The notes below the pieces were generated by a model, which saw nothing but the letters and a program-made list of their open reading frames with translations, had not been told where the DNA came from and did no database searches. This document shows, in pieces, positions 1-64,000 of a stretch of DNA of 64,000 nucleotides. How positions within the stretch are numbered: position 1 is the first letter of the stretch; each line of letters begins with the position of its first letter. This DNA comes from Georgenia satyanarayanai (GTDB taxonomy: Bacteria; Actinomycetota; Actinomycetes; Actinomycetales; Actinomycetaceae), in the NCBI RefSeq assembly GCF_023715365.1, contig NZ_JAMBNZ010000004.1, forward strand, positions 62,001 to 126,000, written 5' to 3'. The translations under genes were made by a program, and so were the position numbers.

Positions 1-882
1 GTGGGCGACGGCGGCACCCGCCGCGGCAATCGCGTCCAGCTCGGCGTCGTCCAGCCAGATGGCGTGGGCCAGGGTGGCCCGCGCGTCCAGCAGCCCCTCC
101 CGGGCGAGCCACTCGACGGGGCGGACACCGTAGAACTCCAGGTAGGTGTCCGGGTCCTTGCTGCCCTCGCTGCAGTGGGTGTGCCACTTGGTGCCCAGCT
201 CGCGGGCGAGGTCGATCGAGGCAGCCATGAGGTCCTGGTCGAGATAGCTCAGGTTCACCGGCCCCGGCCACACCTCCACGCGCGACCCGGGCGGACGGGC
301 GGCGATCGCCTCCCGGGTAATGGCGAGCTCGTCGCTGGAGTCGTAGCGGTACAGCGGCTCGGGCTGTCCACGCTTCACCCCGACCTCGGAGCGGCGACCC
401 AGGATCCCCCGGGCCACTGCGCCGCGCAGCCCGGCGTCCTCGATGGCGTCGGCCACCGCGAGGGTGGTGTCCAGGTCGGTCGGCGCGTAGTGGTTGTCCA
501 CGATGGTGGTGATGCCGGACCGTGCTGCCTCGACGGCGCCGAGCCGGGCGGCCGCACGCGCGTCGGAGGGCGACATCTCCATGGCGTAGGGCCACATGAA
601 GTTGCACAGCCACGGCCAGATCGACTGTCCTTCTCCCAGGCCCTTGGCCAGGGCCTGGAACAGGTGGTTGTGCCCGTCCACGAAGCCGGGCATGAGGGCC
701 GCCCCGGGCAGGTCGATCACGCGCCCTGCCTGCCAGTGCGCGAGCTCCTTACGGGTCCCGACGGCGACGATGCGATCTCCGGTGACGGCGATCGCGGCGT
801 CGGTAATGGTCGTGCGGTCCTCGTCTGCCGGCACCAACCAGCCGGCACGGATGACGACATCGCACTCTGCGGCTTGAGCCAC
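1..882 (-). CDS. ATZ/TRZ-type amidohydrolase (deaminase-like), 3' end cut by window edge
   Basis: The reverse strand encodes the first 294 residues of a metal-dependent amidohydrolase of the cytosine deaminase/chlorohydrolase group; the C-terminus lies beyond position 1. Visible marks are an N-terminal beta domain (DVVIRAGWLVPADE), the metal-binding loop PGFVDGHNHLFQ with its HxH pair, and THCSE and LAHAIWLDD, which match the third-histidine and catalytic segments of this family. These enzymes usually remove an amino or chloro group from an N-heteroaromatic ring. The GTG at 882 is preferred because AGGAG lies 7 nt upstream; an in-frame ATG at 897 has no such site. The promoter is TTGACA-16-TAGATT (944-971) with a TTGCATGCAA palindrome at its downstream edge. 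The gene is divergent from the next amidohydrolase and probably shares its GntR control. The substrate cannot be read from the sequence; 8-oxoguanine-, isocytosine- or triazine-like rings are possible. Confidence 0.85.
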   Translation of the reverse strand, partial: MAQAAECDVVIRAGWLVPADEDRTTITDAAIAVTGDRIVAVGTRKELAHWQAGRVIDLPGAALMPGFVDGHNHLFQALAKGLGEGQSIWPWLCNFMWPYAMEMSPSDARAAARLGAVEAARSGITTIVDNHYAPTDLDTTLAVADAIEDAGLRGAVARGILGRRSEVGVKRGQPEPLYRYDSSDELAITREAIAARPPGSRVEVWPGPVNLSYLDQDLMAASIDLARELGTKWHTHCSEGSKDPDTYLEFYGVRPVEWLAREGLLDARATLAHAIWLDDAELDAIAAAGAAVAH

Positions 883-934
883 GCTCGCACTCCTCATCGT
901 TGAAGAAAGCCCGTCAGCAACGGCGCTGACCAGA

Positions 935-944
935 TTGCATGCAA
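935..944. promoter_or_regulatory. Palindromic operator TTGCATGCAA, copy 1
   Basis: A perfect 10-bp palindrome that abuts the 3' end of the -10 box of the leftward promoter and so covers the expected transcription start. A protein bound here would block initiation. The same core recurs at 1066-1077 and, with one mismatch, at 3317-3326. Assignment to the GntR/FCD protein (2411-3118) is inferred from proximity and recurrence. Confidence 0.6.
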
Positions 945-971
945 ATCTAGCGTCGGCCACGCCGATGTCAA
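944..971 (-). promoter_or_regulatory. Promoter of the leftward amidohydrolase
   Basis: On the reverse strand TTGACA (966-971) is followed after 16 nt by TAGATT (944-949). Both boxes are near consensus for a primary actinobacterial sigma factor. Transcription would start near 937, about 55 nt before the GTG at 882. Confidence 0.6.
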
Positions 972-1065
972 GGGCTTTGGCAGACCGACTTTTCTCGCAC
1001 TCCGGAGCCGGAGCAGATTCTTCTCGGACTGTCGCACCGGCCGTCGACGGGCATGTCGGAACGGT

Positions 1066-1077
1066 GTTGCATGCAAC
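1066..1077. promoter_or_regulatory. Palindromic operator GTTGCATGCAAC, copy 2
   Basis: A perfect 12-bp palindrome in the divergent region, about 170 nt before the rightward amidohydrolase. It shares the TTGCATGCAA core with copy 1. Its exact relation to the rightward promoter is unclear because that promoter is poorly defined. Confidence 0.55.
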
Positions 1078-1246
1078 TTCTTGACGGCCGGGCGCAGCGG
1101 TGCTTGACTTGGGACTGTCCGAGCGTGCGGCCAAGGTCGGCCTCACCACGGGCACTGACGACGCCGGCGAAAGACGGTGTCTGGCACACCCGAAGGTGCG
1201 TGCGTCGCGGCCGGGGTCCTTCTGCACACAACCCCAGGGAGAGCTC

Positions 1247-2263
1247 GTGATCATCGACACGCACGTCCACCCGACCAACCTCGTCGACGAGGCATGGCGC
1301 CACACCGGCACCCCGTTCACCGGTGAGCGCACGCTCGAGATGATGGACGGTCCGTTCTACATCAACGGCAAGCCGCGTCGAGTCGACGTCTCGTGCATCA
1401 TGCCGCCTCCGGGAAACACCCAGTGGCGTGAGGGCAACAAGACCGGCCGCGAGGGCATCCGGGAGTACATGGCCTACGTGACCGAACTGACCCAGAAGTA
1501 CCCTGACCGCTTCATCGGGCAGTTCATCTACAACCCGCGTTTCGGGCCCGAGAACGGCGCGGCCGAGCTGGAGTTCCACGTCAAGGAGTACGGCTACAAG
1601 ATGCTGAAGCTCCACGCGAACATGCACTCCTACCGCCCGGACCGGGCGCTGGACTGGCTGCGTCCGGCAATGCGCAAGTGCGCCGAGCTGGGCATCACCG
1701 TGCTCATCCACACCGGTGACGGGCCCTACTCGATCCCGACGCAGTTCTACCCCATCATCCGGGAGTTCCCGGAGGTGAACTTCATCATCGGGCACTTCGG
1801 CATCCAGACGGGTGGCGTGTACTGCTTCGAGGCCTTCTGGATGATCCAGGACTCCCCGAACGTCTACGGCGAGTCGGGGTGGCTGCTCCAGTCCCGGATC
1901 GTGGAGTTCGCCAAGGAGATGAAGAAGAGCCGTCTGGTCTTCGGCACCGACTCCCCGCCGAACGAGCCCGGCATGTGGGCGCGTGAGCTCGAGGTGCTCT
2001 GCCACGAGCCGCCCCAGGGGCTGAACACCTCCGAGGACGATCTCGAGGGCTACCTCGGTAACAACATGGCCAAGCTCCTCGGTCTGCAGCCGACCCCGCC
2101 GCCCAAGGACAAGGCCGAGGCCCAGGCCTACCTGCGTGGGGACATCCCCCAGGCTTCTGCCCAGAACACCCACGCGGCGCACTACAAGGACTACACGCCT
2201 GACTCCTGGGCCGACGACTCCTCGCCGGCCGAGCTCGAGGCGCGCGCCGCAGCCTCCGTCTGA
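1247..2263 (+). CDS. Amidohydrolase-2 (ACMSD-like) family hydrolase or non-oxidative decarboxylase
   Basis: A 338-residue TIM-barrel metal enzyme of the amidohydrolase_2/ACMSD group, which includes hydrolases and metal-dependent decarboxylases of aromatic or pyrimidine acids such as gamma-resorcylate and isoorotate decarboxylases. The protein opens with MIIDTHVHP, carrying the HxH metal pair. It continues with MLKLHAN and VLIHTGDG, then IIGHFGIQTGG and VFGTDSPPNEP, the expected His and Asp ligand segments. The GTG at 1247 is chosen because AGGGAG sits 5-6 nt before it and the protein then starts exactly at the first beta strand. It is followed by a strong hairpin and then the GntR gene. Whether it hydrolyses or decarboxylates cannot be told; the UbiD/UbiX pair nearby makes a role with aromatic carboxylates plausible. 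Confidence 0.8.
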   Translation: MIIDTHVHPTNLVDEAWRHTGTPFTGERTLEMMDGPFYINGKPRRVDVSCIMPPPGNTQWREGNKTGREGIREYMAYVTELTQKYPDRFIGQFIYNPRFGPENGAAELEFHVKEYGYKMLKLHANMHSYRPDRALDWLRPAMRKCAELGITVLIHTGDGPYSIPTQFYPIIREFPEVNFIIGHFGIQTGGVYCFEAFWMIQDSPNVYGESGWLLQSRIVEFAKEMKKSRLVFGTDSPPNEPGMWARELEVLCHEPPQGLNTSEDDLEGYLGNNMAKLLGLQPTPPPKDKAEAQAYLRGDIPQASAQNTHAAHYKDYTPDSWADDSSPAELEARAAASV

Positions 2264-2287
2264 GACCGTCCCCGGGCATGTCCCCGC

Positions 2288-2326
2288 AGCCGAATGGGAC
2301 CACGAGCCTCGTGGTCCCATTCGGCT
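2288..2326 (+). terminator. Strong hairpin after the ACMSD-like gene
   Basis: Two perfect 19-bp arms (2288-2306 and 2308-2326) flank one central base. No T-run follows, as is common for actinobacterial terminators. It sits 25 nt after the stop codon and would separate this gene from the GntR gene. Confidence 0.65.
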
Positions 2327-2410
2327 CACCGGCGCCGTTGGCCGTCAGGGGGAACACCGGGGCTAGGATCGGACTGGCATCAGCAGCAACGTCCCGACCA
2401 GGTAGGAACC

Positions 2411-3118
2411 ATGGCCCGCGCTCGCCTCTCTGTGCTCGAGCCTCTGAAGGAACGCGACCAGCTGGCTCAGCGCACCTACGAGGCGATCCGCGCAGCCATC
2501 CTCGCCAACGCGATCCCGCCCGGTACCCCGCTCAGTGTGCCCGAGCTCGCGCGGCGCCTGGAGGTCAGCCGCTCCCCGGTGCGTGAGGCCGTGCAACGGC
2601 TGATCTACGACGGGCTGGCCAGCCACGTGCCCAACCGCGGCGCCGTGGTGGACCAGGTCGAGGTCGACGAGATCACCGAGCTGTACGCGGTGCGTGAGGT
2701 CCTGGAGGGACTGGCGGCGCGACTGGCCACCCAGAACGCAAGCAGGGACGGCGTGGACAGCTTGCGGGAGATCACCGCACAGCACGAGGAGCTGGTGCGA
2801 GATGGTGGCGACGTCGACGCCCACCTGCAGCTCGACATGGCCTTCCACCGGACGATCCGCACCCTGGCAGGCAACCACTACCTGAGTGAGATCCTGGAGT
2901 CGATCGTCAACCGTTCGCACTCGGTGATGCACTCCCTGTGGCCCATCTCCGAGGCGGCGCACGCCGCCCTGTGCGAGCATCAGACCATCCTCGACGCCAT
3001 GGCCGCGGGCGCCCCCGAGGTCGCCGAGGAAGCCGCCCGAGAGCACATCTCGCGGCTGCGAGTACGGCTGCTGCAGACGCTGAGAGCAGCACCGTCCCCT
3101 GTCGCTGCGGCGACATAG
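2411..3118 (+). CDS. GntR-family regulator with FCD ligand domain
   Basis: A 235-residue FadR-subfamily regulator. Residues about 15-75 form the winged helix-turn-helix (AQRTYEAIRAAIL, LSVPELARRLEVSRSPVREA). The rest is the all-helical FCD effector domain, with the Asp/His pattern DMAFHRTIR and CEHQTIL expected for its metal or ligand pocket. The ATG at 2411 has AGGA just upstream; a TAGGAT -10 lies at 2364-2369. FCD regulators usually repress neighbouring catabolic genes until a pathway acid binds. Here the probable targets are the two amidohydrolases and the permease-ubiX-ubiD-cobW operon, whose control regions carry the TTGCATGCAA motif. No copy was found directly before this gene itself. 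Confidence 0.88.
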   Translation: MARARLSVLEPLKERDQLAQRTYEAIRAAILANAIPPGTPLSVPELARRLEVSRSPVREAVQRLIYDGLASHVPNRGAVVDQVEVDEITELYAVREVLEGLAARLATQNASRDGVDSLREITAQHEELVRDGGDVDAHLQLDMAFHRTIRTLAGNHYLSEILESIVNRSHSVMHSLWPISEAAHAALCEHQTILDAMAAGAPEVAEEAAREHISRLRVRLLQTLRAAPSPVAAAT

Positions 3119-3301
3119 CCTCCCGCGAGCGCCGGCACGACCCGCGTCGAGCGTGCCGCCCTCCCGAGGTCGTTCACCGGCCGCGCGTCGGCATGACTGG
3201 CGCTGCGAGCCCACCGTGGCCCCTCACACTGCATGCACGCAGGGCCGTCCACAATGCCCGGGGCGGCTGCGCCTGACCCGTCGCGTCCGAGCGTCGAGGC
3301 G

Positions 3302-3330
3302 TTGACACTCGTTTGATTACATGCAATGTT
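3302..3330 (+). promoter_or_regulatory. Promoter of the permease-ubiX-ubiD-cobW operon
   Basis: TTGACA (3302-3307), 17-nt spacer, AATGTT (3325-3330). The spacer contains the operator-like TTACATGCAA, which overlaps the first bases of the -10, so a bound repressor would exclude RNA polymerase. Confidence 0.65.
3317..3326. promoter_or_regulatory. Operator copy 3 (TTACATGCAA)
   Basis: One mismatch from the TTGCATGCAA core of the two perfect copies. Placement between -35 and -10 is typical of a repressor site and ties the permease operon to the same regulator as the amidohydrolases. Confidence 0.6.
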
Positions 3331-3485
3331 TACCTCGGTCAGTCATCATCGGCCGGCCATCGTTGCACCGTCGCAACCAGCTTCGTGCATCGGCCAGTTC
3401 TCACCGCGCCTACCCAGGCGTCCAGGCACGTCGATCCCGCCGCAGCTGACGGGTCGGCATCAGGCGATCTGAGGTGAATGAAGCA

Positions 3486-4937
3486 GTGGCAAGAACAACT
3501 CGTGCCAACAGTGAGCGTGCGTCAGCGACGGGAACCGACGACCGCGCTGCGGTCGACGAGCGACTCCCGCTCGGCAAGACCTCCATTCTCGGCTTCCAGC
3601 ACGTGCTCGTCATGTACGCCGGCGTCGTGGTGGTACCGATCCTCATCGGCCACGCGCTCGGCCTGACCGACCGGCAGATCGCCGCGCTGGTGAGTATCGA
3701 CCTGGTGCTGGCCGGCATCGGCACCGTCCTGCAGGCCCTGGGGGTGTGGAAGTTCGGCATCCGGATGCCCCTGGTGGTGGGCGCCGCCTCCCAGGGCATC
3801 GTCCCGGTGGTCATGGTCGGCGAGTCCCGCGGCATCGGCACCGTCCTGGGGTCGGTGCTGGTGGCCGGCGTCCTGTGGCTCCTGCTCGCCCCCTTCTTCG
3901 GGACCCTGGTCCGGTTCTTCCCGCACGTGGTGACCGGCACCGTCATCCTGCTCATCGGCCTCACCCTGGTGCCGGTCGGCTTCCGGATGATCGCGGGCTC
4001 GGACCCGACGGCCGAGGGGTACGGCGACCTGGACAAGCTGGCGCTGGCCGGTTTCACACTGCTGCTGATGGCGGTCTTCTACCGCACCCTCAAGGGATTC
4101 CTCGGCCAGCTCTCGATCCTGCTCGCCATCGTCCTGGCCACCGCCGTCGGCTGGGTCATCGACCCCTCGACACTGGTGAGCAACGTGGGGCAGGCCCCGC
4201 TCGTCGGCTTCACCGCACCGTTCGAGTTCGGCAGCTTCGTGTTCCACGTGCCGTCGATCATCATCTTCCTGATCATCATCCTGGTGATCACCGTGGAGGC
4301 ATCCGGTCAGGGCCTGGCCGTCGGTGAGGTCACCGGGGTCAAGGTCACGCCCCAGGACATCACCCGGCTGTTGCGGGTAGACGCGCTGGCCACCACCTTG
4401 TCGAGCTTCTTCTTCGGGTTCATCTACACCACGTTCGGCCAGAACATCGGACTGCTCAAGCTCACGGGCGTGCGCTCGCGCTTTCCCGTGGTGGCCGGCG
4501 GCATCATCCTCATCATGCTCGGCATCTTTCAACCCGTGGGCGAGGTCATGGCCTCCATCCCCAGCCCCGTGGTGGGTGCCGCGGCCGCCGTCACCTTCGG
4601 CGTGCTGATCCTTGCCGGCATGCAGATCCTGGCGAAGGTGGACCTGGACAAGCCGGGGAACACGCTCATCGTGATGTTCGGGGTCGTCTTCGGGCTCGTG
4701 CCGGTGGCAGCGCCCCACTTCTACAGCCAGATGCCCGACTCCATGAACGCGATCCTGCACTCCGGTGTGGCCATGGGCACGTTCGTGGCCGTCGTTCTCA
4801 ACCTGCTCTTCAGCCGCCACACCAAGGAGGCGACCGGGTTCGAGAGCTCCACCGGCGACGACACGCCCTCGGCGGACTCGGCCGACACAGCGCGCACGCC
4901 CACGTCGGTGCACACAGGACAGGACCCACGCACATGA
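3486..4937 (+). CDS. NCS2-family xanthine/uracil-type permease
   Basis: A 483-residue, roughly 14-span membrane transporter of the nucleobase:cation symporter-2 family (UraA/XanQ branch, COG2233). Family marks include FQHVLVMYAGVVVVPILIG in helix 1, TVEASGQGLAVGEVTG, and the substrate-site motif QNIGLLKLTGVRSRFP, which corresponds to the conserved QNxG segment of UraA and XanQ. It probably brings a purine, pyrimidine or similar N-heterocycle into the cell by proton symport. The GTG at 3486 is preferred because GAGGTG lies 9 nt before it; an in-frame GTG at 3474 overlaps that site. The gene leads a four-gene operon and overlaps ubiX by ATGA. Sitting with aromatic-acid decarboxylase genes, it may carry a carboxylated or modified base rather than plain xanthine. 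Confidence 0.88.
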   Translation: MARTTRANSERASATGTDDRAAVDERLPLGKTSILGFQHVLVMYAGVVVVPILIGHALGLTDRQIAALVSIDLVLAGIGTVLQALGVWKFGIRMPLVVGAASQGIVPVVMVGESRGIGTVLGSVLVAGVLWLLLAPFFGTLVRFFPHVVTGTVILLIGLTLVPVGFRMIAGSDPTAEGYGDLDKLALAGFTLLLMAVFYRTLKGFLGQLSILLAIVLATAVGWVIDPSTLVSNVGQAPLVGFTAPFEFGSFVFHVPSIIIFLIIILVITVEASGQGLAVGEVTGVKVTPQDITRLLRVDALATTLSSFFFGFIYTTFGQNIGLLKLTGVRSRFPVVAGGIILIMLGIFQPVGEVMASIPSPVVGAAAAVTFGVLILAGMQILAKVDLDKPGNTLIVMFGVVFGLVPVAAPHFYSQMPDSMNAILHSGVAMGTFVAVVLNLLFSRHTKEATGFESSTGDDTPSADSADTARTPTSVHTGQDPRT

Positions 4938-5560
4938 CGCCCTCCGCCTCGCCCGCGACCGCCACCGCGTCCGGCACCTCGCGCCCCAGGTTGGTGATCG
5001 CCATCACGGGGGCCAGCGCACCGCACCTGGGCATCGGCCTGCTGCGCGCGCTGCGTCACCTCGGCACCGTGGAGACCCACCTGGTCATCTCGGGTGCAGC
5101 CCACCGCACCATCGAGCTCGAGACGGGGATGACCTCGGGCCAGGTCGCCGACCTCGCCGACGTCGTCTACAAGCGGCACGACATCGCCGCCTCGATCGCC
5201 TCGGGCTCCTTCCAGACGATGGGCATGGTCGTGGCGCCCTGCTCGATGAAGACCCTGGCAGGTATCGCCCACGGGTTCTCCGCCGACCTCGTCACCCGCG
5301 CGGCCGACGTCGTCCTCAAGGAGCGCAGGCCGCTGGTGCTGCTGCCCCGCGAGACGCCACTGAGCCTCATCCACCTGCGCAACATGGTCGCCGTCACCGA
5401 GGCCGGCGCCACGGTGCTGCCCCCCACGCCCGCGTTCTACCAGCGGCCCACCTCGATCGACGACCTCCTCGCGCACCTGACCGGGAAGGTCCTCGACCAG
5501 CTCGGGATCGAGCACGACCTCTACCCCCGCTGGCAGACCCCTGAAGGAGACGCACGATGA
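4934..5560 (+). CDS. ubiX: UbiX-like flavin prenyltransferase
   Basis: A 208-residue flavoprotein of the UbiX/PadB family, which attaches dimethylallyl phosphate to FMN to give prenyl-FMN, the cofactor of UbiD-type decarboxylases. After a short Ala/Thr-rich N-terminus the Rossmann-like core begins at RLVIAITGASAPHLGIGLL (nucleotide loop). It continues with HLVISGAAHRTIE, the SGSFQTMGMVVAPCSMKTLAGI segment in two parts, and the LLPRETPLSLIHLRNM motif that holds the conserved Arg/Glu of the active site. The ATG overlaps the permease stop codon, and its own stop overlaps the ubiD start, so the pair is translationally coupled and stoichiometric. This supports a dedicated cofactor supply to the neighbouring decarboxylase rather than a quinone-pathway role. 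Confidence 0.92.
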   Translation: MTPSASPATATASGTSRPRLVIAITGASAPHLGIGLLRALRHLGTVETHLVISGAAHRTIELETGMTSGQVADLADVVYKRHDIAASIASGSFQTMGMVVAPCSMKTLAGIAHGFSADLVTRAADVVLKERRPLVLLPRETPLSLIHLRNMVAVTEAGATVLPPTPAFYQRPTSIDDLLAHLTGKVLDQLGIEHDLYPRWQTPEGDAR

Positions 5561-6939
5561 CCATCTCGCCAAGCCAGGACGCCCACGACTTCGTGCGCGA
5601 CTACGCCGGCGCCCATCCCGAGGACGTGCTGGACATCGACCAGCCGGTGTCCGCGGACGAGGGCGTCACCGGCCTCATCTACGAGCTGGCGAGCGAGCGC
5701 AAGGACCCGATGCTCCTGTGCCGCCACGTCGACGGGGTCGACGCCACGGTCCTGAGCAACGTCTTCGCCTCACGTACCCGGATCGCCCGGATGCTGGGCG
5801 TCGGTCCCGACCAGCTGCACGAGGAGTACCACCGCCGGGCCAGCAAACCGATCCCGCCGCAGGAGGTGGAGTCCGGCCCGATCCAGGAGATCGTCCAGCG
5901 CGGTGAGGACGTGGACCTGCACACCGTGCCGATGCTCACCCACTTCGCCTCCGACAAGGCTCCCTACGTCACCAGCGGCATCATCGTGGCCGAGGACCCG
6001 GACAGCGGCGTCGGCAACATGAGCTACCACCGTTCGATGATCCACTCGCCCAACGAGCTGGCCACCAGCCTGCACTCTCGCGGGGACCTGTGGAGGATGC
6101 TGCAGAAGCACGCGGAGCGAGGCGAGTCGATGCCGGTGGCCATGGTCATCGGTGGGCACCCGCTGTTCATGCTCGCCGCCTCCTCCCGGATCGGTTACGA
6201 GGAGGACGAGCGCGCCGTCGCCGGCGGTCTGTTCGGGCAGGCCCTGGAGGTGGTGCGCACGCCCGTGCACGGCATCAAGGTGCCCGCCTGGGCGGAGATC
6301 GTGCTCGAGGGCACCATCGACCCGGAGGCACGCGCCGAGGAGGGCCCGTTCGGCGAGTTCTCGGGCTACTCCTCCAACCGCTCCACCAACAACGTGCTGC
6401 GCGTCGAGACGATCATGCGCCGACGCGACGCCATGCTCATCGACGTCGAGGGGGGCAACACCGACGAGCACCTCAACCTCGCCCGCATCCCGCGCGAGGC
6501 GGAGATGGCGCACAAGCTCAAGGCCCGGTTCCCCGACGTCACGGCCCTGCACTACCCGACCTCCGGCACCCACTTCCATGCCTACGTGGCACTGGACCAG
6601 CGACGGCCCGGGGCGGCCCGACAGGTGATGCTGGGCCTGCTCGGCTGGGACCCGTACCTCAAGACGGTGATCGCCGTGGACGCCGACGTGGACGTGACCA
6701 ACGACTCGGAGGTGCTGTGGGCACTGGCCACCCACTTCCAGCCGCACCAGGACCTGTTCGTCATCGACGGGCTGCCGGGCTCCCCGCTGGACCCGTCCTC
6801 TGGCGCCGACGGCACCACCTCGCGGCTGGCCCTGGACGCCACCCGCGGCCCCAGCTTCCACGGCGATCGCATCGTCGTCTCCACGCACGCCAGGACCCAG
6901 GCCCGCACCTTGCTCGACACCATCTACGGAGGCAGCTGA
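5557..6939 (+). CDS. ubiD: UbiD-family prenyl-FMN-dependent (de)carboxylase
   Basis: A 460-residue UbiD-family enzyme, which reversibly decarboxylates unsaturated or aromatic acids using prenyl-FMN and a divalent metal plus potassium. The EGPFGEFSGY motif at residues 262-271 supplies the two glutamates (E262, E267) corresponding to E277 and E282 of fungal Fdc1. SYHRSMIHSPNEL (near 155-167) matches the cofactor/metal loop. The length is usual for the non-quinone members (pyrrole-2-carboxylate, furoate and indole-carboxylate types). It is preceded by ubiX and followed by a COG0523 metallochaperone, both in overlapping frames. Flanking nucleobase transport and amidohydrolase genes suggest an N-heteroaromatic acid as substrate; the sequence alone cannot say which. 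Confidence 0.9.
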   Translation: MTISPSQDAHDFVRDYAGAHPEDVLDIDQPVSADEGVTGLIYELASERKDPMLLCRHVDGVDATVLSNVFASRTRIARMLGVGPDQLHEEYHRRASKPIPPQEVESGPIQEIVQRGEDVDLHTVPMLTHFASDKAPYVTSGIIVAEDPDSGVGNMSYHRSMIHSPNELATSLHSRGDLWRMLQKHAERGESMPVAMVIGGHPLFMLAASSRIGYEEDERAVAGGLFGQALEVVRTPVHGIKVPAWAEIVLEGTIDPEARAEEGPFGEFSGYSSNRSTNNVLRVETIMRRRDAMLIDVEGGNTDEHLNLARIPREAEMAHKLKARFPDVTALHYPTSGTHFHAYVALDQRRPGAARQVMLGLLGWDPYLKTVIAVDADVDVTNDSEVLWALATHFQPHQDLFVIDGLPGSPLDPSSGADGTTSRLALDATRGPSFHGDRIVVSTHARTQARTLLDTIYGGS

Positions 6940-7940
6940 TGACCACCCAGAAGAAGATCCCCGTGACCGTCCTGACCGGTTTCCTCGGCTCCGGCAAGAC
7001 CACTCTGGTCAACCACATCCTCACCGTGGAGCACGGCATCCGCATCGCGGTGATCGAGAACGAGTTCGGAGACATCCCGATCGACAACGCGCTGGTCATC
7101 GGGGGTGACGAGAAGATCATCGAGATGAGCAACGGCTGCTGCCTGTGCTGCACCGCCCGCACCGACCTCATCGACATCCTCACCACTCTCATCGGACGCA
7201 AGGAGGACTTCGACCGCATCATCATCGAGACCTCCGGCATGGCCGACCCCAACCCGGTCGCTCAGACCTTCTTCGTGGACGAGACCATCGCCGCGCACTT
7301 CTCCCTGGACGCGATCGTCACCCTGGTCGACGCCAAGCACATCGAGCGGCACCTGGACGAGACGCAGGTGGACGGCGTCGGCAACCAGGCCAGCGACCAG
7401 ATCGCCTTTGGCGACCGGATCGTCATCAACAAGGTGGACCTGGTGGACGAGTCGGTGGTGGAGTCGGTCACTCGCCGGGTGCGCGAGATCAACGACGAGG
7501 CGGAGATCCTCACCTCCACCTACTCCGCGGTGAACCTCGAGGAGATCCTCGGCGGCGCGGCCTTCAACCAGAACAGGGCGCGGGGCGGGATGAGCGACTG
7601 GCTCGAGACGGAGGACCACCAGCACGACCAGACACTGAGCTCGGAGTCCGTCCAGCTCGACGGCGTCTTCGACCTGGACGCGCTGCGCCAGTGGTTGACG
7701 CACTACACCCAGCACCACGGGGACAACCTGTACCGCCTCAAGGGGGTGGTGCACGTCGCCGGTGAGGACGTGCCCTACCTGGTGCAGGGCATCCACCAGC
7801 TCTACGACGTCAGTCCGGCCCACCTGGGTGGCACCCCGCCGGAGAGGTCGGCGGTCGTGTTCATCGGCCGACAGCTCGACCGGGACCAGCTGGAGCAGGG
7901 CCTGCGCGGATGCCTCGTCCGAGAGAGCGCGACCGTCTAG
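6939..7940 (+). CDS. CobW/COG0523-family GTPase, putative metallochaperone
   Basis: A 333-residue G3E GTPase. It has a Walker A loop GFLGSGKTT (residues 14-22), switch segment VIENEFGD, the family metal-site motif GCCLCC (residues 66-71, CxCC), Walker B-like IIIETSGMADP, the guanine-specificity NKVD, and a C-terminal CobW domain (YRLKGVVHVAGED). These proteins load metal into partner enzymes; zinc is best documented. It is the last gene of the permease operon and its ATG overlaps the ubiD stop (TGATG). The nearby metal enzymes (UbiD and two amidohydrolases) are possible clients. A bidirectional hairpin follows. Genes of this family attached to UbiD operons are not something I recognise as a standard arrangement. 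Confidence 0.88.
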   Translation: MTTQKKIPVTVLTGFLGSGKTTLVNHILTVEHGIRIAVIENEFGDIPIDNALVIGGDEKIIEMSNGCCLCCTARTDLIDILTTLIGRKEDFDRIIIETSGMADPNPVAQTFFVDETIAAHFSLDAIVTLVDAKHIERHLDETQVDGVGNQASDQIAFGDRIVINKVDLVDESVVESVTRRVREINDEAEILTSTYSAVNLEEILGGAAFNQNRARGGMSDWLETEDHQHDQTLSSESVQLDGVFDLDALRQWLTHYTQHHGDNLYRLKGVVHVAGEDVPYLVQGIHQLYDVSPAHLGGTPPERSAVVFIGRQLDRDQLEQGLRGCLVRESATV

Positions 7941-7955
7941 ACGGTCCCACAGACC

Positions 7956-8000
7956 GGCACGTGGCGGCGGCAGCGATGAGGTGGGCCGCCGCCACGTGCC
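7956..8000. terminator. Bidirectional hairpin between convergent operons
   Basis: Perfect 16-bp arms (7956-7971 and 7985-8000) with a 13-nt loop, followed on the plus strand by TTCTTCC. It lies between the cobW-type gene and the convergent xdhC-like gene and probably ends both transcripts. Confidence 0.75.
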
Positions 8001-8058
8001 TTCTTCCTGCGGGGCGCGCGCGGTACCCCGGCACCAGGCTGCACGACAGCAGGAGCAC

Positions 8059-9153
8059 CTACGGCCGGCGAGCCGGTCGGGTGCCGCCGAGGCGACGGCT
8101 TCCCTCGACCGAGACGGACCGGTCCCGATGGATCGGGCCGCCGCTGCGGCCCAGGGGGACACCGCTGCCCCGGCGGCGAGTGGCGATGATCTCCGCGACG
8201 ACCGACACAGCGGTCTCGTGCGGCGTGATGCCGCCCAGGTCCAAGCCGATCGGCGAGTGCAGCCGCGCCAGGTCCTCGTCGCCCAGGCCACGCCGACGCA
8301 GGCGGTCCAGGCGGTCGTGATGAGTCCGGCGGCTGCCCATGACGCCGATGTAGCCAGCAGGTGACCGGATGGCCACCTCGATGACCGGCTCGTCGAACCG
8401 CGCGTCGTGGGTGATGACGCAGATGGCGGTGTCCGAGGCGATCTCGATGTCGGCGAGGTACTGCTGCGGCCAGGCGGCCACCACCTCGTCCGCGCTGCGG
8501 AACCGCTCGGCCGTGGCGAACGCGGGTCGGGCGTCGCACACGGTGACGTGGAAGCCGACGAGACTGGCGACGTCGGCGATCGCCCCGGCGAAGTCCACCG
8601 CGCCGATCACGATGAGTCGGGGCCGGGGGGTGATGAGCTCGACGAACAGCCGGCGCCCCGCCACGATGACGGTGCCGTCGGCGCCGGCCTCCCGGGCCAG
8701 GTCCCAGGCCCGTTGCTCCCGCGGCTCGACCCACCCGTCCGGGCGCACGAGACGCACGCGTCCCGCCGCGGACCCGTCGAGCTCCGTGACGAGGGCGGCG
8801 TGGCTCTGCGAGCGCCGAGCCTCCACGACGGCCCGCAGGTCGAGGTCGGCGGGGTCCAGGCGCTGGATGAACACCTCGATCTCCCCACCGCAGGTCATCC
8901 CCGGACCGAGGGCCAGATCATCCCCGACGCCGTAGCGCACGGTCTGGACCTGGCCGTCGGCCAGCACCTGCTCGCAGCGGGCGAACAGGTCGGACTCGAT
9001 GCAGCCCACGGACACGCTGCCCTGGACCGCCCCGGTGGAGGACATGGCCATGGCCGCGCCGGGGCGGCGCGGGGCTGAGCGCTCGACGTCGACCACCGTG
9101 GCCAGCGCGTAACGCCCCCGCCATGACTGCAGCTCCTCGACGATGCTCAGCAC
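8059..9153 (-). CDS. XdhC/CoxF-family molybdenum hydroxylase maturation protein
   Basis: A 364-residue XdhC-like protein. An N-terminal domain (ALATVVDVERSAPRRPGAAM to CGGEIEVFIQ) is followed by a Rossmann-like domain (RLIVIGAVDFAGAIADVASL) and the conserved SPAGYIGVMGSRRTH and LHSPIGLDLGG motifs. Members bind molybdenum cofactor and help sulfurate and insert it into xanthine dehydrogenase-type enzymes. The GTG at 9153 follows GGGAG by 6 nt and lies 20 nt after the iron-sulfur subunit stop, making it the fourth gene of the trimeric hydroxylase operon. It is about 95 residues longer than the XdhC of the neighbouring xdh operon, so each hydroxylase seems to have its own maturation factor. The stretch after residue 330 is low-complexity and Arg/Gly-rich. 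Confidence 0.82.
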   Translation of the reverse strand: MLSIVEELQSWRGRYALATVVDVERSAPRRPGAAMAMSSTGAVQGSVSVGCIESDLFARCEQVLADGQVQTVRYGVGDDLALGPGMTCGGEIEVFIQRLDPADLDLRAVVEARRSQSHAALVTELDGSAAGRVRLVRPDGWVEPREQRAWDLAREAGADGTVIVAGRRLFVELITPRPRLIVIGAVDFAGAIADVASLVGFHVTVCDARPAFATAERFRSADEVVAAWPQQYLADIEIASDTAICVITHDARFDEPVIEVAIRSPAGYIGVMGSRRTHHDRLDRLRRRGLGDEDLARLHSPIGLDLGGITPHETAVSVVAEIIATRRRGSGVPLGRSGGPIHRDRSVSVEGSRRLGGTRPARRP

Positions 9154-9173
9154 CGTGCTCCCGTCCCTCGCGC

Positions 9174-9653
9174 TCAGTCGGCCGCGCGGGCGGCCTGCCG
9201 GTCGGCGGAGGCGTGCACGGCCTGGAGGATCTTCTCGTAGCCGGTGCACCGGCACAGGTTGCCGGCCAACGCCTCACGGATCTCGGCATCGTCGGGGTGG
9301 GCGTTGCGGCGCAGCAGGTCGTGCACCGCGACCACCAGTCCGGGGGTGCAGAAGCCGCACTGCACGGCGCCGCACCTGATGAACTCCTCCTGGACCGGGT
9401 GCAGGTCCTCGCCGTCGGCGATGCCCTCCACGGTGATGATGTCCCGCCCCTGCACCTGAGGAGCTGCGATCAGGCAGGAGCAGACGAGGACGTCGTCGAC
9501 ATAGACCGAGCAGGAACCGCACTCCCCCTGCTCGCAGGCGCCCTTGGCGCCAGGCAGGCCGACGCGGTCGCGCAGCATGTCCAGCAGGCTCTCGGTAGGG
9601 CGGACGTCCTCGACCTCCCGCTCGACCCCGTTGATCGTGGCTGTCACTCGCAT
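9174..9653 (-). CDS. Molybdenum hydroxylase small subunit, two [2Fe-2S] clusters (CoxS-like)
   Basis: A 159-residue iron-sulfur subunit. The plant-type cluster uses C40, C45 and C48 (GACEQGECGSC) plus a later Cys in LVCSCL. The second, helical cluster uses CGFCTPG and CRCTGY. It passes electrons from the molybdenum site to FAD in a three-subunit hydroxylase. The ATG at 9653 has AAGGG upstream inside the end of the FAD subunit gene, which it overlaps by 10 nt. The architecture (separate S, M and L subunits) differs from the fused xdhA of the adjacent operon, marking a second, independent enzyme. Confidence 0.92.
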   Translation of the reverse strand: MRVTATINGVEREVEDVRPTESLLDMLRDRVGLPGAKGACEQGECGSCSVYVDDVLVCSCLIAAPQVQGRDIITVEGIADGEDLHPVQEEFIRCGAVQCGFCTPGLVVAVHDLLRRNAHPDDAEIREALAGNLCRCTGYEKILQAVHASADRQAARAAD

Positions 9654-10570
9654 GTCGTCATCCCTTCTCCGTCCCGACCTGCTCGGCAGCCGGTCGGCCG
9701 CCGGTCACCGTGTCGATACTCCGACCACGCCCAGCTCAACGTGCGTCGCGCCATCACACCGACGGCGCTGCGGCGGTAGCCGGCGGTGCTGCGGACGTCG
9801 TCGATCGGAGCGGTGCAGCCGGCCACCTGTCGTCCGAACTCGGCGACCAGGCTCTCGGGCAGCTCCGCCCGGGAGTGCCAGTACCCTCCCTCGTCGAGCG
9901 TGCCGGCCAGGAACTCCTCGGCGGCCACGGCCTGCAGCGGGGTGGGGCCCACCGAGCCCATGCCGATGCCCACCCGGCCGGCGCGCGGGTGCAGGGTGAG
10001 CGCGACACTGGCCACCGAGATGACCATGGCGTTGCGGGTGCCGATCTTGGAGTACTGCTGGGGGCCGGTGTCGGTGGGAACCCAGATCGCGACGATGAGC
10101 TCGTCGGAGGCCACGCAGTTGCGCTTGACACCGGTGAAGAAGTCGGCGACCGGGACGTGCCGGGTGCCGTCGACCCCGCGGATCTCCACCTCGGCGCGGG
10201 TGGCGATGAGCGTGGGCGCGCTGTCGCCGGCCGGCGAGGCGGCGCCGAGGTTCCCGCCGACGGTGCCGCGGTTGCGGATCTGCGGGGAGCCCACGGTGCG
10301 CGAGGCGATCGCCAGGCCGGGCAGGTCCCGGCCGAGCTCGGACAGCACCCGGGTGTACGGGACGGCGGCGCCGAGGCGGATCCGCTCGCCCTCCCGCCAC
10401 CATCGGCCGGCATCCTCCAGCCGGGTCATGTCCATGAGGGGAGCCGGCCGGCGGTGATCGAAGTTGAACTCCACCATCAGGTCGGTGCCACCGGCGATCG
10501 GCAGCAGACCTGGCGTCTGTGCACGTGCCTGCAGTGCCTCGTCCCAGGTGGTCGGCTGGAAGAAGTTCAT
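9644..10570 (-). CDS. Molybdenum hydroxylase FAD-binding medium subunit (CoxM-like)
   Basis: A 308-residue FAD subunit. LLPIAGGTDLMVEF is the N-terminal pyrophosphate loop. The middle motif TVGSPQIRNRGTVGGNLGAASPAGD is the usual IRNxxTxGGN FAD signature of this family, followed by DFFTGVKR and the CO-dehydrogenase-flavoprotein C-terminal domain. It would hand electrons from the iron-sulfur subunit to NAD or another acceptor. The ATG overlaps the stop of the large subunit by one base (TGATG). About the last 25 residues (RHGDRRPTGCRAGRDGEG) are charged and unlike the family core. Confidence 0.92.
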   Translation of the reverse strand: MNFFQPTTWDEALQARAQTPGLLPIAGGTDLMVEFNFDHRRPAPLMDMTRLEDAGRWWREGERIRLGAAVPYTRVLSELGRDLPGLAIASRTVGSPQIRNRGTVGGNLGAASPAGDSAPTLIATRAEVEIRGVDGTRHVPVADFFTGVKRNCVASDELIVAIWVPTDTGPQQYSKIGTRNAMVISVASVALTLHPRAGRVGIGMGSVGPTPLQAVAAEEFLAGTLDEGGYWHSRAELPESLVAEFGRQVAGCTAPIDDVRSTAGYRRSAVGVMARRTLSWAWSEYRHGDRRPTGCRAGRDGEGMTTCE

Positions 10571-12942
10571 CAGGCACTCCTCGCTGCCACGGTCACCTGA
10601 ACACCCTCGTCGACGTCGACGATGTGCTCCGGACGCACGGGCGCACGCACCAGGTCCAGGCCCGTGGCATCACGTAGCGCGTTGAGGACTGCCGGTGTGG
10701 AGGACAGGTTGGGCGGCTCCCCGACGCCGTTGAGCCCGTACGGGGAGTCCGGGTGCGGGAACTCGAAGATGTCCACGGGCATCGGTGGCACGTCCAGGAT
10801 CGTGGGGATGAGGTAGTCGGTGAAGGAGGGGTTGAGGAGCTTGCCCTCCGGGCTGAACAGCAGCTCCTCCATCACCGCCAGACCCAGGCCCTGGGCGTTG
10901 CCACCGTGGATCTGGCCCTCCACGGCCATCGGGTTCAGCGCCTTGCCCACGTCCTCGGCGGTGGCGAGCTCGACCACCTTGACGAGGCCGAGCTCCACGT
11001 CCACGTCCACCACCGCGCGGTGCGCGCAGAAGGCGAACGCGATGTGCGCGTTCCCCTGTCCTGTCTCCGGGTCGATGGGCTCGGTGGGCCGGTGCCGGTA
11101 GACGTGGTGGCCCTCGATCGTCTCGGTGCCGACGGCCTCGGCCAGGGACATGCACGCTGCGCCGCTCGTGAGCTCCACGACGACACCGTCCTCCAGCGCG
11201 AGGCCGGCCGCGGGGATGCCCAGCCGGGTGGCAGCGCGCTCGAGGACCTGCGCGCGGACCTGGGCGCAGGCACCGGTGACCGCGCCCATGGACATCCAGG
11301 ACATCCGCGAGGCCGAGGCCGAGCCGGCGTCGCCGATCAGCGTGTTCGCAGGCAGCACCACGACGCGCTCCACCCCGAGCTCGGTGGTCACCGCCTGCGC
11401 CTGCAGGGTCGTGACGCCCTGGCCCATCTCGGCGGCAGCGGTGTGCACCGAGGCGATAGGCGCTCCGCCGGCCACGCTGAGACTGACCCGCGCGGTGCAC
11501 ACGTCGTCGACGCCGCCCGAGTAGCCGATGGCCTTGATGCCGATGGCGTAACCCACACCGCGGCGCACCCCTTCACCGTGGGTGGTGTTGGAGACGCCCC
11601 CGGGCAGGTCACGCAGGTCAGCCGCACCGACGCGCGCGGGCGGCAGGGGACGGTCACGCACGGCCTCCAGCAGCTCTCGCACCGGGACGGGACCGTCCAC
11701 CGGTTGGCCGGTGGGCAGGACGGTGCCCTCGACCATCGCGTTCTTCAGCCGCAGCTCCATGGGGTCCATGCCGAGCGCCTTCGCGAGCTTGTCCATGTTG
11801 GACTCGACGCCGTAGATGCCTTGGACGGCACCGAAGCCGCGCATGGCTCCGCAGGGCGGGTGGTTGGTGTACACGACGCGGCCGTTGATCTCCGCGTTGG
11901 GGACGTCGTAGGCCCCCGCCACGAAGTAGCAGCAGTTGGCCAGCACCACCTGGGAGGTGGAGGTGTAGGCCCCACCATCCATGAGCACGTCCACCTTGAC
12001 GTAGACGATGGTGCCGTCCTTCTTGGCGCCGTGCTCGAAACGCATCGTGGCGGGGTGGCGGTGCACGTGGCCGTAGAACGACTCGCGCCGGTCGTAGACC
12101 ATGCGGGCCGGTCGGTTGAGGTGCAGGGCGATGAGGCAGGCATGCAGCTGGACCGAGAGATCCTCCTTGCCGCCGAAGGCGCCACCGATGCCGGCCATGT
12201 GCAGGCGCACCTTGTCCTCGGGAAGGTCGAGGCAGGGCGCCATCTGTTTGCGATCGGTGTGCAGCCACTGGCAGGAGATGTACAGGTCCACCCCGCCGTC
12301 CTCGCCGGGCAGCGCCAGGCCGGACTCGGGCCCCAGAAAGGCCTGGTCCTGCATGCCGACCTCGTAGGTGTCGCTGACGACGACGTCGGCCGCGGCTCGC
12401 GCGGCGTCCATGTCCCCGTGCCTGATCGTCAGGTCCCGGATGACGTTGCCGCCTGCCCAGTCCTCGTGCACGACGCGCTGGCCCGGGTCGGCGGCGCTCC
12501 CCGGGTCCAGGAGCGGCTCCCAGGGCTCGTACACGACATCGACGAGTCTGGCGGCCTGCGCGGCCAGGACTGGGTCGTCGGCGGCGACGAGCGCCACCGG
12601 CTCGCCCTCGTACCGGACCCGGTCGATGGCGAGCACCGGCTGGTCCGAGACTTTCATGCCGTAGGTCTTGGCGCCGGGCACGTCCTCATGGGTGAGGACG
12701 GCGTGCACCCCCGGCACTGCCAGGGCGCGGGAGACGTCGATGCTCCTGATGGCGGCCGCCGGGTGCGGGCTGCGGACGGTGACGCCGAAGACCTCGCCGT
12801 CGACGCTGAGGTCGGAGGAGTAGGCGAACTGGCCGGTGACCTTCAAAGGGCCGTCCGGGCGTGGTGCGCTGACACCGATACCGGAGCCGGTTCGCGACTC
12901 CGTGGCGCTCAGCAGGGCGGAACTCCGTGGCGGGGACGTCAT
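10570..12942 (-). CDS. Molybdenum hydroxylase large subunit (xanthine dehydrogenase family, CoxL-like)
   Basis: A 790-residue molybdopterin-binding subunit. Recognisable segments are the N-terminal domain (PLKVTGQFAYSSDL), GIGGAFGGKED, GAMRGFGAVQG, the cofactor loop AAEMGQGV, and GVGEPPNL near the C-terminus with the catalytic Glu. Start 12942 is chosen because AAGGAG lies 6 nt before it; the in-frame ATG at 12957 overlaps that site. It hydroxylates an N-heteroaromatic ring or aldehyde with water as the oxygen source; the substrate is unknown. It differs clearly from the XdhB in the next operon (for example GIGGAFGG against MGGGFGG). Operon order is large, FAD, iron-sulfur, XdhC-like. A promoter about 330 nt upstream is proposed. 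Confidence 0.9.
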   Translation of the reverse strand: MTSPPRSSALLSATESRTGSGIGVSAPRPDGPLKVTGQFAYSSDLSVDGEVFGVTVRSPHPAAAIRSIDVSRALAVPGVHAVLTHEDVPGAKTYGMKVSDQPVLAIDRVRYEGEPVALVAADDPVLAAQAARLVDVVYEPWEPLLDPGSAADPGQRVVHEDWAGGNVIRDLTIRHGDMDAARAAADVVVSDTYEVGMQDQAFLGPESGLALPGEDGGVDLYISCQWLHTDRKQMAPCLDLPEDKVRLHMAGIGGAFGGKEDLSVQLHACLIALHLNRPARMVYDRRESFYGHVHRHPATMRFEHGAKKDGTIVYVKVDVLMDGGAYTSTSQVVLANCCYFVAGAYDVPNAEINGRVVYTNHPPCGAMRGFGAVQGIYGVESNMDKLAKALGMDPMELRLKNAMVEGTVLPTGQPVDGPVPVRELLEAVRDRPLPPARVGAADLRDLPGGVSNTTHGEGVRRGVGYAIGIKAIGYSGGVDDVCTARVSLSVAGGAPIASVHTAAAEMGQGVTTLQAQAVTTELGVERVVVLPANTLIGDAGSASASRMSWMSMGAVTGACAQVRAQVLERAATRLGIPAAGLALEDGVVVELTSGAACMSLAEAVGTETIEGHHVYRHRPTEPIDPETGQGNAHIAFAFCAHRAVVDVDVELGLVKVVELATAEDVGKALNPMAVEGQIHGGNAQGLGLAVMEELLFSPEGKLLNPSFTDYLIPTILDVPPMPVDIFEFPHPDSPYGLNGVGEPPNLSSTPAVLNALRDATGLDLVRAPVRPEHIVDVDEGVQVTVAARSA

Positions 12943-13276
12943 GATGATCTCCTTCATGGACCACCGGCGAGATGCGTGCGCCGGTGCCGGCTGTGCTCAT
13001 GGCTGCGTCGCTGCTGCCCCCGTGGGAGCCACGTCAGCGCCGTCGCTTGCACACACACCGGTTGAGGTGCCCCCTGGCACGCGCATCGTGGCGGCCCCCG
13101 GGCATCAGGGCGTTGGGTCGAGACATCGAGGAGACCGGGTCGCGGTACTCCTCTTCCGTACCTCCTCGGGGTCGAACGTTCCCACCCCGGCCGCGGAACA
13201 GTGCACCTACGGGTTGCCGCCATTGCCTCGACGGCACAGTGAGTGCTCCTGCGTTGGCGCACCCACTCCACGCGCA

Positions 13277-13305
13277 ATCATATCGCCCACCCCTGTGCTC
13301 GGCCA
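13277..13305 (-). promoter_or_regulatory. Putative promoter of the trimeric hydroxylase operon
   Basis: On the reverse strand TGGCCG (13300-13305), 17-nt spacer, TATGAT (13277-13282). The -10 is near consensus; the -35 is weak. It is far from the first start codon (about 330 nt), which lowers confidence. Confidence 0.4.
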
Positions 13306-13345
13306 CCCCTCCACGCGCGCGACCTGCGGGTCACGCGCCCAGCCT

Positions 13346-13371
13346 CCCCCGCCCCCCGCTGCCGGCGGGGG
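13346..13371 (-). terminator. Terminator of the xdhA-xdhB-xdhC operon
   Basis: An 8-bp all-GC stem (13346-13353 with 13364-13371) and a 10-nt loop, starting 2 nt after the xdhC stop codon. Confidence 0.6.
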
Positions 13372-13373
13372 TG

Positions 13374-14179
13374 TCACTGGCGCGCAGGGTCGGACTCCAG
13401 GGACTGCACCAGTGCGGCTGCGGCGCTGATCGCGATCACCGGAGGGGACTTTCCCACGACGCCTGGAATCCCGATGGGACACGCGATCGTGGCGATCGCG
13501 GCGTCGTCGTGGCCGGCCTCGCGCAGGCGCTTGCGGAAACGCGACCACTTCACCCGCGAACCGATGAGCCCCACGCCGGCCAGGTCGCCGCGGGTCAAGG
13601 CTGCATCGCACAGGACGAGGTCCTCGGCGTGGTCGTGGGTCATGACGAGCACGTGCGAGCCGGTCGGCAGGGAACCCAGGACGGTCTCCGGGGCCGGCGC
13701 GTGGTGGACGTGGACGTCGGCGGGCCCCACGACGCCCCCGAGGCGCTCGCCGGTGAGCTGGTCCGCGCGGCTGTCGACCAGGTGCAGCGCGACCGGCAGC
13801 CGGGCCAGTATCTGCGCCAGCTCCAGACCGACGTGGCCAATGCCGAAGACCGCCACCGTGGCACGGGAACGCAAGGGCTCGAGCAGGAGCGTCACCTCGC
13901 CCCCGCAGCACTGGTTGCCGTGGGCGGTGACGGCATGCTCGTTGAGCGACATCACCATGGTCTGCGGCTCGGTGGTGCCGTCGTCGAGGATCTCGCGTGC
14001 CCGGTCGGTGGCGGTGGCCTCGAGGTTGCCCCCGCCGATGCTGTCCCAGGCGTCCTCGGCGGACACCACCATCTTGGCCCCCTGCTCGCGCGGAGCGTGC
14101 CCGCGCACCTGCGCGACCGTGACCAGCACCCCGGGCCGGCCGGTCGCCCGCAGGTGCACGGCAGCGGCCAGCCAGTCCA

Positions 14180-14180
<1 letters not shown>
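13374..14180 (-). CDS. xdhC: XdhC, xanthine dehydrogenase maturation protein
   Basis: A 268-residue XdhC. The N-terminal domain carries GRPGVLVTVAQVRGHAPRE, SIGGGNLEA and the CCGGEVTLLLEP motif with the conserved Cys pair. The C-terminal Rossmann domain has VAVFGIGHVGLELA, GLIGSRVKWSRF and ACPIGIPG. It binds molybdenum cofactor, promotes its sulfuration and inserts it into XdhB. The start codon overlaps the xdhB stop (TGATG); a GTG one codon earlier is an alternative. Last gene of the operon, followed at once by a hairpin. Confidence 0.92.
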
Positions 14181-16566
<2,386 letters not shown>

Positions 16567-16570
<4 letters not shown>

Positions 16571-18033
16571 CGTGCCACCTCCAGTGTCTCGCTCTGCTCG
16601 TTCTCGGCGTAGAAGCGCAGCAGGGCCTGCTCGAGCATCGCGCTGCGGTACCGCGAGCTCGCCCGGTGGTCGTCCAGTGGCGTGCCTTCCTGCGCCATGA
16701 TCGCCGCCGCAGTCATGACCGTCTCCTGGCTCCACCTGGTGCCGACAAGGGCCTCCTCGGTGGCCCGCGCGCGCAACGGGGTGGCCGCCACACCTCCGAG
16801 GCCGATCCGCACAGCGCGGACGGTTCCTTCCTCGATGCTGGCCGCAATGGCGATGGCAACGCTGGAGATGTCGTCGAAGCGTCGCTTGGCGACCTTGTAA
16901 AAGGCCGAGTGCTCGGCCAGCGGAAGCGGGATCCGCACCGCCCGGATGATCTCCCCCGGCTCCTTGCGGGTCCGTCGGTAGCCCGTGAAGTAGTCAGCGA
17001 GCGCGATCGTGCGCTCCCCCTGCCGGCCCGCGAGGACGAGGTCGGCACCCAGCGCGAGCAGCGCCGGAGCCGCGTCCCCGATGGGGGAGGCCGTGCCGAG
17101 ATTGCCGCCCAGCGTGGCCCCGTTGCGGATGAGACGAGAGGCGAACTGTGGGAACAGCTCGGCCAGCATCGGCACCCGCCCGGCCAGCGCGCGCTCGATC
17201 TCCGAGAGAGTCAGCGCCGCGCCGATCTGGATGTGGTCCTCAGCGACGGTCAGCCCACGCAGCTCCTCGAGCCGGTCGACAGCGATGATCTGCCGCGGTC
17301 GGCTGTGCCGCAGGTTGAGCTCCACCCCCACGTCGGTGGCGCCCGCGACGACGACTGCGTCGGGCTGCTCGTCGAGCAGCTCGAGCAGCTCGGCGAGAGT
17401 CTGCGGACGGGAGAACCGGGTGCCGTCGGAGGCGTGTCGGGTGTGGCGCGGCGGCGGTGCCGGCTGCTCACGCCGCTCGGCCAGCGGGTCGCCGCCTGCA
17501 GGCTCCGTGAGCGCGTAGGCGGCGTCGCGGATGGGACGGTAGCCGGTGCAGCGGCACAGGTTCCCGCTCAGCGCGTGGAGGTCGAAACCGTTGGGTCCCG
17601 TGTGGCCTCCCGCATCCTGCGGCGCCGTCGCCCGCTCAGGGCGGTAGTACTCGGCCGCCATGGCGCACACGAAGCCCGGGGTGCAGTACCCGCACTGCGA
17701 CCCGCCCCGTTCGGCCATCTCACGCTGGACGGGGTGCAGGTCCTGCTCGACGCAGGCGCCACCGGCCTTGCCCAGCCCCTCTGCGGTCACGACTTCCTGC
17801 CCGTCGAACGCCATCACCGGGGGCAGGCAGGCATTGACCGAGGTCCACCGGCTCCCGCCCGCGCCGTCCGGACGTGCCACGAGCACCGCACAGGCACCGC
17901 ACTCCCCCTCGGCGCACCCCTCCTTCGCGCCGGTCAGCCCCTCGGCACGTAACCAGTCGAGCAGGTTCGTGTAGGTGCCACAGTTGACAACTTCCCGGGA
18001 CCGTCCGTTGACGGTCACCTCGATGCGCCCCAT
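16567..18033 (-). CDS. xdhA: Xanthine dehydrogenase FAD/iron-sulfur subunit (fused)
   Basis: A 488-residue fusion of the two electron-transfer modules. Residues 1-175 hold two [2Fe-2S] sites (C40, C45, C48 in GCAEGECGAC; CGYCTPGFVC; NLCRCTGYRP). A variable linker of about 35 residues leads to the FAD domain (VVVAGATDVGVELNL, IRNGATLGGNLGTASPIGD). It takes electrons from XdhB and reduces NAD. GAGGAG lies 6 nt before the ATG. First gene of the xdh operon; its 5' leader has the promoter TTGCCG-17-TAGTGT and the foldable GGCATGG/CCATGCC element shared with the guanine deaminase operon. Confidence 0.95.
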
Positions 18034-18096
18034 TGCTCACTCCTCGTCGAGTCGGGCTTTACAGGTGCTCCGCTGCATCCCGTGAGGACTGCCGGG

Positions 18097-18158
18097 CAGA
18101 GGCATGGTTTTGTTGTTCTGGTCGACCACCGGGCTGCTAGGTATCCATGCCGAACGAC
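18097..18158 (-). ncRNA. Conserved foldable 5' leader of xdhA (candidate riboswitch, copy A)
   Basis: The xdhA leader RNA starts with GTCGTTCGGCATGG and ends with AAAACCATGCCTCTG. The complementary heptamers GGCATGG and CCATGCC (plus-strand 18145-18151 and 18101-18107) close a 37-nt loop that contains ATACCT, CCCGG, a small inner hairpin (TGGTCGACCA) and AAAA. The same two blocks, with a 35-nt loop, precede guanine deaminase. The element starts about 10 nt after the predicted transcription start, so it is transcribed. A small hairpin CTGCC-GGCAG follows it. I cannot match it to the classical purine aptamer. A DNA-binding protein site is the alternative. Confidence 0.55.
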
Positions 18159-18174
18159 AGCGCGGTAGACAGCG

Positions 18175-18203
18175 ACACTACTCCCCGGTTCTCCCCACGG
18201 CAA
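18175..18203 (-). promoter_or_regulatory. xdhA promoter
   Basis: On the reverse strand TTGCCG (18198-18203), 17-nt spacer, TAGTGT (18175-18180). The guanine deaminase promoter has identical boxes, the same spacing and the same 16-nt distance to the conserved leader. Confidence 0.65.
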
Positions 18204-18304
18204 GGTAATCGAAATCAAATTTTCACATGGCGGACATCAGACGCAACGCCCTGTCCGTGGCGGCGGACGCCGGAGCCCGTGCGCCGGCGCCCGCCTCGGT
18301 CTGG

Positions 18305-19741
18305 TCACACGGCGAAGAAGACGTACCTGACGGCGAGCAGTGCCGCGACGAGGTAGAGCACCGGGTGGACCTTGCGCAGTCCACCGGTGAGCGCCTTGAT
18401 CGCGCAGTAGCTGATCACCCCGAGGCTCACGCCGTTGGCGATGGAGAACGTCAGCGGCATGGCGATGATCGCGAGGAACGAGGGCACTCCCTCGGAGATC
18501 TCGTCCCACTCGATGTGCCGGATCCCGTCCATCATCATGGCGCCGACGAGGATGAGCGCGGGCGCCGTCGCCGCTCCGGGGATGGCCCCGGTCAACGGCC
18601 ACAGGAACATCGCCGCGGCGAACAGCAACCCGGTGACGGTCGAGGTGACGCCGGTCCGACCGCCGTCCTGGATGCCTGAGGCGCTCTCCACGTAGGTGCC
18701 GGTGGTCGAGGTCCCCATGAAGGCGCCGAACATCGTCGCCACCCCGTCCATGGCGAAGGTCGTCTTCGCGCGGGGCATGTCGCCGCGCTCGTCGAGGTAG
18801 CCCATCTTCTGGGTGAGGCCGGTGAGCGTGCCCGTCGCGTCGAAGAAGTCGACGAAGAAGAAGGTGAAGACGACGGTGAACAGTCCCAGACCGAGGGCCC
18901 CGGCGAGGTCGAGCTGACCGACCAGCTCGGAGGGCCAGACCGGCATGGCCACGAGCCCGTCGGTGAACCCTGGGAAGGCGCGGAGCCCACCGTCCTCACC
19001 ACCCCCGTAGACCTGGGCGCTCGTGACGATCGCCAGGACCGAGCTCGCAAGGATGCCCCAGAGCAGCGCCCCCTTGACCTTGAGCTGGAGCAGGACGGCA
19101 GTGACGAGCAGTCCCACGATCGCGACCCAGGCTGTCGGGGCACTGAGGTCACCGAGCGTCACCAGGGTCGCCTCGTCCGTCACGACGATGCCGGCGCTCC
19201 GCAGACCAAGGAAAGCCAGGAACGTCCCGATACCCGCCATGATGGCGAACTTCAGGCTCTGCGGGATCGCCATGACGATGGCCCGACGGGCACCGACCAC
19301 GCTGAGGACGACGAACAGCACCCCGGAGATGAAGACCGCGCCCAGCGCCGTGCGCCACGGCACGCCCATCCCCAGGACGACGGTGTAGGAGAAGAAGGCG
19401 TTCAGGCCCATTCCCGGCGCCTGGGCGAAGGGGTAACGCGCGATGAGCCCCATCACCAGGCAACCCACACAACCCGCGATCGCCGTCGTCATGAGGATCT
19501 GGACCGGCGCATTGGGCACGTCGATGGCGACGCCGAGCACCTGGGGGTTGACGACGATGATGTAGCTCATGGTCAAGAAGGTCACGATCCCGGCGCGGAC
19601 CTCCCGGGGGAAGGTCGAGCCGGCAGCCGTGACCCCGAAGAAGCGGTCGAGCGCCCCCTTGACACCTCGTCCGGTCGAGCCAGGGCCAGGCGCCTGGACC
19701 CGCGTCTCGTCAGCGCGGCTGTTCTCCTTGGTCGTGCTCAT
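18305..19741 (-). CDS. AzgA-type NCS2 purine permease
   Basis: A 478-residue hypoxanthine/guanine/adenine permease of the COG2252 (AzgA/PbuG/GhxP) branch of NCS2. It begins LDRFFGVTAAGSTFPREVRAGIVTFLTMSYIIVVNP in family style and contains APGMGLNAFFSYTVV and the FVDFFDATGTL and GTSTTGTYVESASGI signatures of purine transporters. About 12-14 membrane helices are visible. It is downstream of guanine deaminase and overlaps it by ATGA, so uptake and the first catabolic step are made together. Guanine or hypoxanthine is the likely cargo. Only a weak hairpin follows at 18268-18289. Confidence 0.92.
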   Translation of the reverse strand: MSTTKENSRADETRVQAPGPGSTGRGVKGALDRFFGVTAAGSTFPREVRAGIVTFLTMSYIIVVNPQVLGVAIDVPNAPVQILMTTAIAGCVGCLVMGLIARYPFAQAPGMGLNAFFSYTVVLGMGVPWRTALGAVFISGVLFVVLSVVGARRAIVMAIPQSLKFAIMAGIGTFLAFLGLRSAGIVVTDEATLVTLGDLSAPTAWVAIVGLLVTAVLLQLKVKGALLWGILASSVLAIVTSAQVYGGGEDGGLRAFPGFTDGLVAMPVWPSELVGQLDLAGALGLGLFTVVFTFFFVDFFDATGTLTGLTQKMGYLDERGDMPRAKTTFAMDGVATMFGAFMGTSTTGTYVESASGIQDGGRTGVTSTVTGLLFAAAMFLWPLTGAIPGAATAPALILVGAMMMDGIRHIEWDEISEGVPSFLAIIAMPLTFSIANGVSLGVISYCAIKALTGGLRKVHPVLYLVAALLAVRYVFFAV

Positions 19742-21063
19742 GGTGCCTCCTGTGGTGTTGTCACGCCGGCCGTCGTTGGCCGGGCGCGGAACGCTTCGTG
19801 CCCGCCCACCCAGACACCGGCGATGTCAGCGGGCGAACCGAGGGCAAAGATCTTGGCGAGGGCGTCGGTCGGGTCGGTGGCGTGACGCATCGTCATGGCC
19901 AGCGTCCCGTCCGGCCGCGGCCGGACCCATACGGCATCGAACTGCCTGCCGGGTGAGAGGTCTCCGACGTCCTGTCCCATCCCGAGCGCGAGCGCGCCCG
20001 AACGGGTGGCGAGGTGGAGGAGGTCCGCGGTGGCGAGCGGCGCTCCCTCGCCACCGAGGAGCTGCTGCACGAAGTAGGCCTGGAGGCCCTCCTTGAGGAG
20101 GCAGAAGCCGGTGCCGGCACCGACGTCCGAGCCCAGTGCCACCCGCACGCCCGCATCGAGGTGCCGGCGCAGCGGGAAGAGCCCGCTGCCGAGGGCCGAG
20201 TTGGACGACGGGCAGTGGGCGACGGCGCAGCCCGCACCGGCGAGCACGTCCAGCTCCCGGTCGGTCGGGTGGACGTTGTGCGCGAAGACGGAGCGCTCGG
20301 TCGCCAGTCCGTGCCGTGCGTAGGTGTCGAGGTAGTCGATCGACGTGGGGAAGAGTCGGGCGACCTCGGCGACCTCGGCCGGGTTCTCGTTGAGGTGACT
20401 GGTGAACCACCGGTCCTCGGTGAGCAGCTCGGCACAGACCTCGAGCATCTCCTCGGTCGTCGACAGGGAGAAGCGGGGGGTGACGGCGTAGCGCAGTCGG
20501 CCGCGGCCGTGCCAGCGCCGCGCCAGTGCCTCGCTCGCCTCCAGGGCAGCGGCGGGGCTCTGGAGCAGCTCCCCGCGCAGGATCCGGTCGCTGAGCACCA
20601 TGCCGGAGGTGATCCGTTGCCCCGTCGTCACCGCCTCGGCGAAGAGGGCGTCCATGGCCCCGGCGAAGTGCGAGCCGAAGACGAGTGCCGTCGTCGTCCC
20701 CGATCCGAGGAGCCCGCCGAGGAAGTCACGGGCGACGCCGCGCGCGTAGCCCTGGTCTGCCAGGCGGGCCTCCTCCGGCAGCGCGCACTCCCGCAGCCAG
20801 TCGAGCAGCGTCATCCCCAGGCCACCGATGACGCGCACCTGCGGGTAGTGGACGTGGGTGTCGACGAAGCCGGGGAGCAGCACACCGTCCCGGAGGTCGA
20901 GGACCTCCTCCTGCGGGTACGCCGCCCGTGCGCTCGGGACATCGGTCCGCGCGAGGATGGTGCCGTTGCGCACCACCAGCGCGACGTCCTCCCCGGAGCG
21001 CAGCCCGTCGGGGTCCCCGAGCGTCCCCGGTGTGTCCAGCACGGTGGCACGGATGATCGTCAT
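19738..21063 (-). CDS. guaD: Guanine deaminase
   Basis: A 441-residue amidohydrolase that converts guanine to xanthine and ammonia, feeding the XdhAB enzyme next door. Family marks are PGFVDTHVHYPQVRVIGG (HxH zinc pair and substrate loop), TTALVFGSHF, FTSHLNENPAEV, VAHCPSSNSALGSGLFPL and the zinc Asp in LGSDVGAGTGFC. The PQ after the HxH pair and the PSSNSALGSG stretch separate guanine deaminases from other members. A GAGGGAATGAGTG stretch precedes the ATG. First gene of an operon with the AzgA permease, expressed from a promoter and leader that mirror those of xdhA, so the two purine operons are probably co-regulated. Confidence 0.95.
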   Translation of the reverse strand: MTIIRATVLDTPGTLGDPDGLRSGEDVALVVRNGTILARTDVPSARAAYPQEEVLDLRDGVLLPGFVDTHVHYPQVRVIGGLGMTLLDWLRECALPEEARLADQGYARGVARDFLGGLLGSGTTTALVFGSHFAGAMDALFAEAVTTGQRITSGMVLSDRILRGELLQSPAAALEASEALARRWHGRGRLRYAVTPRFSLSTTEEMLEVCAELLTEDRWFTSHLNENPAEVAEVARLFPTSIDYLDTYARHGLATERSVFAHNVHPTDRELDVLAGAGCAVAHCPSSNSALGSGLFPLRRHLDAGVRVALGSDVGAGTGFCLLKEGLQAYFVQQLLGGEGAPLATADLLHLATRSGALALGMGQDVGDLSPGRQFDAVWVRPRPDGTLAMTMRHATDPTDALAKIFALGSPADIAGVWVGGHEAFRARPTTAGVTTPQEAP

Positions 21064-21104
21064 GGCGCACTCATTCCCTCGCCAGCCTCACAGCGACATT
21101 GCTG

Positions 21105-21134
21105 CTGTCTGCGCGGTCTGGACCGCGCAGACAG
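21105..21134 (-). terminator. 14-bp hairpin between the guaD leader and start codon
   Basis: Perfect arms 21105-21118 and 21121-21134 with a 2-nt centre. The 5' arm in the RNA begins with the CTG that ends the conserved leader block, and the hairpin ends about 40 nt before the guaD start. It could be an attenuator or a block on translation initiation. No U-run follows. A much weaker hairpin (18089-18099) occupies the same place before xdhA. Confidence 0.5.
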
Positions 21135-21191
21135 AGGCATGGTTTTCGCGAGCGCGTGCGCCGGGTCGTGAGGTTATCCATGCCGAACGAC
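21132..21191 (-). ncRNA. Conserved foldable 5' leader of guaD (candidate riboswitch, copy B)
   Basis: Same architecture as the xdhA leader: GTCGTTCGGCATGG (21178-21191), a 35-nt loop with ATAACCT, CCCGG, an inner GCGCACGCGC hairpin and AAAA, then CCATGCCTCTG (21132-21142). The outer blocks are identical to copy A over 14 and 15 nt, while the inner hairpin differs in sequence but keeps the ability to pair, as expected of a structured RNA. It begins about 10 nt after the predicted start of transcription. Confidence 0.55.
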
Positions 21192-21207
21192 GACCGCGGC
21201 GTACCGC

Positions 21208-21236
21208 ACACTATCGGCACCCGGGCGGCCCGGCAA
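21208..21236 (-). promoter_or_regulatory. guaD promoter
   Basis: On the reverse strand TTGCCG (21231-21236), 17-nt spacer, TAGTGT (21208-21213). Identical in boxes and spacing to the xdhA promoter. Confidence 0.65.
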
Positions 21237-21254
21237 CCGTTTCGAAAGCCGAGT

Positions 21255-21267
21255 TCCACATTGTGGA
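21255..21267. promoter_or_regulatory. Palindrome upstream of the guaD promoter
   Basis: TCCACA-T-TGTGGA, a perfect interrupted palindrome about 19 nt upstream of the -35, a position suited to an activator. A second palindrome TTTCGAAA (21240-21247) lies between it and the -35. Neither is found before xdhA, so they may set guaD-specific control. Confidence 0.35.
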
Positions 21268-21289
21268 TCGGCATCAGTGAGCCGCGACC

Positions 21290-21313
21290 GAGCCGCCCTG
21301 ACGCCCCCGGCTC
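21290..21313 (-). terminator. Weak terminator hairpin after lysA
   Basis: Six-base arms GAGCCG/CGGCTC (21290-21295 and 21308-21313) with a 12-nt loop, overlapping the lysA stop codon. Only moderately stable. Confidence 0.35.
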
Positions 21314-22682
21314 AGCCCATCTCGAGCGCGAGGAGGTCGTCCTCGGTCTCCGGGCGGACGATGAACCGTGCCTTCCCGGCGCCCACCGCCAGGACACCCG
21401 GCCGCGGCAGCAGGTTGTAGTTCGAGGCCATCGAGCGCCCGTAGGCGCCCGTGGCGGGTACGGCGAGCAGGTCACCGGCCGTGACGTCGTCGGGGAGGAG
21501 GACGTCACGCACGACGACGTCGCCGCTCTCGCAGTGCTTGCCGACGACGCGGGAGACGACGGCGGGCGCCTCGCTGCGGCGGCTCGCGACGGCGGCGGTG
21601 TAGGCGGCGTCGTAGAGGGCGGTGCGGATGTTGTCGCTCATCCCGCCGTCGACGGAGACGTACCGGCGTTCGGTGCCGTCCTCCGTCGTCACCGGCTTGA
21701 CCGTGCCGACACGGTAGAGGGTGAGGCCGGCCGGACCGACGACGGCGCGTCCCGGCTCGACCGACACGCGCGGCGGAGGGGTGGCGAGCTCGGCGGACAC
21801 GCGGCGCACGACGTCGGCGAGCGCGGGGGCGATCTGCGCGGGCGTGGGCGGGAGGTCCGCGCCCGTGTAGGAGATGCCGTAGCCGCCGCCGAGGTCGACC
21901 TCGGGCATGAGCGTGCCGGTCTGCGCGGCGACCTCGGCGCGCAGGCGCAGCAGGGCGCCGGCGGCGACCTCGAAGCCGGACAGGTCGAGGATCTGGGAGC
22001 CGATGTGGGAGTGCAGCCCCAGGAGCACGAGCTCGGGGCGTGCGAGGACGGCGTCGACGGCGGCGCGCGCTGCACCGCTCGTGAGCGACAGGCCGAACTT
22101 CTGGTCCTCGTGGGCGGTGGCGATGAAGTCGTGGCCGCCGGCGTGCACGCCGGTGGTGACGCGCACCATGACGGGCGCGGGCAGGTCGAGCCGCCCGGCG
22201 AGGTCGGCAAGGTGCTCGATCTCGCCGAGCGAGTCGACGACGATGCGGCCCACCCCGGCCCGCAGCGCCCGCTCGAGCTCGGCGGTCGACTTGTTGTTGC
22301 CGTGCAGCGCGATCGCCTCACCCGGCACCCCGGCCCGAAGCGCCACGGCGAGCTCACCGCCCGTGGACACGTCCACGTGCATGCCCTCCTCGTGCACCCA
22401 GCGGTCGACGGCCACCGAGGCGAAGGCCTTGCTCGCGTAGTAGACGTCCGCGCCGGCGAGGTCGGCGAAGGCCTCGGCGAAGGCGGTGACGAAGGCGCGG
22501 GCCCGACCGCGCAGGTCCGCCTCGTCGAGGACGTAGACGGGGGTGCGGTGCTCGGCGGCGATGTCACGCACGTCCAGGCCGCCGACCTCGAGGCTGCCCT
22601 CGGCGGTGCGGCGGACCGAGCCCGACCACGGGGTGCGGGGGTCCGCGGCGGACGGCTCGGGCGCCGTCGTCGGGGCGCTCAC
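21312..22682 (-). CDS. lysA: Diaminopimelate decarboxylase
   Basis: A 456-residue PLP enzyme that converts meso-diaminopimelate to lysine and CO2. Marks are YYASKAFAS with the Schiff-base lysine, LGLHSHIGSQI, DLGGGYGISYT for the PLP phosphate, and KHCESGDVV near the C-terminus with the active-site Cys/Glu. The GTG at 22682 overlaps the argS stop codon (ATGTGA), so it is coupled to argS in the argS-lysA order known from corynebacteria and other actinobacteria. The homoserine/threonine genes that often follow are missing; the purine island begins instead. Confidence 0.96.
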   Translation of the reverse strand: MSAPTTAPEPSAADPRTPWSGSVRRTAEGSLEVGGLDVRDIAAEHRTPVYVLDEADLRGRARAFVTAFAEAFADLAGADVYYASKAFASVAVDRWVHEEGMHVDVSTGGELAVALRAGVPGEAIALHGNNKSTAELERALRAGVGRIVVDSLGEIEHLADLAGRLDLPAPVMVRVTTGVHAGGHDFIATAHEDQKFGLSLTSGAARAAVDAVLARPELVLLGLHSHIGSQILDLSGFEVAAGALLRLRAEVAAQTGTLMPEVDLGGGYGISYTGADLPPTPAQIAPALADVVRRVSAELATPPPRVSVEPGRAVVGPAGLTLYRVGTVKPVTTEDGTERRYVSVDGGMSDNIRTALYDAAYTAAVASRRSEAPAVVSRVVGKHCESGDVVVRDVLLPDDVTAGDLLAVPATGAYGRSMASNYNLLPRPGVLAVGAGKARFIVRPETEDDLLALEMG

Positions 22683-24328
22683 ATGCGTTCCGGGGCCGAG
22701 ACGCCGAGGAGGCGCAGGCCGTTGGCGATGACCTGGCCGGTGGCGTCGTTGAGCCACAGGCGGGTGCGGTGGACGTCCTCGACCGGGTCCTCCCCGCGCG
22801 GGGAGACCCGGCTCTGGTCGTACCAGCGGTGGTAGGCCGCGGCGAGGTCCTCCAGGTAGCGGGCCACGCGGTGCGGCTCGCGCAGCCGGGCGGCGCGGGC
22901 CACCAGCTCGGGGAAGCCGGCGAGGTGCCCGAGCAGGACGCTGTCCGCCTCGCTGCCGATGAGCGTGGGGTCGAAGGCGTCCTCGCGACGCACGCCGTGC
23001 TGCTCCGCGTTGCGGCTGACGTTGCGGATGCGCGCGTGCGCGTACTGGACGTAGTAGACGGGGTTGTCCATGTTCTTCTCGCGCAGCTTCTCCCCGTCCA
23101 GGCTCAGCGGGGAGTCGGCGGGGAAGCGCGCGAGCGTGTAGCGGACCGGGTCGGTGCCGATCCACCCGATGAGGTCGCTCAGCTCGATGATGTTGCCGGC
23201 GCGCTTGCTCAGCCGCGCCCCGGCGACGGACACGAGCTGGCCGATGAGGACCTCGATGTTGACCTCGGGGTCGTCGCCCGCGCAGGCGGCGATCGCCTTG
23301 AGCCGGTTGACGTAGCCGTGGTGGTCGGCGCCCAGGAGGTAGATCTTCTCGGGGAAGCCACGGTCCTTCTTCGACAGGTAGTACGCGGCGTCCGCGGCGA
23401 AGTACGTGGGGGTGCCGTCGGCGCGGACGAGGACACGGTCCTTGTCGTCACCGAAGTCGGTGGTGCGCAGCCAGACGGCGCCGTCGGCGTCGAAGACGTG
23501 CCCCTGCTCGCGCAGGCGGGCGACGGCGGTCTCGACGGCGCCGCTGCCGTGCAGCTCGCGCTCGGAGAAGTAGACGTCGAAGTGGACCTCGAACTCGGCG
23601 AGGACCTGCTGGATCTCGCCCAGCTGGAGCCGGTAGCCGGTCTCCCGGGCGACGGCGACGGCCTCGTCCTCGGGCAGCTGGAGAAGGTCGGGGCGCTGGG
23701 CGAGGACCTTCTGGGCGAGCTGGGTGACGTACTCACCGCGGTACCCGCCCTCGGGCACCTCGGTGCCGGCGGCCCGGGCGAGGACCGAGGCACCGAACTT
23801 GTCCATCTGGGCACCGGCGTCGTTGATGTAGTACTCCGGCGTCACGTCGGCACCGGAGGCGCGGAGCAGCCGGACGAGGGCGTCACCGAGCGCCGCCCAC
23901 CGGGTGTGGCCGATGTGGAGGGGGCCGGTCGGGTTGGCCGAGACGAACTCGAGGTTGACGACGTGGCCCGCGAGCGCCTCGTTGCGGCCGTAGGCCTCCG
24001 CCGTCTCGACGATCGAGCGGGCGAGCTCACCGGCGGCACCGGCCTCCAGGCGGATGTTGAGGAAGCCGGGGCCCGCCACGGAGGCCTCCGCGACACCCGC
24101 GGCGCCGCCGAGGCGCTCGGCGAGCATCTCGGCGAGAGCACGGGGGTTGGTGCCGGCCTTCTTCGCCAGCTGCATCGCGACGTTCGTCGCCCAGTCCCCG
24201 TGCTCCCGCTGTCGCGGCCGCTCGACCTTGACCTCGCCGATCTCCTCGGCGGAGAGGGCCAGGGTGCCGTCGGCGACGGCGTCGAGGAGGCAGGAGCGGA
24301 TGAGCGCGGCGAGTTCGGTCGGAGTCAC
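22679..24328 (-). CDS. argS: Arginyl-tRNA synthetase
   Basis: A 549-residue class I synthetase that charges tRNA-Arg. It has the N-terminal Add-1 domain (VERPRQREHGDWATNVAMQ), the HIGH motif in SANPTGPLHIGHTRW, a Rossmann core (EYYINDAGAQMDKFG), LLGADHHGY, and a C-terminal DALR anticodon domain (YAHARIRNV). As in many ArgRS the KMSKS loop is degenerate (ARLSKRAGN). The GTG at 24328 is proposed as a leaderless start: TACCCT (24335-24340) lies six bases upstream and no ribosome-binding site is visible; a TTG five codons earlier is the only longer option. It forms an operon with lysA. Confidence 0.95.
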   Translation of the reverse strand: MTPTELAALIRSCLLDAVADGTLALSAEEIGEVKVERPRQREHGDWATNVAMQLAKKAGTNPRALAEMLAERLGGAAGVAEASVAGPGFLNIRLEAGAAGELARSIVETAEAYGRNEALAGHVVNLEFVSANPTGPLHIGHTRWAALGDALVRLLRASGADVTPEYYINDAGAQMDKFGASVLARAAGTEVPEGGYRGEYVTQLAQKVLAQRPDLLQLPEDEAVAVARETGYRLQLGEIQQVLAEFEVHFDVYFSERELHGSGAVETAVARLREQGHVFDADGAVWLRTTDFGDDKDRVLVRADGTPTYFAADAAYYLSKKDRGFPEKIYLLGADHHGYVNRLKAIAACAGDDPEVNIEVLIGQLVSVAGARLSKRAGNIIELSDLIGWIGTDPVRYTLARFPADSPLSLDGEKLREKNMDNPVYYVQYAHARIRNVSRNAEQHGVRREDAFDPTLIGSEADSVLLGHLAGFPELVARAARLREPHRVARYLEDLAAAYHRWYDQSRVSPRGEDPVEDVHRTRLWLNDATGQVIANGLRLLGVSAPERM

Positions 24329-24334
24329 CGAACC

Positions 24335-24340
24335 AGGGTA
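24335..24340 (-). promoter_or_regulatory. -10 box (TACCCT) for leaderless argS mRNA
   Basis: TACCCT ends six bases before the GTG of argS, which places the transcription start at or next to the start codon, a common actinobacterial arrangement. No clear -35 was seen. Confidence 0.45.
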
Positions 24341-24370
24341 CAAGTGCCGCGATCCCCTCCCGCCCGCGGA

Positions 24371-25255
24371 CTACAGCGGCAGGCTCGCGTAGAACTGGCT
24401 CACGTAGTCGGCGCTACCGGTGATCTCCAGGACGTGGCCGCGGTCGGTGGTCCAGATGTAGCGGCCGCGCTCGTCCTCGAGGAAGAAGGCCCAGAAGGTG
24501 CCAGTCTGGTTGGTGTAGGTGTCACCGGTGTCGACCTGCTCGCCGTCGACGGCCTCGACCATCTCGGCGGCGAAGGCGTCGGCGGCCCCGTTGTCGGGCC
24601 ACAGGCTCGCCCGCATCTCGATGGTCTCGTCGCCGCTGACGTAGCTGCCGCGGTAGGCCTCGACCGCGCCGCCCACACTGTCGTCGGGAGTGAAGCCCTC
24701 CTCGGAGAGCTCGAAGGTGAGGTCTCCGACGGAGACGGTCTCGTCGAGGTCGGCGAGCAGCTCGGAGGATGGCTCCTCGGTGGGCTCATCCGTCGTCGCG
24801 CTCGGCTCCGCCGTGGGCTTGTCGGTCGGCTCCTGCGTGGTGGCCGGCTCCGTGGGCTCCTCGGTCTGCTCGGGCGTGGTCGTCGCCTCCGCCGTCGGGG
24901 TCGGCGACGCCGCCGGGTCCTCGTCGTCCCCGCCCAGGAGCAGCGCCGCGGCGATGCCGCCGGCCACGAGGAGGACGACGACGGCGATGACGGCGGGCAG
25001 CACCCAGCGCGGGCGCCCGCCGTCGGGCTCGGGCTCCGGGTCCGGCTCGGTGGTGCTCGCGTCGGAGTAGATGGTGCGGCCGGGGTCGGGGGCCTGGCCG
25101 TAGCCCGCGGCCGGGTAGGCGGCGGTCGCGTCCGCGGGCTGGGTGTGCGGCGCGTCGTAGGGCGAGCGCGCGAAGCCCTCGCCCTCGTCGGGGGTGCGGG
25201 GGGCGTCGTCGTCGGACGGTTCGGGCGTCGGGCCCGTGGGCGGCTGCTGGCTCAT
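24371..25255 (-). CDS. Membrane-anchored Thr/Pro/Glu-rich protein, unknown function
   Basis: A 294-residue protein I do not recognise. A Pro/Asp-rich cytoplasmic N-terminus (about 80 residues) is followed by a transmembrane segment (RWVLPAVIAVVVLLVAGGIA, about 83-108) and a low-complexity Thr/Pro/Glu extracellular stalk. The globular C-terminal domain of about 125 residues (LADLDETVSVGDLTFELSEE to FYASLPL) has no motif I know. AAGGAG lies before the ATG. It stands alone between argS and the tRNA gene. The layout resembles many actinobacterial surface proteins with a stalked sensor or binding domain. Confidence 0.75.
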   Translation of the reverse strand: MSQQPPTGPTPEPSDDDAPRTPDEGEGFARSPYDAPHTQPADATAAYPAAGYGQAPDPGRTIYSDASTTEPDPEPEPDGGRPRWVLPAVIAVVVLLVAGGIAAALLLGGDDEDPAASPTPTAEATTTPEQTEEPTEPATTQEPTDKPTAEPSATTDEPTEEPSSELLADLDETVSVGDLTFELSEEGFTPDDSVGGAVEAYRGSYVSGDETIEMRASLWPDNGAADAFAAEMVEAVDGEQVDTGDTYTNQTGTFWAFFLEDERGRYIWTTDRGHVLEITGSADYVSQFYASLPL

Positions 25256-25342
25256 GTCGTCTCCTTCACGTCCGGCGCGGGTACGCCTGGGAAGTGCGGC
25301 GTCCACCCTAGGACCTCATCCTCCCCCTGTCGCCCCACGCCC

Positions 25343-25370
25343 GCCGGACGTGGCGGGCGCCACGTCCGGC
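25343..25370 (-). terminator. 12-bp hairpin between tRNA-Arg and the membrane protein gene
   Basis: Perfect 12-bp arms (25343-25354 and 25359-25370) with a GGGC loop. It lies upstream of both flanking genes and would stop leftward read-through from the TetR gene; a regulatory role is not excluded. Confidence 0.45.
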
Positions 25371-25417
25371 CGATGTCAGGATGGCCCGCCGCCCCTGATA
25401 GCATCGCCGAGCGTCGT

Positions 25418-25490
25418 GCCCCTGTAGCTCAGTGGATAGAGCGTCTGCCTCCGGAGCAGAAGGTCGCTGGTTCGAGTCCAGTCGGGGGCA
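25418..25490 (+). tRNA. tRNA-Arg (anticodon CCG)
   Basis: A 73-nt cloverleaf: acceptor GCCCCTG/CGGGGGC, D arm GCTC-AGTGGATA-GAGC, anticodon stem TCTGC/GCAGA with loop CTCCGGA (anticodon CCG, reads CGG), five-base variable loop AGGTC, and T arm GCTGG-TTCGAGT-CCAGT. The discriminator base is A and CCA is not encoded. A TAGCAT-like -10 is seen at 25399-25404. A small GC hairpin (25499-25512) follows and may terminate it. Confidence 0.95.
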
Positions 25491-25519
25491 CTCATGCTGC
25501 CCGGGGACGGGCGGCCCGG

Positions 25520-26110
25520 TCAGGCCGAGGGCCACCACATCGGCAGGCCGGACATGATCTCCCGCGAGCGTGTGGCGGAGTCGGTCGTGTCCTGCTCCGC
25601 CCACACCCCGACCGCCGCCGCACAGGCGGCGCCGACCATCTGCGCGGCCGTCCTCTCGTCGATGTCGATGACGCGCCCGCGCTCGGCGAGGCGGCGGTGC
25701 GCCTCCAGGGCCCGCTCGGCCATCGCGTCGGCGACGATGCGCTGGAACTGGTGGTCGCCGTCGCTGGCGAAGAGCCGCCGGTAGGAGGGACGGTTCCCGG
25801 CGACGTGGTCGAGCATCCCCGCGAGCGCGCCGCGGTACGTCTCGGTCACCTGGTCGATCTCGTCCGGCAGGCTGGCCACGTCGACCGAGGCGAGGTCGTT
25901 GATGAGCGAGGAGAACATGTAGGCCGCGAACTCCGCGACAGAGGAGAAGTGCTTGTAGAAGGTGGTCCGGTGGATCCCGGCCACCCGGCACAGCTCGGAG
26001 ACGTTGATCTCGCTGATCGACTGGTCCTCGAGGAGGGTGGTCATGGCGCGCTCCAGGAGCGCCAGCGTGCGCCGCGTGCGCGGGTCGGTGTGCGACTCGT
26101 GGAGGGTCAT
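25520..26110 (-). CDS. TetR-family transcriptional regulator
   Basis: A 196-residue regulator. The N-terminal helix-turn-helix (MTTLLEDQSISEINVSELCRVAGIHRTTFYKHFSS, split around residues 23-57) is typical TetR, with the YKHF end of the recognition helix. The C-terminal two-thirds is a helical ligand/dimer domain resembling TetR_C_33-type sequences. The ATG at 26110 is the first after upstream GC-rich non-coding DNA; no good ribosome-binding site is seen, so translation may be leaderless. The target is unknown: its neighbours, a tRNA and a phosphodiesterase gene, do not suggest one. Confidence 0.85.
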   Translation of the reverse strand: MTLHESHTDPRTRRTLALLERAMTTLLEDQSISEINVSELCRVAGIHRTTFYKHFSSVAEFAAYMFSSLINDLASVDVASLPDEIDQVTETYRGALAGMLDHVAGNRPSYRRLFASDGDHQFQRIVADAMAERALEAHRRLAERGRVIDIDERTAAQMVGAACAAAVGVWAEQDTTDSATRSREIMSGLPMWWPSA

Positions 26111-26151
26111 CGCCACATTGTGCCCCACCCCGACCCCCGGCAGGGGCCTGT

Positions 26152-27009
26152 TCACATACGGGCCGAGGCGCGCGCGGAGCTGCCCTCCTGGGCGTCGTCG
26201 TCCCACTCGCCACGGGCGCGCAGGACCTTGCGCAGCACCGTGGGGCGGTCGGTGACGAGCCCGTCGACACCGAGGTCGAGGAGCCGGTGCATCGTGGGAG
26301 CGTCGTCGATGGTCCACACGTGGACCTCCAGGCCCAGGCGGTGTGCACGCTGGACGAAGGCGGGGGTGACGACCGGGACGCCGCGGTGGCGCACGGGCAC
26401 CTGCACGCACACGGCACGGTCCGTCGTCGTGCCCGACGGCGTGGGGACGCCGCGCGCTGGGGCACCGAGCGTCGCGGCGACGACGAGCCGGGCGGTCTCC
26501 TGCCGGGCCAGGCTCGTGGCGACGCGCCCCTGGGTGGCCCGGCGCACGACCTGCACCCGGCGGTCGGAGAAGGAGGCGAGGCACACACGGTCACCCGCTC
26601 CCGCCTCGGCGATCGTGCGGAGCGCCGGGCCGACGACGCCGTCCTCCTTGAGGTCGATGTTGAGGCGCAGGGCCGGGAAGTCCCGTAGCGCCTCGTCGAG
26701 CCGGACGAGGGAGCCGCCGGCGCGGTCCCGCAGCCGCGACGCCTGCTCCCACGTGAGCGCGGAGAGGGGACCGTGACCGTCGGTGGTCCGGTCGAGCGTC
26801 GGGTCGTGGTGGAGGACGACGACGCCGTCCGCGGTGCAGCGGACGTCGGTCTCGAAGTAGCGGTAGCCGAGGGCCTCGACGTGCGCGAGAGCGGCGCGGG
26901 AGTTCTCGGGCACCTCCGCCCCTCCCCCACGGTGCGCGAGCGCGGCCGGGCCGTGCCGGTCGAGGTACGGGGTCCCTCCGGCGCGGCCGCCGCTCAGGAG
27001 GCCGTGCAC
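26152..27009 (-). CDS. Glycerophosphodiester phosphodiesterase
   Basis: A 285-residue GDPD-family TIM barrel that hydrolyses glycerophosphodiesters to glycerol-3-phosphate and an alcohol. The catalytic segment is AHRGGGAEVPENSRAAL with the HRG and PEN motifs. It is followed by FETDVRCTADGVVVLHHDP (ExD metal ligands and second His), LNIDLKED and VHVWTIDD near the end. There is no signal peptide, so it is cytoplasmic. The GTG at 27009 overlaps the end of the upstream M23 peptidase gene by 16 nt. The 12 C-terminal residues are Ser/Ala/Arg-rich and variable. Confidence 0.9.
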   Translation of the reverse strand: MHGLLSGGRAGGTPYLDRHGPAALAHRGGGAEVPENSRAALAHVEALGYRYFETDVRCTADGVVVLHHDPTLDRTTDGHGPLSALTWEQASRLRDRAGGSLVRLDEALRDFPALRLNIDLKEDGVVGPALRTIAEAGAGDRVCLASFSDRRVQVVRRATQGRVATSLARQETARLVVAATLGAPARGVPTPSGTTTDRAVCVQVPVRHRGVPVVTPAFVQRAHRLGLEVHVWTIDDAPTMHRLLDLGVDGLVTDRPTVLRKVLRARGEWDDDAQEGSSARASARM

Positions 27010-28319
27010 TGGCTCGGGGCGACCAGGGTGAGACCGAGCGAGGCGAGGAAGGGCAGGGGGTCGACGGTCGTGCCGTAGGCCCGGGTGGGGAAGGGGTTGC
27101 GGGGCCGGGGTTCGGAGGCGCTCGGCTCGTCGCTGGGCTCCTCGGACGGCTCCTCGGTGGGCTCCTTCGAGGGGTCCTCCGTGGGCTCCGCGCTGGGCGT
27201 CCCGCTCGGCTCCGGGCTGGGGATCTCGCTCGGCTGTTCCGAGGGCTCCTCCGAGGGCTGCTCCGACGGCTTGTCCGTGGGCTCCTCGGACGGGTCGTCC
27301 GACGGCTCCTCGGACGGGTCCTCCGTGGGCTCCTCCGACGGGTCCTCCGTGGGCTCCTCCGACGGGTCCTCCGTGGGCTCCTCCGACGGGTCCTCCGAGG
27401 CGTCGTCCGTCGGGTCCTTCGAGGGGTCCTTTGAGTCGTCGTCCGTCGGGTCCTTCGAGGGGTCCTCCGAGGCGTCGTCCGTCGGGTCCTTCGAGGGATC
27501 CTCCGACGCGTCGTCGGACGGCACGCCGGGGCTCGGGACCGCGCTGAGGACCATGGCGGTGGACGTCCGGGTGACCGGGGTCTTCGTCAGTCCGAGGCCG
27601 GCGTCGGAGGTGTGGATCTCGAAGTGGAGGTGCGGGCCGGTGGAGTTGCCATTGCTCCCCACCTCCGCGATGACCTCACCGGCACGCACGTGCTGCCCGG
27701 GCTCGACGAAGACGCCGTCGGGGTACATGTGGACGTACCAGCTGTAGAAGGTCGTGTCCCGCACCGTGTGCTCGATGATGACGAGCTCGCTGGAGCGGCC
27801 CAGGCGCCCGGCGCCGGTGTAGACGACCGTGCCGTCGGTGACGGCGTGGATGGGCGTGCCGAGCGGGGCGGCGAAGTCCACGCCCGTGTGGAGCGAGTAG
27901 CTGCCGAAGATCGGGTGGGTGCGGTAGCCGTAGGGCGAGGTCACCCGGTAGGTACCCGGGGCCACCGGGTAGCTCGCGCACAGCGGGGAGTCGGTGAAGG
28001 GGTCGGTGTGCGCCTTGAGGGTGGCCACCGACTCGGCGACGAGCGTGACACCGCCGCCGAGGCCGCCGCCGAGGCCGAGGCCGAGGCCGAAAGCATCCAC
28101 GGGCTCGGCCTCAAGGGTGAGGTTCGCCGTGACGAACGCACCGCCGGGCACCTTCGTGGGGCTCGGCACCGCCGTCCCGGCGGTCGTCAGTGCCGTGGTT
28201 CCGACGAGGAGGGCGGCGCAGCCGACCAGTCCCGCGCGCCGGAGCCGAGCCAGCCCGCCGAGACCGGTCGCAGGAGCGTCGGCGGTAGGCGCCGGCATCC
28301 CCCCTGCAGTCAGTGACAT
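26994..28319 (-). CDS. Secreted M23 peptidase with acidic Ser/Pro repeat tail
   Basis: A 441-residue exported protein. A Lys/Arg-poor N-terminus and a hydrophobic segment (LVGCAALLVGTTALTTAGTAV, about residues 28-48) act as signal. The M23 (lysostaphin-type) domain is about residues 110-245 with HTGVDFAAPLGTPIHAV and the metal/catalytic motif GPHLHFEIH. A 150-residue DPSEEPTE/DASEDPSKDP repeat tail follows, then a short hydrophobic end (LPFLASLGLTLVAPSQ). The domain normally cuts peptidoglycan cross-links; the acidic repeat is probably a wall-spanning spacer. AGGGGA precedes the ATG at 28319. The DNA repeats are exact (27321-27500), so length may vary between strains. Confidence 0.85.
   Translation of the reverse strand: MSLTAGGMPAPTADAPATGLGGLARLRRAGLVGCAALLVGTTALTTAGTAVPSPTKVPGGAFVTANLTLEAEPVDAFGLGLGLGGGLGGGVTLVAESVATLKAHTDPFTDSPLCASYPVAPGTYRVTSPYGYRTHPIFGSYSLHTGVDFAAPLGTPIHAVTDGTVVYTGAGRLGRSSELVIIEHTVRDTTFYSWYVHMYPDGVFVEPGQHVRAGEVIAEVGSNGNSTGPHLHFEIHTSDAGLGLTKTPVTRTSTAMVLSAVPSPGVPSDDASEDPSKDPTDDASEDPSKDPTDDDSKDPSKDPTDDASEDPSEEPTEDPSEEPTEDPSEEPTEDPSEEPSDDPSEEPTDKPSEQPSEEPSEQPSEIPSPEPSGTPSAEPTEDPSKEPTEEPSEEPSDEPSASEPRPRNPFPTRAYGTTVDPLPFLASLGLTLVAPSQCTAS
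27321..27500. repeat. In-frame tandem repeats inside the M23 gene
   Basis: Three identical 24-bp units (27321-27344, 27345-27368, 27369-27392), each encoding eight residues of the DPSEEPTE type, then three 36-bp units (27393-27428, 27429-27464, 27465-27500) encoding DASEDPSKDPTD types; the middle one has diverged slightly. All keep frame. Confidence 0.9.
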
Positions 28320-28427
28320 CCACGTCCCCTTGCGATCTCGGCCGCGCAGGCACGCAGCCGGCCCAGCGTAACCGAGGTCACAGGCCCGGGTCCATCCGCC
28401 CATCGGGCAGACCGGAAGGCAGCGTCG

Positions 28428-29546
28428 TCAGCAGTCGGCGGAGACCATGACGGCGTCGTGGTCGGCGAGGAACGCGCCGGGGTCCGTCGTCGTCCCGGAC
28501 TCGTCGAGGTGGATCTCGAGGTGGAGGTGGGGGCCGGTGGAGTTGCCGTTGTTGCCGACCTCGCCGATGACCTCACCGCCGCGGACCTGCTGGCCCTCGG
28601 TGACGAAGACCCCGTCCTCGTACATGTGGACGTACCAGCTGAAGAAGGTCTGGCCGTCGATCTCGTGCTCGACGATGACGAGCATGCTCGAGCGCCCGTC
28701 CAGGCCCTCGCCCGCGTGCACGACGACGCCGTCGGCGACCGCGTGGATGGGCGTGCCGAGGGGGGCGGCGAAGTCGAGACCCTCGTGCTTGGACCACGTG
28801 CCCTGGATCGGGTGCACGCGGTTCCCGTACAGGGAGCTCTGCGTGTAGGTGCCGACGGCGAGGGGCATGGCCATGCGCTCGGCCCCGAGCGCGGCGCCGG
28901 CACCGTTGGCGCCGCTGCCGGTGAGGGCGCTGCAGACCGCGGCGTCGCGGTCGACGCTGCGCGAGCTCTGGACGAGCGCGCGGGCGGAGGCGCTGGAGTC
29001 GGCGAGGAGGGCTGCGGTGCTGCCGGCGGCGTCGGAGTCGAGCCGGGAGGCCGCGGCGTCGAGGGCGTCGAGGACGGTCTCACCGGCGGGGACGGTGGCG
29101 ACGGCGGGCAGCTCCTCGGCGGCACCGTGGTCGGTGCCGACGAAGCCCGCGAGCGGGGCGACGATCGTCGCGGCGCCGAGCGCGCCGAGGACGGCCGCAC
29201 GGGGCATCCAGCGGGGGGCGTGCCCGCGGACCGGGCGGCGCGCGGAGGCCTGCTCCGCGGCGCGCAGCTCGGCGCGGCTGCGGTACTGCGTGCGGGCGGG
29301 CGTGCTGCCCTGCGCGTCCGCGGGGGCGGTCGTGGCGTCCTGCGAGGCGGTCACCACGTGCCGGGCCTGGCCCACGCGGCCGACGGTGCCGTCGAGCGGG
29401 ACGGTGGCGACGAGCGAGCCGGTGAGCGCGGACGCCGCGCGGGCGGCCGCCTCGCGGACGGCGAGCTGGCCGGCGCAGCGCTCCGCCTCCCGTAGCTGCC
29501 GTCGCGTCATCGGTGCCGTGGGGGGCATCGAGGCGCGCGCGGGCAT
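28428..29546 (-). CDS. M23 peptidase, membrane-anchored
   Basis: A 372-residue relative of the previous gene. A long Arg-rich cytoplasmic N-terminus (about 110 residues, including RRQLREAERCAGQ and RSRAELRAAEQ) leads to one membrane segment (AAVLGALGAATIVAPLAGFV). An extracellular helical linker and the M23 domain follow (HEGLDFAAPLGTPIHAV, GPHLHLEIH). HEGLDFAAP and the HLH pair keep the zinc ligands of active enzymes. AAAGG precedes the ATG. It reads the same way as the other M23 gene and shares about 60% of its catalytic domain by eye, suggesting an old duplication. Role: cell-wall hydrolysis or endopeptidase activation. Confidence 0.85.
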   Translation of the reverse strand: MPARASMPPTAPMTRRQLREAERCAGQLAVREAAARAASALTGSLVATVPLDGTVGRVGQARHVVTASQDATTAPADAQGSTPARTQYRSRAELRAAEQASARRPVRGHAPRWMPRAAVLGALGAATIVAPLAGFVGTDHGAAEELPAVATVPAGETVLDALDAAASRLDSDAAGSTAALLADSSASARALVQSSRSVDRDAAVCSALTGSGANGAGAALGAERMAMPLAVGTYTQSSLYGNRVHPIQGTWSKHEGLDFAAPLGTPIHAVADGVVVHAGEGLDGRSSMLVIVEHEIDGQTFFSWYVHMYEDGVFVTEGQQVRGGEVIGEVGNNGNSTGPHLHLEIHLDESGTTTDPGAFLADHDAVMVSADC

Positions 29547-29658
29547 AGGAACCTTTCGGTGGATGGAGGGGCGCCGGGCGGACCCGGCGTGTCACGAAAC
29601 AGTAACGACACCCGTGGCGCCGAGTCCACAAACGCGTCGCGCCCTGTGCACGAGTGGT

Positions 29659-30705
29659 TCAGGAGGCGGCGCTGTGGCGCTGCATCGAGTCAGACACCTC
29701 ACCGACGAGCTCCTCGAGGATGTCCTCGAGGAAGACGACACCGACCGTCGGGCCACCGGGCAGCCCGACCCCGGCGAGGTGTGTCCCCGTGCGCTGCATG
29801 ACCGCCAGGACCTCCTCGATCTCGTCTGTTGGCGCCACTCCGGGCAGCGCGCGCACCCGCCAGCGCGGGACTGGCTGGGCGCGGAGGGAGCCCTCGGCGT
29901 AGAGGACGTCCTTGATGTGGAGGTACCCGTGGACCGCACCCTGGAGGTTGCGCACCGGGAAGCGCGAGAAACCCGTCCGCGCGACCGCCACCTCGAAGGC
30001 CTCGGGAGTCGTTCCCTCCTCAAGGGTGACGAGGTTCTCATCGGCGACCATGACCTCGGCGGCGTTCTTCTCGGAGAACTCCAGCGCCCCGGACAGCAGC
30101 CCGAGCTCGTCCTGGAGCACGCCCTCCCGCTGCGAGCGCTCGATGATCGCGGCCACCTCCTCGGCGGTGAAGGCCGAGGTGACCTCGTTCTTCGGCTCGA
30201 CACCGAAGAGCCGCAGGACGAGGTTGGCGAGCTCGTTGAGCGCACGGATGAGCGAGGACAGGACGCGGGAGAGGAGGACGAGCGGCGGCCCGAACCACAT
30301 CGCCGCCTTCTCCGGGCTGGTGACAGCGAGGTTCTTCGGCACCATCTCCCCGACGACGACGTGGAGGTAGATGACGAGCGCGAGCGCCACGGCGAAGCCG
30401 ACGACGTGCGCGGACGCCGCGGGCAGCCCGAGGTCCACGAGGGGGCCCTCGACGAGGCGGGCGATGGCCGGCTCGGCCACCGCACCGATCCCCGTGGAGC
30501 AGACGGTGATGCCGAGCTGGGCGCAGGCCATCATGAGCGTCGCGTGCTCCATGGCCCACAGCACCGTGCGGGCGCGGCGGGAGGTCTCCGCGAGCGGCTC
30601 GACCCTGCTGCGCCGCGCGGACATGATCGCGAACTCGGCGCCGACAAAGAAGGCGTTGGCCACGAGGAGGACGAGGCCGACGAGCAGAGCGGTTCCCGAG
30701 CTCAT
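29659..30705 (-). CDS. CNNM/CorC-type membrane protein with CBS pair (second copy)
   Basis: A 348-residue HlyC/CorC-family protein. An N-terminal CNNM (DUF21) domain has three to four helices (ALLVGLVLLVANAFFVGAEFAIM, MACAQLGITVCSTGIGAVAEPA, YLHVVVGEMVPKNLAV) and is followed by two CBS motifs (about residues 200-330). These proteins act in magnesium or cobalt efflux/homeostasis. It lacks the C-terminal CorC/HlyC transporter-associated domain found in its neighbour, which suggests a heteromeric pair. The ATG overlaps the stop of the upstream paralogue (ATGA). Confidence 0.88.
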   Translation of the reverse strand: MSSGTALLVGLVLLVANAFFVGAEFAIMSARRSRVEPLAETSRRARTVLWAMEHATLMMACAQLGITVCSTGIGAVAEPAIARLVEGPLVDLGLPAASAHVVGFAVALALVIYLHVVVGEMVPKNLAVTSPEKAAMWFGPPLVLLSRVLSSLIRALNELANLVLRLFGVEPKNEVTSAFTAEEVAAIIERSQREGVLQDELGLLSGALEFSEKNAAEVMVADENLVTLEEGTTPEAFEVAVARTGFSRFPVRNLQGAVHGYLHIKDVLYAEGSLRAQPVPRWRVRALPGVAPTDEIEEVLAVMQRTGTHLAGVGLPGGPTVGVVFLEDILEELVGEVSDSMQRHSAAS

Positions 30706-32015
30706 GCGTCCAGCTCCGTCGCGCGTGCGCGCAGGCGCTCGATGCGCCGGCCGTCCATGATCTCCACGCGCAGGACGACGCCGGGCAGCTCGACCTCGTC
30801 ACCGACCTCGGCGATGCGCCCGAGCCGGGCCATGACGAGGCCGCCGAGCGTCTCGTAGGGCCCGTCGTCGGGGACGACGAGACGGGCGAGGTGCGCGAGC
30901 TCGTCGGGGCGCATGACGCCGGGGACGACCCAGCTGCCGTCGGCCGTCTCGTGGGCACCGGCGCGGCGGCGGTCGTGCTCGTCGGACACCTCGCCGACGA
31001 TCTCCTCGACGACGTCCTCGAGCGTGACGATGCCGGACGTGCCGCCGTACTCGTCGACCACCACCGCCATCTGCATGCCGTCGTCGCGCAGGGAGACGAG
31101 CAGCGCGGCGAGGCCGAGGGTCTCGGGGACACGCGGTGCCGGGATCATCAGGCTGCCGGCCGTCACCGGGACGTCGCCGCGGCGGTCGTGGGGCACGGCG
31201 ATGGCGCGGCGCAGGTTGACCAGGCCGACGACGTCGTCGTCGTCGTCACCGAGGACGGGGAAGCGGGAGTGGCCGGTGCGGCGGGCGGTGGAGACGACGT
31301 CGGCCGCCGTCGCCGTGCGCGGCAGCGCCGTCATCCGCACGCGGTCGGTCATGACGTCGACGGCCGTGAGCGCCCCGATCCCGATGGAGCGTGTGAGGAG
31401 CGTGGCCGTGCCGATGTCGAGCGTCCCCTGCTCCGCCGAGCGGCGCACGAGCGCGGTGAGCTCGCTGGCGGAGCGGCCACCGGCGAGCTCCTCGACCGGC
31501 TCGACGCCGAAGCGGCGCAGGATCGCGTTCGCGTTGCCGTTGAGGAGGGAGATGACCGGGCGCAGCACGCGGGTGAAGCCCCGCTGCAGCGGGGCGACGA
31601 CACCCGCCGTCGCGAAGGGGTCGGCGAGGGCGAGGTTCTTGGGGACGAGCTCCCCGAAGAGCATGGAGAAGCCGTTGACGAGCACGAGCGAGACGACGAC
31701 GGCGGTCGCGCCGGCGGCCGCGGTGGCCAGGCCGGTGGAGCCGAGCGGGCCGCTCAGCAGCGTGACGAGGGCCGACTGCGCGGTGTAGCCGAGCAGGACG
31801 GTGGTGAGCGTGATGCCCACCTGCGCGCCCGAGAGCTCGGTCGACAGGTGCTGCAGGGCCCGCTGCACGCCGAGGGCACGCTTGTCGCCGGCGGCCACGC
31901 GCCGGTCGACGGTGGCCGGGTCCATCGCGACGAGGGAGAACTCGGCCGCGACGAAGACGGCCGTGCCGGCGGTGAGCGCCACGCCCAGCAGGACGAGCAG
32001 CCACTCGGTCAGCAC
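30702..32015 (-). CDS. CNNM/CorC-type membrane protein with CBS and CorC_HlyC domains
   Basis: A 437-residue protein: CNNM domain with helices LLVLLGVALTAGTAVFVAAEFSLV, GAQVGITLTTVLLGYTAQSAL and LFGELVPKNLALADP; a CBS pair (SRFPVLGDD to VVDEYGGTSGIVTLEDVVEE); and a C-terminal CorC_HlyC domain (DGSWVVPGVMRPDEL to VLRVEIMDGRRIERL). Probable divalent-cation (Mg/Co) transporter or regulator. The GTG at 32015 has AGGGG about 8 nt upstream; a GTG two codons earlier is less well placed. Translationally coupled to its paralogue. Divergent from the two-component system. Confidence 0.88.
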   Translation of the reverse strand: MLTEWLLVLLGVALTAGTAVFVAAEFSLVAMDPATVDRRVAAGDKRALGVQRALQHLSTELSGAQVGITLTTVLLGYTAQSALVTLLSGPLGSTGLATAAAGATAVVVSLVLVNGFSMLFGELVPKNLALADPFATAGVVAPLQRGFTRVLRPVISLLNGNANAILRRFGVEPVEELAGGRSASELTALVRRSAEQGTLDIGTATLLTRSIGIGALTAVDVMTDRVRMTALPRTATAADVVSTARRTGHSRFPVLGDDDDDVVGLVNLRRAIAVPHDRRGDVPVTAGSLMIPAPRVPETLGLAALLVSLRDDGMQMAVVVDEYGGTSGIVTLEDVVEEIVGEVSDEHDRRRAGAHETADGSWVVPGVMRPDELAHLARLVVPDDGPYETLGGLVMARLGRIAEVGDEVELPGVVLRVEIMDGRRIERLRARATELDA

Positions 32016-32185
32016 CCGCACGCCCCTGGCTGGAGGGTGGGGAGGCCGCCGGGACTCGGGGGCTCGGCGTCCGCGTCGCCCTCCGGATGTCGGGGTTCGG
32101 CGTCCGCCTCGGGACTCGGGGGCTCCGCGTCCGGTCCCGCGGCGGTGCCGGGGACCTCGAGCGGGCTGGTCTGTTGCTGCGCCAT
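32009..32185 (-). CDS. Possible 58-residue Pro/Glu-rich small ORF
   Basis: A 58-codon frame (MAQQQTSPLEVPGT...) ends just inside the start of the CNNM gene, a layout that would couple their translation. The product is low-complexity (DAEPPSPEADAEPRHPEGDA) and the DNA contains two near-identical copies of CGGGACTCGGGGGCTC. A conserved domain is not apparent. It may be a chance open frame in high-GC DNA. Confidence 0.25.
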   Translation of the reverse strand: MAQQQTSPLEVPGTAAGPDAEPPSPEADAEPRHPEGDADAEPPSPGGLPTLQPGACGC

Positions 32186-32256
32186 AGTGCGGACACGATA
32201 CCGGCAGCCGGTGCGCGCGAGGGTTCTGGGGGACACCGGTGTGCCAGAGTGCACCC

Positions 32257-33000
32257 ATGGCCCACACCGGTCCCCCCACCACCGATGCCACCCGGGTGCT
32301 CGTCGTCGAGGACGAGCCGGACATCGCGGCGCAGATCGCGCACCGGCTGGCCGCCGAGGGCTGGCGCGTCGAGATCGCCGGGGACGGCCCCGGCGGGGTG
32401 GCCGCGGCACGGACCTTCCTGCCCGACGTCGTCGTCCTCGACGTCATGCTGCCCGGGCTCGACGGCCTCGAGGTGTGCCGCCGGATCCAGGCCGAGCGCG
32501 AGGTGCCGGTCCTCATGCTCACCGCGCGCGACGACGAGACCGACATCCTCGTGGGCCTCGGCGTCGGGGCCGACGACTACATGACCAAGCCCTTCTCCAT
32601 GCGCGAGCTGCTCGCCCGCCTCAAGGCGCTGCTCCGCCGCGCCGAGCGTGCCCGCCGCACGGCCGTGGAGGACAGCGGTGAGCCCGGCGAGGCCCCGCTC
32701 GTCCTCGGTGACCTCGAGATCGACCGCAACCAGCGCCGGGTGCGCCGCGGCGGCTCCGAGGCTCACCTCACCCCCACGGAGTTCGACCTCCTCGTGTGCC
32801 TTGCCGCGAGCCCCCGCACGGTGTTCTCCCGCGAGAAGCTGCTCGCGGAGGTGTGGGACTGGGCCGACGCGTCCGGCACCCGCACGGTCGACTCCCACGT
32901 CAAGGCGCTGCGCCGCAAGCTCGGCGCCGACCTCGTGCGCACCGTCCACGGCGTCGGCTACGCGCTGGAACCGACCGAGGACGCCACGGAGGCACGGTGA
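32257..33000 (+). CDS. OmpR/PhoB-family response regulator
   Basis: A 247-residue response regulator. The receiver domain (about residues 12-125) has the acidic pair EDE, the phosphorylated Asp in VVVLDVMLPGLDG, and TARDDE and DYMTKPFSMREL with the conserved Thr/Lys positions. A winged-helix DNA-binding domain (LTPTEFDLLVCLAAS, REKLLAEVWDW, TVDSHVKALRRKLG) follows. The gene overlaps the kinase start by three bases (GTGA). CAGAGT six bases before the ATG could be a leaderless -10. Targets unknown; the arrangement resembles the cell-envelope MprAB/BaeSR class, and CNNM and peptidase genes lie next to it. Confidence 0.93.
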   Translation: MAHTGPPTTDATRVLVVEDEPDIAAQIAHRLAAEGWRVEIAGDGPGGVAAARTFLPDVVVLDVMLPGLDGLEVCRRIQAEREVPVLMLTARDDETDILVGLGVGADDYMTKPFSMRELLARLKALLRRAERARRTAVEDSGEPGEAPLVLGDLEIDRNQRRVRRGGSEAHLTPTEFDLLVCLAASPRTVFSREKLLAEVWDWADASGTRTVDSHVKALRRKLGADLVRTVHGVGYALEPTEDATEAR

Positions 33001-34112
33001 GCGGCCCGGGCGCGCGGCACGCCCGCGGGGGCCTGCGGATGTCGCGCCCACTCGACCGCTTCGGCTCCCTCAAGATCAAGCTCGGCGTGCTCGTGGCGGT
33101 CACCGTCACCGCGGCCGCCTTCCTCACCTGGCTGGGGCTGCGCCACGAGCTGGGCCCCACCCGGACCTTCCCGCTCGCCATCGTCTCGGCCCTCGTCGTC
33201 ACCCAGGTGCTGGCCCACGGCATGACGTCCCCGCTGCGGGAGATGACGGCCGCGGCGCGCGCGATGGCGCGCGGTGACTACTCGCGCCGGGTGACCGCGA
33301 CGAGCAGCGACGAGGTCGGCGAGCTCGCGCGCGCCTTCAACCAGATGGCCGAGGACCTCGCGTCCGTCGACACCGCCCACCGGGAGATCGTCGCCAACGT
33401 CTCCCACGAGCTGCGCACCCCGGTGGCCGCGTTGCAGGCCCAGCTGGAGAACCTCGCCGACGGTGTCGTGCCCGCCTCCCCCGAGGCGCTGGAGGGGGCG
33501 CTGCGCCAGACCCAGCGGCTGGGCCGGCTCGTGGGCTACCTCCTCGACCTGTCGCGGGTGGAGGCGGGCGTCGTGGGGCTGGAGCTCGAGGACGTCGCCG
33601 TGCGGACGCTCGTGGACGAGGCCGTCGCAGAGGCGGCCGCCGCCGCCAGTGCCGCGGGCCGGGACGTGCGGTGGGAGGTGACCGTGGAGCCGGCCGAGCT
33701 GCGGCTGCGGGTGGACCCCGTCCGGATCTCCCAGGTGCTGGCCAACCTGCTCGACAACGCCGTCCGGCACACGCCGTCGGGCACGCTCGTGTCGGTGCGG
33801 GCGTCCTCGGCGGCGTTGCGCGGGGACGTCGTCATCGACGTCGTCGACTCCGGTGCCGGTATCCCGCCCGCCGACCGGGAACGGGTCTTCGAGCGCTTCC
33901 AACGCGGCAACAGCCCCGCGCTCACCGGGCGGGCGAGCACGGGCGGTACGGGGCTGGGGCTGGCGATCTCCCGGTGGGCGGTGGCGATCCACGGCGGCAC
34001 CATCGAGGTCGCCGACTCCCAGGCCGGCGAGGGCGCCACCGTCCGGCTGCGCCTGCCCACCCGCGGCCCCCGGCTGCCACGGTCCGCGGGGACGATGCAG
34101 GGCCCCGCCTGA
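32997..34112 (+). CDS. Sensor histidine kinase with minimal extracellular loop
   Basis: A 371-residue kinase partner of the preceding regulator. Two membrane helices (LGVLVAVTVTAAAFLTWLGL and FPLAIVSALVVTQVLA) are separated by only about ten residues, so no real sensor domain faces outside. HAMP (SPLREMTAAARAMARGDY), HisKA with NVSHELRTPVAALQ (phosphorylated His) and HATPase_c (LANLLDNAVRHTP, DSGAGIP, GGTGLGLAIS) follow. The short loop places it with intramembrane-sensing kinases that detect membrane stress or depend on a partner protein. The GTG at 32997 overlaps the regulator stop; an ATG at 33039 is also possible. Confidence 0.92.
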   Translation: MSGPGARHARGGLRMSRPLDRFGSLKIKLGVLVAVTVTAAAFLTWLGLRHELGPTRTFPLAIVSALVVTQVLAHGMTSPLREMTAAARAMARGDYSRRVTATSSDEVGELARAFNQMAEDLASVDTAHREIVANVSHELRTPVAALQAQLENLADGVVPASPEALEGALRQTQRLGRLVGYLLDLSRVEAGVVGLELEDVAVRTLVDEAVAEAAAAASAAGRDVRWEVTVEPAELRLRVDPVRISQVLANLLDNAVRHTPSGTLVSVRASSAALRGDVVIDVVDSGAGIPPADRERVFERFQRGNSPALTGRASTGGTGLGLAISRWAVAIHGGTIEVADSQAGEGATVRLRLPTRGPRLPRSAGTMQGPA

Positions 34113-34141
34113 CACGGCCTTGACCGCCGGTTGGGACTGAC

Positions 34142-34163
34142 GTCCGAGCTCCGCGAGCTGGAC
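34142..34163 (+). terminator. Possible terminator after the kinase gene
   Basis: GTCC-G-AGCTC / GAGCT-GGAC, a nine-pair stem with one bulged base and a CGC loop, 30 nt after the kinase stop and before the kgd promoter region (TACTCT at about 34219). Confidence 0.35.
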
Positions 34164-34278
34164 GCCTGATATGGCCCGATCGGCCCTTCCGGCTCCGTCC
34201 GACGCGTCCGTATCGCCTACTCTTGAAGGGCACTTTCTCCTCCATCCACACACGTCTCGGAAGAGGGCGATCCCCGAA

Positions 34279-37200
34279 GTGTCCACTCAGGAGCACCCTG
34301 ACCCCACGGCCGCTGCCTTCGGCACGAACGAATGGCTCATCGAGGAGCTGTTCGAGCAGTACAAGAAGGACCCCGAGCTCGTCGACCCGGCGTGGTGGGA
34401 CTTCTTCAAGGACTACCAGCCCGGCAACGGCGCCGTCGAAGGCCGGGCCGCTCAGCAGCCCTCGACCCAGCCGTCCGCACCGCAGCAGCCCCCCTCCGCC
34501 GGCACGAGCGACCGCGAGGATGCGCCCGCCGCCGACCCGAGCCCCGCACCGGAGGCCCGCTCGACGAGCAGCGCCGCCGAGGCCCGGCCCTCGTCCGTGC
34601 CCGGCTCGGACACGACGGCCGGCAACCCGGCGCCCGCGCCGCAGGCCCGCAAGGTCGCCGAGACCGTGGCGCAGGAGCCAGCACCCGAGGCGTCCGCCCA
34701 GCCCGCCGTCGCCGGCTACACCTCCACCCCCGCCTCCCGTCAGCGCGTCGAGGCCCCCGCCGACGGCACGGTCAAGTTGCGCGGCCCCGCCGCGCGCGTC
34801 GTGAAGAACATGGAGGCCAGCCTCGAGGTGCCCACCGCGACGAGCGTGCGCGCCGTCCCGGCCAAGCTCCTCGTCGACAACCGGATCGTCATCAACAACC
34901 ACCTCGCCCGCGGGCGGGGCGGCAAGATCTCCTTCACGCACCTCATCGGCTACGCCGTCGTCGAGGCGCTGGGCAAGCTGCCGGAGATGAACGCCTCCTA
35001 CGCGGAGATCGACGGCAAGCCGGCGATGAACCAGCCGTCGAACGTCAACTTCGGCCTCGCCATCGACCTGCCCAAGCCCGACGGCACGCGTCAGCTCCTC
35101 GTCCCGTCGGTCAAGGCCGCCGAGACGATGGACTTCGGCCAGTTCCGGATCGCCTACGAGGAGCTCGTCCGCAAGGCGCGGAACAACAAGCTCACCGTCG
35201 ACGACTTCGCCGGCACGACGATCACGCTCACCAACCCCGGCACGATCGGCACCGTCCACTCGATGCCGCGGCTCATGGTCGGGCAGGGCACGATCGTCGG
35301 CGTCGGGGCGCTGGACTACCCGGCCGAGTACAAGGGCGCCTCCGAGGAGACCCTCGCCCGCGCCGGCGTCTCGAAGATCCTCACGCTCACCTCCACCTAC
35401 GACCACCGCATCATCCAGGGTGCGGCGTCCGGGGAGTTCCTCCGCATCCTCGAGGAGAAGCTGCTCGGCCAGGACGGGTTCTACGACCGCGTCTTCGCCT
35501 CGCTGCGCGTTCCCTACGAGCCGGTCCGCTGGCAGCGCGACGTCCACGTCGACCCGGAGACCGAGATGGGCAAGCCTGCCCGGATCGCCGAGGTCATCCA
35601 CTCCTACCGCTCGCGCGGCCACCTCATGGCCGACACCGACCCGCTGACCTACCGTCAGCGCCGTCACCCCGACCTCGACATCACCAACCACGGGCTGTCG
35701 CTGTGGGACCTGGACCGCACCTTCCCCACGGGCGGCTTCGCCGGCACCAGCCGGCTGCCCTTCCGCGACATCCTCGGCATGCTGCGCGACACCTACTGCC
35801 GCACCATCGGCATCGAGTACATGCACCTGCAGGACCCGGTCGAGCGGCGCTGGATGCAGGCGCGGCTCGAGACGCCGTACCAGAAGCCCTCCCCCGAGGA
35901 GCAGCTGCAGATCCTGCGCAAGCTCGGGCAGGCCGAGGCCTTCGAGACCTTCCTCCAGACGAAGTACGTCGGGCAGAAGCGCTTCAGCCTCGAGGGCGGG
36001 GAGTCGCTCATCCCGATGCTCGACACCATCCTCACCGGCGCCGCGCGCGACGGCCTGGACGAGGTTGCCATCGGCATGGCCCACCGCGGCCGCCTCAACG
36101 TCCTCGCGAACATCGCGGGCAAGTCCTACGCCCAGGTCTTCTCGGAGTTCGAGGGCAACCAGGACCCGCGGACCATCCAGGGCTCCGGGGACGTCAAGTA
36201 CCACCTCGGCACGGTCGGTGAGTTCACCGCGCACACCGGGGAGCAGACGCGCGTGTACCTCGCGGCCAACCCCTCCCACCTCGAGGCCGTCAACGGCGTC
36301 CTCGAGGGCGTCACGCGTGCCAAGCAGGACCGCATCGACCTCGGCCAGCAGGGCTTCTCCGTGCTGCCGATCCTCATCCACGGCGACGCGGCCTTCGCCG
36401 GCCAGGGCGTGGTGACCGAGACCCTCCAGCTCTCCCAGCTGCGCGGCTACCGCACCGGCGGCACCGTGCACGTCCTGGTGAACAACCAGATCGGCTTCAC
36501 CACCGGTCCGGCGAGCTCCCGCTCCACCCACTACCCCACCGACGTCGCCAAGGGTCTGCAGATCCCGATCTTCCACGTCAACGGGGACGACCCCGAGGCC
36601 GTGGCCCGGGTCGCGGAGCTGGCCTACGCCTACCGGCAGGAGTTCCACAAGGACGTCATCATCGACCTCGTGTGCTACCGCCGCCGCGGGCACAACGAGG
36701 GCGACGACCCCTCGATGACCCAGCCGGTCATGTACTCCCTCATCGAGAACAAGCGCAGCACCCGCAAGCTCTTCACCGAGGCGCTCGTCGGCCGCGGGGA
36801 CATCACCCCGGAGCAGGCGGAGCAGGCGCTGTACGAGTACCAGTCCGAGCTCGAGAAGGCCTTCACCGAGACTCGCGAGGTGGGCTGGCGCCCGCCCGTC
36901 CGCGAGGACGAGCAGGTCGCCGGGCTCGAGCTGCCCGAGTCGCAGCAGGTGGACGCCGGCACGATGGTCGGCTGGCAGACCGCCGTGCCCGAGCCCGTGC
37001 TCGGCCGTATCGGCACGGCGCACGTGCGCCCGCCGGAGGGCTTCTCGGTCCACCCCAAGCTCGCCAAGCTCCTCGAGCGGCGCGAGGTCATGTCCCGCGA
37101 GGGCGAGATCGACTGGGGGTTCGGGGAGATCCTCGCCTTCGGCTCCCTCCTCATGGAGGGCACGCCGGTGCGCCTGGCCGGGCAGGACTCCCGCCGCGGC

Positions 37201-38127
37201 ACCTTCGTCCAGCGCCACGCGGTCTTCCACGACGCCGAGACGGGCGCCGAGTGGACCCCGCTCATGTACCTCACCGGGGACCAGGCGAAGTTCTGGGTGT
37301 ACGACTCCTCGCTGTCGGAGTACGCCGCGATGGCCTTCGAGTACGGCTACTCGGTGGAGCGGCCCGACGCGCTCGTCCTGTGGGAGGCCCAGTTCGGTGA
37401 CTTCGTCAACGGCGCGCAGATCGTCGTCGACGAGTTCATCTCCTCCTCCGAGCAGAAGTGGGGCCAGCGGTCCTCGCTCGTCCTGCTCCTGCCCCACGGC
37501 TACGAGGGCCAGGGCCCGGACCACTCCTCCGGCCGCATCGAGCGCTTCCTCCAGCTGTGCGCGGAGGAGAACATGATCGTGGCCCAGCCCAGCACGCCGG
37601 CGAACCACTTCCACATGCTGCGCCGCCAGGCCTACAACCGGCCGCGGGTGCCCCTCATCGCCTTCACCCCGAAGCAGCTGCTGCGCCTGCGCGCGGCGGC
37701 CTCCCCGCTGGAGGACTTCACCAGCGGGACGTTCCGGACGGTGATCGGCGACCAGGGCGGTGCCCGGGGCGACGTCAGCCGCGTGCTCCTGTGCTCCGGT
37801 CGGGTCTACTACGACCTCGCCGCGCACCGGGAGAAGACGGGCGCGACGTCCACGGCGATCATCCGGCTCGAGCAGCTCTACCCGCTGGACCAGGACGCCG
37901 TGCGCGCCGAGCTCGAGCGTTACCCGGGCGCCGAGGTCGTGTGGGTGCAGGACGAGCCGGCCAACCAGGGCGCGTGGACCTTCCTGTCCGACCACCTCTC
38001 CGGCGAGGCCCTCGGCGGGCGCGAGCTGCGCCTCGTCTCCCGTCCGGCGGCCGCCTCGCCGGCCACGGGCGCGGGCCGCGTCCACAAGGATCAGCAGGCC
38101 ACGCTCCTGGAGTCGGCCTTCGGCTGA
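34279..38127 (+). CDS. kgd: Multifunctional 2-oxoglutarate decarboxylase / dehydrogenase E1-E2 component
   Basis: A 1282-residue actinobacterial Kgd/OdhA fusion of the TCA cycle. The N-terminal segment [19 protein letters not shown] is the dimer-type E1 leader. A Pro/Ala linker of about 120 residues replaces the lipoyl domain. An E2-type acyltransferase core follows, with [11 protein letters not shown] supplying the catalytic His, then the thiamine-diphosphate E1 domains ([51 protein letters not shown]). It turns 2-oxoglutarate into succinyl-CoA together with E2/E3 subunits encoded elsewhere, or into succinic semialdehyde. The GTG at 34279 is favoured over an upstream ATG (34171) because homologous sequence starts there. 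In mycobacteria and corynebacteria it is controlled by the FHA protein OdhI/GarA. Confidence 0.95.
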
Positions 38128-38141
38128 CCGGAGCGGCGCGA

Positions 38142-38172
38142 CGCGGGCCGGCCCCCTCGGGGCCGGCCCGCG
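38142..38172 (+). terminator. kgd terminator
   Basis: Fourteen perfect GC-rich pairs (38142-38155 and 38159-38172) with a 3-nt loop, 15 nt after the kgd stop. No U-run. TAGGTT immediately after it (38174-38179) is a likely -10 of the next gene. Confidence 0.7.
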
Positions 38173-38206
38173 GTAGGTTCAGGGCACTGACGAGAAGGGA
38201 GCCAGG

Positions 38207-38803
38207 GTGAGCGAGAGGGACGTGCGGATCTGCGTCGTCGGCGACGAGCTGTCGGCGGGGATGGGAGACGCCCGCGGGCTCGGCTGGGTGGGGCGCGTCG
38301 TCGCCCGCACCGGCAGCGAGGACCCGCTCTTCGTCACCTCCCTGGCGGTGCCGGACGAGACGTCCACCGCCCTGTCGGGACGCTGGGAGAGCGAGTGCCA
38401 GCGTCGTTTCGCCCCCGGCAGCGACAACCGGCTCGTCGTCGCCCTCGGCTCCGCCGACCTCACCGCGGGCCTGTCGCTGGCGCGCAGCCGCCTCAACCTC
38501 GCCAACATCCTCGACAGCGCCCGCTCGCAGCAGGTCGAGATCTTCGTCGTCGGCCCCCCGCCCCGTCCCGGGGTGGACGCAGACGCGCTCGGCGCCCTCT
38601 CGGACGCCTACGCGGACGTCTCCACCCGCCGTCAGGTCCGCTACGTCGAGACCTTTGCGCCGCTGCGCACCCACGACCAGTGGCTGGCCGACGTCGCCGC
38701 GGGCGACGGCGTGCACCCGGGCCAGGCGGGCTACGGCCTCCTCGCGTGGCTCGTGCTCCACAACGGCTGGCACGACTGGCTGGGCCTCCCCCACCCCGCC
38801 TGA
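38207..38803 (+). CDS. SGNH/GDSL-like hydrolase lacking the usual nucleophile serine
   Basis: A 198-residue protein with an SGNH fold. Block I reads VVGDELSAGMGD, with Glu where GDSL enzymes have the catalytic Ser. Block III (VALGSADLTAG) has Ser/Ala in place of the usual GxND, and block V, GDGVHPGQAGY, keeps the Asp-x-x-His pair. No signal peptide is visible. The GTG at 38207 has AGGGAG upstream. The altered nucleophile suggests either use of the nearby Ser (residue 16) or a non-catalytic binding role. I recall similar GDEL sequences in other actinobacteria, so this is probably a family trait rather than damage. It lies between kgd and the division cluster. Confidence 0.75.
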   Translation: MSERDVRICVVGDELSAGMGDARGLGWVGRVVARTGSEDPLFVTSLAVPDETSTALSGRWESECQRRFAPGSDNRLVVALGSADLTAGLSLARSRLNLANILDSARSQQVEIFVVGPPPRPGVDADALGALSDAYADVSTRRQVRYVETFAPLRTHDQWLADVAAGDGVHPGQAGYGLLAWLVLHNGWHDWLGLPHPA

Positions 38804-38817
38804 CCACCCCTCCTTGC

Positions 38818-38859
38818 GCCGAGAGCCGGATTCCTCCGCGGAGGAATCCGGCTCTCGGC
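38818..38859. terminator. 42-nt perfect palindrome, bidirectional terminator
   Basis: Two 21-bp arms meet without a spacer at 38838/38839. The element lies between the convergent SGNH and M23/coiled-coil genes and can form the same hairpin in both transcripts. Its AT-containing centre sets it apart from the all-GC hairpins nearby. Confidence 0.7.
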
Positions 38860-38870
38860 ACATGTGGGTT

Positions 38871-40343
38871 CTAGTTGCTGCGGATCCAGCCCGGGAGGTT
38901 CATCGGGTTGATCGTCGAGCCGTCCTTCCACACCTCGAAGTGGACGTGGCAGCCGGTGACGTTGCCGGTCATGCCGGTGTAGCCGACGACGTCGCCCTTG
39001 TCGACCCACTGCCCGGCGCGCACGTTGAAGCGGCTGAGATGGTTCGTCACCGTGACGTAGCCGCTGCCGTTCATCGTCCCGTGGTCGATGATGACCTGGT
39101 TGCCGTGGGAGGCGTTGCCCGGCGCGGGGATGGTCGCCTTCACCGTGCCGCTCGCGGCCGCGACCTGCGGGTTGCCGCACGCGGAGCGCACGTCCACGCC
39201 GGCGTGGAACCACTCGTAGCCGGCGAGCGGGTGCATGCGCATGCCGTAGGGCGAGGTGACGTACATCGGGTTGGGTACCGGCGGGATCATCGAGCCGGAG
39301 CTGCTGCCACCCCCGCCGTTGGAGGAGCCGCCGCCACCGCCCGAGGACGAGCCGCCACCGCTCGAGCCACCGCCGGAGCCACCGCTGGACCCGCTGCTGC
39401 TCTGTGCGGCGGCCGCGCGGCGCTCCCGCTCCCGGCGTTCCTGCTCGCGCCGCTCGGCCTCCCGCTCGGCGACGGTGCCCGCACGGTCCGCCTCGATGCC
39501 GGCGATGATGCCCGCGAGGCGGTCGTCGTCGGCCTCCTTCCGGGCGAGGTCCTCGTTGAGCCGGCCCTGCAGCGCCTCGAGCTCGGCGGCCAGGGCGGTC
39601 TGCTGCTCCTGGATCTCGACGATCTCCTGGCGGTGCGCGTCGGCAGTGGCCCGTGCCTCGTCGGCGGCGGCCACGGCCTCCTCGGCCTGCGCGTGGAGCT
39701 CGTCGATGCGGTCGCGCACCGCCTGCTGGCGCAGCTCGCGGTTACGGTTGACGGCGGTGATGGTCTCGAGGTCGGTGATGACCTTCGTCTGGGTGCGCAC
39801 CGCGGTGTCCACGATCGCCGTCTGGCGGATGAACTCCTCGCTCGACTCCGCGTTGAGGACGACCGACAGCCCGCTCAGGGAGGCCCCGCCGCGGTAGGTG
39901 CTGCGGGCGAGCTCACCGATGGACGAGCGGGTCGACTCGATCTGCGCGTCCCCCTCGGCGAGCTGCTCGCCCAGGTCCCCGAGCTCGCTCTCCGCGAGGG
40001 TGAGGCGGTCGGCCACCGCCTGCTCCTCGCGCTCGGCCGCCGCGAGGGCGTCCTGCGCCTCGGCCAGTGCGGCCTCGGCCAGCGGGAGGCGCGCGTTGGC
40101 GTCCTCGAGGGCGAGGTAAGCGGTGGCGAGGTCTGCGTTGGTGCCCTCGAGCCGGGACTCCAGCGCCTCCCGGTCGCGGGCGAGCTCCTCACGCTCCTCC
40201 TGCTGCTGGCGCAGCTGGCGGTCGTACTCGCGGATCTCGTCGTCGTAGTCGGCGACGGCGGAGCTGCCACCGGCGAGAAGCACGACGGCGAGCGTCGCGG
40301 ACAGCAGCGCGCGGAGGCGGCGGGGACTACGGGAGCTCGTCAT
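38871..40343 (-). CDS. EnvC-like M23-domain protein with coiled coil (FtsX partner)
   Basis: A 490-residue secreted protein. A signal sequence (LRALLSATLAVVLLAGGSSAVA) leads into about 270 residues of heptad-rich coiled coil (REYDRQLRQQQEEREELARDREALE, and repeated AEEA/RAT segments). A Ser/Gly spacer then joins the C-terminal M23 domain (HAGVDVRSACG and CHVHFEVWKDG). Position directly after ftsX, 1 nt after its stop, fits the class of FtsEX-controlled peptidoglycan hydrolases or hydrolase activators (EnvC, RipC and PcsB analogues). HxGxD and HxH are both present, so it may be active itself. Confidence 0.88.
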   Translation of the reverse strand: MTSSRSPRRLRALLSATLAVVLLAGGSSAVADYDDEIREYDRQLRQQQEEREELARDREALESRLEGTNADLATAYLALEDANARLPLAEAALAEAQDALAAAEREEQAVADRLTLAESELGDLGEQLAEGDAQIESTRSSIGELARSTYRGGASLSGLSVVLNAESSEEFIRQTAIVDTAVRTQTKVITDLETITAVNRNRELRQQAVRDRIDELHAQAEEAVAAADEARATADAHRQEIVEIQEQQTALAAELEALQGRLNEDLARKEADDDRLAGIIAGIEADRAGTVAEREAERREQERRERERRAAAAQSSSGSSGGSGGGSSGGGSSSGGGGGSSNGGGGSSSGSMIPPVPNPMYVTSPYGMRMHPLAGYEWFHAGVDVRSACGNPQVAAASGTVKATIPAPGNASHGNQVIIDHGTMNGSGYVTVTNHLSRFNVRAGQWVDKGDVVGYTGMTGNVTGCHVHFEVWKDGSTINPMNLPGWIRSN

Positions 40344-40344
40344 G

Positions 40345-41259
40345 TCAGACCCTCGTGTAACGGCTCAGTGACACCAGCGAGCTGATGCCGGCGAGCAGGA
40401 TGGCGGCAGCGACCAGGAGCGGCGCGATGAGCAGGACGTCGCCGGTGTCGACGAACTGCACCCACTGGAACTCCGTGGCCAACCACCCCTCGACGAGGTA
40501 GCGCGCGGCGAGCCAGAGCCCGCCGACGGCGAGTGCCGCACCGGCGAGCGCGGCGAGCGCGCCCTCGAGCATGAAGGGCAGCTGGATGAACAGGTTGGAG
40601 GCGCCCACGAGCCGCATGATCGACGTCTCGCGCCGTCGGCTCATCGCCGACAGCCGGATCGTCGTCGTGATGAGGAGGACCGCGGTGACGATCATGACGC
40701 CGGCGAGGGCGACGGCGAGGAGCGTGGCGCGGTCCAGGATGAGGAAGAGCGGCTCGAGGAGCGCGCGCTGGTCCACGACGTCCTCGACACCGGGCCGGCC
40801 GGTGAGCTCGTCGGCGACCACCTGGTACTGCTCGGGGTCGACGAGCTTGATCCGGAAGGAGACCTGCATCTGCTCGGGGGTGAGGGACTGGGTCCACACC
40901 GTGTCCGGCATCTGCTCCTGGAAGGCCGCGTAGGCCTCCTCCTTGGTCTCGAAGAAGACCTCGTCGACGTAGGGGGCGAGCGCCTCGGAGGCGAGGAGCT
41001 CCTCGATGTCGGCGAGCTGGTCGTCACTCACCTCACCCGTGGCGCAGGTGGGCACCGCGGAGTCCTGCGGGCACATGAAGACGGAGACCTCGACGCGGTC
41101 GTACCAGTCGTCCTTCATGTTGCCGATCTGCATCTGCAGCAGCGCGGCGGCGCCGACGAAGACGAGGGAGATGAAGGTGACGAGGACGACGGAGATCGTC
41201 ATCGACACGTTGCGCCGCAGCCCAGAGGCGAGCTGGGAGAGGACGAAGCGAAGTCTCAT
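40345..41259 (-). CDS. ftsX: Cell division protein FtsX
   Basis: A 304-residue permease-like protein with four membrane helices and the large extracellular loop between helices 1 and 2 (SVFMCPQDSAVPTCATGEV to DVVDQRALLEPLF). The C-terminal FtsX domain includes TTIRLSAMSRRRETSIMRLVGAS, the conserved coupling segment. Two Cys in the loop (CPQDSAVPTC) probably form the disulfide seen in actinobacterial FtsX. With FtsE it transmits ATP hydrolysis to a wall hydrolase at the septum. The ATG lies 5 nt after the ftsE stop. Confidence 0.95.
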   Translation of the reverse strand: MRLRFVLSQLASGLRRNVSMTISVVLVTFISLVFVGAAALLQMQIGNMKDDWYDRVEVSVFMCPQDSAVPTCATGEVSDDQLADIEELLASEALAPYVDEVFFETKEEAYAAFQEQMPDTVWTQSLTPEQMQVSFRIKLVDPEQYQVVADELTGRPGVEDVVDQRALLEPLFLILDRATLLAVALAGVMIVTAVLLITTTIRLSAMSRRRETSIMRLVGASNLFIQLPFMLEGALAALAGAALAVGGLWLAARYLVEGWLATEFQWVQFVDTGDVLLIAPLLVAAAILLAGISSLVSLSRYTRV

Positions 41260-41264
41260 GGCCC

Positions 41265-41954
41265 CTACCTCGCCGCACCGTAGACGCCGCGCGACTGGTC
41301 GCGCACCGTCCGGCCGTCCTCGAGCTCGATGACGCGCTTGCGCATCTGGTCGACGATCTCGTCGTCGTGCGTGGCCATGACCACCGTCGTGCCGATCCGG
41401 TTGATCCGGTCGAGCAGCCGCATGATCCCGATCGACGTCGTCGGGTCGAGGTTGCCGGTGGGCTCGTCTGCCAGCAGGATCGCCGGCCGGTTGACGAATG
41501 CGCGGGCGATGGCCACGCGCTGCTGCTCACCGCCGGACAGCTCGTGCGGCATGCGCTTCTCCTTGCCCTCCAGGCCGACGGTCTCCAGGACCTCCGGGAC
41601 CGTGGTGAGCACGTGGTGGCGGGGCTTGCCGATGACCTGCAGGGCGATGGCGACGTTGTCGAACACCGTCTTGTTCGGCAGCAGCCGGAAGTCCTGGAAG
41701 ACCATGCCGATCTGGCGGCGCAGCTGGGGCACACGCCACTGGGAGACCGTGGACAGGTCCCGGCCCAGGGCAAAGACCTGACCCGACGTGGCGCGCTCCT
41801 CGCGCAGGACGAGGCGCAGGAGGGTCGACTTCCCGGAGCCGGACTGGCCGACGAGGAAGACGAACTCGCCGCGCTCGATCTCCAGGGTCACCTGGTCCAG
41901 CGCGGGTCGCGCGCCCCTGGCGTACACCTTGGAGACGTTCTCGAATCGAATCAT
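41265..41954 (-). CDS. ftsE: Cell division ATP-binding protein FtsE
   Basis: A 229-residue ABC ATPase: Walker [11 protein letters not shown]-loop [14 protein letters not shown], signature [14 protein letters not shown], Walker [14 protein letters not shown], and switch His in MATHDDEI. It powers FtsX. The ATG at 41954 gives the usual N-terminus ([11 protein letters not shown]). A TACTCT -10 lies about 53 nt upstream (42007-42012). In many actinobacteria prfB is just upstream; here a five-gene block on the other strand intervenes. Confidence 0.96.
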
Positions 41955-42153
41955 GCTCTGCGGCCAGTCTCGGAAGTGGGGGAAGGCGGAACTCTGGCCT
42001 CTGTCGAGAGTAGGCACGCCGGTGCCCACGCCGGCCCACGACACGCCGCCGGCTCGAGGGGGCAGGGAGTCAACCGAAGGGATGACGCCGGGCGGTGGGA
42101 CCGGCGCCCGCGGCTCCTTAGCGTGGGCGGTACCCAGGAGAAAGGTTGTTCGC

Positions 42154-42648
42154 ATGCTCAAGTTGCTCGTTCGTCTGTCCGCGGCATGGACCGGGATCGG
42201 TCTCGCCAGCGGGCTCTTCTACCGGGAGATGACCAAGCACTACGGGCTGGCCGGCACCCGGCAGATCGCCGGCACCCAGCTCGCCGTCGTCCACACCCAT
42301 ACGCTGGTGCTGGGGACGGTGATGCTCCTCGTGCTCCTCGCGCTCGCGGCGCAGCTGCCCTCGCTCCAGACCGACTCACGGTTCCGCTGGGCCGTGTGGC
42401 TGTGGCAGGTCGGCCTGGGACTGACGAGCATCGGCATGCTCGTCAAGGGCACGATGCAGGTGAGCGACACCCCTGGTTTCGACTCCCCCGCCCTCGCCGG
42501 TGTCTCGGGCCTGGGCCACACGGTGCTGACCGCTGCACTCGTCCTGCTCTTCCTCGCGCTGGACCGCGCCGTGCGAGCGCGAGGCGACCACGCCTTGCCG
42601 CGGACGGCCGATGCGGGCACCGTCGTGGGTGATGGCGCCGCGTCCTGA
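42154..42648 (+). CDS. DUF2871 family four-helix membrane protein
   Basis: A 164-residue integral membrane protein with four predicted helices ([73 protein letters not shown]). [14 protein letters not shown] with paired His is typical of DUF2871; a function is not established. AGGAGAAAGG precedes the ATG. It opens the plus-strand block between ftsE and prfB, 30 nt before the exporter gene. The variable C-terminus ([12 protein letters not shown]) is cytoplasmic. Confidence 0.8.
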
Positions 42649-42678
42649 GCGGCCGCACATCGTGACCAGGGGAGCGAG

Positions 42679-44358
42679 ATGAAGGGCACGTCACCGACAG
42701 GCAGGTCCGCTGCGGAGGACGAGCCGGACGACACCGCGTCCCCCGACCGGTGGCGGGCCCTGGTGGTGCTGGCCGTCGCCCTGTCGATGGTCGTCATCGA
42801 CGGCACGATCGTCGCGGTGTCCATACCCGACATCGTCGCCGATCTCGGCCTGGACCTCAGCACCGCGCAGTGGGTGACCGCGTCCTACGCCGTCGTCCTG
42901 GCCGCGCTGCTGCTGACCGCCGGCCGGCTGGGCGACCGTCTCGGCCGGCGCCGCCTCCTGGTCGCCGGGGTGCTGCTCTTCCTCGTGGGTTCCCTCGTCG
43001 CAGCAACCGCCGGCGACGCCGGCGCGCTGATCGGGGGGCGCCTCGTCCAGGGCGTCGGGGCGGCGGCAGTGCTGCCCGCCACCCTGTCCACCGTGAACGC
43101 GACCTTCCGCGGTCGCGACCGGGCAGCGGCGTTCGGGGTGTGGGGCGCGGTGATCTCCGGCGCCGCGGCCATCGGTCCGCTGCTCGGGGGCTGGCTGACG
43201 ACGTCGTTCACCTGGCCCTGGATCTTCCTCGTCAACCTGCCGGTGGGCGTCCTCGTCATCGTCGGCGCCTATCTGTGGGTCCCGGAGACGCGGACCCGCA
43301 TCGACGTCCCCGGACTGGACGTGGTGGGGCTGGTCCTGTCCGCGCTCGGCTTCGGTGCGCTCGTCTTCGGCCTCATCGAGGGCGAGTCGCTGGGGTGGTG
43401 GCGCCCGCAGGCCGATGCACAGCTGCTCGGTCTGACTTGGCCACGAAGTGCCCCCGTCTCGCCCGTGCCGGTGCTCGTCGTCGGAGCGCTGGCCCTGCTG
43501 GCGGGCCTCATCCTGTGGGAGCAGCACCGCGCCCGGGTGCGCCGTTCCGCGCTGCTGGACCTCTCGCTGTTCGCCATCCCCACCTTTCGCTGGGGCAACA
43601 CCGCCGCGATGGCGGTCGCGGTGGGCGAGTTCGGCATCATCTTCGTCCTCCCGCTGTTCCTCGTGAACGCGCTGGGACTGTCGACGATGGGCGCGGGACT
43701 CGTGCTCGCCGCGATGGCGCTGGGCGCCTTCGTCTCCGGGGCCTCAGCGCGCCACCTCGCCGCCCGCGTCGGCGCCCCGCAGGTCGTGGTCATCGGCCTG
43801 GTGCTGGAGCTGGTCGGCGTCGCCGGCGTGGCTCTCCTCACGTCGGCGACGGTGTCGCCGTGGCTGGTGGCCGCGGCGCTCGTCGTCTACGGGGTCGGCC
43901 TCGGGCTCGCCTCCGCCCAGCTGACCGGCACGACGCTCGGCGAGGTCCCGCCCGAGGAGTCTGGGCAGGGCTCGGCCACCCAGTCGACCGTCCGTCAGGT
44001 GGGCTCCGCGCTGGGCACCGCCGTCGTCGGGGCCGCCCTCGCCGTCATGCTCAGCACCACCGTGCCCAGCGCGCTGGAGGACGTCGGGCTCCCCGCGGCG
44101 CAGTCGACCCAGCTGGCGGAGGCCACCAGCGCGTCCGCCGGGAACCTCATCTCGGGTCTGCGGGCCCAGGGCACCAGCAGCGACCTCGGCGCCCAGGGCC
44201 CCGAGGTCGTCGACGCGCTGGCCACCGGCTTCGCGGACGCCACCCGCGGCGCGCTCGGGGTCGCCGGAGCCTTCCTCCTGCTCGGGCTGGTCGCCGCCAC
44301 GCGCGTCGCTGCGGCCGCCCGAGGTCCGCAGGACACCAGGAGGAGGGCGACGTCGTGA
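42679..44358 (+). CDS. DHA2 (EmrB/QacA-type) drug exporter
   Basis: A 559-residue, 14-helix proton-driven multidrug transporter of the MFS DHA2 family. Helix 1 carries the VVIDGTIVAVSIPDI motif (motif D1 of 14-span pumps). Motif A is AGRLGDRLGRRRLLVAG, and motif C-like GAAAIGPLLGGWL is in helix 5. Preceded by GGGAGCGAG. It is followed by a response regulator, MMPL transporter and kinase on the same strand, which probably control or complement it. The start, 30 nt after the DUF2871 gene, suggests one transcript. Confidence 0.92.
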   Translation: MKGTSPTGRSAAEDEPDDTASPDRWRALVVLAVALSMVVIDGTIVAVSIPDIVADLGLDLSTAQWVTASYAVVLAALLLTAGRLGDRLGRRRLLVAGVLLFLVGSLVAATAGDAGALIGGRLVQGVGAAAVLPATLSTVNATFRGRDRAAAFGVWGAVISGAAAIGPLLGGWLTTSFTWPWIFLVNLPVGVLVIVGAYLWVPETRTRIDVPGLDVVGLVLSALGFGALVFGLIEGESLGWWRPQADAQLLGLTWPRSAPVSPVPVLVVGALALLAGLILWEQHRARVRRSALLDLSLFAIPTFRWGNTAAMAVAVGEFGIIFVLPLFLVNALGLSTMGAGLVLAAMALGAFVSGASARHLAARVGAPQVVVIGLVLELVGVAGVALLTSATVSPWLVAAALVVYGVGLGLASAQLTGTTLGEVPPEESGQGSATQSTVRQVGSALGTAVVGAALAVMLSTTVPSALEDVGLPAAQSTQLAEATSASAGNLISGLRAQGTSSDLGAQGPEVVDALATGFADATRGALGVAGAFLLLGLVAATRVAAAARGPQDTRRRATS

Positions 44359-44395
44359 CGGCGCTGCGCGCTGCGAGCGGGACCGAGGACGACCG

Positions 44396-45034
44396 GTGAC
44401 GCCCGTCCCACCCGTCCGGGTCCTCGTCGTCGACGACCACCCCGTCGTCCGCGCGGGGCTGCGCGCGCTGCTGGACGCCCAGCCCGGGCTCCACGTCGTG
44501 GGTGAGGCAGCCGACGGGGCGGGCGCGCTCGTGATGGTCGCGAGCGCCCGCCCCGACGTCGTGCTGTGCGACCTCCGCCTCGGCACAGGGCTCGACGGCG
44601 TCGCGGTCGCCAAGGCGGTCGGCGCGCTGGGGCCCGGGGCACCGGCCGTCCTCATCCTCACGACCTTCGACCACGACGCTGACATCGTGCGGGCCGTGGA
44701 GGCCGGCGCGGCCGGCTACCTGCTCAAGGACGCCGCACCGGAGGAGATCGTCACGGCGATCCACCGGGCCCGGGCGGGGGAGTCGGTCCTCAGCCCTGAG
44801 CTGACCGAGCGGGTCGTCGCCACCATGCGCAGCCGCCAGGCCGGCCTGAGCGCACGCGAGCTGGAGGTGCTCACGCTCGTCGCGCGGGGGCGCTCGAACA
44901 AGGAGACCGCGCGCGAGCTCTTCATCAGCGAGGCGACGGTCAAGACCCATCTCAACCATGCCTTCGCCAAGCTCGGCGTGGACAACCGGACTGCCGCGGT
45001 GGCCGCCGCCCGGTCGGCCGGCCTCATCGACTGA
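44396..45034 (+). CDS. NarL/LuxR-family response regulator
   Basis: A 212-residue regulator. The receiver domain has the acidic pair VDDHPVVRAGL, phosphorylated Asp in VVLCDLRLGTGLDG, and GYLLKDAAPEEI. The LuxR-type DNA-binding domain is LSARELEVLTLVARGRSNKETARELFISEATVKTH, read as two segments around residues 145-185. The GTG at 44396 lies 37 nt after the exporter stop. Its likely partner is the NarL-type kinase at 47237, in the same block with the MMPL gene between them. It probably controls these transport genes. Confidence 0.92.
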   Translation: MTPVPPVRVLVVDDHPVVRAGLRALLDAQPGLHVVGEAADGAGALVMVASARPDVVLCDLRLGTGLDGVAVAKAVGALGPGAPAVLILTTFDHDADIVRAVEAGAAGYLLKDAAPEEIVTAIHRARAGESVLSPELTERVVATMRSRQAGLSARELEVLTLVARGRSNKETARELFISEATVKTHLNHAFAKLGVDNRTAAVAAARSAGLID

Positions 45035-45087
45035 GGGTCAACCGAAGGGTCGAGGTGGCGGGGTCGAGACCGGCCACGGCGCGCTCG

Positions 45088-45093
45088 TAGGTT
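45088..45093 (+). promoter_or_regulatory. -10 box (TAGGTT) for leaderless MMPL mRNA
   Basis: TAGGTT ends six bases before the GTG at 45100, matching leaderless promoters elsewhere in the window. It implies the transporter has its own promoter inside the block. Confidence 0.45.
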
Positions 45094-45099
45094 CGAGAC

Positions 45100-47232
45100 G
45101 TGCTCCTCACCTCCCTCCCTCGCCACCTGACCAGCCGCCGCGGCGCCTGGATCACCCTGATCTGCTCACTGCTGCTGGCGGTCGCCGTCATCGGTGGGCT
45201 CCGCGGCGCCGAGGTCGTCAACGACCACGGCGCCGCCCCTCCGGCCTCGGAGTCGGCTCGCGCAGGTGAGCTGCTCGCCGAGCTTCCCGGCGCCGACGTG
45301 CAGCACCTCGTGCTGGTGACCACCCGCGCCGACGGCACCGCCCTCACGGAAGAGGACCTCGGCATGCTCGGACGGCTCGGTGGCCAGCTGCCGACGACCG
45401 GTGACGTCGCCGGACCGATCCCCAGCAGCGACGGCCTGGCCGCCCTGCTCCAGGTCCCGGTCTCGGTCGACGGCGAGGACAGCGGCGCCCTGCGCGAGCT
45501 CGTCGACGAGGTGCGCACGACCGTGGCGGCAGAGCTGCCGGACACGCTCACCGTGGAGACGACCGGCGGTCCGGCCTTCGGCGCGGACCTCGCCGCCTCC
45601 TTCGACGGCGCGAACGTGCGGCTGCTCCTCATCACGGTCGGCATCGTCGCGCTGCTGCTCCTGCTCACCTACCGCTCCCCGGTGCTGTGGCTCGTGCCCG
45701 TCGCCGTCGTCGGCCTCGCCGACCAGGTCGCGGCGGTCCTCACGGCGCGCCTGGGAGCGGCTCTCGACCTCAACTTCGACGCCGGCATCATCAGCGTGCT
45801 CGTCTTCGGGGCGGGCGCGAACTACGCGCTGCTCCTCATCTCCCGCTACCGCGAGGAGCTGCGCAGGCACGAGGACCACCGGCAGGCACTGGCTGTCGCC
45901 TGGCGCGGGACCGTCCCCGCGATCCTGGCCAGCAACATCTCCGTCGTCCTGGCCCTGGCGACTCTCGTCCTCGCCACGATCCCGGGGACCAGGGGCATCG
46001 GTGTCGCCGCCGCCGTGGGGCTGCTGGTGGCGCTCGCCGCCGCCCTGCTCGCCCTGCCCGCAGCGCTGGCCGTGGTCGGCCGGGGCGCCTTCTGGCCCTT
46101 CGTCCCGCGGCCGGCTGCCGGCGACGACGCAGGTACCTCCGTCACGGCCGATGCCCGCCCGTCGCTGCGCCGCGACCCCTGGGGCGCCGTGGCGACGGCG
46201 GTGGCGCGTCGTCCCTGGCAGGTGCTCGGCGCCGGCGCGGTGCTCCTCGCCGTCATGGCCACCGGTCTGATCGGTACCGAGGTCGGCCTGAGCCAGACCG
46301 AACGCTTCCGGGTCGCGGCGGAGTCCGCCGACGGCCTGGAGACCATCGCCGAGCACTTCCCCGCCGGCTCCGCCCAGCCGCTGCTCGTCGTCGCGAGGAC
46401 GCAGCACGCCGACGCGGTCGAGCAGGCCGCGGCTGCCGTCTCCGGGGTCCGGTCCGTCGGCGTCGGTGCTTCCGCGCCCTCCACCGCCGGGGACATCACC
46501 ACCCTGTCCGTCATCAGCGACGCCGCCCCCGGCTCGGAGCACGAGCGTGATGTCGTGCAGGACCTGCGTGCGGCGGTCCACGGAGTGCCGGGCGCCGAGG
46601 CACTGGTCGGTGGCGCCCCGGCGACCGACGTGGACGTCCGGGCCGGCGCCGAGTCCGACCTGTGGCTCATCGCCCCGCTCGTCCTCGCCGTCGTCGCGCT
46701 CACCCTCGCCCTGCTGCTGCGGTCCCTCGTCGCACCGGTGGTGCTCCTGGGGATCAACATCGCCAGCACTCTCGCCACCATCGGTGCCGGCGCCTGGCTG
46801 GGCCGCCAGCTCTTCGGCTTCCCTGCCCTGGACACACCGGTCCCGGTGCTCGCGTTCCTCTTCCTCGTCGCCCTGGGCATCGACTACACGATCTTCCTCG
46901 TCCACCGGGTGCGCCACGAGGCCGCGCAGGTCGGGACGCGCGCCGCCGTCGTGCACGGTGTGAGGACCACGGGCGTCGTCATCACCAGTGCGGGGATCGT
47001 CCTCGCCGGGGTCTTCGCCGCACTCGGCATCCTGCCACTGGTGACGCTGGGCCAGCTCGGCCTCATCGTCAGCCTGGGCGTGGTCGTCGACACCCTCGTG
47101 GTGCGCACGTTGCTCGTGCCCGCCCTCATCACCGTCCTGGGCGAGCGCTTCTGGTGGCCCAGCCGCCCGTCCCACGCCGTCGGCTCTGACGACGTCGACG
47201 TGGCGGCCACGGAGCACGCCCTGTCACGATGA
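45100..47232 (+). CDS. MMPL-family transporter
   Basis: A 710-residue RND-type transporter with 12 helices in two MMPL repeats. Each repeat has a large extracellular domain after helix 1 or 7 and the membrane motif with paired acidic residues (LNFDAGIISVLVFGAGANYALLLISRYREE, split; LGIDYTIFLVHRVRHEA). MMPL proteins move lipids, siderophores or drugs across the membrane of actinobacteria. The GTG start follows a TAGGTT -10 by six bases, consistent with a leaderless message. It is only 5 nt from the kinase start, so both are likely on one transcript. Confidence 0.9.
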   Translation: MLLTSLPRHLTSRRGAWITLICSLLLAVAVIGGLRGAEVVNDHGAAPPASESARAGELLAELPGADVQHLVLVTTRADGTALTEEDLGMLGRLGGQLPTTGDVAGPIPSSDGLAALLQVPVSVDGEDSGALRELVDEVRTTVAAELPDTLTVETTGGPAFGADLAASFDGANVRLLLITVGIVALLLLLTYRSPVLWLVPVAVVGLADQVAAVLTARLGAALDLNFDAGIISVLVFGAGANYALLLISRYREELRRHEDHRQALAVAWRGTVPAILASNISVVLALATLVLATIPGTRGIGVAAAVGLLVALAAALLALPAALAVVGRGAFWPFVPRPAAGDDAGTSVTADARPSLRRDPWGAVATAVARRPWQVLGAGAVLLAVMATGLIGTEVGLSQTERFRVAAESADGLETIAEHFPAGSAQPLLVVARTQHADAVEQAAAAVSGVRSVGVGASAPSTAGDITTLSVISDAAPGSEHERDVVQDLRAAVHGVPGAEALVGGAPATDVDVRAGAESDLWLIAPLVLAVVALTLALLLRSLVAPVVLLGINIASTLATIGAGAWLGRQLFGFPALDTPVPVLAFLFLVALGIDYTIFLVHRVRHEAAQVGTRAAVVHGVRTTGVVITSAGIVLAGVFAALGILPLVTLGQLGLIVSLGVVVDTLVVRTLLVPALITVLGERFWWPSRPSHAVGSDDVDVAATEHALSR

Positions 47233-47236
47233 CGGG

Positions 47237-48478
47237 ATGAGCGGCCCTGTCATGACCATCCGACGCCTCGTGCTGGTCCAGCACGCCCTGTTCGCGGTGC
47301 TCACCGCCGTGTGCGTGGGCCGGGCGCTGAGCACTGCGTCCGTGTCCGGCCCGCTGCTGCTGTCCGTCGCCCTCCTGGTGCTGTGGTACGCCGCGGGAGC
47401 GCGTTCCGCCGACACCCATGTCGACCTGCTCGTCACCAGCCCCCTGGAGGACCGCCCCGTCCGGGCGCTCGGGACGGGCGGGTGGTGGCTGTTGGGGCTC
47501 GTGCTCTGCTGGCTGGTGACGGTCGTCGTCTCACCGGAGATGGTGTGGGTGGCCTTCTCGCTGTGGCTCCTCGCCGGCCACCTGCTCCCTCTGCGCGTCG
47601 CAGTCCCGGTGAGTCTGCTGGTCCTCGCCGCAGTCGTGATGGGCCCGTGGCACGCGGGTGAGCTCACCGTCGCCGGGGTCGTCGGTCCGGTGGTCGGCGG
47701 GACCTTCGCCGTCGCACTGTCCCGCGGGGTGCACGCCGTCGTGCGGGACAGCGTCGAGCGGCAACGGCTCGTCAGCTCCCTGTACGCGGCCCAGGAGGAG
47801 GCGGAGGTGCTCCACGCCGAGCTTGCCGCGACCCAGCGGGAAGCCGGTGTCCTGTCCGAGCGGACGCGTCTGTCCCGCGACATCCACGACACGCTGGCCC
47901 AGGGGTTCTTCTCCATCCTGCTACTGGCCCGGGCGAGCGGCGCCACCGAGGAGCCCGGCGAGCACCGGCGCCTGCTCGGCCAGATCGAGCGCAGCGCCGG
48001 GGAACACCTGGACGAGGCCCGCCGGGTGGTCGCAGCACTGGCGCCCGCCACCCTGGAGTCGGGTCTGCACGAGGCCCTGCGAAGGATCGCCTCGAGGTTC
48101 GAGGACGAGACGGGCGTGCGGACGGAGCTGCGGGTGGAGGGGGACGTGCACGCGCTCCCGCTCGTCGTCGAGGTCGCGCTGCTCCGGACCGCTCAGGCGG
48201 CGCTGGCCAACGTCAGGCGCCACGCAGGGGCCCGCCGCACCGTGGTGACGCTGGCGGAGGCGGACACGTCGGTGCGCCTCGACGTCGTCGACGACGGCCG
48301 CGGCTTCGACCTGGCGACGGTGGCGGAGACGGCGCCCTCAGCGGGCAGCGGCTACGGCCTGCGTGCATCGCGCGAGCGCCTCCGGGAGCTCGGCGGCGAC
48401 CTCCAGGTGGAGTCCGAGCCCGGCGCGGGTACCGCGGTGAGCGCGTCCGTGCCCCTCGGGAGGCCCGGCACGGAGTGA
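47237..48478 (+). CDS. NarL-type sensor histidine kinase
   Basis: A 413-residue kinase. About five N-terminal helices (residues 5-165) form a membrane sensor. A short coiled linker (SLYAAQEEAEVLHAELAATQ) leads to the HisKA_3 domain with the phosphorylated His in LSRDIHDTLAQGFFS. The HATPase_c domain has AALANVRRHAGA, DVVDDGRGFD and GYGLRASRERL. It is the probable partner of the NarL-type regulator at 44396. Start at the ATG-like GTG/ATG 4 nt after the MMPL stop; MTIRRLVL five codons in is an alternative. The gene converges on prfB with only 16 nt between their stops and no hairpin. Confidence 0.9.
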   Translation: MSGPVMTIRRLVLVQHALFAVLTAVCVGRALSTASVSGPLLLSVALLVLWYAAGARSADTHVDLLVTSPLEDRPVRALGTGGWWLLGLVLCWLVTVVVSPEMVWVAFSLWLLAGHLLPLRVAVPVSLLVLAAVVMGPWHAGELTVAGVVGPVVGGTFAVALSRGVHAVVRDSVERQRLVSSLYAAQEEAEVLHAELAATQREAGVLSERTRLSRDIHDTLAQGFFSILLLARASGATEEPGEHRRLLGQIERSAGEHLDEARRVVAALAPATLESGLHEALRRIASRFEDETGVRTELRVEGDVHALPLVVEVALLRTAQAALANVRRHAGARRTVVTLAEADTSVRLDVVDDGRGFDLATVAETAPSAGSGYGLRASRERLRELGGDLQVESEPGAGTAVSASVPLGRPGTE

Positions 48479-48494
48479 CGCGCTCGCGGTGAGG

Positions 48495-49622
48495 TCAGGC
48501 GTCGTCACCCTCGTGCTGCTTGCGCCAGCGGATGCCGGCCTCGATGAAGTCGTCGATCTCGCCGTCGAACACGGCCGAGGGGTTGCCCTGCTCGTGCTCG
48601 GTGCGCAGGTCCTTGACCATCTGGTAGGGCTGCAGGACGTAGGAGCGCATCTGGTCGCCCCAGCTCGCCTTGACGTCGCCGGCGAGCGCCTTCTTCGCGG
48701 CGTTCTCCTCCTGCTGGCGCACGAGGAGCAGGCGGGACTGCAGGACGCGCAGCGCGGCGGCGCGGTTCTGGATCTGGGACTTCTCGTTCTGCATCGAGAC
48801 GACGATCCCGGTGGGGATGTGGGTCATGCGCACCGCGGAGTCGGTCGTGTTGACCGACTGGCCGCCCGGGCCGGAGGAGCGGAAGACGTCGACCTTGATC
48901 TCCGACTCGGGGATCTCGACGTGGTCGGTCTGCTCGATGAGCGGGATGACCTCGACGGCGGCGAAGGAGGTCTGCCGCCGGCCCTGGTTGTCGAAGGGGG
49001 AGATCCGCACGAGGCGGTGCGTGCCGGCCTCGACGGAGAGGTGGCCAAAGGCGTAGGGCGCCTTGACCTCGAAGGTCACGCTCTTGAGGCCGGCCTCCTC
49101 GGCGTAGGACGTGTCGAGCACCTTGGTCGGGTAGCCGTGCCGCTCGGCCCAGCGCAGGTACATGCGCATGAGCATCTCGGCGAAGTCGGCGGCATCGACC
49201 CCACCGGCACCCGCGCGGATCGTCACGACGGCCTCGCGCTGGTCGTACTCCCCGGACAGGAGGGTGCGGACCTCGAGGTCCTCGAGGTCCTTGCGGATGG
49301 CGGTGAGCTCGGCCTCGGCATCGTGGAGGAAGGCGTCGGCGTCCGCGCCGTCCTCCTCCTCACCGAGCTCGACGAGCGCCTCGAGGTCCTCGATGCGCTG
49401 GCCCATCCGCTCGACGCGGCTGAGCTCGGCCTGGGCGTGGGAGAGCTGGCTGGTCACCGCCTGGGCGGCGTCCTGGTCGTCCCACAGGTCGGGGGCGCCG
49501 GCCTTCTCGGAGAGCTCGGCGATCTGCGCGCGCAGGGCGTCCGGGTCCGTCACCGCGCTGATGGCACGGTAGGTGGAGCGCAGGTGCTGGATCTCGTTCG
49601 GGAAGTCGATGGCCACGGTCAC
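48495..49622 (-). CDS. prfB: Peptide chain release factor 2
   Basis: A 375-residue class I release factor that reads UGA and UAA. The GGQ peptidyl-hydrolysis motif is in [18 protein letters not shown] and the stop-codon recognition tripeptide SPF is in [11 protein letters not shown]. There is no in-frame UGA or Shine-Dalgarno-like stretch near codon 26, so the autoregulatory frameshift of enteric prfB is absent, as usual in actinobacteria. TAGCCT (49625-49630) is a likely -10; it fits a leaderless start at the in-frame GTG 49616 better than at 49622, so the protein may be two residues shorter. Confidence 0.95.
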
Positions 49623-49665
49623 CCAGGCTACGCGATGGCGCGCGCCCAGGAGTCACGGCTGCCGC

Positions 49666-50268
49666 TCAGCCGACGACGAGCCCCACGGCGAGGGCGACCA
49701 TGACGGCCCCGATGACGGCGTCGAGCACCCGCCAGGTGCCGGGGCGGCGCAGCGCGGGGGCGGCGGCGCGGGCCCCGAGGCCGAGGGCGGTGAACCAGGT
49801 GACGCTGCCTGCGACGGCCCCGGCCGCGAACCACCACCGCCCCACCTCGCCGTGCTGGTTCCCGATCGAGCCGAGCAGCAGGACGGTGTCGAGGTACACG
49901 TGCGGGTTGAGGTAGGTGAGGGCGAGGGCGGTGAGAGCCACCTGGCGGCGGGTGGCCGGGCCGGCCTCGCGCGCCTCGAGCGTCTGCGGGCGGCGGGCGT
50001 CGCGCATGGAGCGCAGCCCGTAGGCGGTGAGGTAGGCCGCCCCGGCCCACCGCAGCACCGTGAGGAGCACCGGGTTGCCGGCGACGACCGAGCCCACGCC
50101 GCTGACCCCGACCGTGATGAGCAGTGCGTCGGACAGCGCGCAGATGGCGACGACGAGACCGACGTGCCTGCGGGTCAGGCCCTGGCGCAGGACGAAGGCG
50201 TTCTGCGCGCCGATGGCGACGATGAGGGACAGCCCGGTGACGAGCCCGGTCAGCGCGACGCTGAGCAC
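49666..50268 (-). CDS. LysE/ArgO-family amino acid exporter
   Basis: A 200-residue, six-helix exporter of the LysE superfamily. The N-terminus LVTGLSLIVAIGAQNAFVLRQG is the LysE/ArgO signature, and LTYLNPHVYLDTVLLLGSIG contains the conserved NPHVYLDT motif typical of lysine/arginine exporters. The GTG at 50268 is 10 nt after the stop of a 44-codon membrane protein gene, so the three minus-strand genes here probably form one operon. Confidence 0.88.
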   Translation of the reverse strand: MLSVALTGLVTGLSLIVAIGAQNAFVLRQGLTRRHVGLVVAICALSDALLITVGVSGVGSVVAGNPVLLTVLRWAGAAYLTAYGLRSMRDARRPQTLEAREAGPATRRQVALTALALTYLNPHVYLDTVLLLGSIGNQHGEVGRWWFAAGAVAGSVTWFTALGLGARAAAPALRRPGTWRVLDAVIGAVMVALAVGLVVG

Positions 50269-50278
50269 GGCCGGCGGC

Positions 50279-50413
50279 TCAGAAGGTGTAGGCGATGACG
50301 ACCATCGCGATGAGGACGACGGCGATGACGGCCGTCGCCACCCGCCACCACAGGGGCTGCACGGGCCGGTGCCGGTCGCCGTCGTCACGGAGCTCCGGGG
50401 GCAGGTCGCTCAT
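50279..50413 (-). CDS. 44-residue single-span membrane protein
   Basis: A short gene easily missed by size filters: MSDLPPELRDDGDRHRP, then QPLWWRVATAVIAVVLIAM and VVIAYTF. One membrane helix with a charged cytoplasmic N-terminus is predicted. AAGGAA lies 6 nt before the ATG, which overlaps the stop of the upstream Bcr/CflA gene (ATGA), and lysE starts 10 nt after it. The context and start signals make it credible. Function unknown; an accessory to one of the two transporters is possible. Confidence 0.65.
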   Translation of the reverse strand: MSDLPPELRDDGDRHRPVQPLWWRVATAVIAVVLIAMVVIAYTF

Positions 50414-51642
50414 CGCCGTTCCTTCCGTCTGTAGGCAGGCGTCCCGATGGCCAGCACGATGAAGGCCAGCACCATGACCCCGATGATGACCGTAGCCATC
50501 GCGACGGCGTCCTCACCGAGGACGCCGACGAGCGGGCTCACGACCCCGGCGAGACCGGCCTGGGCGGCACCGATGAGCGCGGCTGCGGAGCCTGCTCGCT
50601 CGCCGTGGCGGCTGAGCGCGAGGGCGCTCGCGTTGGGCGGCACCACGGAGTTGACGGCGAGGAGCAGCCAGAGTGGGACGACAATCCCCACGAGTCCGGC
50701 GATGTCGCGGAAGGCGATGACGTAGAGGGCGACGGCGAGCACGAGCGCGATCGGCACCGCCACCCGCATGATGTGGAGCGGGTCGAAGCGCTGGACGATG
50801 GCGGCGTTGACCTGCGCGCCGAGGACGAGGCCGATGCCGTTGAGGGCGAAGAGGAGCGCGAACTGGGTCTCCCCGAGCCCGTACTGCTCCTGGAAGACGA
50901 AGGGCGAGCCCGCGACGTAGCTCATGAGGGCGCCCAGGCCCAGGCCTGGGAGGATCGCGAGCGCGACGAACTGCCGGTCGCGCAGCAGCACCCGGTAGCC
51001 GCGCAGCGCCCCGCCCACCCCCTCGCTGCGGCGTCGCTCCGGGGGCAGGGACTCGGGCAGGAAGCGCCACATGGAGAGCATGAGCGCCACGCCCAGCGCG
51101 GCGAGCACACCGAAGACGGCGCGCCAGCCGGCGATGTCGGCGACGAGGCTGCCCGCCGTCGGGGCGAGCAGGGGCGCGATGCCGATGACGAGCATGAGCC
51201 GGGAGAGGATCGCCGAGGCGGTGGCCCCGCTGTAGCGGTCGCGGATGACGGCCATCGCCGTCGTCGTCGCGGCCGCGTTCCCGATGCCCTGGATGACGCG
51301 CAGGACGAGCAGCGGGACGATGCCGGCCGCGAAGATGCACAGCACCGAGGCGATGACGTGGAGCAGGACGCCGACCATCACGGGGCGGCGCCGGCCGAAG
51401 CGGTCGGACAGCGGGCCGGCGAGGAGCTGGCCCAGCGCACCGCCGATGAGGACGCCGGTGATGGTGCCCTGGACGAGGGCGGGCGTCGTGTCGAGCTCGG
51501 TCGCCACGACGGGCAGCGACGGGAGGTACATGTCGGTGGTGACCGCGGGCAGCGCGGCCATGACGCCGACGAGGAGGATGAACTTCGCACTGGGCCGCGG
51601 GGACCGTGGGGCGAGGTTGGTCACCGGACAATCGTGCACCAC
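50410..51642 (-). CDS. Bcr/CflA-family MFS exporter
   Basis: A 410-residue, 12-helix transporter. The helix-1 stretch LPAVTTDMYLPSLPVVATEL is diagnostic of the Bcr/CflA drug-resistance family (TDMYLP). Motif A is LSDRFGRRRPVMVG, and GIGNAAATTTAMAVIRDRY is the helix-4 signature. It exports drugs or small peptides such as bicyclomycin, with cysteine export reported for some relatives. The start may be GTG 51642 or GTG 51624; neither has a strong ribosome-binding site. First gene of the operon with the small membrane protein and LysE. Confidence 0.9.
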   Translation of the reverse strand: MVHDCPVTNLAPRSPRPSAKFILLVGVMAALPAVTTDMYLPSLPVVATELDTTPALVQGTITGVLIGGALGQLLAGPLSDRFGRRRPVMVGVLLHVIASVLCIFAAGIVPLLVLRVIQGIGNAAATTTAMAVIRDRYSGATASAILSRLMLVIGIAPLLAPTAGSLVADIAGWRAVFGVLAALGVALMLSMWRFLPESLPPERRRSEGVGGALRGYRVLLRDRQFVALAILPGLGLGALMSYVAGSPFVFQEQYGLGETQFALLFALNGIGLVLGAQVNAAIVQRFDPLHIMRVAVPIALVLAVALYVIAFRDIAGLVGIVVPLWLLLAVNSVVPPNASALALSRHGERAGSAAALIGAAQAGLAGVVSPLVGVLGEDAVAMATVIIGVMVLAFIVLAIGTPAYRRKERR

Positions 51643-51692
51643 CGCCGGGGCTCGCCCGAGTCGAGGTCCGCAACGGCGGTGTGACTCCTGAC

Positions 51693-52122
51693 TCAGTCGT
51701 CCGAGACGGTGACGGTGACGTCGATGTTGCCGCGGGTGGCGTGGGAGTAGGGGCAGACCTCGTGGGCCTTGTCGGCGAGCTGCTGGGCCTCCTCGTGCGG
51801 CAGCTCCGGGAGCGCGACCTCGAGGGTGACGGCGAGGCCGAAGCCGCCGTCCGCGCGTCTGCCGATGTCGACGCGCCCGCCGACGGTCGAACCCTGGACG
51901 TCGACCCCGGTCTGGCGGGCGACGCCCTGCAGGGCGGAGTGGAAGCAGGCAGCGAAGCCCGCGGCGAGGAGGGGCTCAGGGTTGGCGCCGTTCCCGCGAG
52001 CCGCCCATCTCCTTGGAGACGGCCATGTCGAGGTCGAGGCGGCCGTCGGGGGTGCTCACGCGGCCGTCGCGGCCGGCGCCGGTGGACAGTGCTTCAGCGG
52101 TGGGCTTCGACCACCCCACCAT
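51693..52122 (-). pseudogene. ohr: Organic hydroperoxide resistance gene with +1 frameshift
   Basis: An OsmC/Ohr-family gene interrupted by one extra base. From the ATG at 52122 the frame reads TAEALSTGAGRDGRV and LDLDMAVSKEMGGS, then hits CGG GAA CGG CGC CAA CCC TGA (stop at 51976-51978), giving 48 residues. Dropping one C near 51996 restores GNGANPEPLLAAGFAACFHS and VCPYSHATRGN, including both redox Cys residues, down to the stop at 51693. The total of 430 nt is one more than 143 codons. The rest is intact, so this is either a recent inactivating mutation or a sequence error. The start lies 3 nt after the adnB stop. Confidence 0.85.
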
Positions 52123-52125
52123 CGG

Positions 52126-55100
52126 TCAGCGACCGCCTCGCACGCCGGTGGACCGGTCGCCCGTCAGCTGGGCGAGGGCCGAGCCGAGGCGGCGCTCGAT
52201 CTCCTCCTCCGTCAGCCGCCCGGCCTCCAGGGTGCGGTCGGCGCCGACGTAGTAGAACGCCGCGCCGATCTCCTCCAGCGGCCGGCCGGTCCGCCGTGAC
52301 CAGGCGAGGCGGTAGAGGGCGAGCTGGAGCTCCCGGGCCGCGAGGGTGTGGGCGTCCCGGGGCGGCGCGCCGGTCTTCCAGTCGACGACGTGCAGGCCCT
52401 GCTCGTCGTCGAAGACGGCGTCGATCCGGCAGCGGACCACCGTGCCGGCCACCGCCGTCTCGAGGTCGACCTCCACCGCGACGGGGCGGCGCGTGGCCCA
52501 CGCCGAGGTGGTGAAGGTGCCCTTGAGCGCCTCGAGGTCCGGGGCGGCGCCCGCCCGCGGCTCCCCCGGCTCCCCTGGCTCCTCCGCACCGAAGAGGGCG
52601 TCGGCCCCCTCGACGTCGAGCAGGCTGGGCGCGCCGTAGTACTCCTCGACCCAGGCGTGGAAGAGGTTGCCGACGCTGGCGTGCTCGCTCGGCGCACTGG
52701 GCATGGGCCGGCGGCGCTCGAGGGCGAAGGCGTGCGGGTCCTGGGCGAGCCCGACGACCCCGGACGCGGACAGGTGCGTGCCGAGGGAGACCTCCAGCCC
52801 GGCGGCGCGGGACTCCTCGCGCTCGCGGAGGAGGAGCTCGGCGTCGCGCGCCCAGCGGGCGACGTCACCCGAGCGCTCCGCCGGGAGCCCGGTGGCGGTG
52901 CCGACGGCGACGGCGGCCGCCTCGAGCCGCTCCCGCCGCTCACCGAGCGGGTCGAGGGGCCACGTGGCGGCCACGACGCGCTCGAGGCTCGGGTTGACGG
53001 CGTCCTCGGCCGGCTCCGCGGTCCAGCCGAGGGGTGACTCCTCGACGAGCCCGGCGTCCCGCGCCTCGGTGAGGAAGCGCGAGGGCGGCAACGGCGTCTT
53101 GCCGGTGCGGAACCACGAGCCGGTGAGGAGCAGGGTGTGCCGGGCCCGGGTGACGGCGACGTACGCGAGGCGCCGCTCCTCTCCCACGGCGTGCCGGCCG
53201 CCGTCGCGCCGGAGCTGGGCGAGGGCGTCACGGACGTCGGCGTGCGTGGGCGCCGGGGGGATGTCGAGGGCGGGCAGGCTCTCGGCGTCCCCGCGTAGCG
53301 GGTAGGGCAGCGCGGTGCGGTCGGTGAGCCAGCCGGCGGAGCTCACCGCGCCGTCGGCCGAGGGGCGCCCCTTGTAGCTGGGGAACTGGGACTCGACCAT
53401 CCCCGGCACGGCGACGACGTCCCACTCCAGGCCCTTGGCGGCGTGGACGGTGAGCACCTGGACGGCGCCGGGCTCGGGGTCCGCGTCGACCGGCTCGAGG
53501 CCGCGCTCGCGCTCCTCGGCGGCGTCGAGCCAGCCGAGGAAGGTGCCCAGGCCCCCGGTATCCGCGGCGAAGGAGGCGGCGACGTCGACGAAGGCATCGA
53601 GGTTGCCGCGGGCGTGCGCAGGCACGCGGCCGGCGCGCGCGGCGACCTCGATGTCCAGGCCCATGAGCGTGATCGTGTGCGCGACGACCTCGGGCAGGGA
53701 GAGGTAGCTGAGCGAGCGGACCTGGCGCAGGAGGTCCCCCAGGCGCCGGACCCGCCGCAGCCCGTCGGTGGTCATCGCGGCGCCCGACGGCGCCCGCCAC
53801 CCCGGGGCGGGCGGTTCGTCGACGGCCTCGACGACGCTCGCCTCCCCCTTGGCGCCGGTGGCCGCGGCGAGGGAGCGCGCCCAGGCGCCGAGGACGTGGA
53901 GGTCGGCGGCGCCGAGCCCGGCGCCGGTGAGCAGCCGCATGGCGGAGTCCCCGCGCGAGGCGTCGTGGGCGGCCTCGAGGGCGGCACGGACGTCGACGAC
54001 CTCCGGCGCGGCGAGCAGCCCGCCGAGGCCGAGGACCTCGACCGGGACGTCGCGGGCGCGCAGCGCCTCGACGACGCCGGTGAACTGGGAGCGGGTGCGG
54101 CACAGCACGGCGGCCGTCTGCTCCGGGGCCCAGCGCTCGACGAAGAAGTCGGCGATGCCGGCGACCTCGTCCTCGACCGACTCGGCGTAGCCGGCGAGCA
54201 CCCGGCCCTCCTCCGCACCCGGGCGCGCGACGAGCTCGGGCACCTCCACCGGGGCCGGCCCGGAGTCCGCCGGCAGGCGCAGCGGCCCGGACGCGCGGTT
54301 GGCGACGGCGAGGATGCGGGCGTCGTTGCGCCACGAGGTGCGCAGGTAGCGGGTGGGGGTGTGCTCCTGGCCCGCGCGGCCCAGGCTGGGGAACTGGGCG
54401 GGGAAGTCCGCGAGCGCCGCGGCGGCGGCCCCTCGCCAGCCGTAGATCGCCTGGTTCGGGTCACCGACGGCGGTGACCGCGTGGCCGCCGCCGAAGACCG
54501 AGGAGAGCAGCCGCAGCTGGGCCACCGACGTGTCCTGGTACTCGTCGAGCAGGACGAGGGGGTACTGCTCGCGCAGCGCTTGCCCGACGGCGGGCACGGT
54601 CTCGGCGATGCGCGCCGCCATGGCCACCTGGTCGGCGAAGTCCATGACGCCGTGCTCCCGTTTGGCGCGGGCATAGGCGTCGACGAGGTCGAGGACCGCC
54701 AGCCGCTCGCGCAGGGAACCGACCGTCTTGCGGGTGTCCGCGTAGGGCTCCTTGGTCCGGCCCGACGGCGTGGCGTCGGTGAGTGAGCCGATGAGCTGCT
54801 CGAGCTGCTCGCGGGCGTCGTCGGTAGACAGGAGGTGCTCGGCGAGCGCCCCGGACAGGGAGAGCACCGCCTCGGTGACCGAGCCGGGCGTGGCGTCGAC
54901 GTCGAGGGCCTCGTGCCAGCCCTGGACGACGCCGTCGGCGAGCTGCCAGGCACCGGCCTCGGTGACGAGCCGGGCGTCGGGGTCCATGCCGATGCGCAGC
55001 GCGTGCTCCTTGGCGATGTCCGCGGCGAAGGAGTTGTAGGTGGCGATGGTGGGGCGGTCGACGTCCATGCGGGCGTCCTCGACGGCGAGCAGACCCGCGC

Positions 55101-55389
55101 GCCGCAGCTGGCGTAGGCGCAGCCGGACGCGGTCGGAGAGCTCGGCGGCGGCCTTGCGGGTGAAGGTGAGGCCGAGGACCTCGTCGCCGCGCACCTGCCC
55201 GTTCGCGACGAGGTGGACGACGCGCGCGGACATCGTCTCGGTCTTGCCCGACCCGGCCCCGGCGACGACGAGCTGCGGCGCGAGCGGGGCCTCGATGACG
55301 GCCTGCTGCTCCTCGGTGGGCACGTGCTGGCCGAGCGCGCGGGCGATGTCGGCGGGGCTGTGCTGGACGGGGGTGAGGATCTCGGTCAC
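52126..55389 (-). CDS. adnB: AdnB-like UvrD/RecB helicase-nuclease subunit
   Basis: A 1087-residue fusion of a UvrD-family 3'-5' helicase and a RecB-type nuclease, one half of the AdnAB end-resection motor. Helicase motifs: VVAGAGSGKTET (I), LGLTFTRKAA (Ia), LLDEYQDTS (II), GDPNQAIYGWRGA (III), TVHAAKGLEWDVV (V) and VAVTRARHTLLL (VI). The nuclease domain near the C-terminus has CRIDAVFDDEQG, VVDWKTG and QLALYRLAW. It lacks the iron-sulfur cysteines of its partner. The GTG overlaps the adnA stop (GTGA), as in the mycobacterial pair. It processes double-strand breaks for recombination. Confidence 0.9.
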   Translation of the reverse strand: MTEILTPVQHSPADIARALGQHVPTEEQQAVIEAPLAPQLVVAGAGSGKTETMSARVVHLVANGQVRGDEVLGLTFTRKAAAELSDRVRLRLRQLRRAGLLAVEDARMDVDRPTIATYNSFAADIAKEHALRIGMDPDARLVTEAGAWQLADGVVQGWHEALDVDATPGSVTEAVLSLSGALAEHLLSTDDAREQLEQLIGSLTDATPSGRTKEPYADTRKTVGSLRERLAVLDLVDAYARAKREHGVMDFADQVAMAARIAETVPAVGQALREQYPLVLLDEYQDTSVAQLRLLSSVFGGGHAVTAVGDPNQAIYGWRGAAAAALADFPAQFPSLGRAGQEHTPTRYLRTSWRNDARILAVANRASGPLRLPADSGPAPVEVPELVARPGAEEGRVLAGYAESVEDEVAGIADFFVERWAPEQTAAVLCRTRSQFTGVVEALRARDVPVEVLGLGGLLAAPEVVDVRAALEAAHDASRGDSAMRLLTGAGLGAADLHVLGAWARSLAAATGAKGEASVVEAVDEPPAPGWRAPSGAAMTTDGLRRVRRLGDLLRQVRSLSYLSLPEVVAHTITLMGLDIEVAARAGRVPAHARGNLDAFVDVAASFAADTGGLGTFLGWLDAAEERERGLEPVDADPEPGAVQVLTVHAAKGLEWDVVAVPGMVESQFPSYKGRPSADGAVSSAGWLTDRTALPYPLRGDAESLPALDIPPAPTHADVRDALAQLRRDGGRHAVGEERRLAYVAVTRARHTLLLTGSWFRTGKTPLPPSRFLTEARDAGLVEESPLGWTAEPAEDAVNPSLERVVAATWPLDPLGERRERLEAAAVAVGTATGLPAERSGDVARWARDAELLLREREESRAAGLEVSLGTHLSASGVVGLAQDPHAFALERRRPMPSAPSEHASVGNLFHAWVEEYYGAPSLLDVEGADALFGAEEPGEPGEPRAGAAPDLEALKGTFTTSAWATRRPVAVEVDLETAVAGTVVRCRIDAVFDDEQGLHVVDWKTGAPPRDAHTLAARELQLALYRLAWSRRTGRPLEEIGAAFYYVGADRTLEAGRLTEEEIERRLGSALAQLTGDRSTGVRGGR

Positions 55390-58300
55390 TGGGTCACCTG
55401 TCGTCCCTCGCTCTGGATCGGGCAGCTGCGCCGCACCGGGCAGTGGCTGCAGCCGGGGTTGACGCGCGCCTCGAAGCGGGCGCCGGACATCGTGTCGGCG
55501 ACCCGGGCGACGAGCGCGTGCGCCCAGGCCGGGTCCTCGGCCTCCCGCGGCGGGACCTGGCGCCGCTCGGTGGCACCGGCCTTGCCCGTGCCGAGGTAGA
55601 CGAGCCGCGCCCCGGCCGACTCCCCCGCGCCGGGGAGCCCCCCGGCCTCGACGGCGACCTGGTAGGTGGCCAGCTGCGCGTTGGTGCGGGCCTCCTCCTC
55701 GCTCACCGGGTTCTTGGAGGTCTTGAGGTCGACGACGCGGACGACCTCGCCGTCGCCGTCCCCGGCCGGGCCGAGGCGCTCGACGCGGTCGATGCGCCCG
55801 ACCAGCCGGGCGCGCCCGACGTCCGCGGTGAAGGCGGTCTCGACGTCGACCTCCCCCGGGACCCCGGCCACGTAGTGCGCCAGGCGCTCGACCATGAGCT
55901 CGGCCTCCGCCCGCGAGCGCCGCCCCACCCAGCCCTCGCCCAGGCCGAGGGAGGACCAGCGGGCCTCGAGGGCCTCGCGCAGCTCCTCGAGGGTGCCGTG
56001 CGGGTGCTCGGCGGCGATGTCGTGGACGAGGTTGCCTAGCGACTGGTCCAGGGAGTCCTCCCGCCGGCCGCCCGCGGTCTGCAGGGCCCAGCGCAGCGGG
56101 CAGCGGTCGGCGGTCTCGACGGTGGAGGGGGTGACGGGCACCTGCTGGTCGGGGCCGTGGAGCGGCGCGGTGCTGCTCGCCGTGGCCAGGCCGTGCCACT
56201 CCTGCGGATCCGCGCCGGGGACCTCCCGCGCGGCGAGGTGGGCGAGGAGCACGGCCGCCGCCTCGTACCGGTCGGACCGGGCAGCGCCACGCGCCTGGGC
56301 GAGGAGCTCGGAGTCCAGGGCGGCCCGCAGCTCGGCGACGAGCCCGCGCAGGTCGAGGGCGGGCGGGACGGGGCCGGCCGCCTCCTCGGCGGAGTCGGCG
56401 CCGAGGAGCTCGAGGAAGGAGGAGGGGCGGTCGTCGAGGTCGAGGACGGCGGTGGCGACGAGCCGGCGGGTGGCGCGCGAGACGGCGACGGCGAGCATGC
56501 GCAGCTCGTCGTCCAGGACGTCGCGGCGTGCCTGGCTGCGCGCCGCGGGCGTGCCCGGCTCGCGCCGGCCGGAGGCGATGTCGGCGAGCTCGCCCGCCCC
56601 GAGCAGCGTGTCCCGCAGGCGCAGGTCGGGCCACACGTCTTCCTGGAGGCCGGCGAGGACCACGACCTCCCACTGCCCGCCGCCGGTGCCGGCCGGGGTG
56701 AGGATCGCGACCGTCTCGCGGCGCTGCCCCTGGGCGGCGAGGGTGTCGGCGGCGATGTCCTGGGCGAGCACCTCGGCGACGAAGCCGGCCGGCCCCGCCC
56801 CGGCGTGCCGCTCGTCGAACTGCTCGGCGGCGCGGAAGAGGGCCATGAGGGCGTCGAGGTCGGCGTCGGCGCGTTCCCCGGTGGCGCCTCCGGCGAGGGC
56901 ACGCCGGCGCCACGGCTCGGCGAGCCCGGCGGCGTCCCACAGCGCCCACAGCACCTCGGTGGCACCGCCGCCGTGCTCGTGGGCGGCACGGCCGGCGGCC
57001 AGCACGCGGCTCACGCGCACCGGGCCGGCGCGGTGGGGGCCGGGCAGGTGCGCGGCGCGCACCGGGTCGGCGAGGACCTCGAGGAGGAGCTCGTCGGTGG
57101 CGGCCCGCACGGCCACCGGGGCGCTGCCCTCGGGCAGCTCGGCCGCGACCGCACCACGCAGGGAGCGCCGCAGGCCGCGCAGGGACACCGAGTCCATCCC
57201 GCCGAGCGGGGAGCACAGGAGCGCGACGGCGGCCTCGGCGTCCAGCGCGCCGGTGACCGCGCGCACCGCGGTGAGGAGTGGACGCACGGCGGGCTCCTCG
57301 CGCAGCGCCTGGCGCGCACCCTCCTGCGCGACCGGGACCCCGGCCTCGCGCAGCTGACGGCGCAGCCCGGCGACCTGGCCCGTGGAGCGCACGACGACGA
57401 CCATCTGCGACCACGGCGTGCCGTGGTGCAGGTGCTCCTCGCGCAGCCGCCGGGCGACGTGCGCCGCCTGCTGGCTGGGGCTGCGCAGGACCGCGGTCTC
57501 GACGCCGCGGGGCGGCTCGTCCGGGCGGGGCTCGGGCTCGCGGACCTCGGCGTGCGGGGCGCCGCGGTGGCGCGCGCCGCCGACGACTGAGATCTCGCTC
57601 GTCACCCGCCGCGTGACCTCCCGGAGCGCGGGCGTGCCGCGCCACACCGTGCCGAGGACCTCACGATCGGCGTCGAAGCCGCCGATCGCCTCGCGCGTGA
57701 CCGCCCGGCCCACGAGCGCCGGCGTCCCGCCGCGGAAGCCCTGGACACCGGCGTCCGGGTCACCGAGCAGGACGAGCTCGGCGCCGTCGTCGGCCAGCGC
57801 GTGGAGCAGACGCGCCGTGGCGAGCGTGGCGTCCTGGTAGTCGTCCACGACGATCGTGCCCCAGCGGGGCGGGGCGAGGTCGGGCAGGTCCTCGCGCCAG
57901 GTGCGCAGGGCGTGGGTGGCGACGTCGACGACGGCGGCGACGTCGTAGCGGGCGCCGCGGTCGGCCGGGGTCTCCCCCAGCACGGTGACGTCGGTGTACT
58001 CCCCGAGGACGACGGCGGCCGACTCCCACTCCGGCCGGCCGGCGCGGCGGCCCAGGCTCGCGAGCTCCTCCGGGCTCAGGCCCAGCTCGACGGCGCGGGT
58101 GAGGAGGTCGCGCAGCTGGTTGCGGAAGGCGGGCTGGGCGCGGGTCTCCGGCCCGATGCCGGCGGGCCAGCGCGGGTCACGGCCCAGGCCGTCGGCGTGC
58201 CCGGCGAGCAGCTCGGCGAGGGCGGCGTCCTGCTGCGGGCCGGTGACGAGGGTGGGGGGCGGCTGGCGCAGCGCCGTGGCGCGCGCGTGGACGACGGCGT

Positions 58301-58628
58301 AGGCGAAGGAGGCGACCGAGCGGACCAGGCCGCGGGTGCTGCCGCCCTCCCCGAGGAGCCGGGTGCCGACGGCGTCGCGGACGCGGTCGGCGGCGCGCCG
58401 CGACGGGGCGAGGAAGAGGGCGGGGCTGCTCAGCGGGTGGCTGCCCAGCGCGGCGCAGGACCCGGCGCGGGCGAGGAAGGTCTCCACCGCCGTCGTCGTC
58501 TTCCCGCTGCCGGGGGCGCCGACGACGAGGAGGTTCCCGGCACCGGCCGGCCGCGTGACGACACGCATCTGGTCGGCGTCCAGGTCCACCGCGGCGCGCG
58601 CCGCCGGGACGCTGAGCCGGACCGCCAT
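55386..58628 (-). CDS. adnA: AdnA-like helicase-nuclease subunit with Fe-S cluster
   Basis: A 1080-residue partner of AdnB. The motor domain is diverged: Walker A VVGAPGSGKTTT is intact, but motif II is VVDDYQDAT, motif III GDPDAGVQGFRGG and motif VI VAVSRATRRLV, in keeping with the weak motor of mycobacterial AdnA. The C-terminal RecB-like nuclease has RCPLRWALQ, GRIDRVERL, VVDLKTSK and QLATYQ. CSHCPVRRSC, together with the Cys of RCPLRW, gives the four ligands of an iron-sulfur cluster. The ATG at 58628 is preceded by an in-frame GTG (58637). Divergent from DUF3107. Confidence 0.88.
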   Translation of the reverse strand: MAVRLSVPAARAAVDLDADQMRVVTRPAGAGNLLVVGAPGSGKTTTAVETFLARAGSCAALGSHPLSSPALFLAPSRRAADRVRDAVGTRLLGEGGSTRGLVRSVASFAYAVVHARATALRQPPPTLVTGPQQDAALAELLAGHADGLGRDPRWPAGIGPETRAQPAFRNQLRDLLTRAVELGLSPEELASLGRRAGRPEWESAAVVLGEYTDVTVLGETPADRGARYDVAAVVDVATHALRTWREDLPDLAPPRWGTIVVDDYQDATLATARLLHALADDGAELVLLGDPDAGVQGFRGGTPALVGRAVTREAIGGFDADREVLGTVWRGTPALREVTRRVTSEISVVGGARHRGAPHAEVREPEPRPDEPPRGVETAVLRSPSQQAAHVARRLREEHLHHGTPWSQMVVVVRSTGQVAGLRRQLREAGVPVAQEGARQALREEPAVRPLLTAVRAVTGALDAEAAVALLCSPLGGMDSVSLRGLRRSLRGAVAAELPEGSAPVAVRAATDELLLEVLADPVRAAHLPGPHRAGPVRVSRVLAAGRAAHEHGGGATEVLWALWDAAGLAEPWRRRALAGGATGERADADLDALMALFRAAEQFDERHAGAGPAGFVAEVLAQDIAADTLAAQGQRRETVAILTPAGTGGGQWEVVVLAGLQEDVWPDLRLRDTLLGAGELADIASGRREPGTPAARSQARRDVLDDELRMLAVAVSRATRRLVATAVLDLDDRPSSFLELLGADSAEEAAGPVPPALDLRGLVAELRAALDSELLAQARGAARSDRYEAAAVLLAHLAAREVPGADPQEWHGLATASSTAPLHGPDQQVPVTPSTVETADRCPLRWALQTAGGRREDSLDQSLGNLVHDIAAEHPHGTLEELREALEARWSSLGLGEGWVGRRSRAEAELMVERLAHYVAGVPGEVDVETAFTADVGRARLVGRIDRVERLGPAGDGDGEVVRVVDLKTSKNPVSEEEARTNAQLATYQVAVEAGGLPGAGESAGARLVYLGTGKAGATERRQVPPREAEDPAWAHALVARVADTMSGARFEARVNPGCSHCPVRRSCPIQSEGRQVTQ

Positions 58629-58778
58629 CTGTGTCACGCGTCGATGGAACCACGGGCCACCGACATCGGCGGTCACGCCGTCGGCGAACCCGGTCGGCCG
58701 GCCTGGTCCGGCGCGCCTACGATGGGTCGACATCCTGTCAGCCGCGGCCCCGGCCGCCCCAGCAAGGAGCGGAACACC

Positions 58779-59000
58779 TTGGAGATCACCATCGGCGTGC
58801 GTGACGTCGCCCGCGAGATCACGATCGACTCCCCGCTGTCCGCGGAGGAGCTGCGAGGGGTCGTCAAGGCGGCGCTGGACGCGGGCACCACCCTCGAGCT
58901 CACCGACGAGAACGGTGCCCAGGTGCTCGTCCCCGGCGGCGCGCTCGGCTACGTCCGCTTCGGCTCCGAGACCCCCCGCCGCGTCGGCTTCGGGGTCTGA
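58779..59000 (+). CDS. DUF3107 family protein
   Basis: A 73-residue actinobacterial protein of the DUF3107 family (MEITIGVRDVAREITID, LSAEELRGVVKAALD, FGSETPRRVGFG). The initiation codon is TTG at 58779, supported by AAGGAG nine bases upstream and by the family N-terminus starting exactly there. The likely promoter -10 is TACGAT (58718-58723). An ATP-binding role has been proposed for the family, but its function remains unsettled. Its stop lies one base from that of the convergent ferritin-like gene. Confidence 0.85.
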   Translation: MEITIGVRDVAREITIDSPLSAEELRGVVKAALDAGTTLELTDENGAQVLVPGGALGYVRFGSETPRRVGFGV

Positions 59001-59001
59001 C

Positions 59002-59661
59002 CTACGCGGCCAGGCCCAGCCGCTCCATGCGGCGGGCGTGGCCCGCGGAGATCGTTCCCACCGCCGGGGCGGCCAGGGCGGCGAGGTCCGCCGCTCCCGC
59101 CGACTCGACGACGTCGAGCACCGGCTGGACGGCGCCCAGCGCCTCCCCCGCCACCCGGCGGCCCCACAGCGCGAGCCGGGCCGCGAGCGCCGGGTCGCCG
59201 GCGGTCGCCTGCGCGACCTCGGCCGCCACGAGGCCGGTGAGGCCCTGCCCGGCGAGCGCGTCGGCGACGACGCCGCGGACGGGCTCGGGCAGGTGCTCGC
59301 CCACCGTCCGGGCCAGGTCCCGCACCATGCCGCCGGCGACGACGGTGCGCACCACCCGCTCCCGCCAGTCGTCCGAGCGCGTGCGCTGCCCGATCCCGTC
59401 GAGCAGCGCCAGGTAGGGCGCGGCGGCGTCGGTGAGGTCGCCACCGTGCTCCTCGGCGCTGCGGGAGAGCGCGTCGTAGGCGCCGAGCTGGCCGGACGCG
59501 AGCCGCGCGACCGCCACCCGTGCCCGCGTGCGCGGGGCGTGCAGGGCGTCGGCCGCCAGCCAGTCGAAGGCGCTGAGCCGGCTCGCGGCCACGAGCCCGA
59601 GCACGGTCACCACCTGCTCGGGGCGGTCGAGGGCGGGGGCGGACGGCTCTGGGCTCGGCAT
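59002..59661 (-). CDS. Ferritin-like (MiaE_2 type) protein
   Basis: A 219-residue all-helical protein resembling the ferritin-fold MiaE_2 family, which sits next to DUF3107 in many actinobacteria. Segments ASRLSAFDWLAADALHAP and VAVARLASGQLGAYDALS align with the family helices that normally carry iron ligands (ELxAFE..., AAEFGHFE). Here the Glu and His positions read Arg/Ser, Gln and Ala. Diiron binding is therefore doubtful and the protein may be structural or regulatory. Start ATG 59661. Confidence 0.7.
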   Translation of the reverse strand: MPSPEPSAPALDRPEQVVTVLGLVAASRLSAFDWLAADALHAPRTRARVAVARLASGQLGAYDALSRSAEEHGGDLTDAAAPYLALLDGIGQRTRSDDWRERVVRTVVAGGMVRDLARTVGEHLPEPVRGVVADALAGQGLTGLVAAEVAQATAGDPALAARLALWGRRVAGEALGAVQPVLDVVESAGAADLAALAAPAVGTISAGHARRMERLGLAA

Positions 59662-59895
59662 GCGTCCAGCCTAGTTCCGGCACCGCCCCGGCCCTGCCGC
59701 GGCTGTGCGCCCGCCCACCATCGGGCGCATGCCGGGCCCCTGGCGCTACACTGGCACGGTTCATACGGTTGACCGGTCGTCACGTATATCAGAGCCCTGC
59801 CGCCCACGCGGCGCGAATGCCCACGATCGGCTGCCACGACCAGGCGCTGCTGCCGGCGAACCCGCCGCCCCGCCACAACCGGATAGGTACCACTC
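59662..59895 (+). promoter_or_regulatory. Promoter and 5' leader of the DEAD-box helicase gene
   Basis: A TACACT -10 at 59747-59752 would start a leader of about 135 nt, unusually long for this window. It includes TTGACC and a short A/T-rich patch (TATATCA, 59787-59793). No known RNA class is recognised. Long leaders on cold- or RNA-helicase genes often mediate autoregulation, but nothing here proves it. Confidence 0.4.
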
Positions 59896-61527
59896 GTGAC
59901 TGACACCTCCTCGGGCGTGATCACGCCCTCGGCCGACGACGGCCGCATCGACGTCTCCACCGCTGTCGACACCGCCGCCCTCGACGCAGCCGGCATCGAC
60001 ACGATCGACGCCGACATCACCGACGCGAGCAACGAGGCCCTCGCCCCGGAGCGCACCTTCGCGGACTTCGGCGTCGACCAGGCGATCGTCGACGCGCTCG
60101 CGGACGACGGCATCCTCCACCCCTTCCCGATCCAGGCGCTCACCCTGCCCGTCGCGCTGAGCCGCCACGACATCATCGGCCAGGCCAAGACCGGCACCGG
60201 CAAGACCCTCGGCTTCGGCATCCCGGCGCTGCAGAACGTCGTCGCCCCCGGCGAGGAGGGCTGGGACACCCTGCCCGACCCCGGCAAGCCGCAGGCGCTC
60301 GTCATCGTCCCCACCCGTGAGCTGGCCGTCCAGGTCGCCGGGGACCTCGTCGTCGCCTCCCGCCGCCGCCCGTCGCTGCGGGTCGCCCAGGTCTACGGCG
60401 GACGCGCCTACGAGCCGCAGATCGAGGCGCTCCAGAAGGGCGTCGAGGTCGTCGTCGGCACCCCCGGCCGGATGATCGACCTGTTCAAGCAGCGCCTCCT
60501 CGACCTCTCACGGGTGCGCACCGTCGTGCTCGACGAGGCCGACGAGATGCTCGACCTCGGCTTCCTGCCCGACGTCGAGACCCTCCTCGCCGGCACCCCG
60601 GCCACCCGCCACACCATGCTCTTCTCCGCGACCATGCCCGGCGCCGTCGTCGCCCTGGCCCGCCGGTACATGACGCGCCCCACGCACATCCGCGCACAGG
60701 ACCCGGGCGACGACGGCCACACCGTCAAGTCGACGCGGCAGATCGTCTACCGCGCCCACGCCCTCAACAAGGTCGAGATGCTCTCGCGCATCCTCCAGGC
60801 CGAGGGCCGCGGCCTCACCATCGTCTTCACCCGCACCAAGCGCACCGCCGCGAAGGTCGCCGACGAGCTCGCCGAGCGCGGCTTCGCCTCCGCGGCCATC
60901 CACGGCGACCTCGGCCAGGGCGCCCGCGAGCAGGCGCTGCGCGCCTTCCGCTCCGGCAAGGTCGACGTCCTCGTCGCCACCGACGTCGCCGCCCGCGGCA
61001 TCGACGTCGACAACGTCACGCACGTCGTCAACTACCAGTGCCCCGAGGACGAGAAGACCTACCTCCACCGCATCGGGCGTACCGGCCGCGCCGGGCTCTC
61101 CGGCACCGCCGTGACCTTCGTCGACTGGGACGACATGCCGCGCTGGGGGCTCATCAACAAGACCCTCGGCCTGGGCCTGGAGGAGCCGCCGGAGACCTAC
61201 CACACCTCCCCGCACCTGTACTCCGACCTCAGCATCCCCACCGGGATCACCGGGCGGCTGCCGCGCAGCGCCCGCACCCGCGCGGGGCTGCAGGCGGAGA
61301 CGCTCGAGGACCTCGGGGAGACCGGCAAGTCCGCCGGCCGGGGCACCCGGGCCCCGCACGGCGGCGGCCAGGGCGGCCCGGGCCGCGGCGGGCGCAACGG
61401 CGGCGGACGCGCCGACGCCGGTCGCAGCAGCGCCACCGGCAGCCAGGGCGCCGAGGCGCCGCGCGAGGGCCAGGAGCGCCGTCGCCGCCGTCGCACCCGC
61501 AAGCCGAGCGGTGCCAGCGAGGGCTGA
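59896..61527 (+). CDS. DEAD-box RNA helicase (RhlE/CsdA-like)
   Basis: A 543-residue ATP-dependent RNA helicase. After an acidic, variable N-terminus (about 45 residues) come the Q motif (FADFGVDQAIVDALADDGILHPFPIQ, split), motif I AKTGTGKT, Ia PTRELAVQV, II DEAD, III SATMP, and in domain 2 IVFTRTKR, ATDVAARGIDV and HRIGRTGRAG. A basic Gly/Arg-rich tail (GGGQGGPGRGGRNGGG, RRRRRRTRK) for RNA binding closes the protein. It probably acts in ribosome assembly, mRNA decay or cold adaptation. The GTG start has only a weak ribosome-binding site. Terminated by an 11-pair hairpin. Confidence 0.93.
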   Translation: MTDTSSGVITPSADDGRIDVSTAVDTAALDAAGIDTIDADITDASNEALAPERTFADFGVDQAIVDALADDGILHPFPIQALTLPVALSRHDIIGQAKTGTGKTLGFGIPALQNVVAPGEEGWDTLPDPGKPQALVIVPTRELAVQVAGDLVVASRRRPSLRVAQVYGGRAYEPQIEALQKGVEVVVGTPGRMIDLFKQRLLDLSRVRTVVLDEADEMLDLGFLPDVETLLAGTPATRHTMLFSATMPGAVVALARRYMTRPTHIRAQDPGDDGHTVKSTRQIVYRAHALNKVEMLSRILQAEGRGLTIVFTRTKRTAAKVADELAERGFASAAIHGDLGQGAREQALRAFRSGKVDVLVATDVAARGIDVDNVTHVVNYQCPEDEKTYLHRIGRTGRAGLSGTAVTFVDWDDMPRWGLINKTLGLGLEEPPETYHTSPHLYSDLSIPTGITGRLPRSARTRAGLQAETLEDLGETGKSAGRGTRAPHGGGQGGPGRGGRNGGGRADAGRSSATGSQGAEAPREGQERRRRRRTRKPSGASEG

Positions 61528-61543
61528 CCCACCACGCACGCCG

Positions 61544-61573
61544 CGCCCCCGTCCGGATCCCCGGGCGGGGGCG
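61544..61573 (+). terminator. Terminator of the DEAD-box gene
   Basis: Eleven pairs (61544-61554 with 61563-61573, one G-U) and an 8-nt loop, 17 nt after the stop; followed by TTGCC. Confidence 0.65.
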
Positions 61574-61632
61574 TTGCCGTCTCAGCATTCACTTCCGGTG
61601 GACAGTGTGTGGCTTTTGTCACGCAGGTTCGC

Positions 61633-61638
61633 TAACGT
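61633..61638 (+). promoter_or_regulatory. -10 box (TAACGT) for a leaderless mRNA
   Basis: TAACGT ends six bases before the ATG at 61645, and no ribosome-binding site is present. The upstream region is locally AT-richer (TTTTGTCACG). Confidence 0.45.
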
Positions 61639-61644
61639 GCCCGG

Positions 61645-62160
61645 ATGCGGTCAACGGGGGCAGCACGCGCGGGTCGGGCACTGTCGTCCGCCGCGCTCGT
61701 CGTCGTGCTCTCCCTCGCCTTCCACCTGCTCGCCGGCGGCGCCGCGCCCGCGGCCTCGACCCTGGCCGGCCTGGCCGCGGTGTGCACGGCGGCCTCGCTC
61801 CCCCTCACCCGCTGCCCGCTGCGGCCGGACCGCCTGCTCGTCCTGCTCGCCGTCGCCCAGGTCGTCCTCCACCTCACCTTCCAGTCCGGCGCGCACCACG
61901 CCGCCCACGGCCACGGTCTCCCGCTGCCGATGGTGGCGACCCACGTCCTCGCCACGGTCCTCACCGCCCTCGTCCTGCGGCACGGGCAGGCCCTGCTGCG
62001 CGCAGGCCTCGCGCGCGTCGTCCGCAGCCGCCGCCTCACCCCGCGGCCGGTCCCCGCCCCGCCCCGCACGGCCGTCGCCGTCTCACGCCCGGTGCCGCCG
62101 GTGGTCCCCGCCACCGGCGCGGCCACCGGACGCGCCCCTCCGCTCCCGGTTCGCAGCTGA
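61645..62160 (+). CDS. His-containing membrane protein, probably copper-related
   Basis: A 171-residue protein with about three to four helices (ALVVVLSLAFHLLAGGAAP, TLAGLAAVCTAASLPL, LLVLLAVAQVVLHLTFQ, THVLATVLTALVLRH). The loop HHAAHGHGLPLPM could bind metal. A Pro/Ala/Arg-rich cytoplasmic tail follows. It is not assigned to a family. The next genes encode a CopD-type protein, so a copper role is inferred only from position and the His cluster. Expressed from a leaderless-type promoter. Confidence 0.6.
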   Translation: MRSTGAARAGRALSSAALVVVLSLAFHLLAGGAAPAASTLAGLAAVCTAASLPLTRCPLRPDRLLVLLAVAQVVLHLTFQSGAHHAAHGHGLPLPMVATHVLATVLTALVLRHGQALLRAGLARVVRSRRLTPRPVPAPPRTAVAVSRPVPPVVPATGAATGRAPPLPVRS

Positions 62161-62233
62161 GCCCTGGTCGCCCCACCGGCGACCTCCCCGGCCGTGCGTC
62201 CGCACGTCCGGGACCGAACCGGAAGGCACACCC

Positions 62234-62275
62234 ATGACACGTCCACTCCCGGCCACCGCGGCCGTGGTCCCGTGA
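62234..62275 (+). CDS. 13-residue upstream ORF coupled to copD
   Basis: MTRPLPATAAVVP with GGAAGG 7 nt before its ATG; its TGA overlaps the GTG of copD (GTGA). The peptide looks like the beginning of a signal sequence. In many actinobacteria a YcnI- or CopC-type secreted protein precedes copD, so this may be the stub left after loss of that gene, or a leader peptide that drives copD translation. Confidence 0.4.
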   Translation: MTRPLPATAAVVP

Positions 62276-63144
62276 CGGTCCAGCTCGTCGACCTCCTCCA
62301 CCAGGGGGCGCAGGTCCTCGTCTACCTCGGGATCCTCGGCACGAGCGGTCTGGTCCTCTTCCGCACCGTGCTCCTCGACCCCGGGGCGCGCCTCGTCGAC
62401 GCGCCGGTCCAGCGGCTCACCACCCTCGTCGCGGCCGCCGCGCTCGGCGGCCTTCTCCTGTACCTCGCCGCCGACGGCGCATGGCGGACCGGTGCGGGCG
62501 TCTCCGGGCTCGTCGACCCGGGCACCCTGTGGGACACGCTCACCGGCACGCCGGTGGGGCTGGCGACGGTCGTCGCCCTCGTGGGGCTCGTCCTCGCGCT
62601 CGGCACCGGCGCCACCCCGGTGGGCCGGGCGCTCACGTGCGCCGGCGCCGCCCTCGCCCTGCTCTCGCTGCCCCTCGCCGGCCACAGCCGCTCCTTCGGG
62701 CCCGCCTGGCTCGTCCTCGGCAGCGACGCGGTCCACGTGCTCGCCGGTGCCGTGTGGTTCGGCGGCGTCCTGGGGCTGGTCATCACCCTGCGCAGCTCCG
62801 CTCCCGCCGGCGCCGCCGCCCGGACCGTGGGCCGCTTCTCCACCGCGGCCCTGTGGGTGGTGCTCGCGCTCGGCGGGACCGGCACGGTGCTCGCCTGGCG
62901 GATCCTGCCCGGTCTGGACGCGCTCACCGGCACCGGCTACGGCCTCACCCTCCTGGCGAAGGTCGCCGTCGTCGGCCTCGTCGTCGTCATCGCCGGGTGG
63001 AACCGCTACCGGCTCGTCCCGCGCATCGGGGACGACGACGGCGCCCGCGCCCGCCTGCGCCGCACCGTGGGCACCGAGGCGTGGCTCCTTCTCCTCGCGG
63101 TGGCGCTCACCGGTGTCCTCGTCTCCCAGAGCCCCACCGGGTAG
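62272..63144 (+). CDS. copD: CopD-domain copper resistance/uptake membrane protein
   Basis: A 290-residue protein with about eight helices and the CopD domain. SLPLAGHSRSFGPAWLVLGSDAVHVLAGAVWFGGVLGLVI holds the family His residues in AGHS and DAVHVLAGAVWFGG. FSTAALWVVLALGGTGTVLAW and AGWNRYRLVP follow. CopD moves copper across the membrane, usually with periplasmic CopC, which is missing here. The GTG at 62272 lacks its own ribosome-binding site but overlaps the stop of a 13-codon ORF that has one, so translation is probably coupled. Confidence 0.88.
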   Translation: MTVQLVDLLHQGAQVLVYLGILGTSGLVLFRTVLLDPGARLVDAPVQRLTTLVAAAALGGLLLYLAADGAWRTGAGVSGLVDPGTLWDTLTGTPVGLATVVALVGLVLALGTGATPVGRALTCAGAALALLSLPLAGHSRSFGPAWLVLGSDAVHVLAGAVWFGGVLGLVITLRSSAPAGAAARTVGRFSTAALWVVLALGGTGTVLAWRILPGLDALTGTGYGLTLLAKVAVVGLVVVIAGWNRYRLVPRIGDDDGARARLRRTVGTEAWLLLLAVALTGVLVSQSPTG

Positions 63145-63152
63145 GGGCTCGG

Positions 63153-63168
63153 GCTCAGCGCGCTGAGC
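63153..63168. terminator. Bidirectional terminator between copD and marC
   Basis: A 16-nt perfect palindrome (GCTCAGCG/CGCTGAGC) between the stops of the convergent copD and marC genes. Confidence 0.5.
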
Positions 63169-63172
63169 GTCC

Positions 63173-63796
63173 TCAGGCGTGGGCGTCGATGAAGGAGAAG
63201 ACGGCGTCGGCCATGAGCTGGACGGCGATCGCCGCGAGGAGCAGGCCGGCGAGGCGGGTGACGAGGGTCGTGCCACCGTCGCCGAGGACGCGGTGGATGA
63301 CGAGCGAGAAGCGCATCGCCAGCCACAGGCAGATGTGGACGCCGATGATCGCCAGCGCGATGGCGAACCAGCCGGTGGGGCCGTCGGCGTCCTGCACCGC
63401 GAGCATGGCGGCGACGATCGCGCCCGGCCCGGCGAGCAGCGGCGTGCCGAGGGGCACGAGCGCGACGTTGACCTTGCCGCCCCCGGCGGGTTGCGGCTCC
63501 TCCGCCTTGCCGGTGAGCAGCTCCATCGCGACGAGGAGGAGCAGCAGACCGCCGGAGAGCTGCAGGGCGGGCACGGAGATGCCGAGGAAGTCGAGGATGT
63601 AGGGCCCGAGCACCGTGAACACGGTGATGACCCCGAGGGCGACGACGGTCGCCTGCCGCGCCGCGCGCTTGCGCTCCTTGGCGGTGCTCGTCGAGGTGAG
63701 CGCGAGGAAGATCGGCACGGTCCCGGGCGGGTCCATGATGACGAACAGCGTGAAGAAGGTCGTGGCGAGCAGCCCGACGTCGAGCACCGCGCTCAC
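63173..63796 (-). CDS. MarC-family membrane protein
   Basis: A 207-residue, six-helix protein of the MarC/UPF0056 family. The family opening FFTLFVIMDPPGTVPIFLALT is intact, with the MDPxG/xxP motif; VPLGTPLLAGPGAI is the second signature, before helix 4. The biochemical function of the family is unknown; amino acid or metabolite export has been suggested for some members. The ATG overlaps the stop of the upstream PHP gene (ATGA), so the two are coupled. Confidence 0.88.
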   Translation of the reverse strand: MSAVLDVGLLATTFFTLFVIMDPPGTVPIFLALTSTSTAKERKRAARQATVVALGVITVFTVLGPYILDFLGISVPALQLSGGLLLLLVAMELLTGKAEEPQPAGGGKVNVALVPLGTPLLAGPGAIVAAMLAVQDADGPTGWFAIALAIIGVHICLWLAMRFSLVIHRVLGDGGTTLVTRLAGLLLAAIAVQLMADAVFSFIDAHA

Positions 63797-64000
63797 GGGC
63801 GGACCACCGGCAGGTAGCCCTCGCCCTCGATCTGCTCCAGCACCGCGGGGTCGGTGAGGTGCTCACCGAGCCGGTTGGGCTTGCCGGTTCCGTGGTAGTC
63901 GCTGGAGCCGGTGACGAACAGGCCGAGGGAGGAGGCGAGGTCGCGGAGCTGGGCCTTGGCGCCGTCGTCGTGGTCGCGGTGGTCCACCTCGAGTCCCGCG
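63793..64000 (-). CDS. PHP-domain phosphoesterase, 5' part beyond window
   Basis: Only the last 68 residues are present: GLEVDHRDHDDGAKAQLRDL, then FVTGSSDYHGTGKPNRLGEH with the SDYHG motif that contributes Asp and His metal ligands in PHP phosphoesterases (RNase AM/YciV-like), ending GEGYLPVVRP. Members degrade small nucleotides or short RNAs, for example 3',5'-bisphosphonucleotides. It overlaps the marC start. Confidence 0.75.
   Translation of the reverse strand, partial: AGLEVDHRDHDDGAKAQLRDLASSLGLFVTGSSDYHGTGKPNRLGEHLTDPAVLEQIEGEGYLPVVRP

Follow-up and report, generated by a model that had tools for sequence, protein, structure and literature searches.

A candidate purine riboswitch folded as an H-type pseudoknot in the leaders of two purine-catabolic operons of Georgenia satyanarayanai

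Why do two separate purine-degradation operons of Georgenia satyanarayanai share the same leader, and does this leader act as RNA or as DNA? Both operons lie in the window, i.e. the whole 64,000-nt stretch analysed here (contig NZ_JAMBNZ010000004.1, positions 62,001 to 126,000). TIGR, Pfam and PRK profiles bore out the gene identities given in a preliminary description of the stretch, namely xdhA, xdhB and xdhC in one operon and, in the other, guaD with the gene of an NCS2-type permease after it (Table 1). The XdhA product scores slightly under the TIGR02963 cut-off (455.9 bits for 467), and carries the Pfam domains Fer2, Fer2_2, FAD_binding_5 and CO_deh_flav_C. The real start of xdhB is probably internal to the ORF. 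The guaD product matches the guanine deaminase of PDB entry 6ohb (3.8e-77).

Two leaders with common sequence and promoters

The two leader copies were found where the preliminary description had placed them, both on the minus strand. The sequence GTCGTTCGGCATGG is present exactly at 18145-18158 and 21178-21191, and is absent elsewhere in the window. Exact copies of AAAACCATGCCTCTG occur at 18097-18111 and 21132-21146; when up to 3 mismatches are allowed, 2 matches are found for a chance expectation of 0.33. Ten 12-mers are common to the 400 nt located 5' of xdhA and of guaD, and at least one was obtained in just 30 of 2000 shuffled pairs. Direct reading also confirmed that the heptamers GGCATGG and CCATGCC enclose 37 nt in one leader and 35 nt in the other, and that promoter spacing is the same in both (TTGCCG-17 nt-TAGTGT-16 nt-GTCGTTC).

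Table 1. Positions in the window of the purine operon genes, promoters and leader elements.
Feature	Positions	Strand	Basis or remark
xdhC, accessory protein	13374..14183	-	TIGR02964, 265 bits
xdhB, molybdopterin-binding subunit	14180..16735	-	TIGR02965, 963 bits
xdhA, xanthine dehydrogenase small subunit	16567..18033	-	TIGR02963 and Pfam
xdhA S2 3' strand, CCAUGC	18102..18107	-	shared sequence and homologues; conserved AA just 5'
xdhA S1 3' strand, GCAGC-C-CG	18130..18137	-	duplex with 18157-18164
xdhA L2, AUAC	18141..18144	-	consensus AYAAC, one A fewer
xdhA S2 5' strand, GCAUGG	18145..18150	-	exact shared sequence and homologues
xdhA L1, UUCG	18151..18154	-	homologue conservation
xdhA S1 5' strand, CG-C-GCUGU	18157..18164	-	duplex with 18130-18137; homologue covariation
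xdhA -10 box, TAGTGT	18175..18180	-	read directly; homologue TANNNT position
xdhA -35-like box, TTGCCG	18198..18203	-	read directly; 17-nt spacing as in guaD copy
NCS2-type purine permease, second gene of guaD operon	18305..19741	-	Pfam PF00860
guaD, amidohydrolase-family guanine deaminase	19738..21063	-	PRK09228, 461.9 bits (cut-off 351)
Near-perfect long hairpin, CUGUCUGCGCGGUC/GACCGCGCAGACAG	21105..21134	-	directly 3' of guaD pseudoknot; no U-run after
guaD S2 3' strand, CCAUGC	21137..21142	-	shared sequence and homologues; conserved AA just 5'
guaD S1 3' strand, ACGACC	21164..21169	-	duplex with GGUCGU
guaD L2, AUAAC	21173..21177	-	homologue conservation
guaD S2 5' strand, GCAUGG	21178..21183	-	exact shared sequence and homologues
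guaD L1, UUCG	21184..21187	-	homologue conservation
guaD S1 5' strand, GGUCGU	21190..21195	-	pairs with ACGACC 21164-21169
guaD -10 box, TAGTGT	21208..21213	-	read directly; homologue TANNNT position
guaD -35-like box, TTGCCG	21231..21236	-	read directly

A pseudoknot with a covarying stem

Comparison of homologous leaders indicates an H-type pseudoknot of about 55-65 nt as the fold of the mRNA 5' end. Its elements follow in the order S1, UUC(N), GCAUGG, AYAAC, S1', a variable loop ending in AA, and CCAUGC. S1, a helix of about 8 bp, straddles the 5' strand of S2 (GCAUGG), whose 3' partner is CCAUGC. The first loop, L1, keeps GUU plus 1-3 nt in all homologues, and L3 ranges from 9 to 35 nt. 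In the homologue set, a TANNNT motif is found 14-25 nt (mode 21-23) 5' of the S1 5' strand end, and since this distance to the -10 box is nearly fixed, S1 should begin at or near +1.

Covariation was quantified on alignments of 43-49 leaders, in which S1 pairs the bases immediately before GTTC with those immediately after AUAAC. Double changes were found in 7 of the 8 S1 pairs, 84% of cells being paired. Doubly changed cells numbered 71, whereas shuffles gave 23.5 +/- 3.9 and slid controls 16-36; the result was repeated on A6. The RNAalifold consensus of the homologues picks exactly S1. Arms taken from the same leader pair at -12.3 kcal/mol, compared to -7.4 +/- 0.4 when arms are exchanged between leaders. 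For S2, complementarity is perfect throughout the set and the sequence nearly invariant; no double compensatory change was seen among homologues, the wide scan described below having itself demanded S2. Two leaders located via the xdhA gene, not via the motif (L185 and L186), have CCGUGC, S2 being kept by a G-U pair. Pairing of the S1 loop with sequence 3' of S1, as defines an H-type fold, is thus indicated by S1 covariation together with the invariant complementarity of S2 and its G-U variant.

Part of the structure first proposed for the leaders had to be revised. The GGCATGG/CCATGCC pairing stands, as S2, the second stem of the pseudoknot. The long P1 architecture that this pairing was thought to close does not, nor does the small inner hairpin said to change in sequence while still pairing: it is not conserved among the 43-49 homologues, where both RNAalifold and pair counts give S1. 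Covariance model R3 finds the xdhA copy at 18102-18164 (34.6 bits) and the guaD copy at 21137-21197 (43.3 bits). In both window copies S1 is weaker than in most homologues, owing to an internal loop or mismatch. Nested folding of these single copies with P1 alone gave z-scores of 0.05 and -1.0, which carry no information because the pseudoknot is invisible to nested folding.

The same observations bear on a DNA operator just 3' of the promoter, the alternative raised in the preliminary description. A repressor dimer or tetramer would then occupy two CATGG half-sites. A nearly invariant CCATGC/GCATGG inverted repeat at near-fixed distance from the -10 box is what such a site would give. We nevertheless disfavour it: the covariation of S1 follows base pairing, which would be unnecessary in a DNA site, and the distance between half-sites varies freely, without helical phasing (see L3 lengths above). 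Moreover, the UUC and AYAAC loops are kept on one arm only, and S2 variants preserve RNA wobble pairing. We see hardly any room left for this explanation.

Just as improbable is control of the operon by attenuation through a leader peptide (M-D-N-x-R-P...) whose start codon would be the AUG within GCAUGG. In Georgenia relatives, codons 4-6 do look coding-like (CNG-CGN-CCN), but this pattern is the S1 3' strand. Frame 0 does not stay open longer than frame +1 over 49 leaders (median of 33 versus 37 codons to stop), and lengths are random; in the window, the xdhA copy ends after 3 codons (ATG GAT ACC TAG). A uORF was rejected, as no conserved reading frame was found across the 49 leaders.

Association with guanine and xanthine genes

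A scan of 84,980 species in which S2 was required gave 80 listed loci, of which 69 have the GTT loop. Among these listed loci, all 68 GTT-loop loci that could be read lie 5' of a gene for purine catabolism: xdhA (63), amidohydrolase guaD (2), a xanthine-permease (pbuX)/xdhA operon (1), or a guanine deaminase of the CDA fold (2). Of the 10 chance matches that could be read, not one does so. Among xdhA orthologues of the order, 26 out of 48 have the element, and 2 more a wobble variant. In Calidithermus (Deinococcota), the element precedes a CDA-fold guanine deaminase unrelated to amidohydrolase guaD, followed by uraD, a gene that we read as a probable urate oxidase, and hiuH.

A covariance-model search had been suggested as a check in the preliminary description, and the 8 strong matches of R3 outside the window genome (E <= 2.2e-9, whole-genome searches) all lie 5' of xdhA. 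Weak matches of the phylum search were chance ones wherever inspected, and most hold little beyond AACCATGC. The leader thus has two marks of a riboswitch: a conserved, structured 5' RNA with covariation, and coherent genes across lineages (xdhA, guaD, CDA-fold guaD and pbuX-xdhA). The initial proposal of an unrecognised structured RNA leader, candidate for a purine riboswitch, is strongly supported by the covarying stem, the conserved loops, the +1 position, the almost unbroken link to guanine and xanthine genes in two phyla, and the lack of any Rfam match.

Proposed function and relation to known riboswitches

We consider it clearly probable that this 5'-terminal pseudoknot is the aptamer of a riboswitch for a guanine/xanthine catabolite, adjusting purine-breakdown enzymes and transport. 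A small molecule would be bound in the S2/L1/L2 core and lock the pseudoknot. The most likely ligand would be xanthine, the sole metabolite common to guanine deaminase and xanthine dehydrogenase, and guanine the next. A molybdenum-cofactor ligand is disfavoured, because guaD leaders (those of the window, L064 and Calidithermus) control no Mo enzyme directly. As the pathway is catabolic, our guess is that the ligand would turn the genes on.

The gene start lies 27-75 nt 3' of the pseudoknot across leaders, and the predicted switch would control this gene either during its translation or early in its transcription. No conserved expression platform was found in the homologous leaders. Sequestration of the SD by L3, S1 or S2 was no better than with swapped leaders. 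In the guaD leader alone, the long hairpin 3' of the pseudoknot (Table 1) is a possible platform; relaxed Rfam matches on this leader, mostly to microRNA models, simply report that hairpin.

Instead of a metabolite, a real pseudoknot might bind a protein that responds to purines or represses translation, or be read by some other factor. Recognition by a protein we judge unlikely: near invariance of S2, L1 and L2 is expected of a protein site too, and no platform is evident, but small aptamers typically have invariant pseudoknot cores, and the protein would have to exist in Deinococcota as well, where the element recurs.

If the metabolite-binding reading is confirmed, Actinomycetes, where NMT1 has not been reported, would hold another independent RNA solution for sensing oxidised purines, co-regulation of guanine deaminase and xanthine dehydrogenase would receive a testable account, and a compact pseudoknot aptamer of about 50-60 nt would become available for structural work. 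Rfam 15 still lacks this well-covarying motif, of which about 70 members are listed.

PreQ1-I and SAM-II are compact H-type pseudoknot riboswitches with a short L1 and an A-ending L3. The leader has this topology, but differs in conserved bases, genes and position, with an invariant S2 lying 27-75 nt before the start codon. To the purine (guanine/adenine) riboswitch it is related by the regulation of purine genes; the aptamer of that class is a three-way junction. Searches of the window and of 18 homologous loci against Rfam 15 gave no match, and at relaxed thresholds the element matched no Rfam class. In particular, the purine and xanthine-II three-way junctions were unmatched at gathering or relaxed thresholds. 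No published description of the pseudoknot leader was found in the literature.

Xanthine-II, a variant of the guanine riboswitch, is found 5' of genes for xanthine dehydrogenase, allantoinase and dioxygenase, and is described as a genetic ON switch (PMC9295807). It shares a downstream xanthine dehydrogenase gene with our leader, and differs by its three-way junction with kissing loops, its sequence and its size (PMC9295807). The NMT1 motif (xanthine-I), reported only in Proteobacteria, has two stems, its internal junctions GAAGCG and CCCGGAAAUUG are conserved, and it forms a stacked-stem rod, P1-P2a-P2b (PMC7373994, PMC8266621). Like our leader, it is a short RNA just 5' of purine-oxidation genes, guanine-deaminase-like ones included, and its ligand is presumably related (PMC7373994, PMC8266621). 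A visual comparison to the sequence that was crystallised (PMC8266621) sets the leader apart: it has the GCAUGG/CCAUGC pseudoknot and the AYAAC loop, and lacks the GAAGCG ... CCCGGAAAUUG core. Membership in one of these described classes, for which the similar downstream genes would speak (PMC7373994, PMC9295807), is therefore very unlikely given the Rfam searches, the absent core and rod-like fold of NMT1 (PMC8266621), and the three-way junctions of the guanine and xanthine-II RNAs. Rather, it is fairly probable that the leader represents a new natural class of guanine/xanthine sensor, a structurally unrelated H-type pseudoknot placed at the extreme 5' end of mRNAs for purine catabolism across Actinomycetes and Calidithermus.

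Leader copies before xdhA and guaD

The preliminary description held that two purine operons share a leader behind twin promoters. Both shared sequences recur exactly in each leader, GTCGTTCGGCATGG with no further occurrence in the 64 kb, and the promoters coincide (TTGCCG, 17 nt, TAGTGT, 16 nt, GTCGTTC). The genes behind the leaders are indeed purine genes, with xdhA-xdhB-xdhC and guaD-permease as ORFs. In the whole genome (3.72 Mb), just these two copies of the element were found. The near-perfect, long hairpin preceding guaD could be part of its expression platform. Separately, a second molybdenum hydroxylase set adjoins xdhC, and no element copy was found there. Two ORFs resembling M23-type peptidases were also noticed in the window.

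Features of the window and of related leaders
Feature	Position	Strand	Remarks
GTCGTTCGGCATGG	18145-18158 and 21178-21191	minus	exact
AAAACCATGCCTCTG	18097-18111 and 21132-21146	minus	exact
Hairpin CTGTCTGCGCGGTC/GACCGCGCAGACAG	21105-21134		between guaD pseudoknot and guaD start; without U-run/T-run
Second molybdenum hydroxylase set	9644-12957		MoCoBD_1/MoCoBD_2 subunit and FAD_binding_5 subunit
M23-like ORFs, adjacent	26994-29546		by eye; the first with a long repetitive tail, (D/E)PSEEPT-type
Palindrome around the -10 box	about 20-45 nt upstream of the element		leaders L035, L038, L040, L041, L043, L046

Homologues and their downstream genes

A covariance model built from three sequences detected about ten more genomes in the same family, several of them recognisable as Georgenia from contigs they have in common, with xdhA or guaD downstream wherever this was read. 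Across 84,980 species, a single scan for GCATGGATAACC..AACCATGC turned up 98 stretches; the 80 listed are mostly from Actinomycetes (Brevibacterium, Arthrobacter, Intrasporangium, Terrabacter, Pedococcus, Ornithinimicrobium, Nocardioides, Leucobacter, Agromyces, Flexivirga, Tsukamurella, Microlunatus and others), and two loci among the matches listed belong to Calidithermus. The GTT loop is present in 69 of these 80. Among the matches listed, all 68 readable GTT-loop loci directly precede a purine-catabolic gene (63 xdhA, 2 guaD, 1 pbuX-xdhA operon and 2 CDA-fold guanine deaminases); the 10 readable loci that lack this loop have no such gene directly downstream.

The nearest PDB match of the Calidithermus deaminase is the CDA-fold guanine deaminase 1wkq/1tiy (8e-54), so that two unrelated guanine deaminases bear the same RNA. 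The Calidithermus deaminase gene is followed by an OHCU decarboxylase, a membrane protein that we read as probably a urate oxidase (NCBIfam gave no match for it), and a hydroxyisourate hydrolase.

A covarying helix within a pseudoknot

Bases before GUU(C) pair with bases after AUAAC, in flanks that the scan left unconstrained. This helix, S1, is GCUGU/GCAGC plus CG/CG in the xdhA copy and GGUCGU/ACGACC in the guaD copy; its arms are GCGCAUCG/CGAUGCGC in Agromyces, GACGGCUG/CAGCCGUC in Gulosibacter, GCCUGUUG/CAGCAGGC in Nocardioides and, past an internal loop, GUUCUUCG/CGAAGAAC in Brevibacterium. Among 49 non-redundant sequences, aligned without the variable loop L3, 7 of 8 pairs show double changes and 84% of cells are paired; doubly changed cells number 71, where shuffles give 23.5 and slid controls 16-36. 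A full-length alignment (n=43) left this picture unchanged. In a control comparison, exchanging S1 arms between leaders cost ~5 kcal/mol on average.

GCAUGG lies within the S1 loop and is complementary to CCAUGC further 3', which makes the element an H-type pseudoknot. The proposal of a structured leader thus stands through its covarying helix; the architecture first drawn, a loop closed by the heptamers around an inner hairpin, holds in part: the heptamers form the second stem of the pseudoknot, and in place of the inner hairpin RNAalifold returns exactly S1. The alternative of a repressor site on the DNA leaves unexplained both the base-pair covariation and the freely varying half-site distance. 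An upstream ORF in the leader was not supported either.

The second helix, S2, is invariant among scan loci, and the scan itself required it; 48 xdhA upstream regions of the order were therefore read independently of the motif. The element is present in 26, all with identical S2, and two more (L185, L186) have CCGUGC in place of CCAUGC, a change that preserves S2 by a G-U pair, making 28 of 48. These two are useful natural variants for testing S2. Two of the 26 (L192, L194) have CCAAC for AUAAC in loop L2 beside an unaltered S2, a variant that might change ligand specificity. For L2, ACAAC and AAAAC also occur among whole-genome matches of the covariance model R3, again with S2 unchanged.

Most leaders have a TANNNT box 14-25 nt (mode 21-23) ahead of the point where the 5' strand of S1 ends, which places the start of S1 within a few nt of the expected transcription start; the end of S2 lies 27-75 nt upstream of the predicted start codon. 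Pairing of the ribosome-binding sequence with L3, S1 or S2 was not better than in swapped leaders. A short palindrome (GGGACTATGGTCCC / GGACTAAAGTCC / GGACTATCGTCC) surrounds the -10 box in Georgenia and its close relatives; it is missing from both window copies and is possibly an operator through which a separate regulator acts on these promoters.

Distribution, ligand and known classes

Strong matches were found in 2 of 396 genomes evenly sampled from the phylum (the window genome and one other) and in about 9 of 395 in the class, window genome included; about 20 of the 48 xdhA leaders of the order lack the element wholly (e.g. L184, L187, L190, L193). The distribution is lineage-restricted and patchy, which fits the absence from Rfam: Rfam 15 returned one tRNA and nothing more over the whole window, and relaxed thresholds on the two window leaders gave no matches above chance, in agreement with the initial view of an unrecognised leader. 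We found no such motif described in openly accessible literature; an earlier description elsewhere is conceivable.

We conclude that the element is a 5'-leader RNA pseudoknot linked to guanine/xanthine catabolism. Its S2-L1-L2 core would be the place of ligand recognition. Xanthine is the sole metabolite shared between guanine deaminase and xanthine dehydrogenase, and is the likeliest candidate for the ligand. The element matches neither xanthine-I/NMT1 (PMC7373994, PMC8266621) nor xanthine-II (PMC9295807), and it differs from the Rfam purine family, as its misfit to the classical purine aptamer had suggested.
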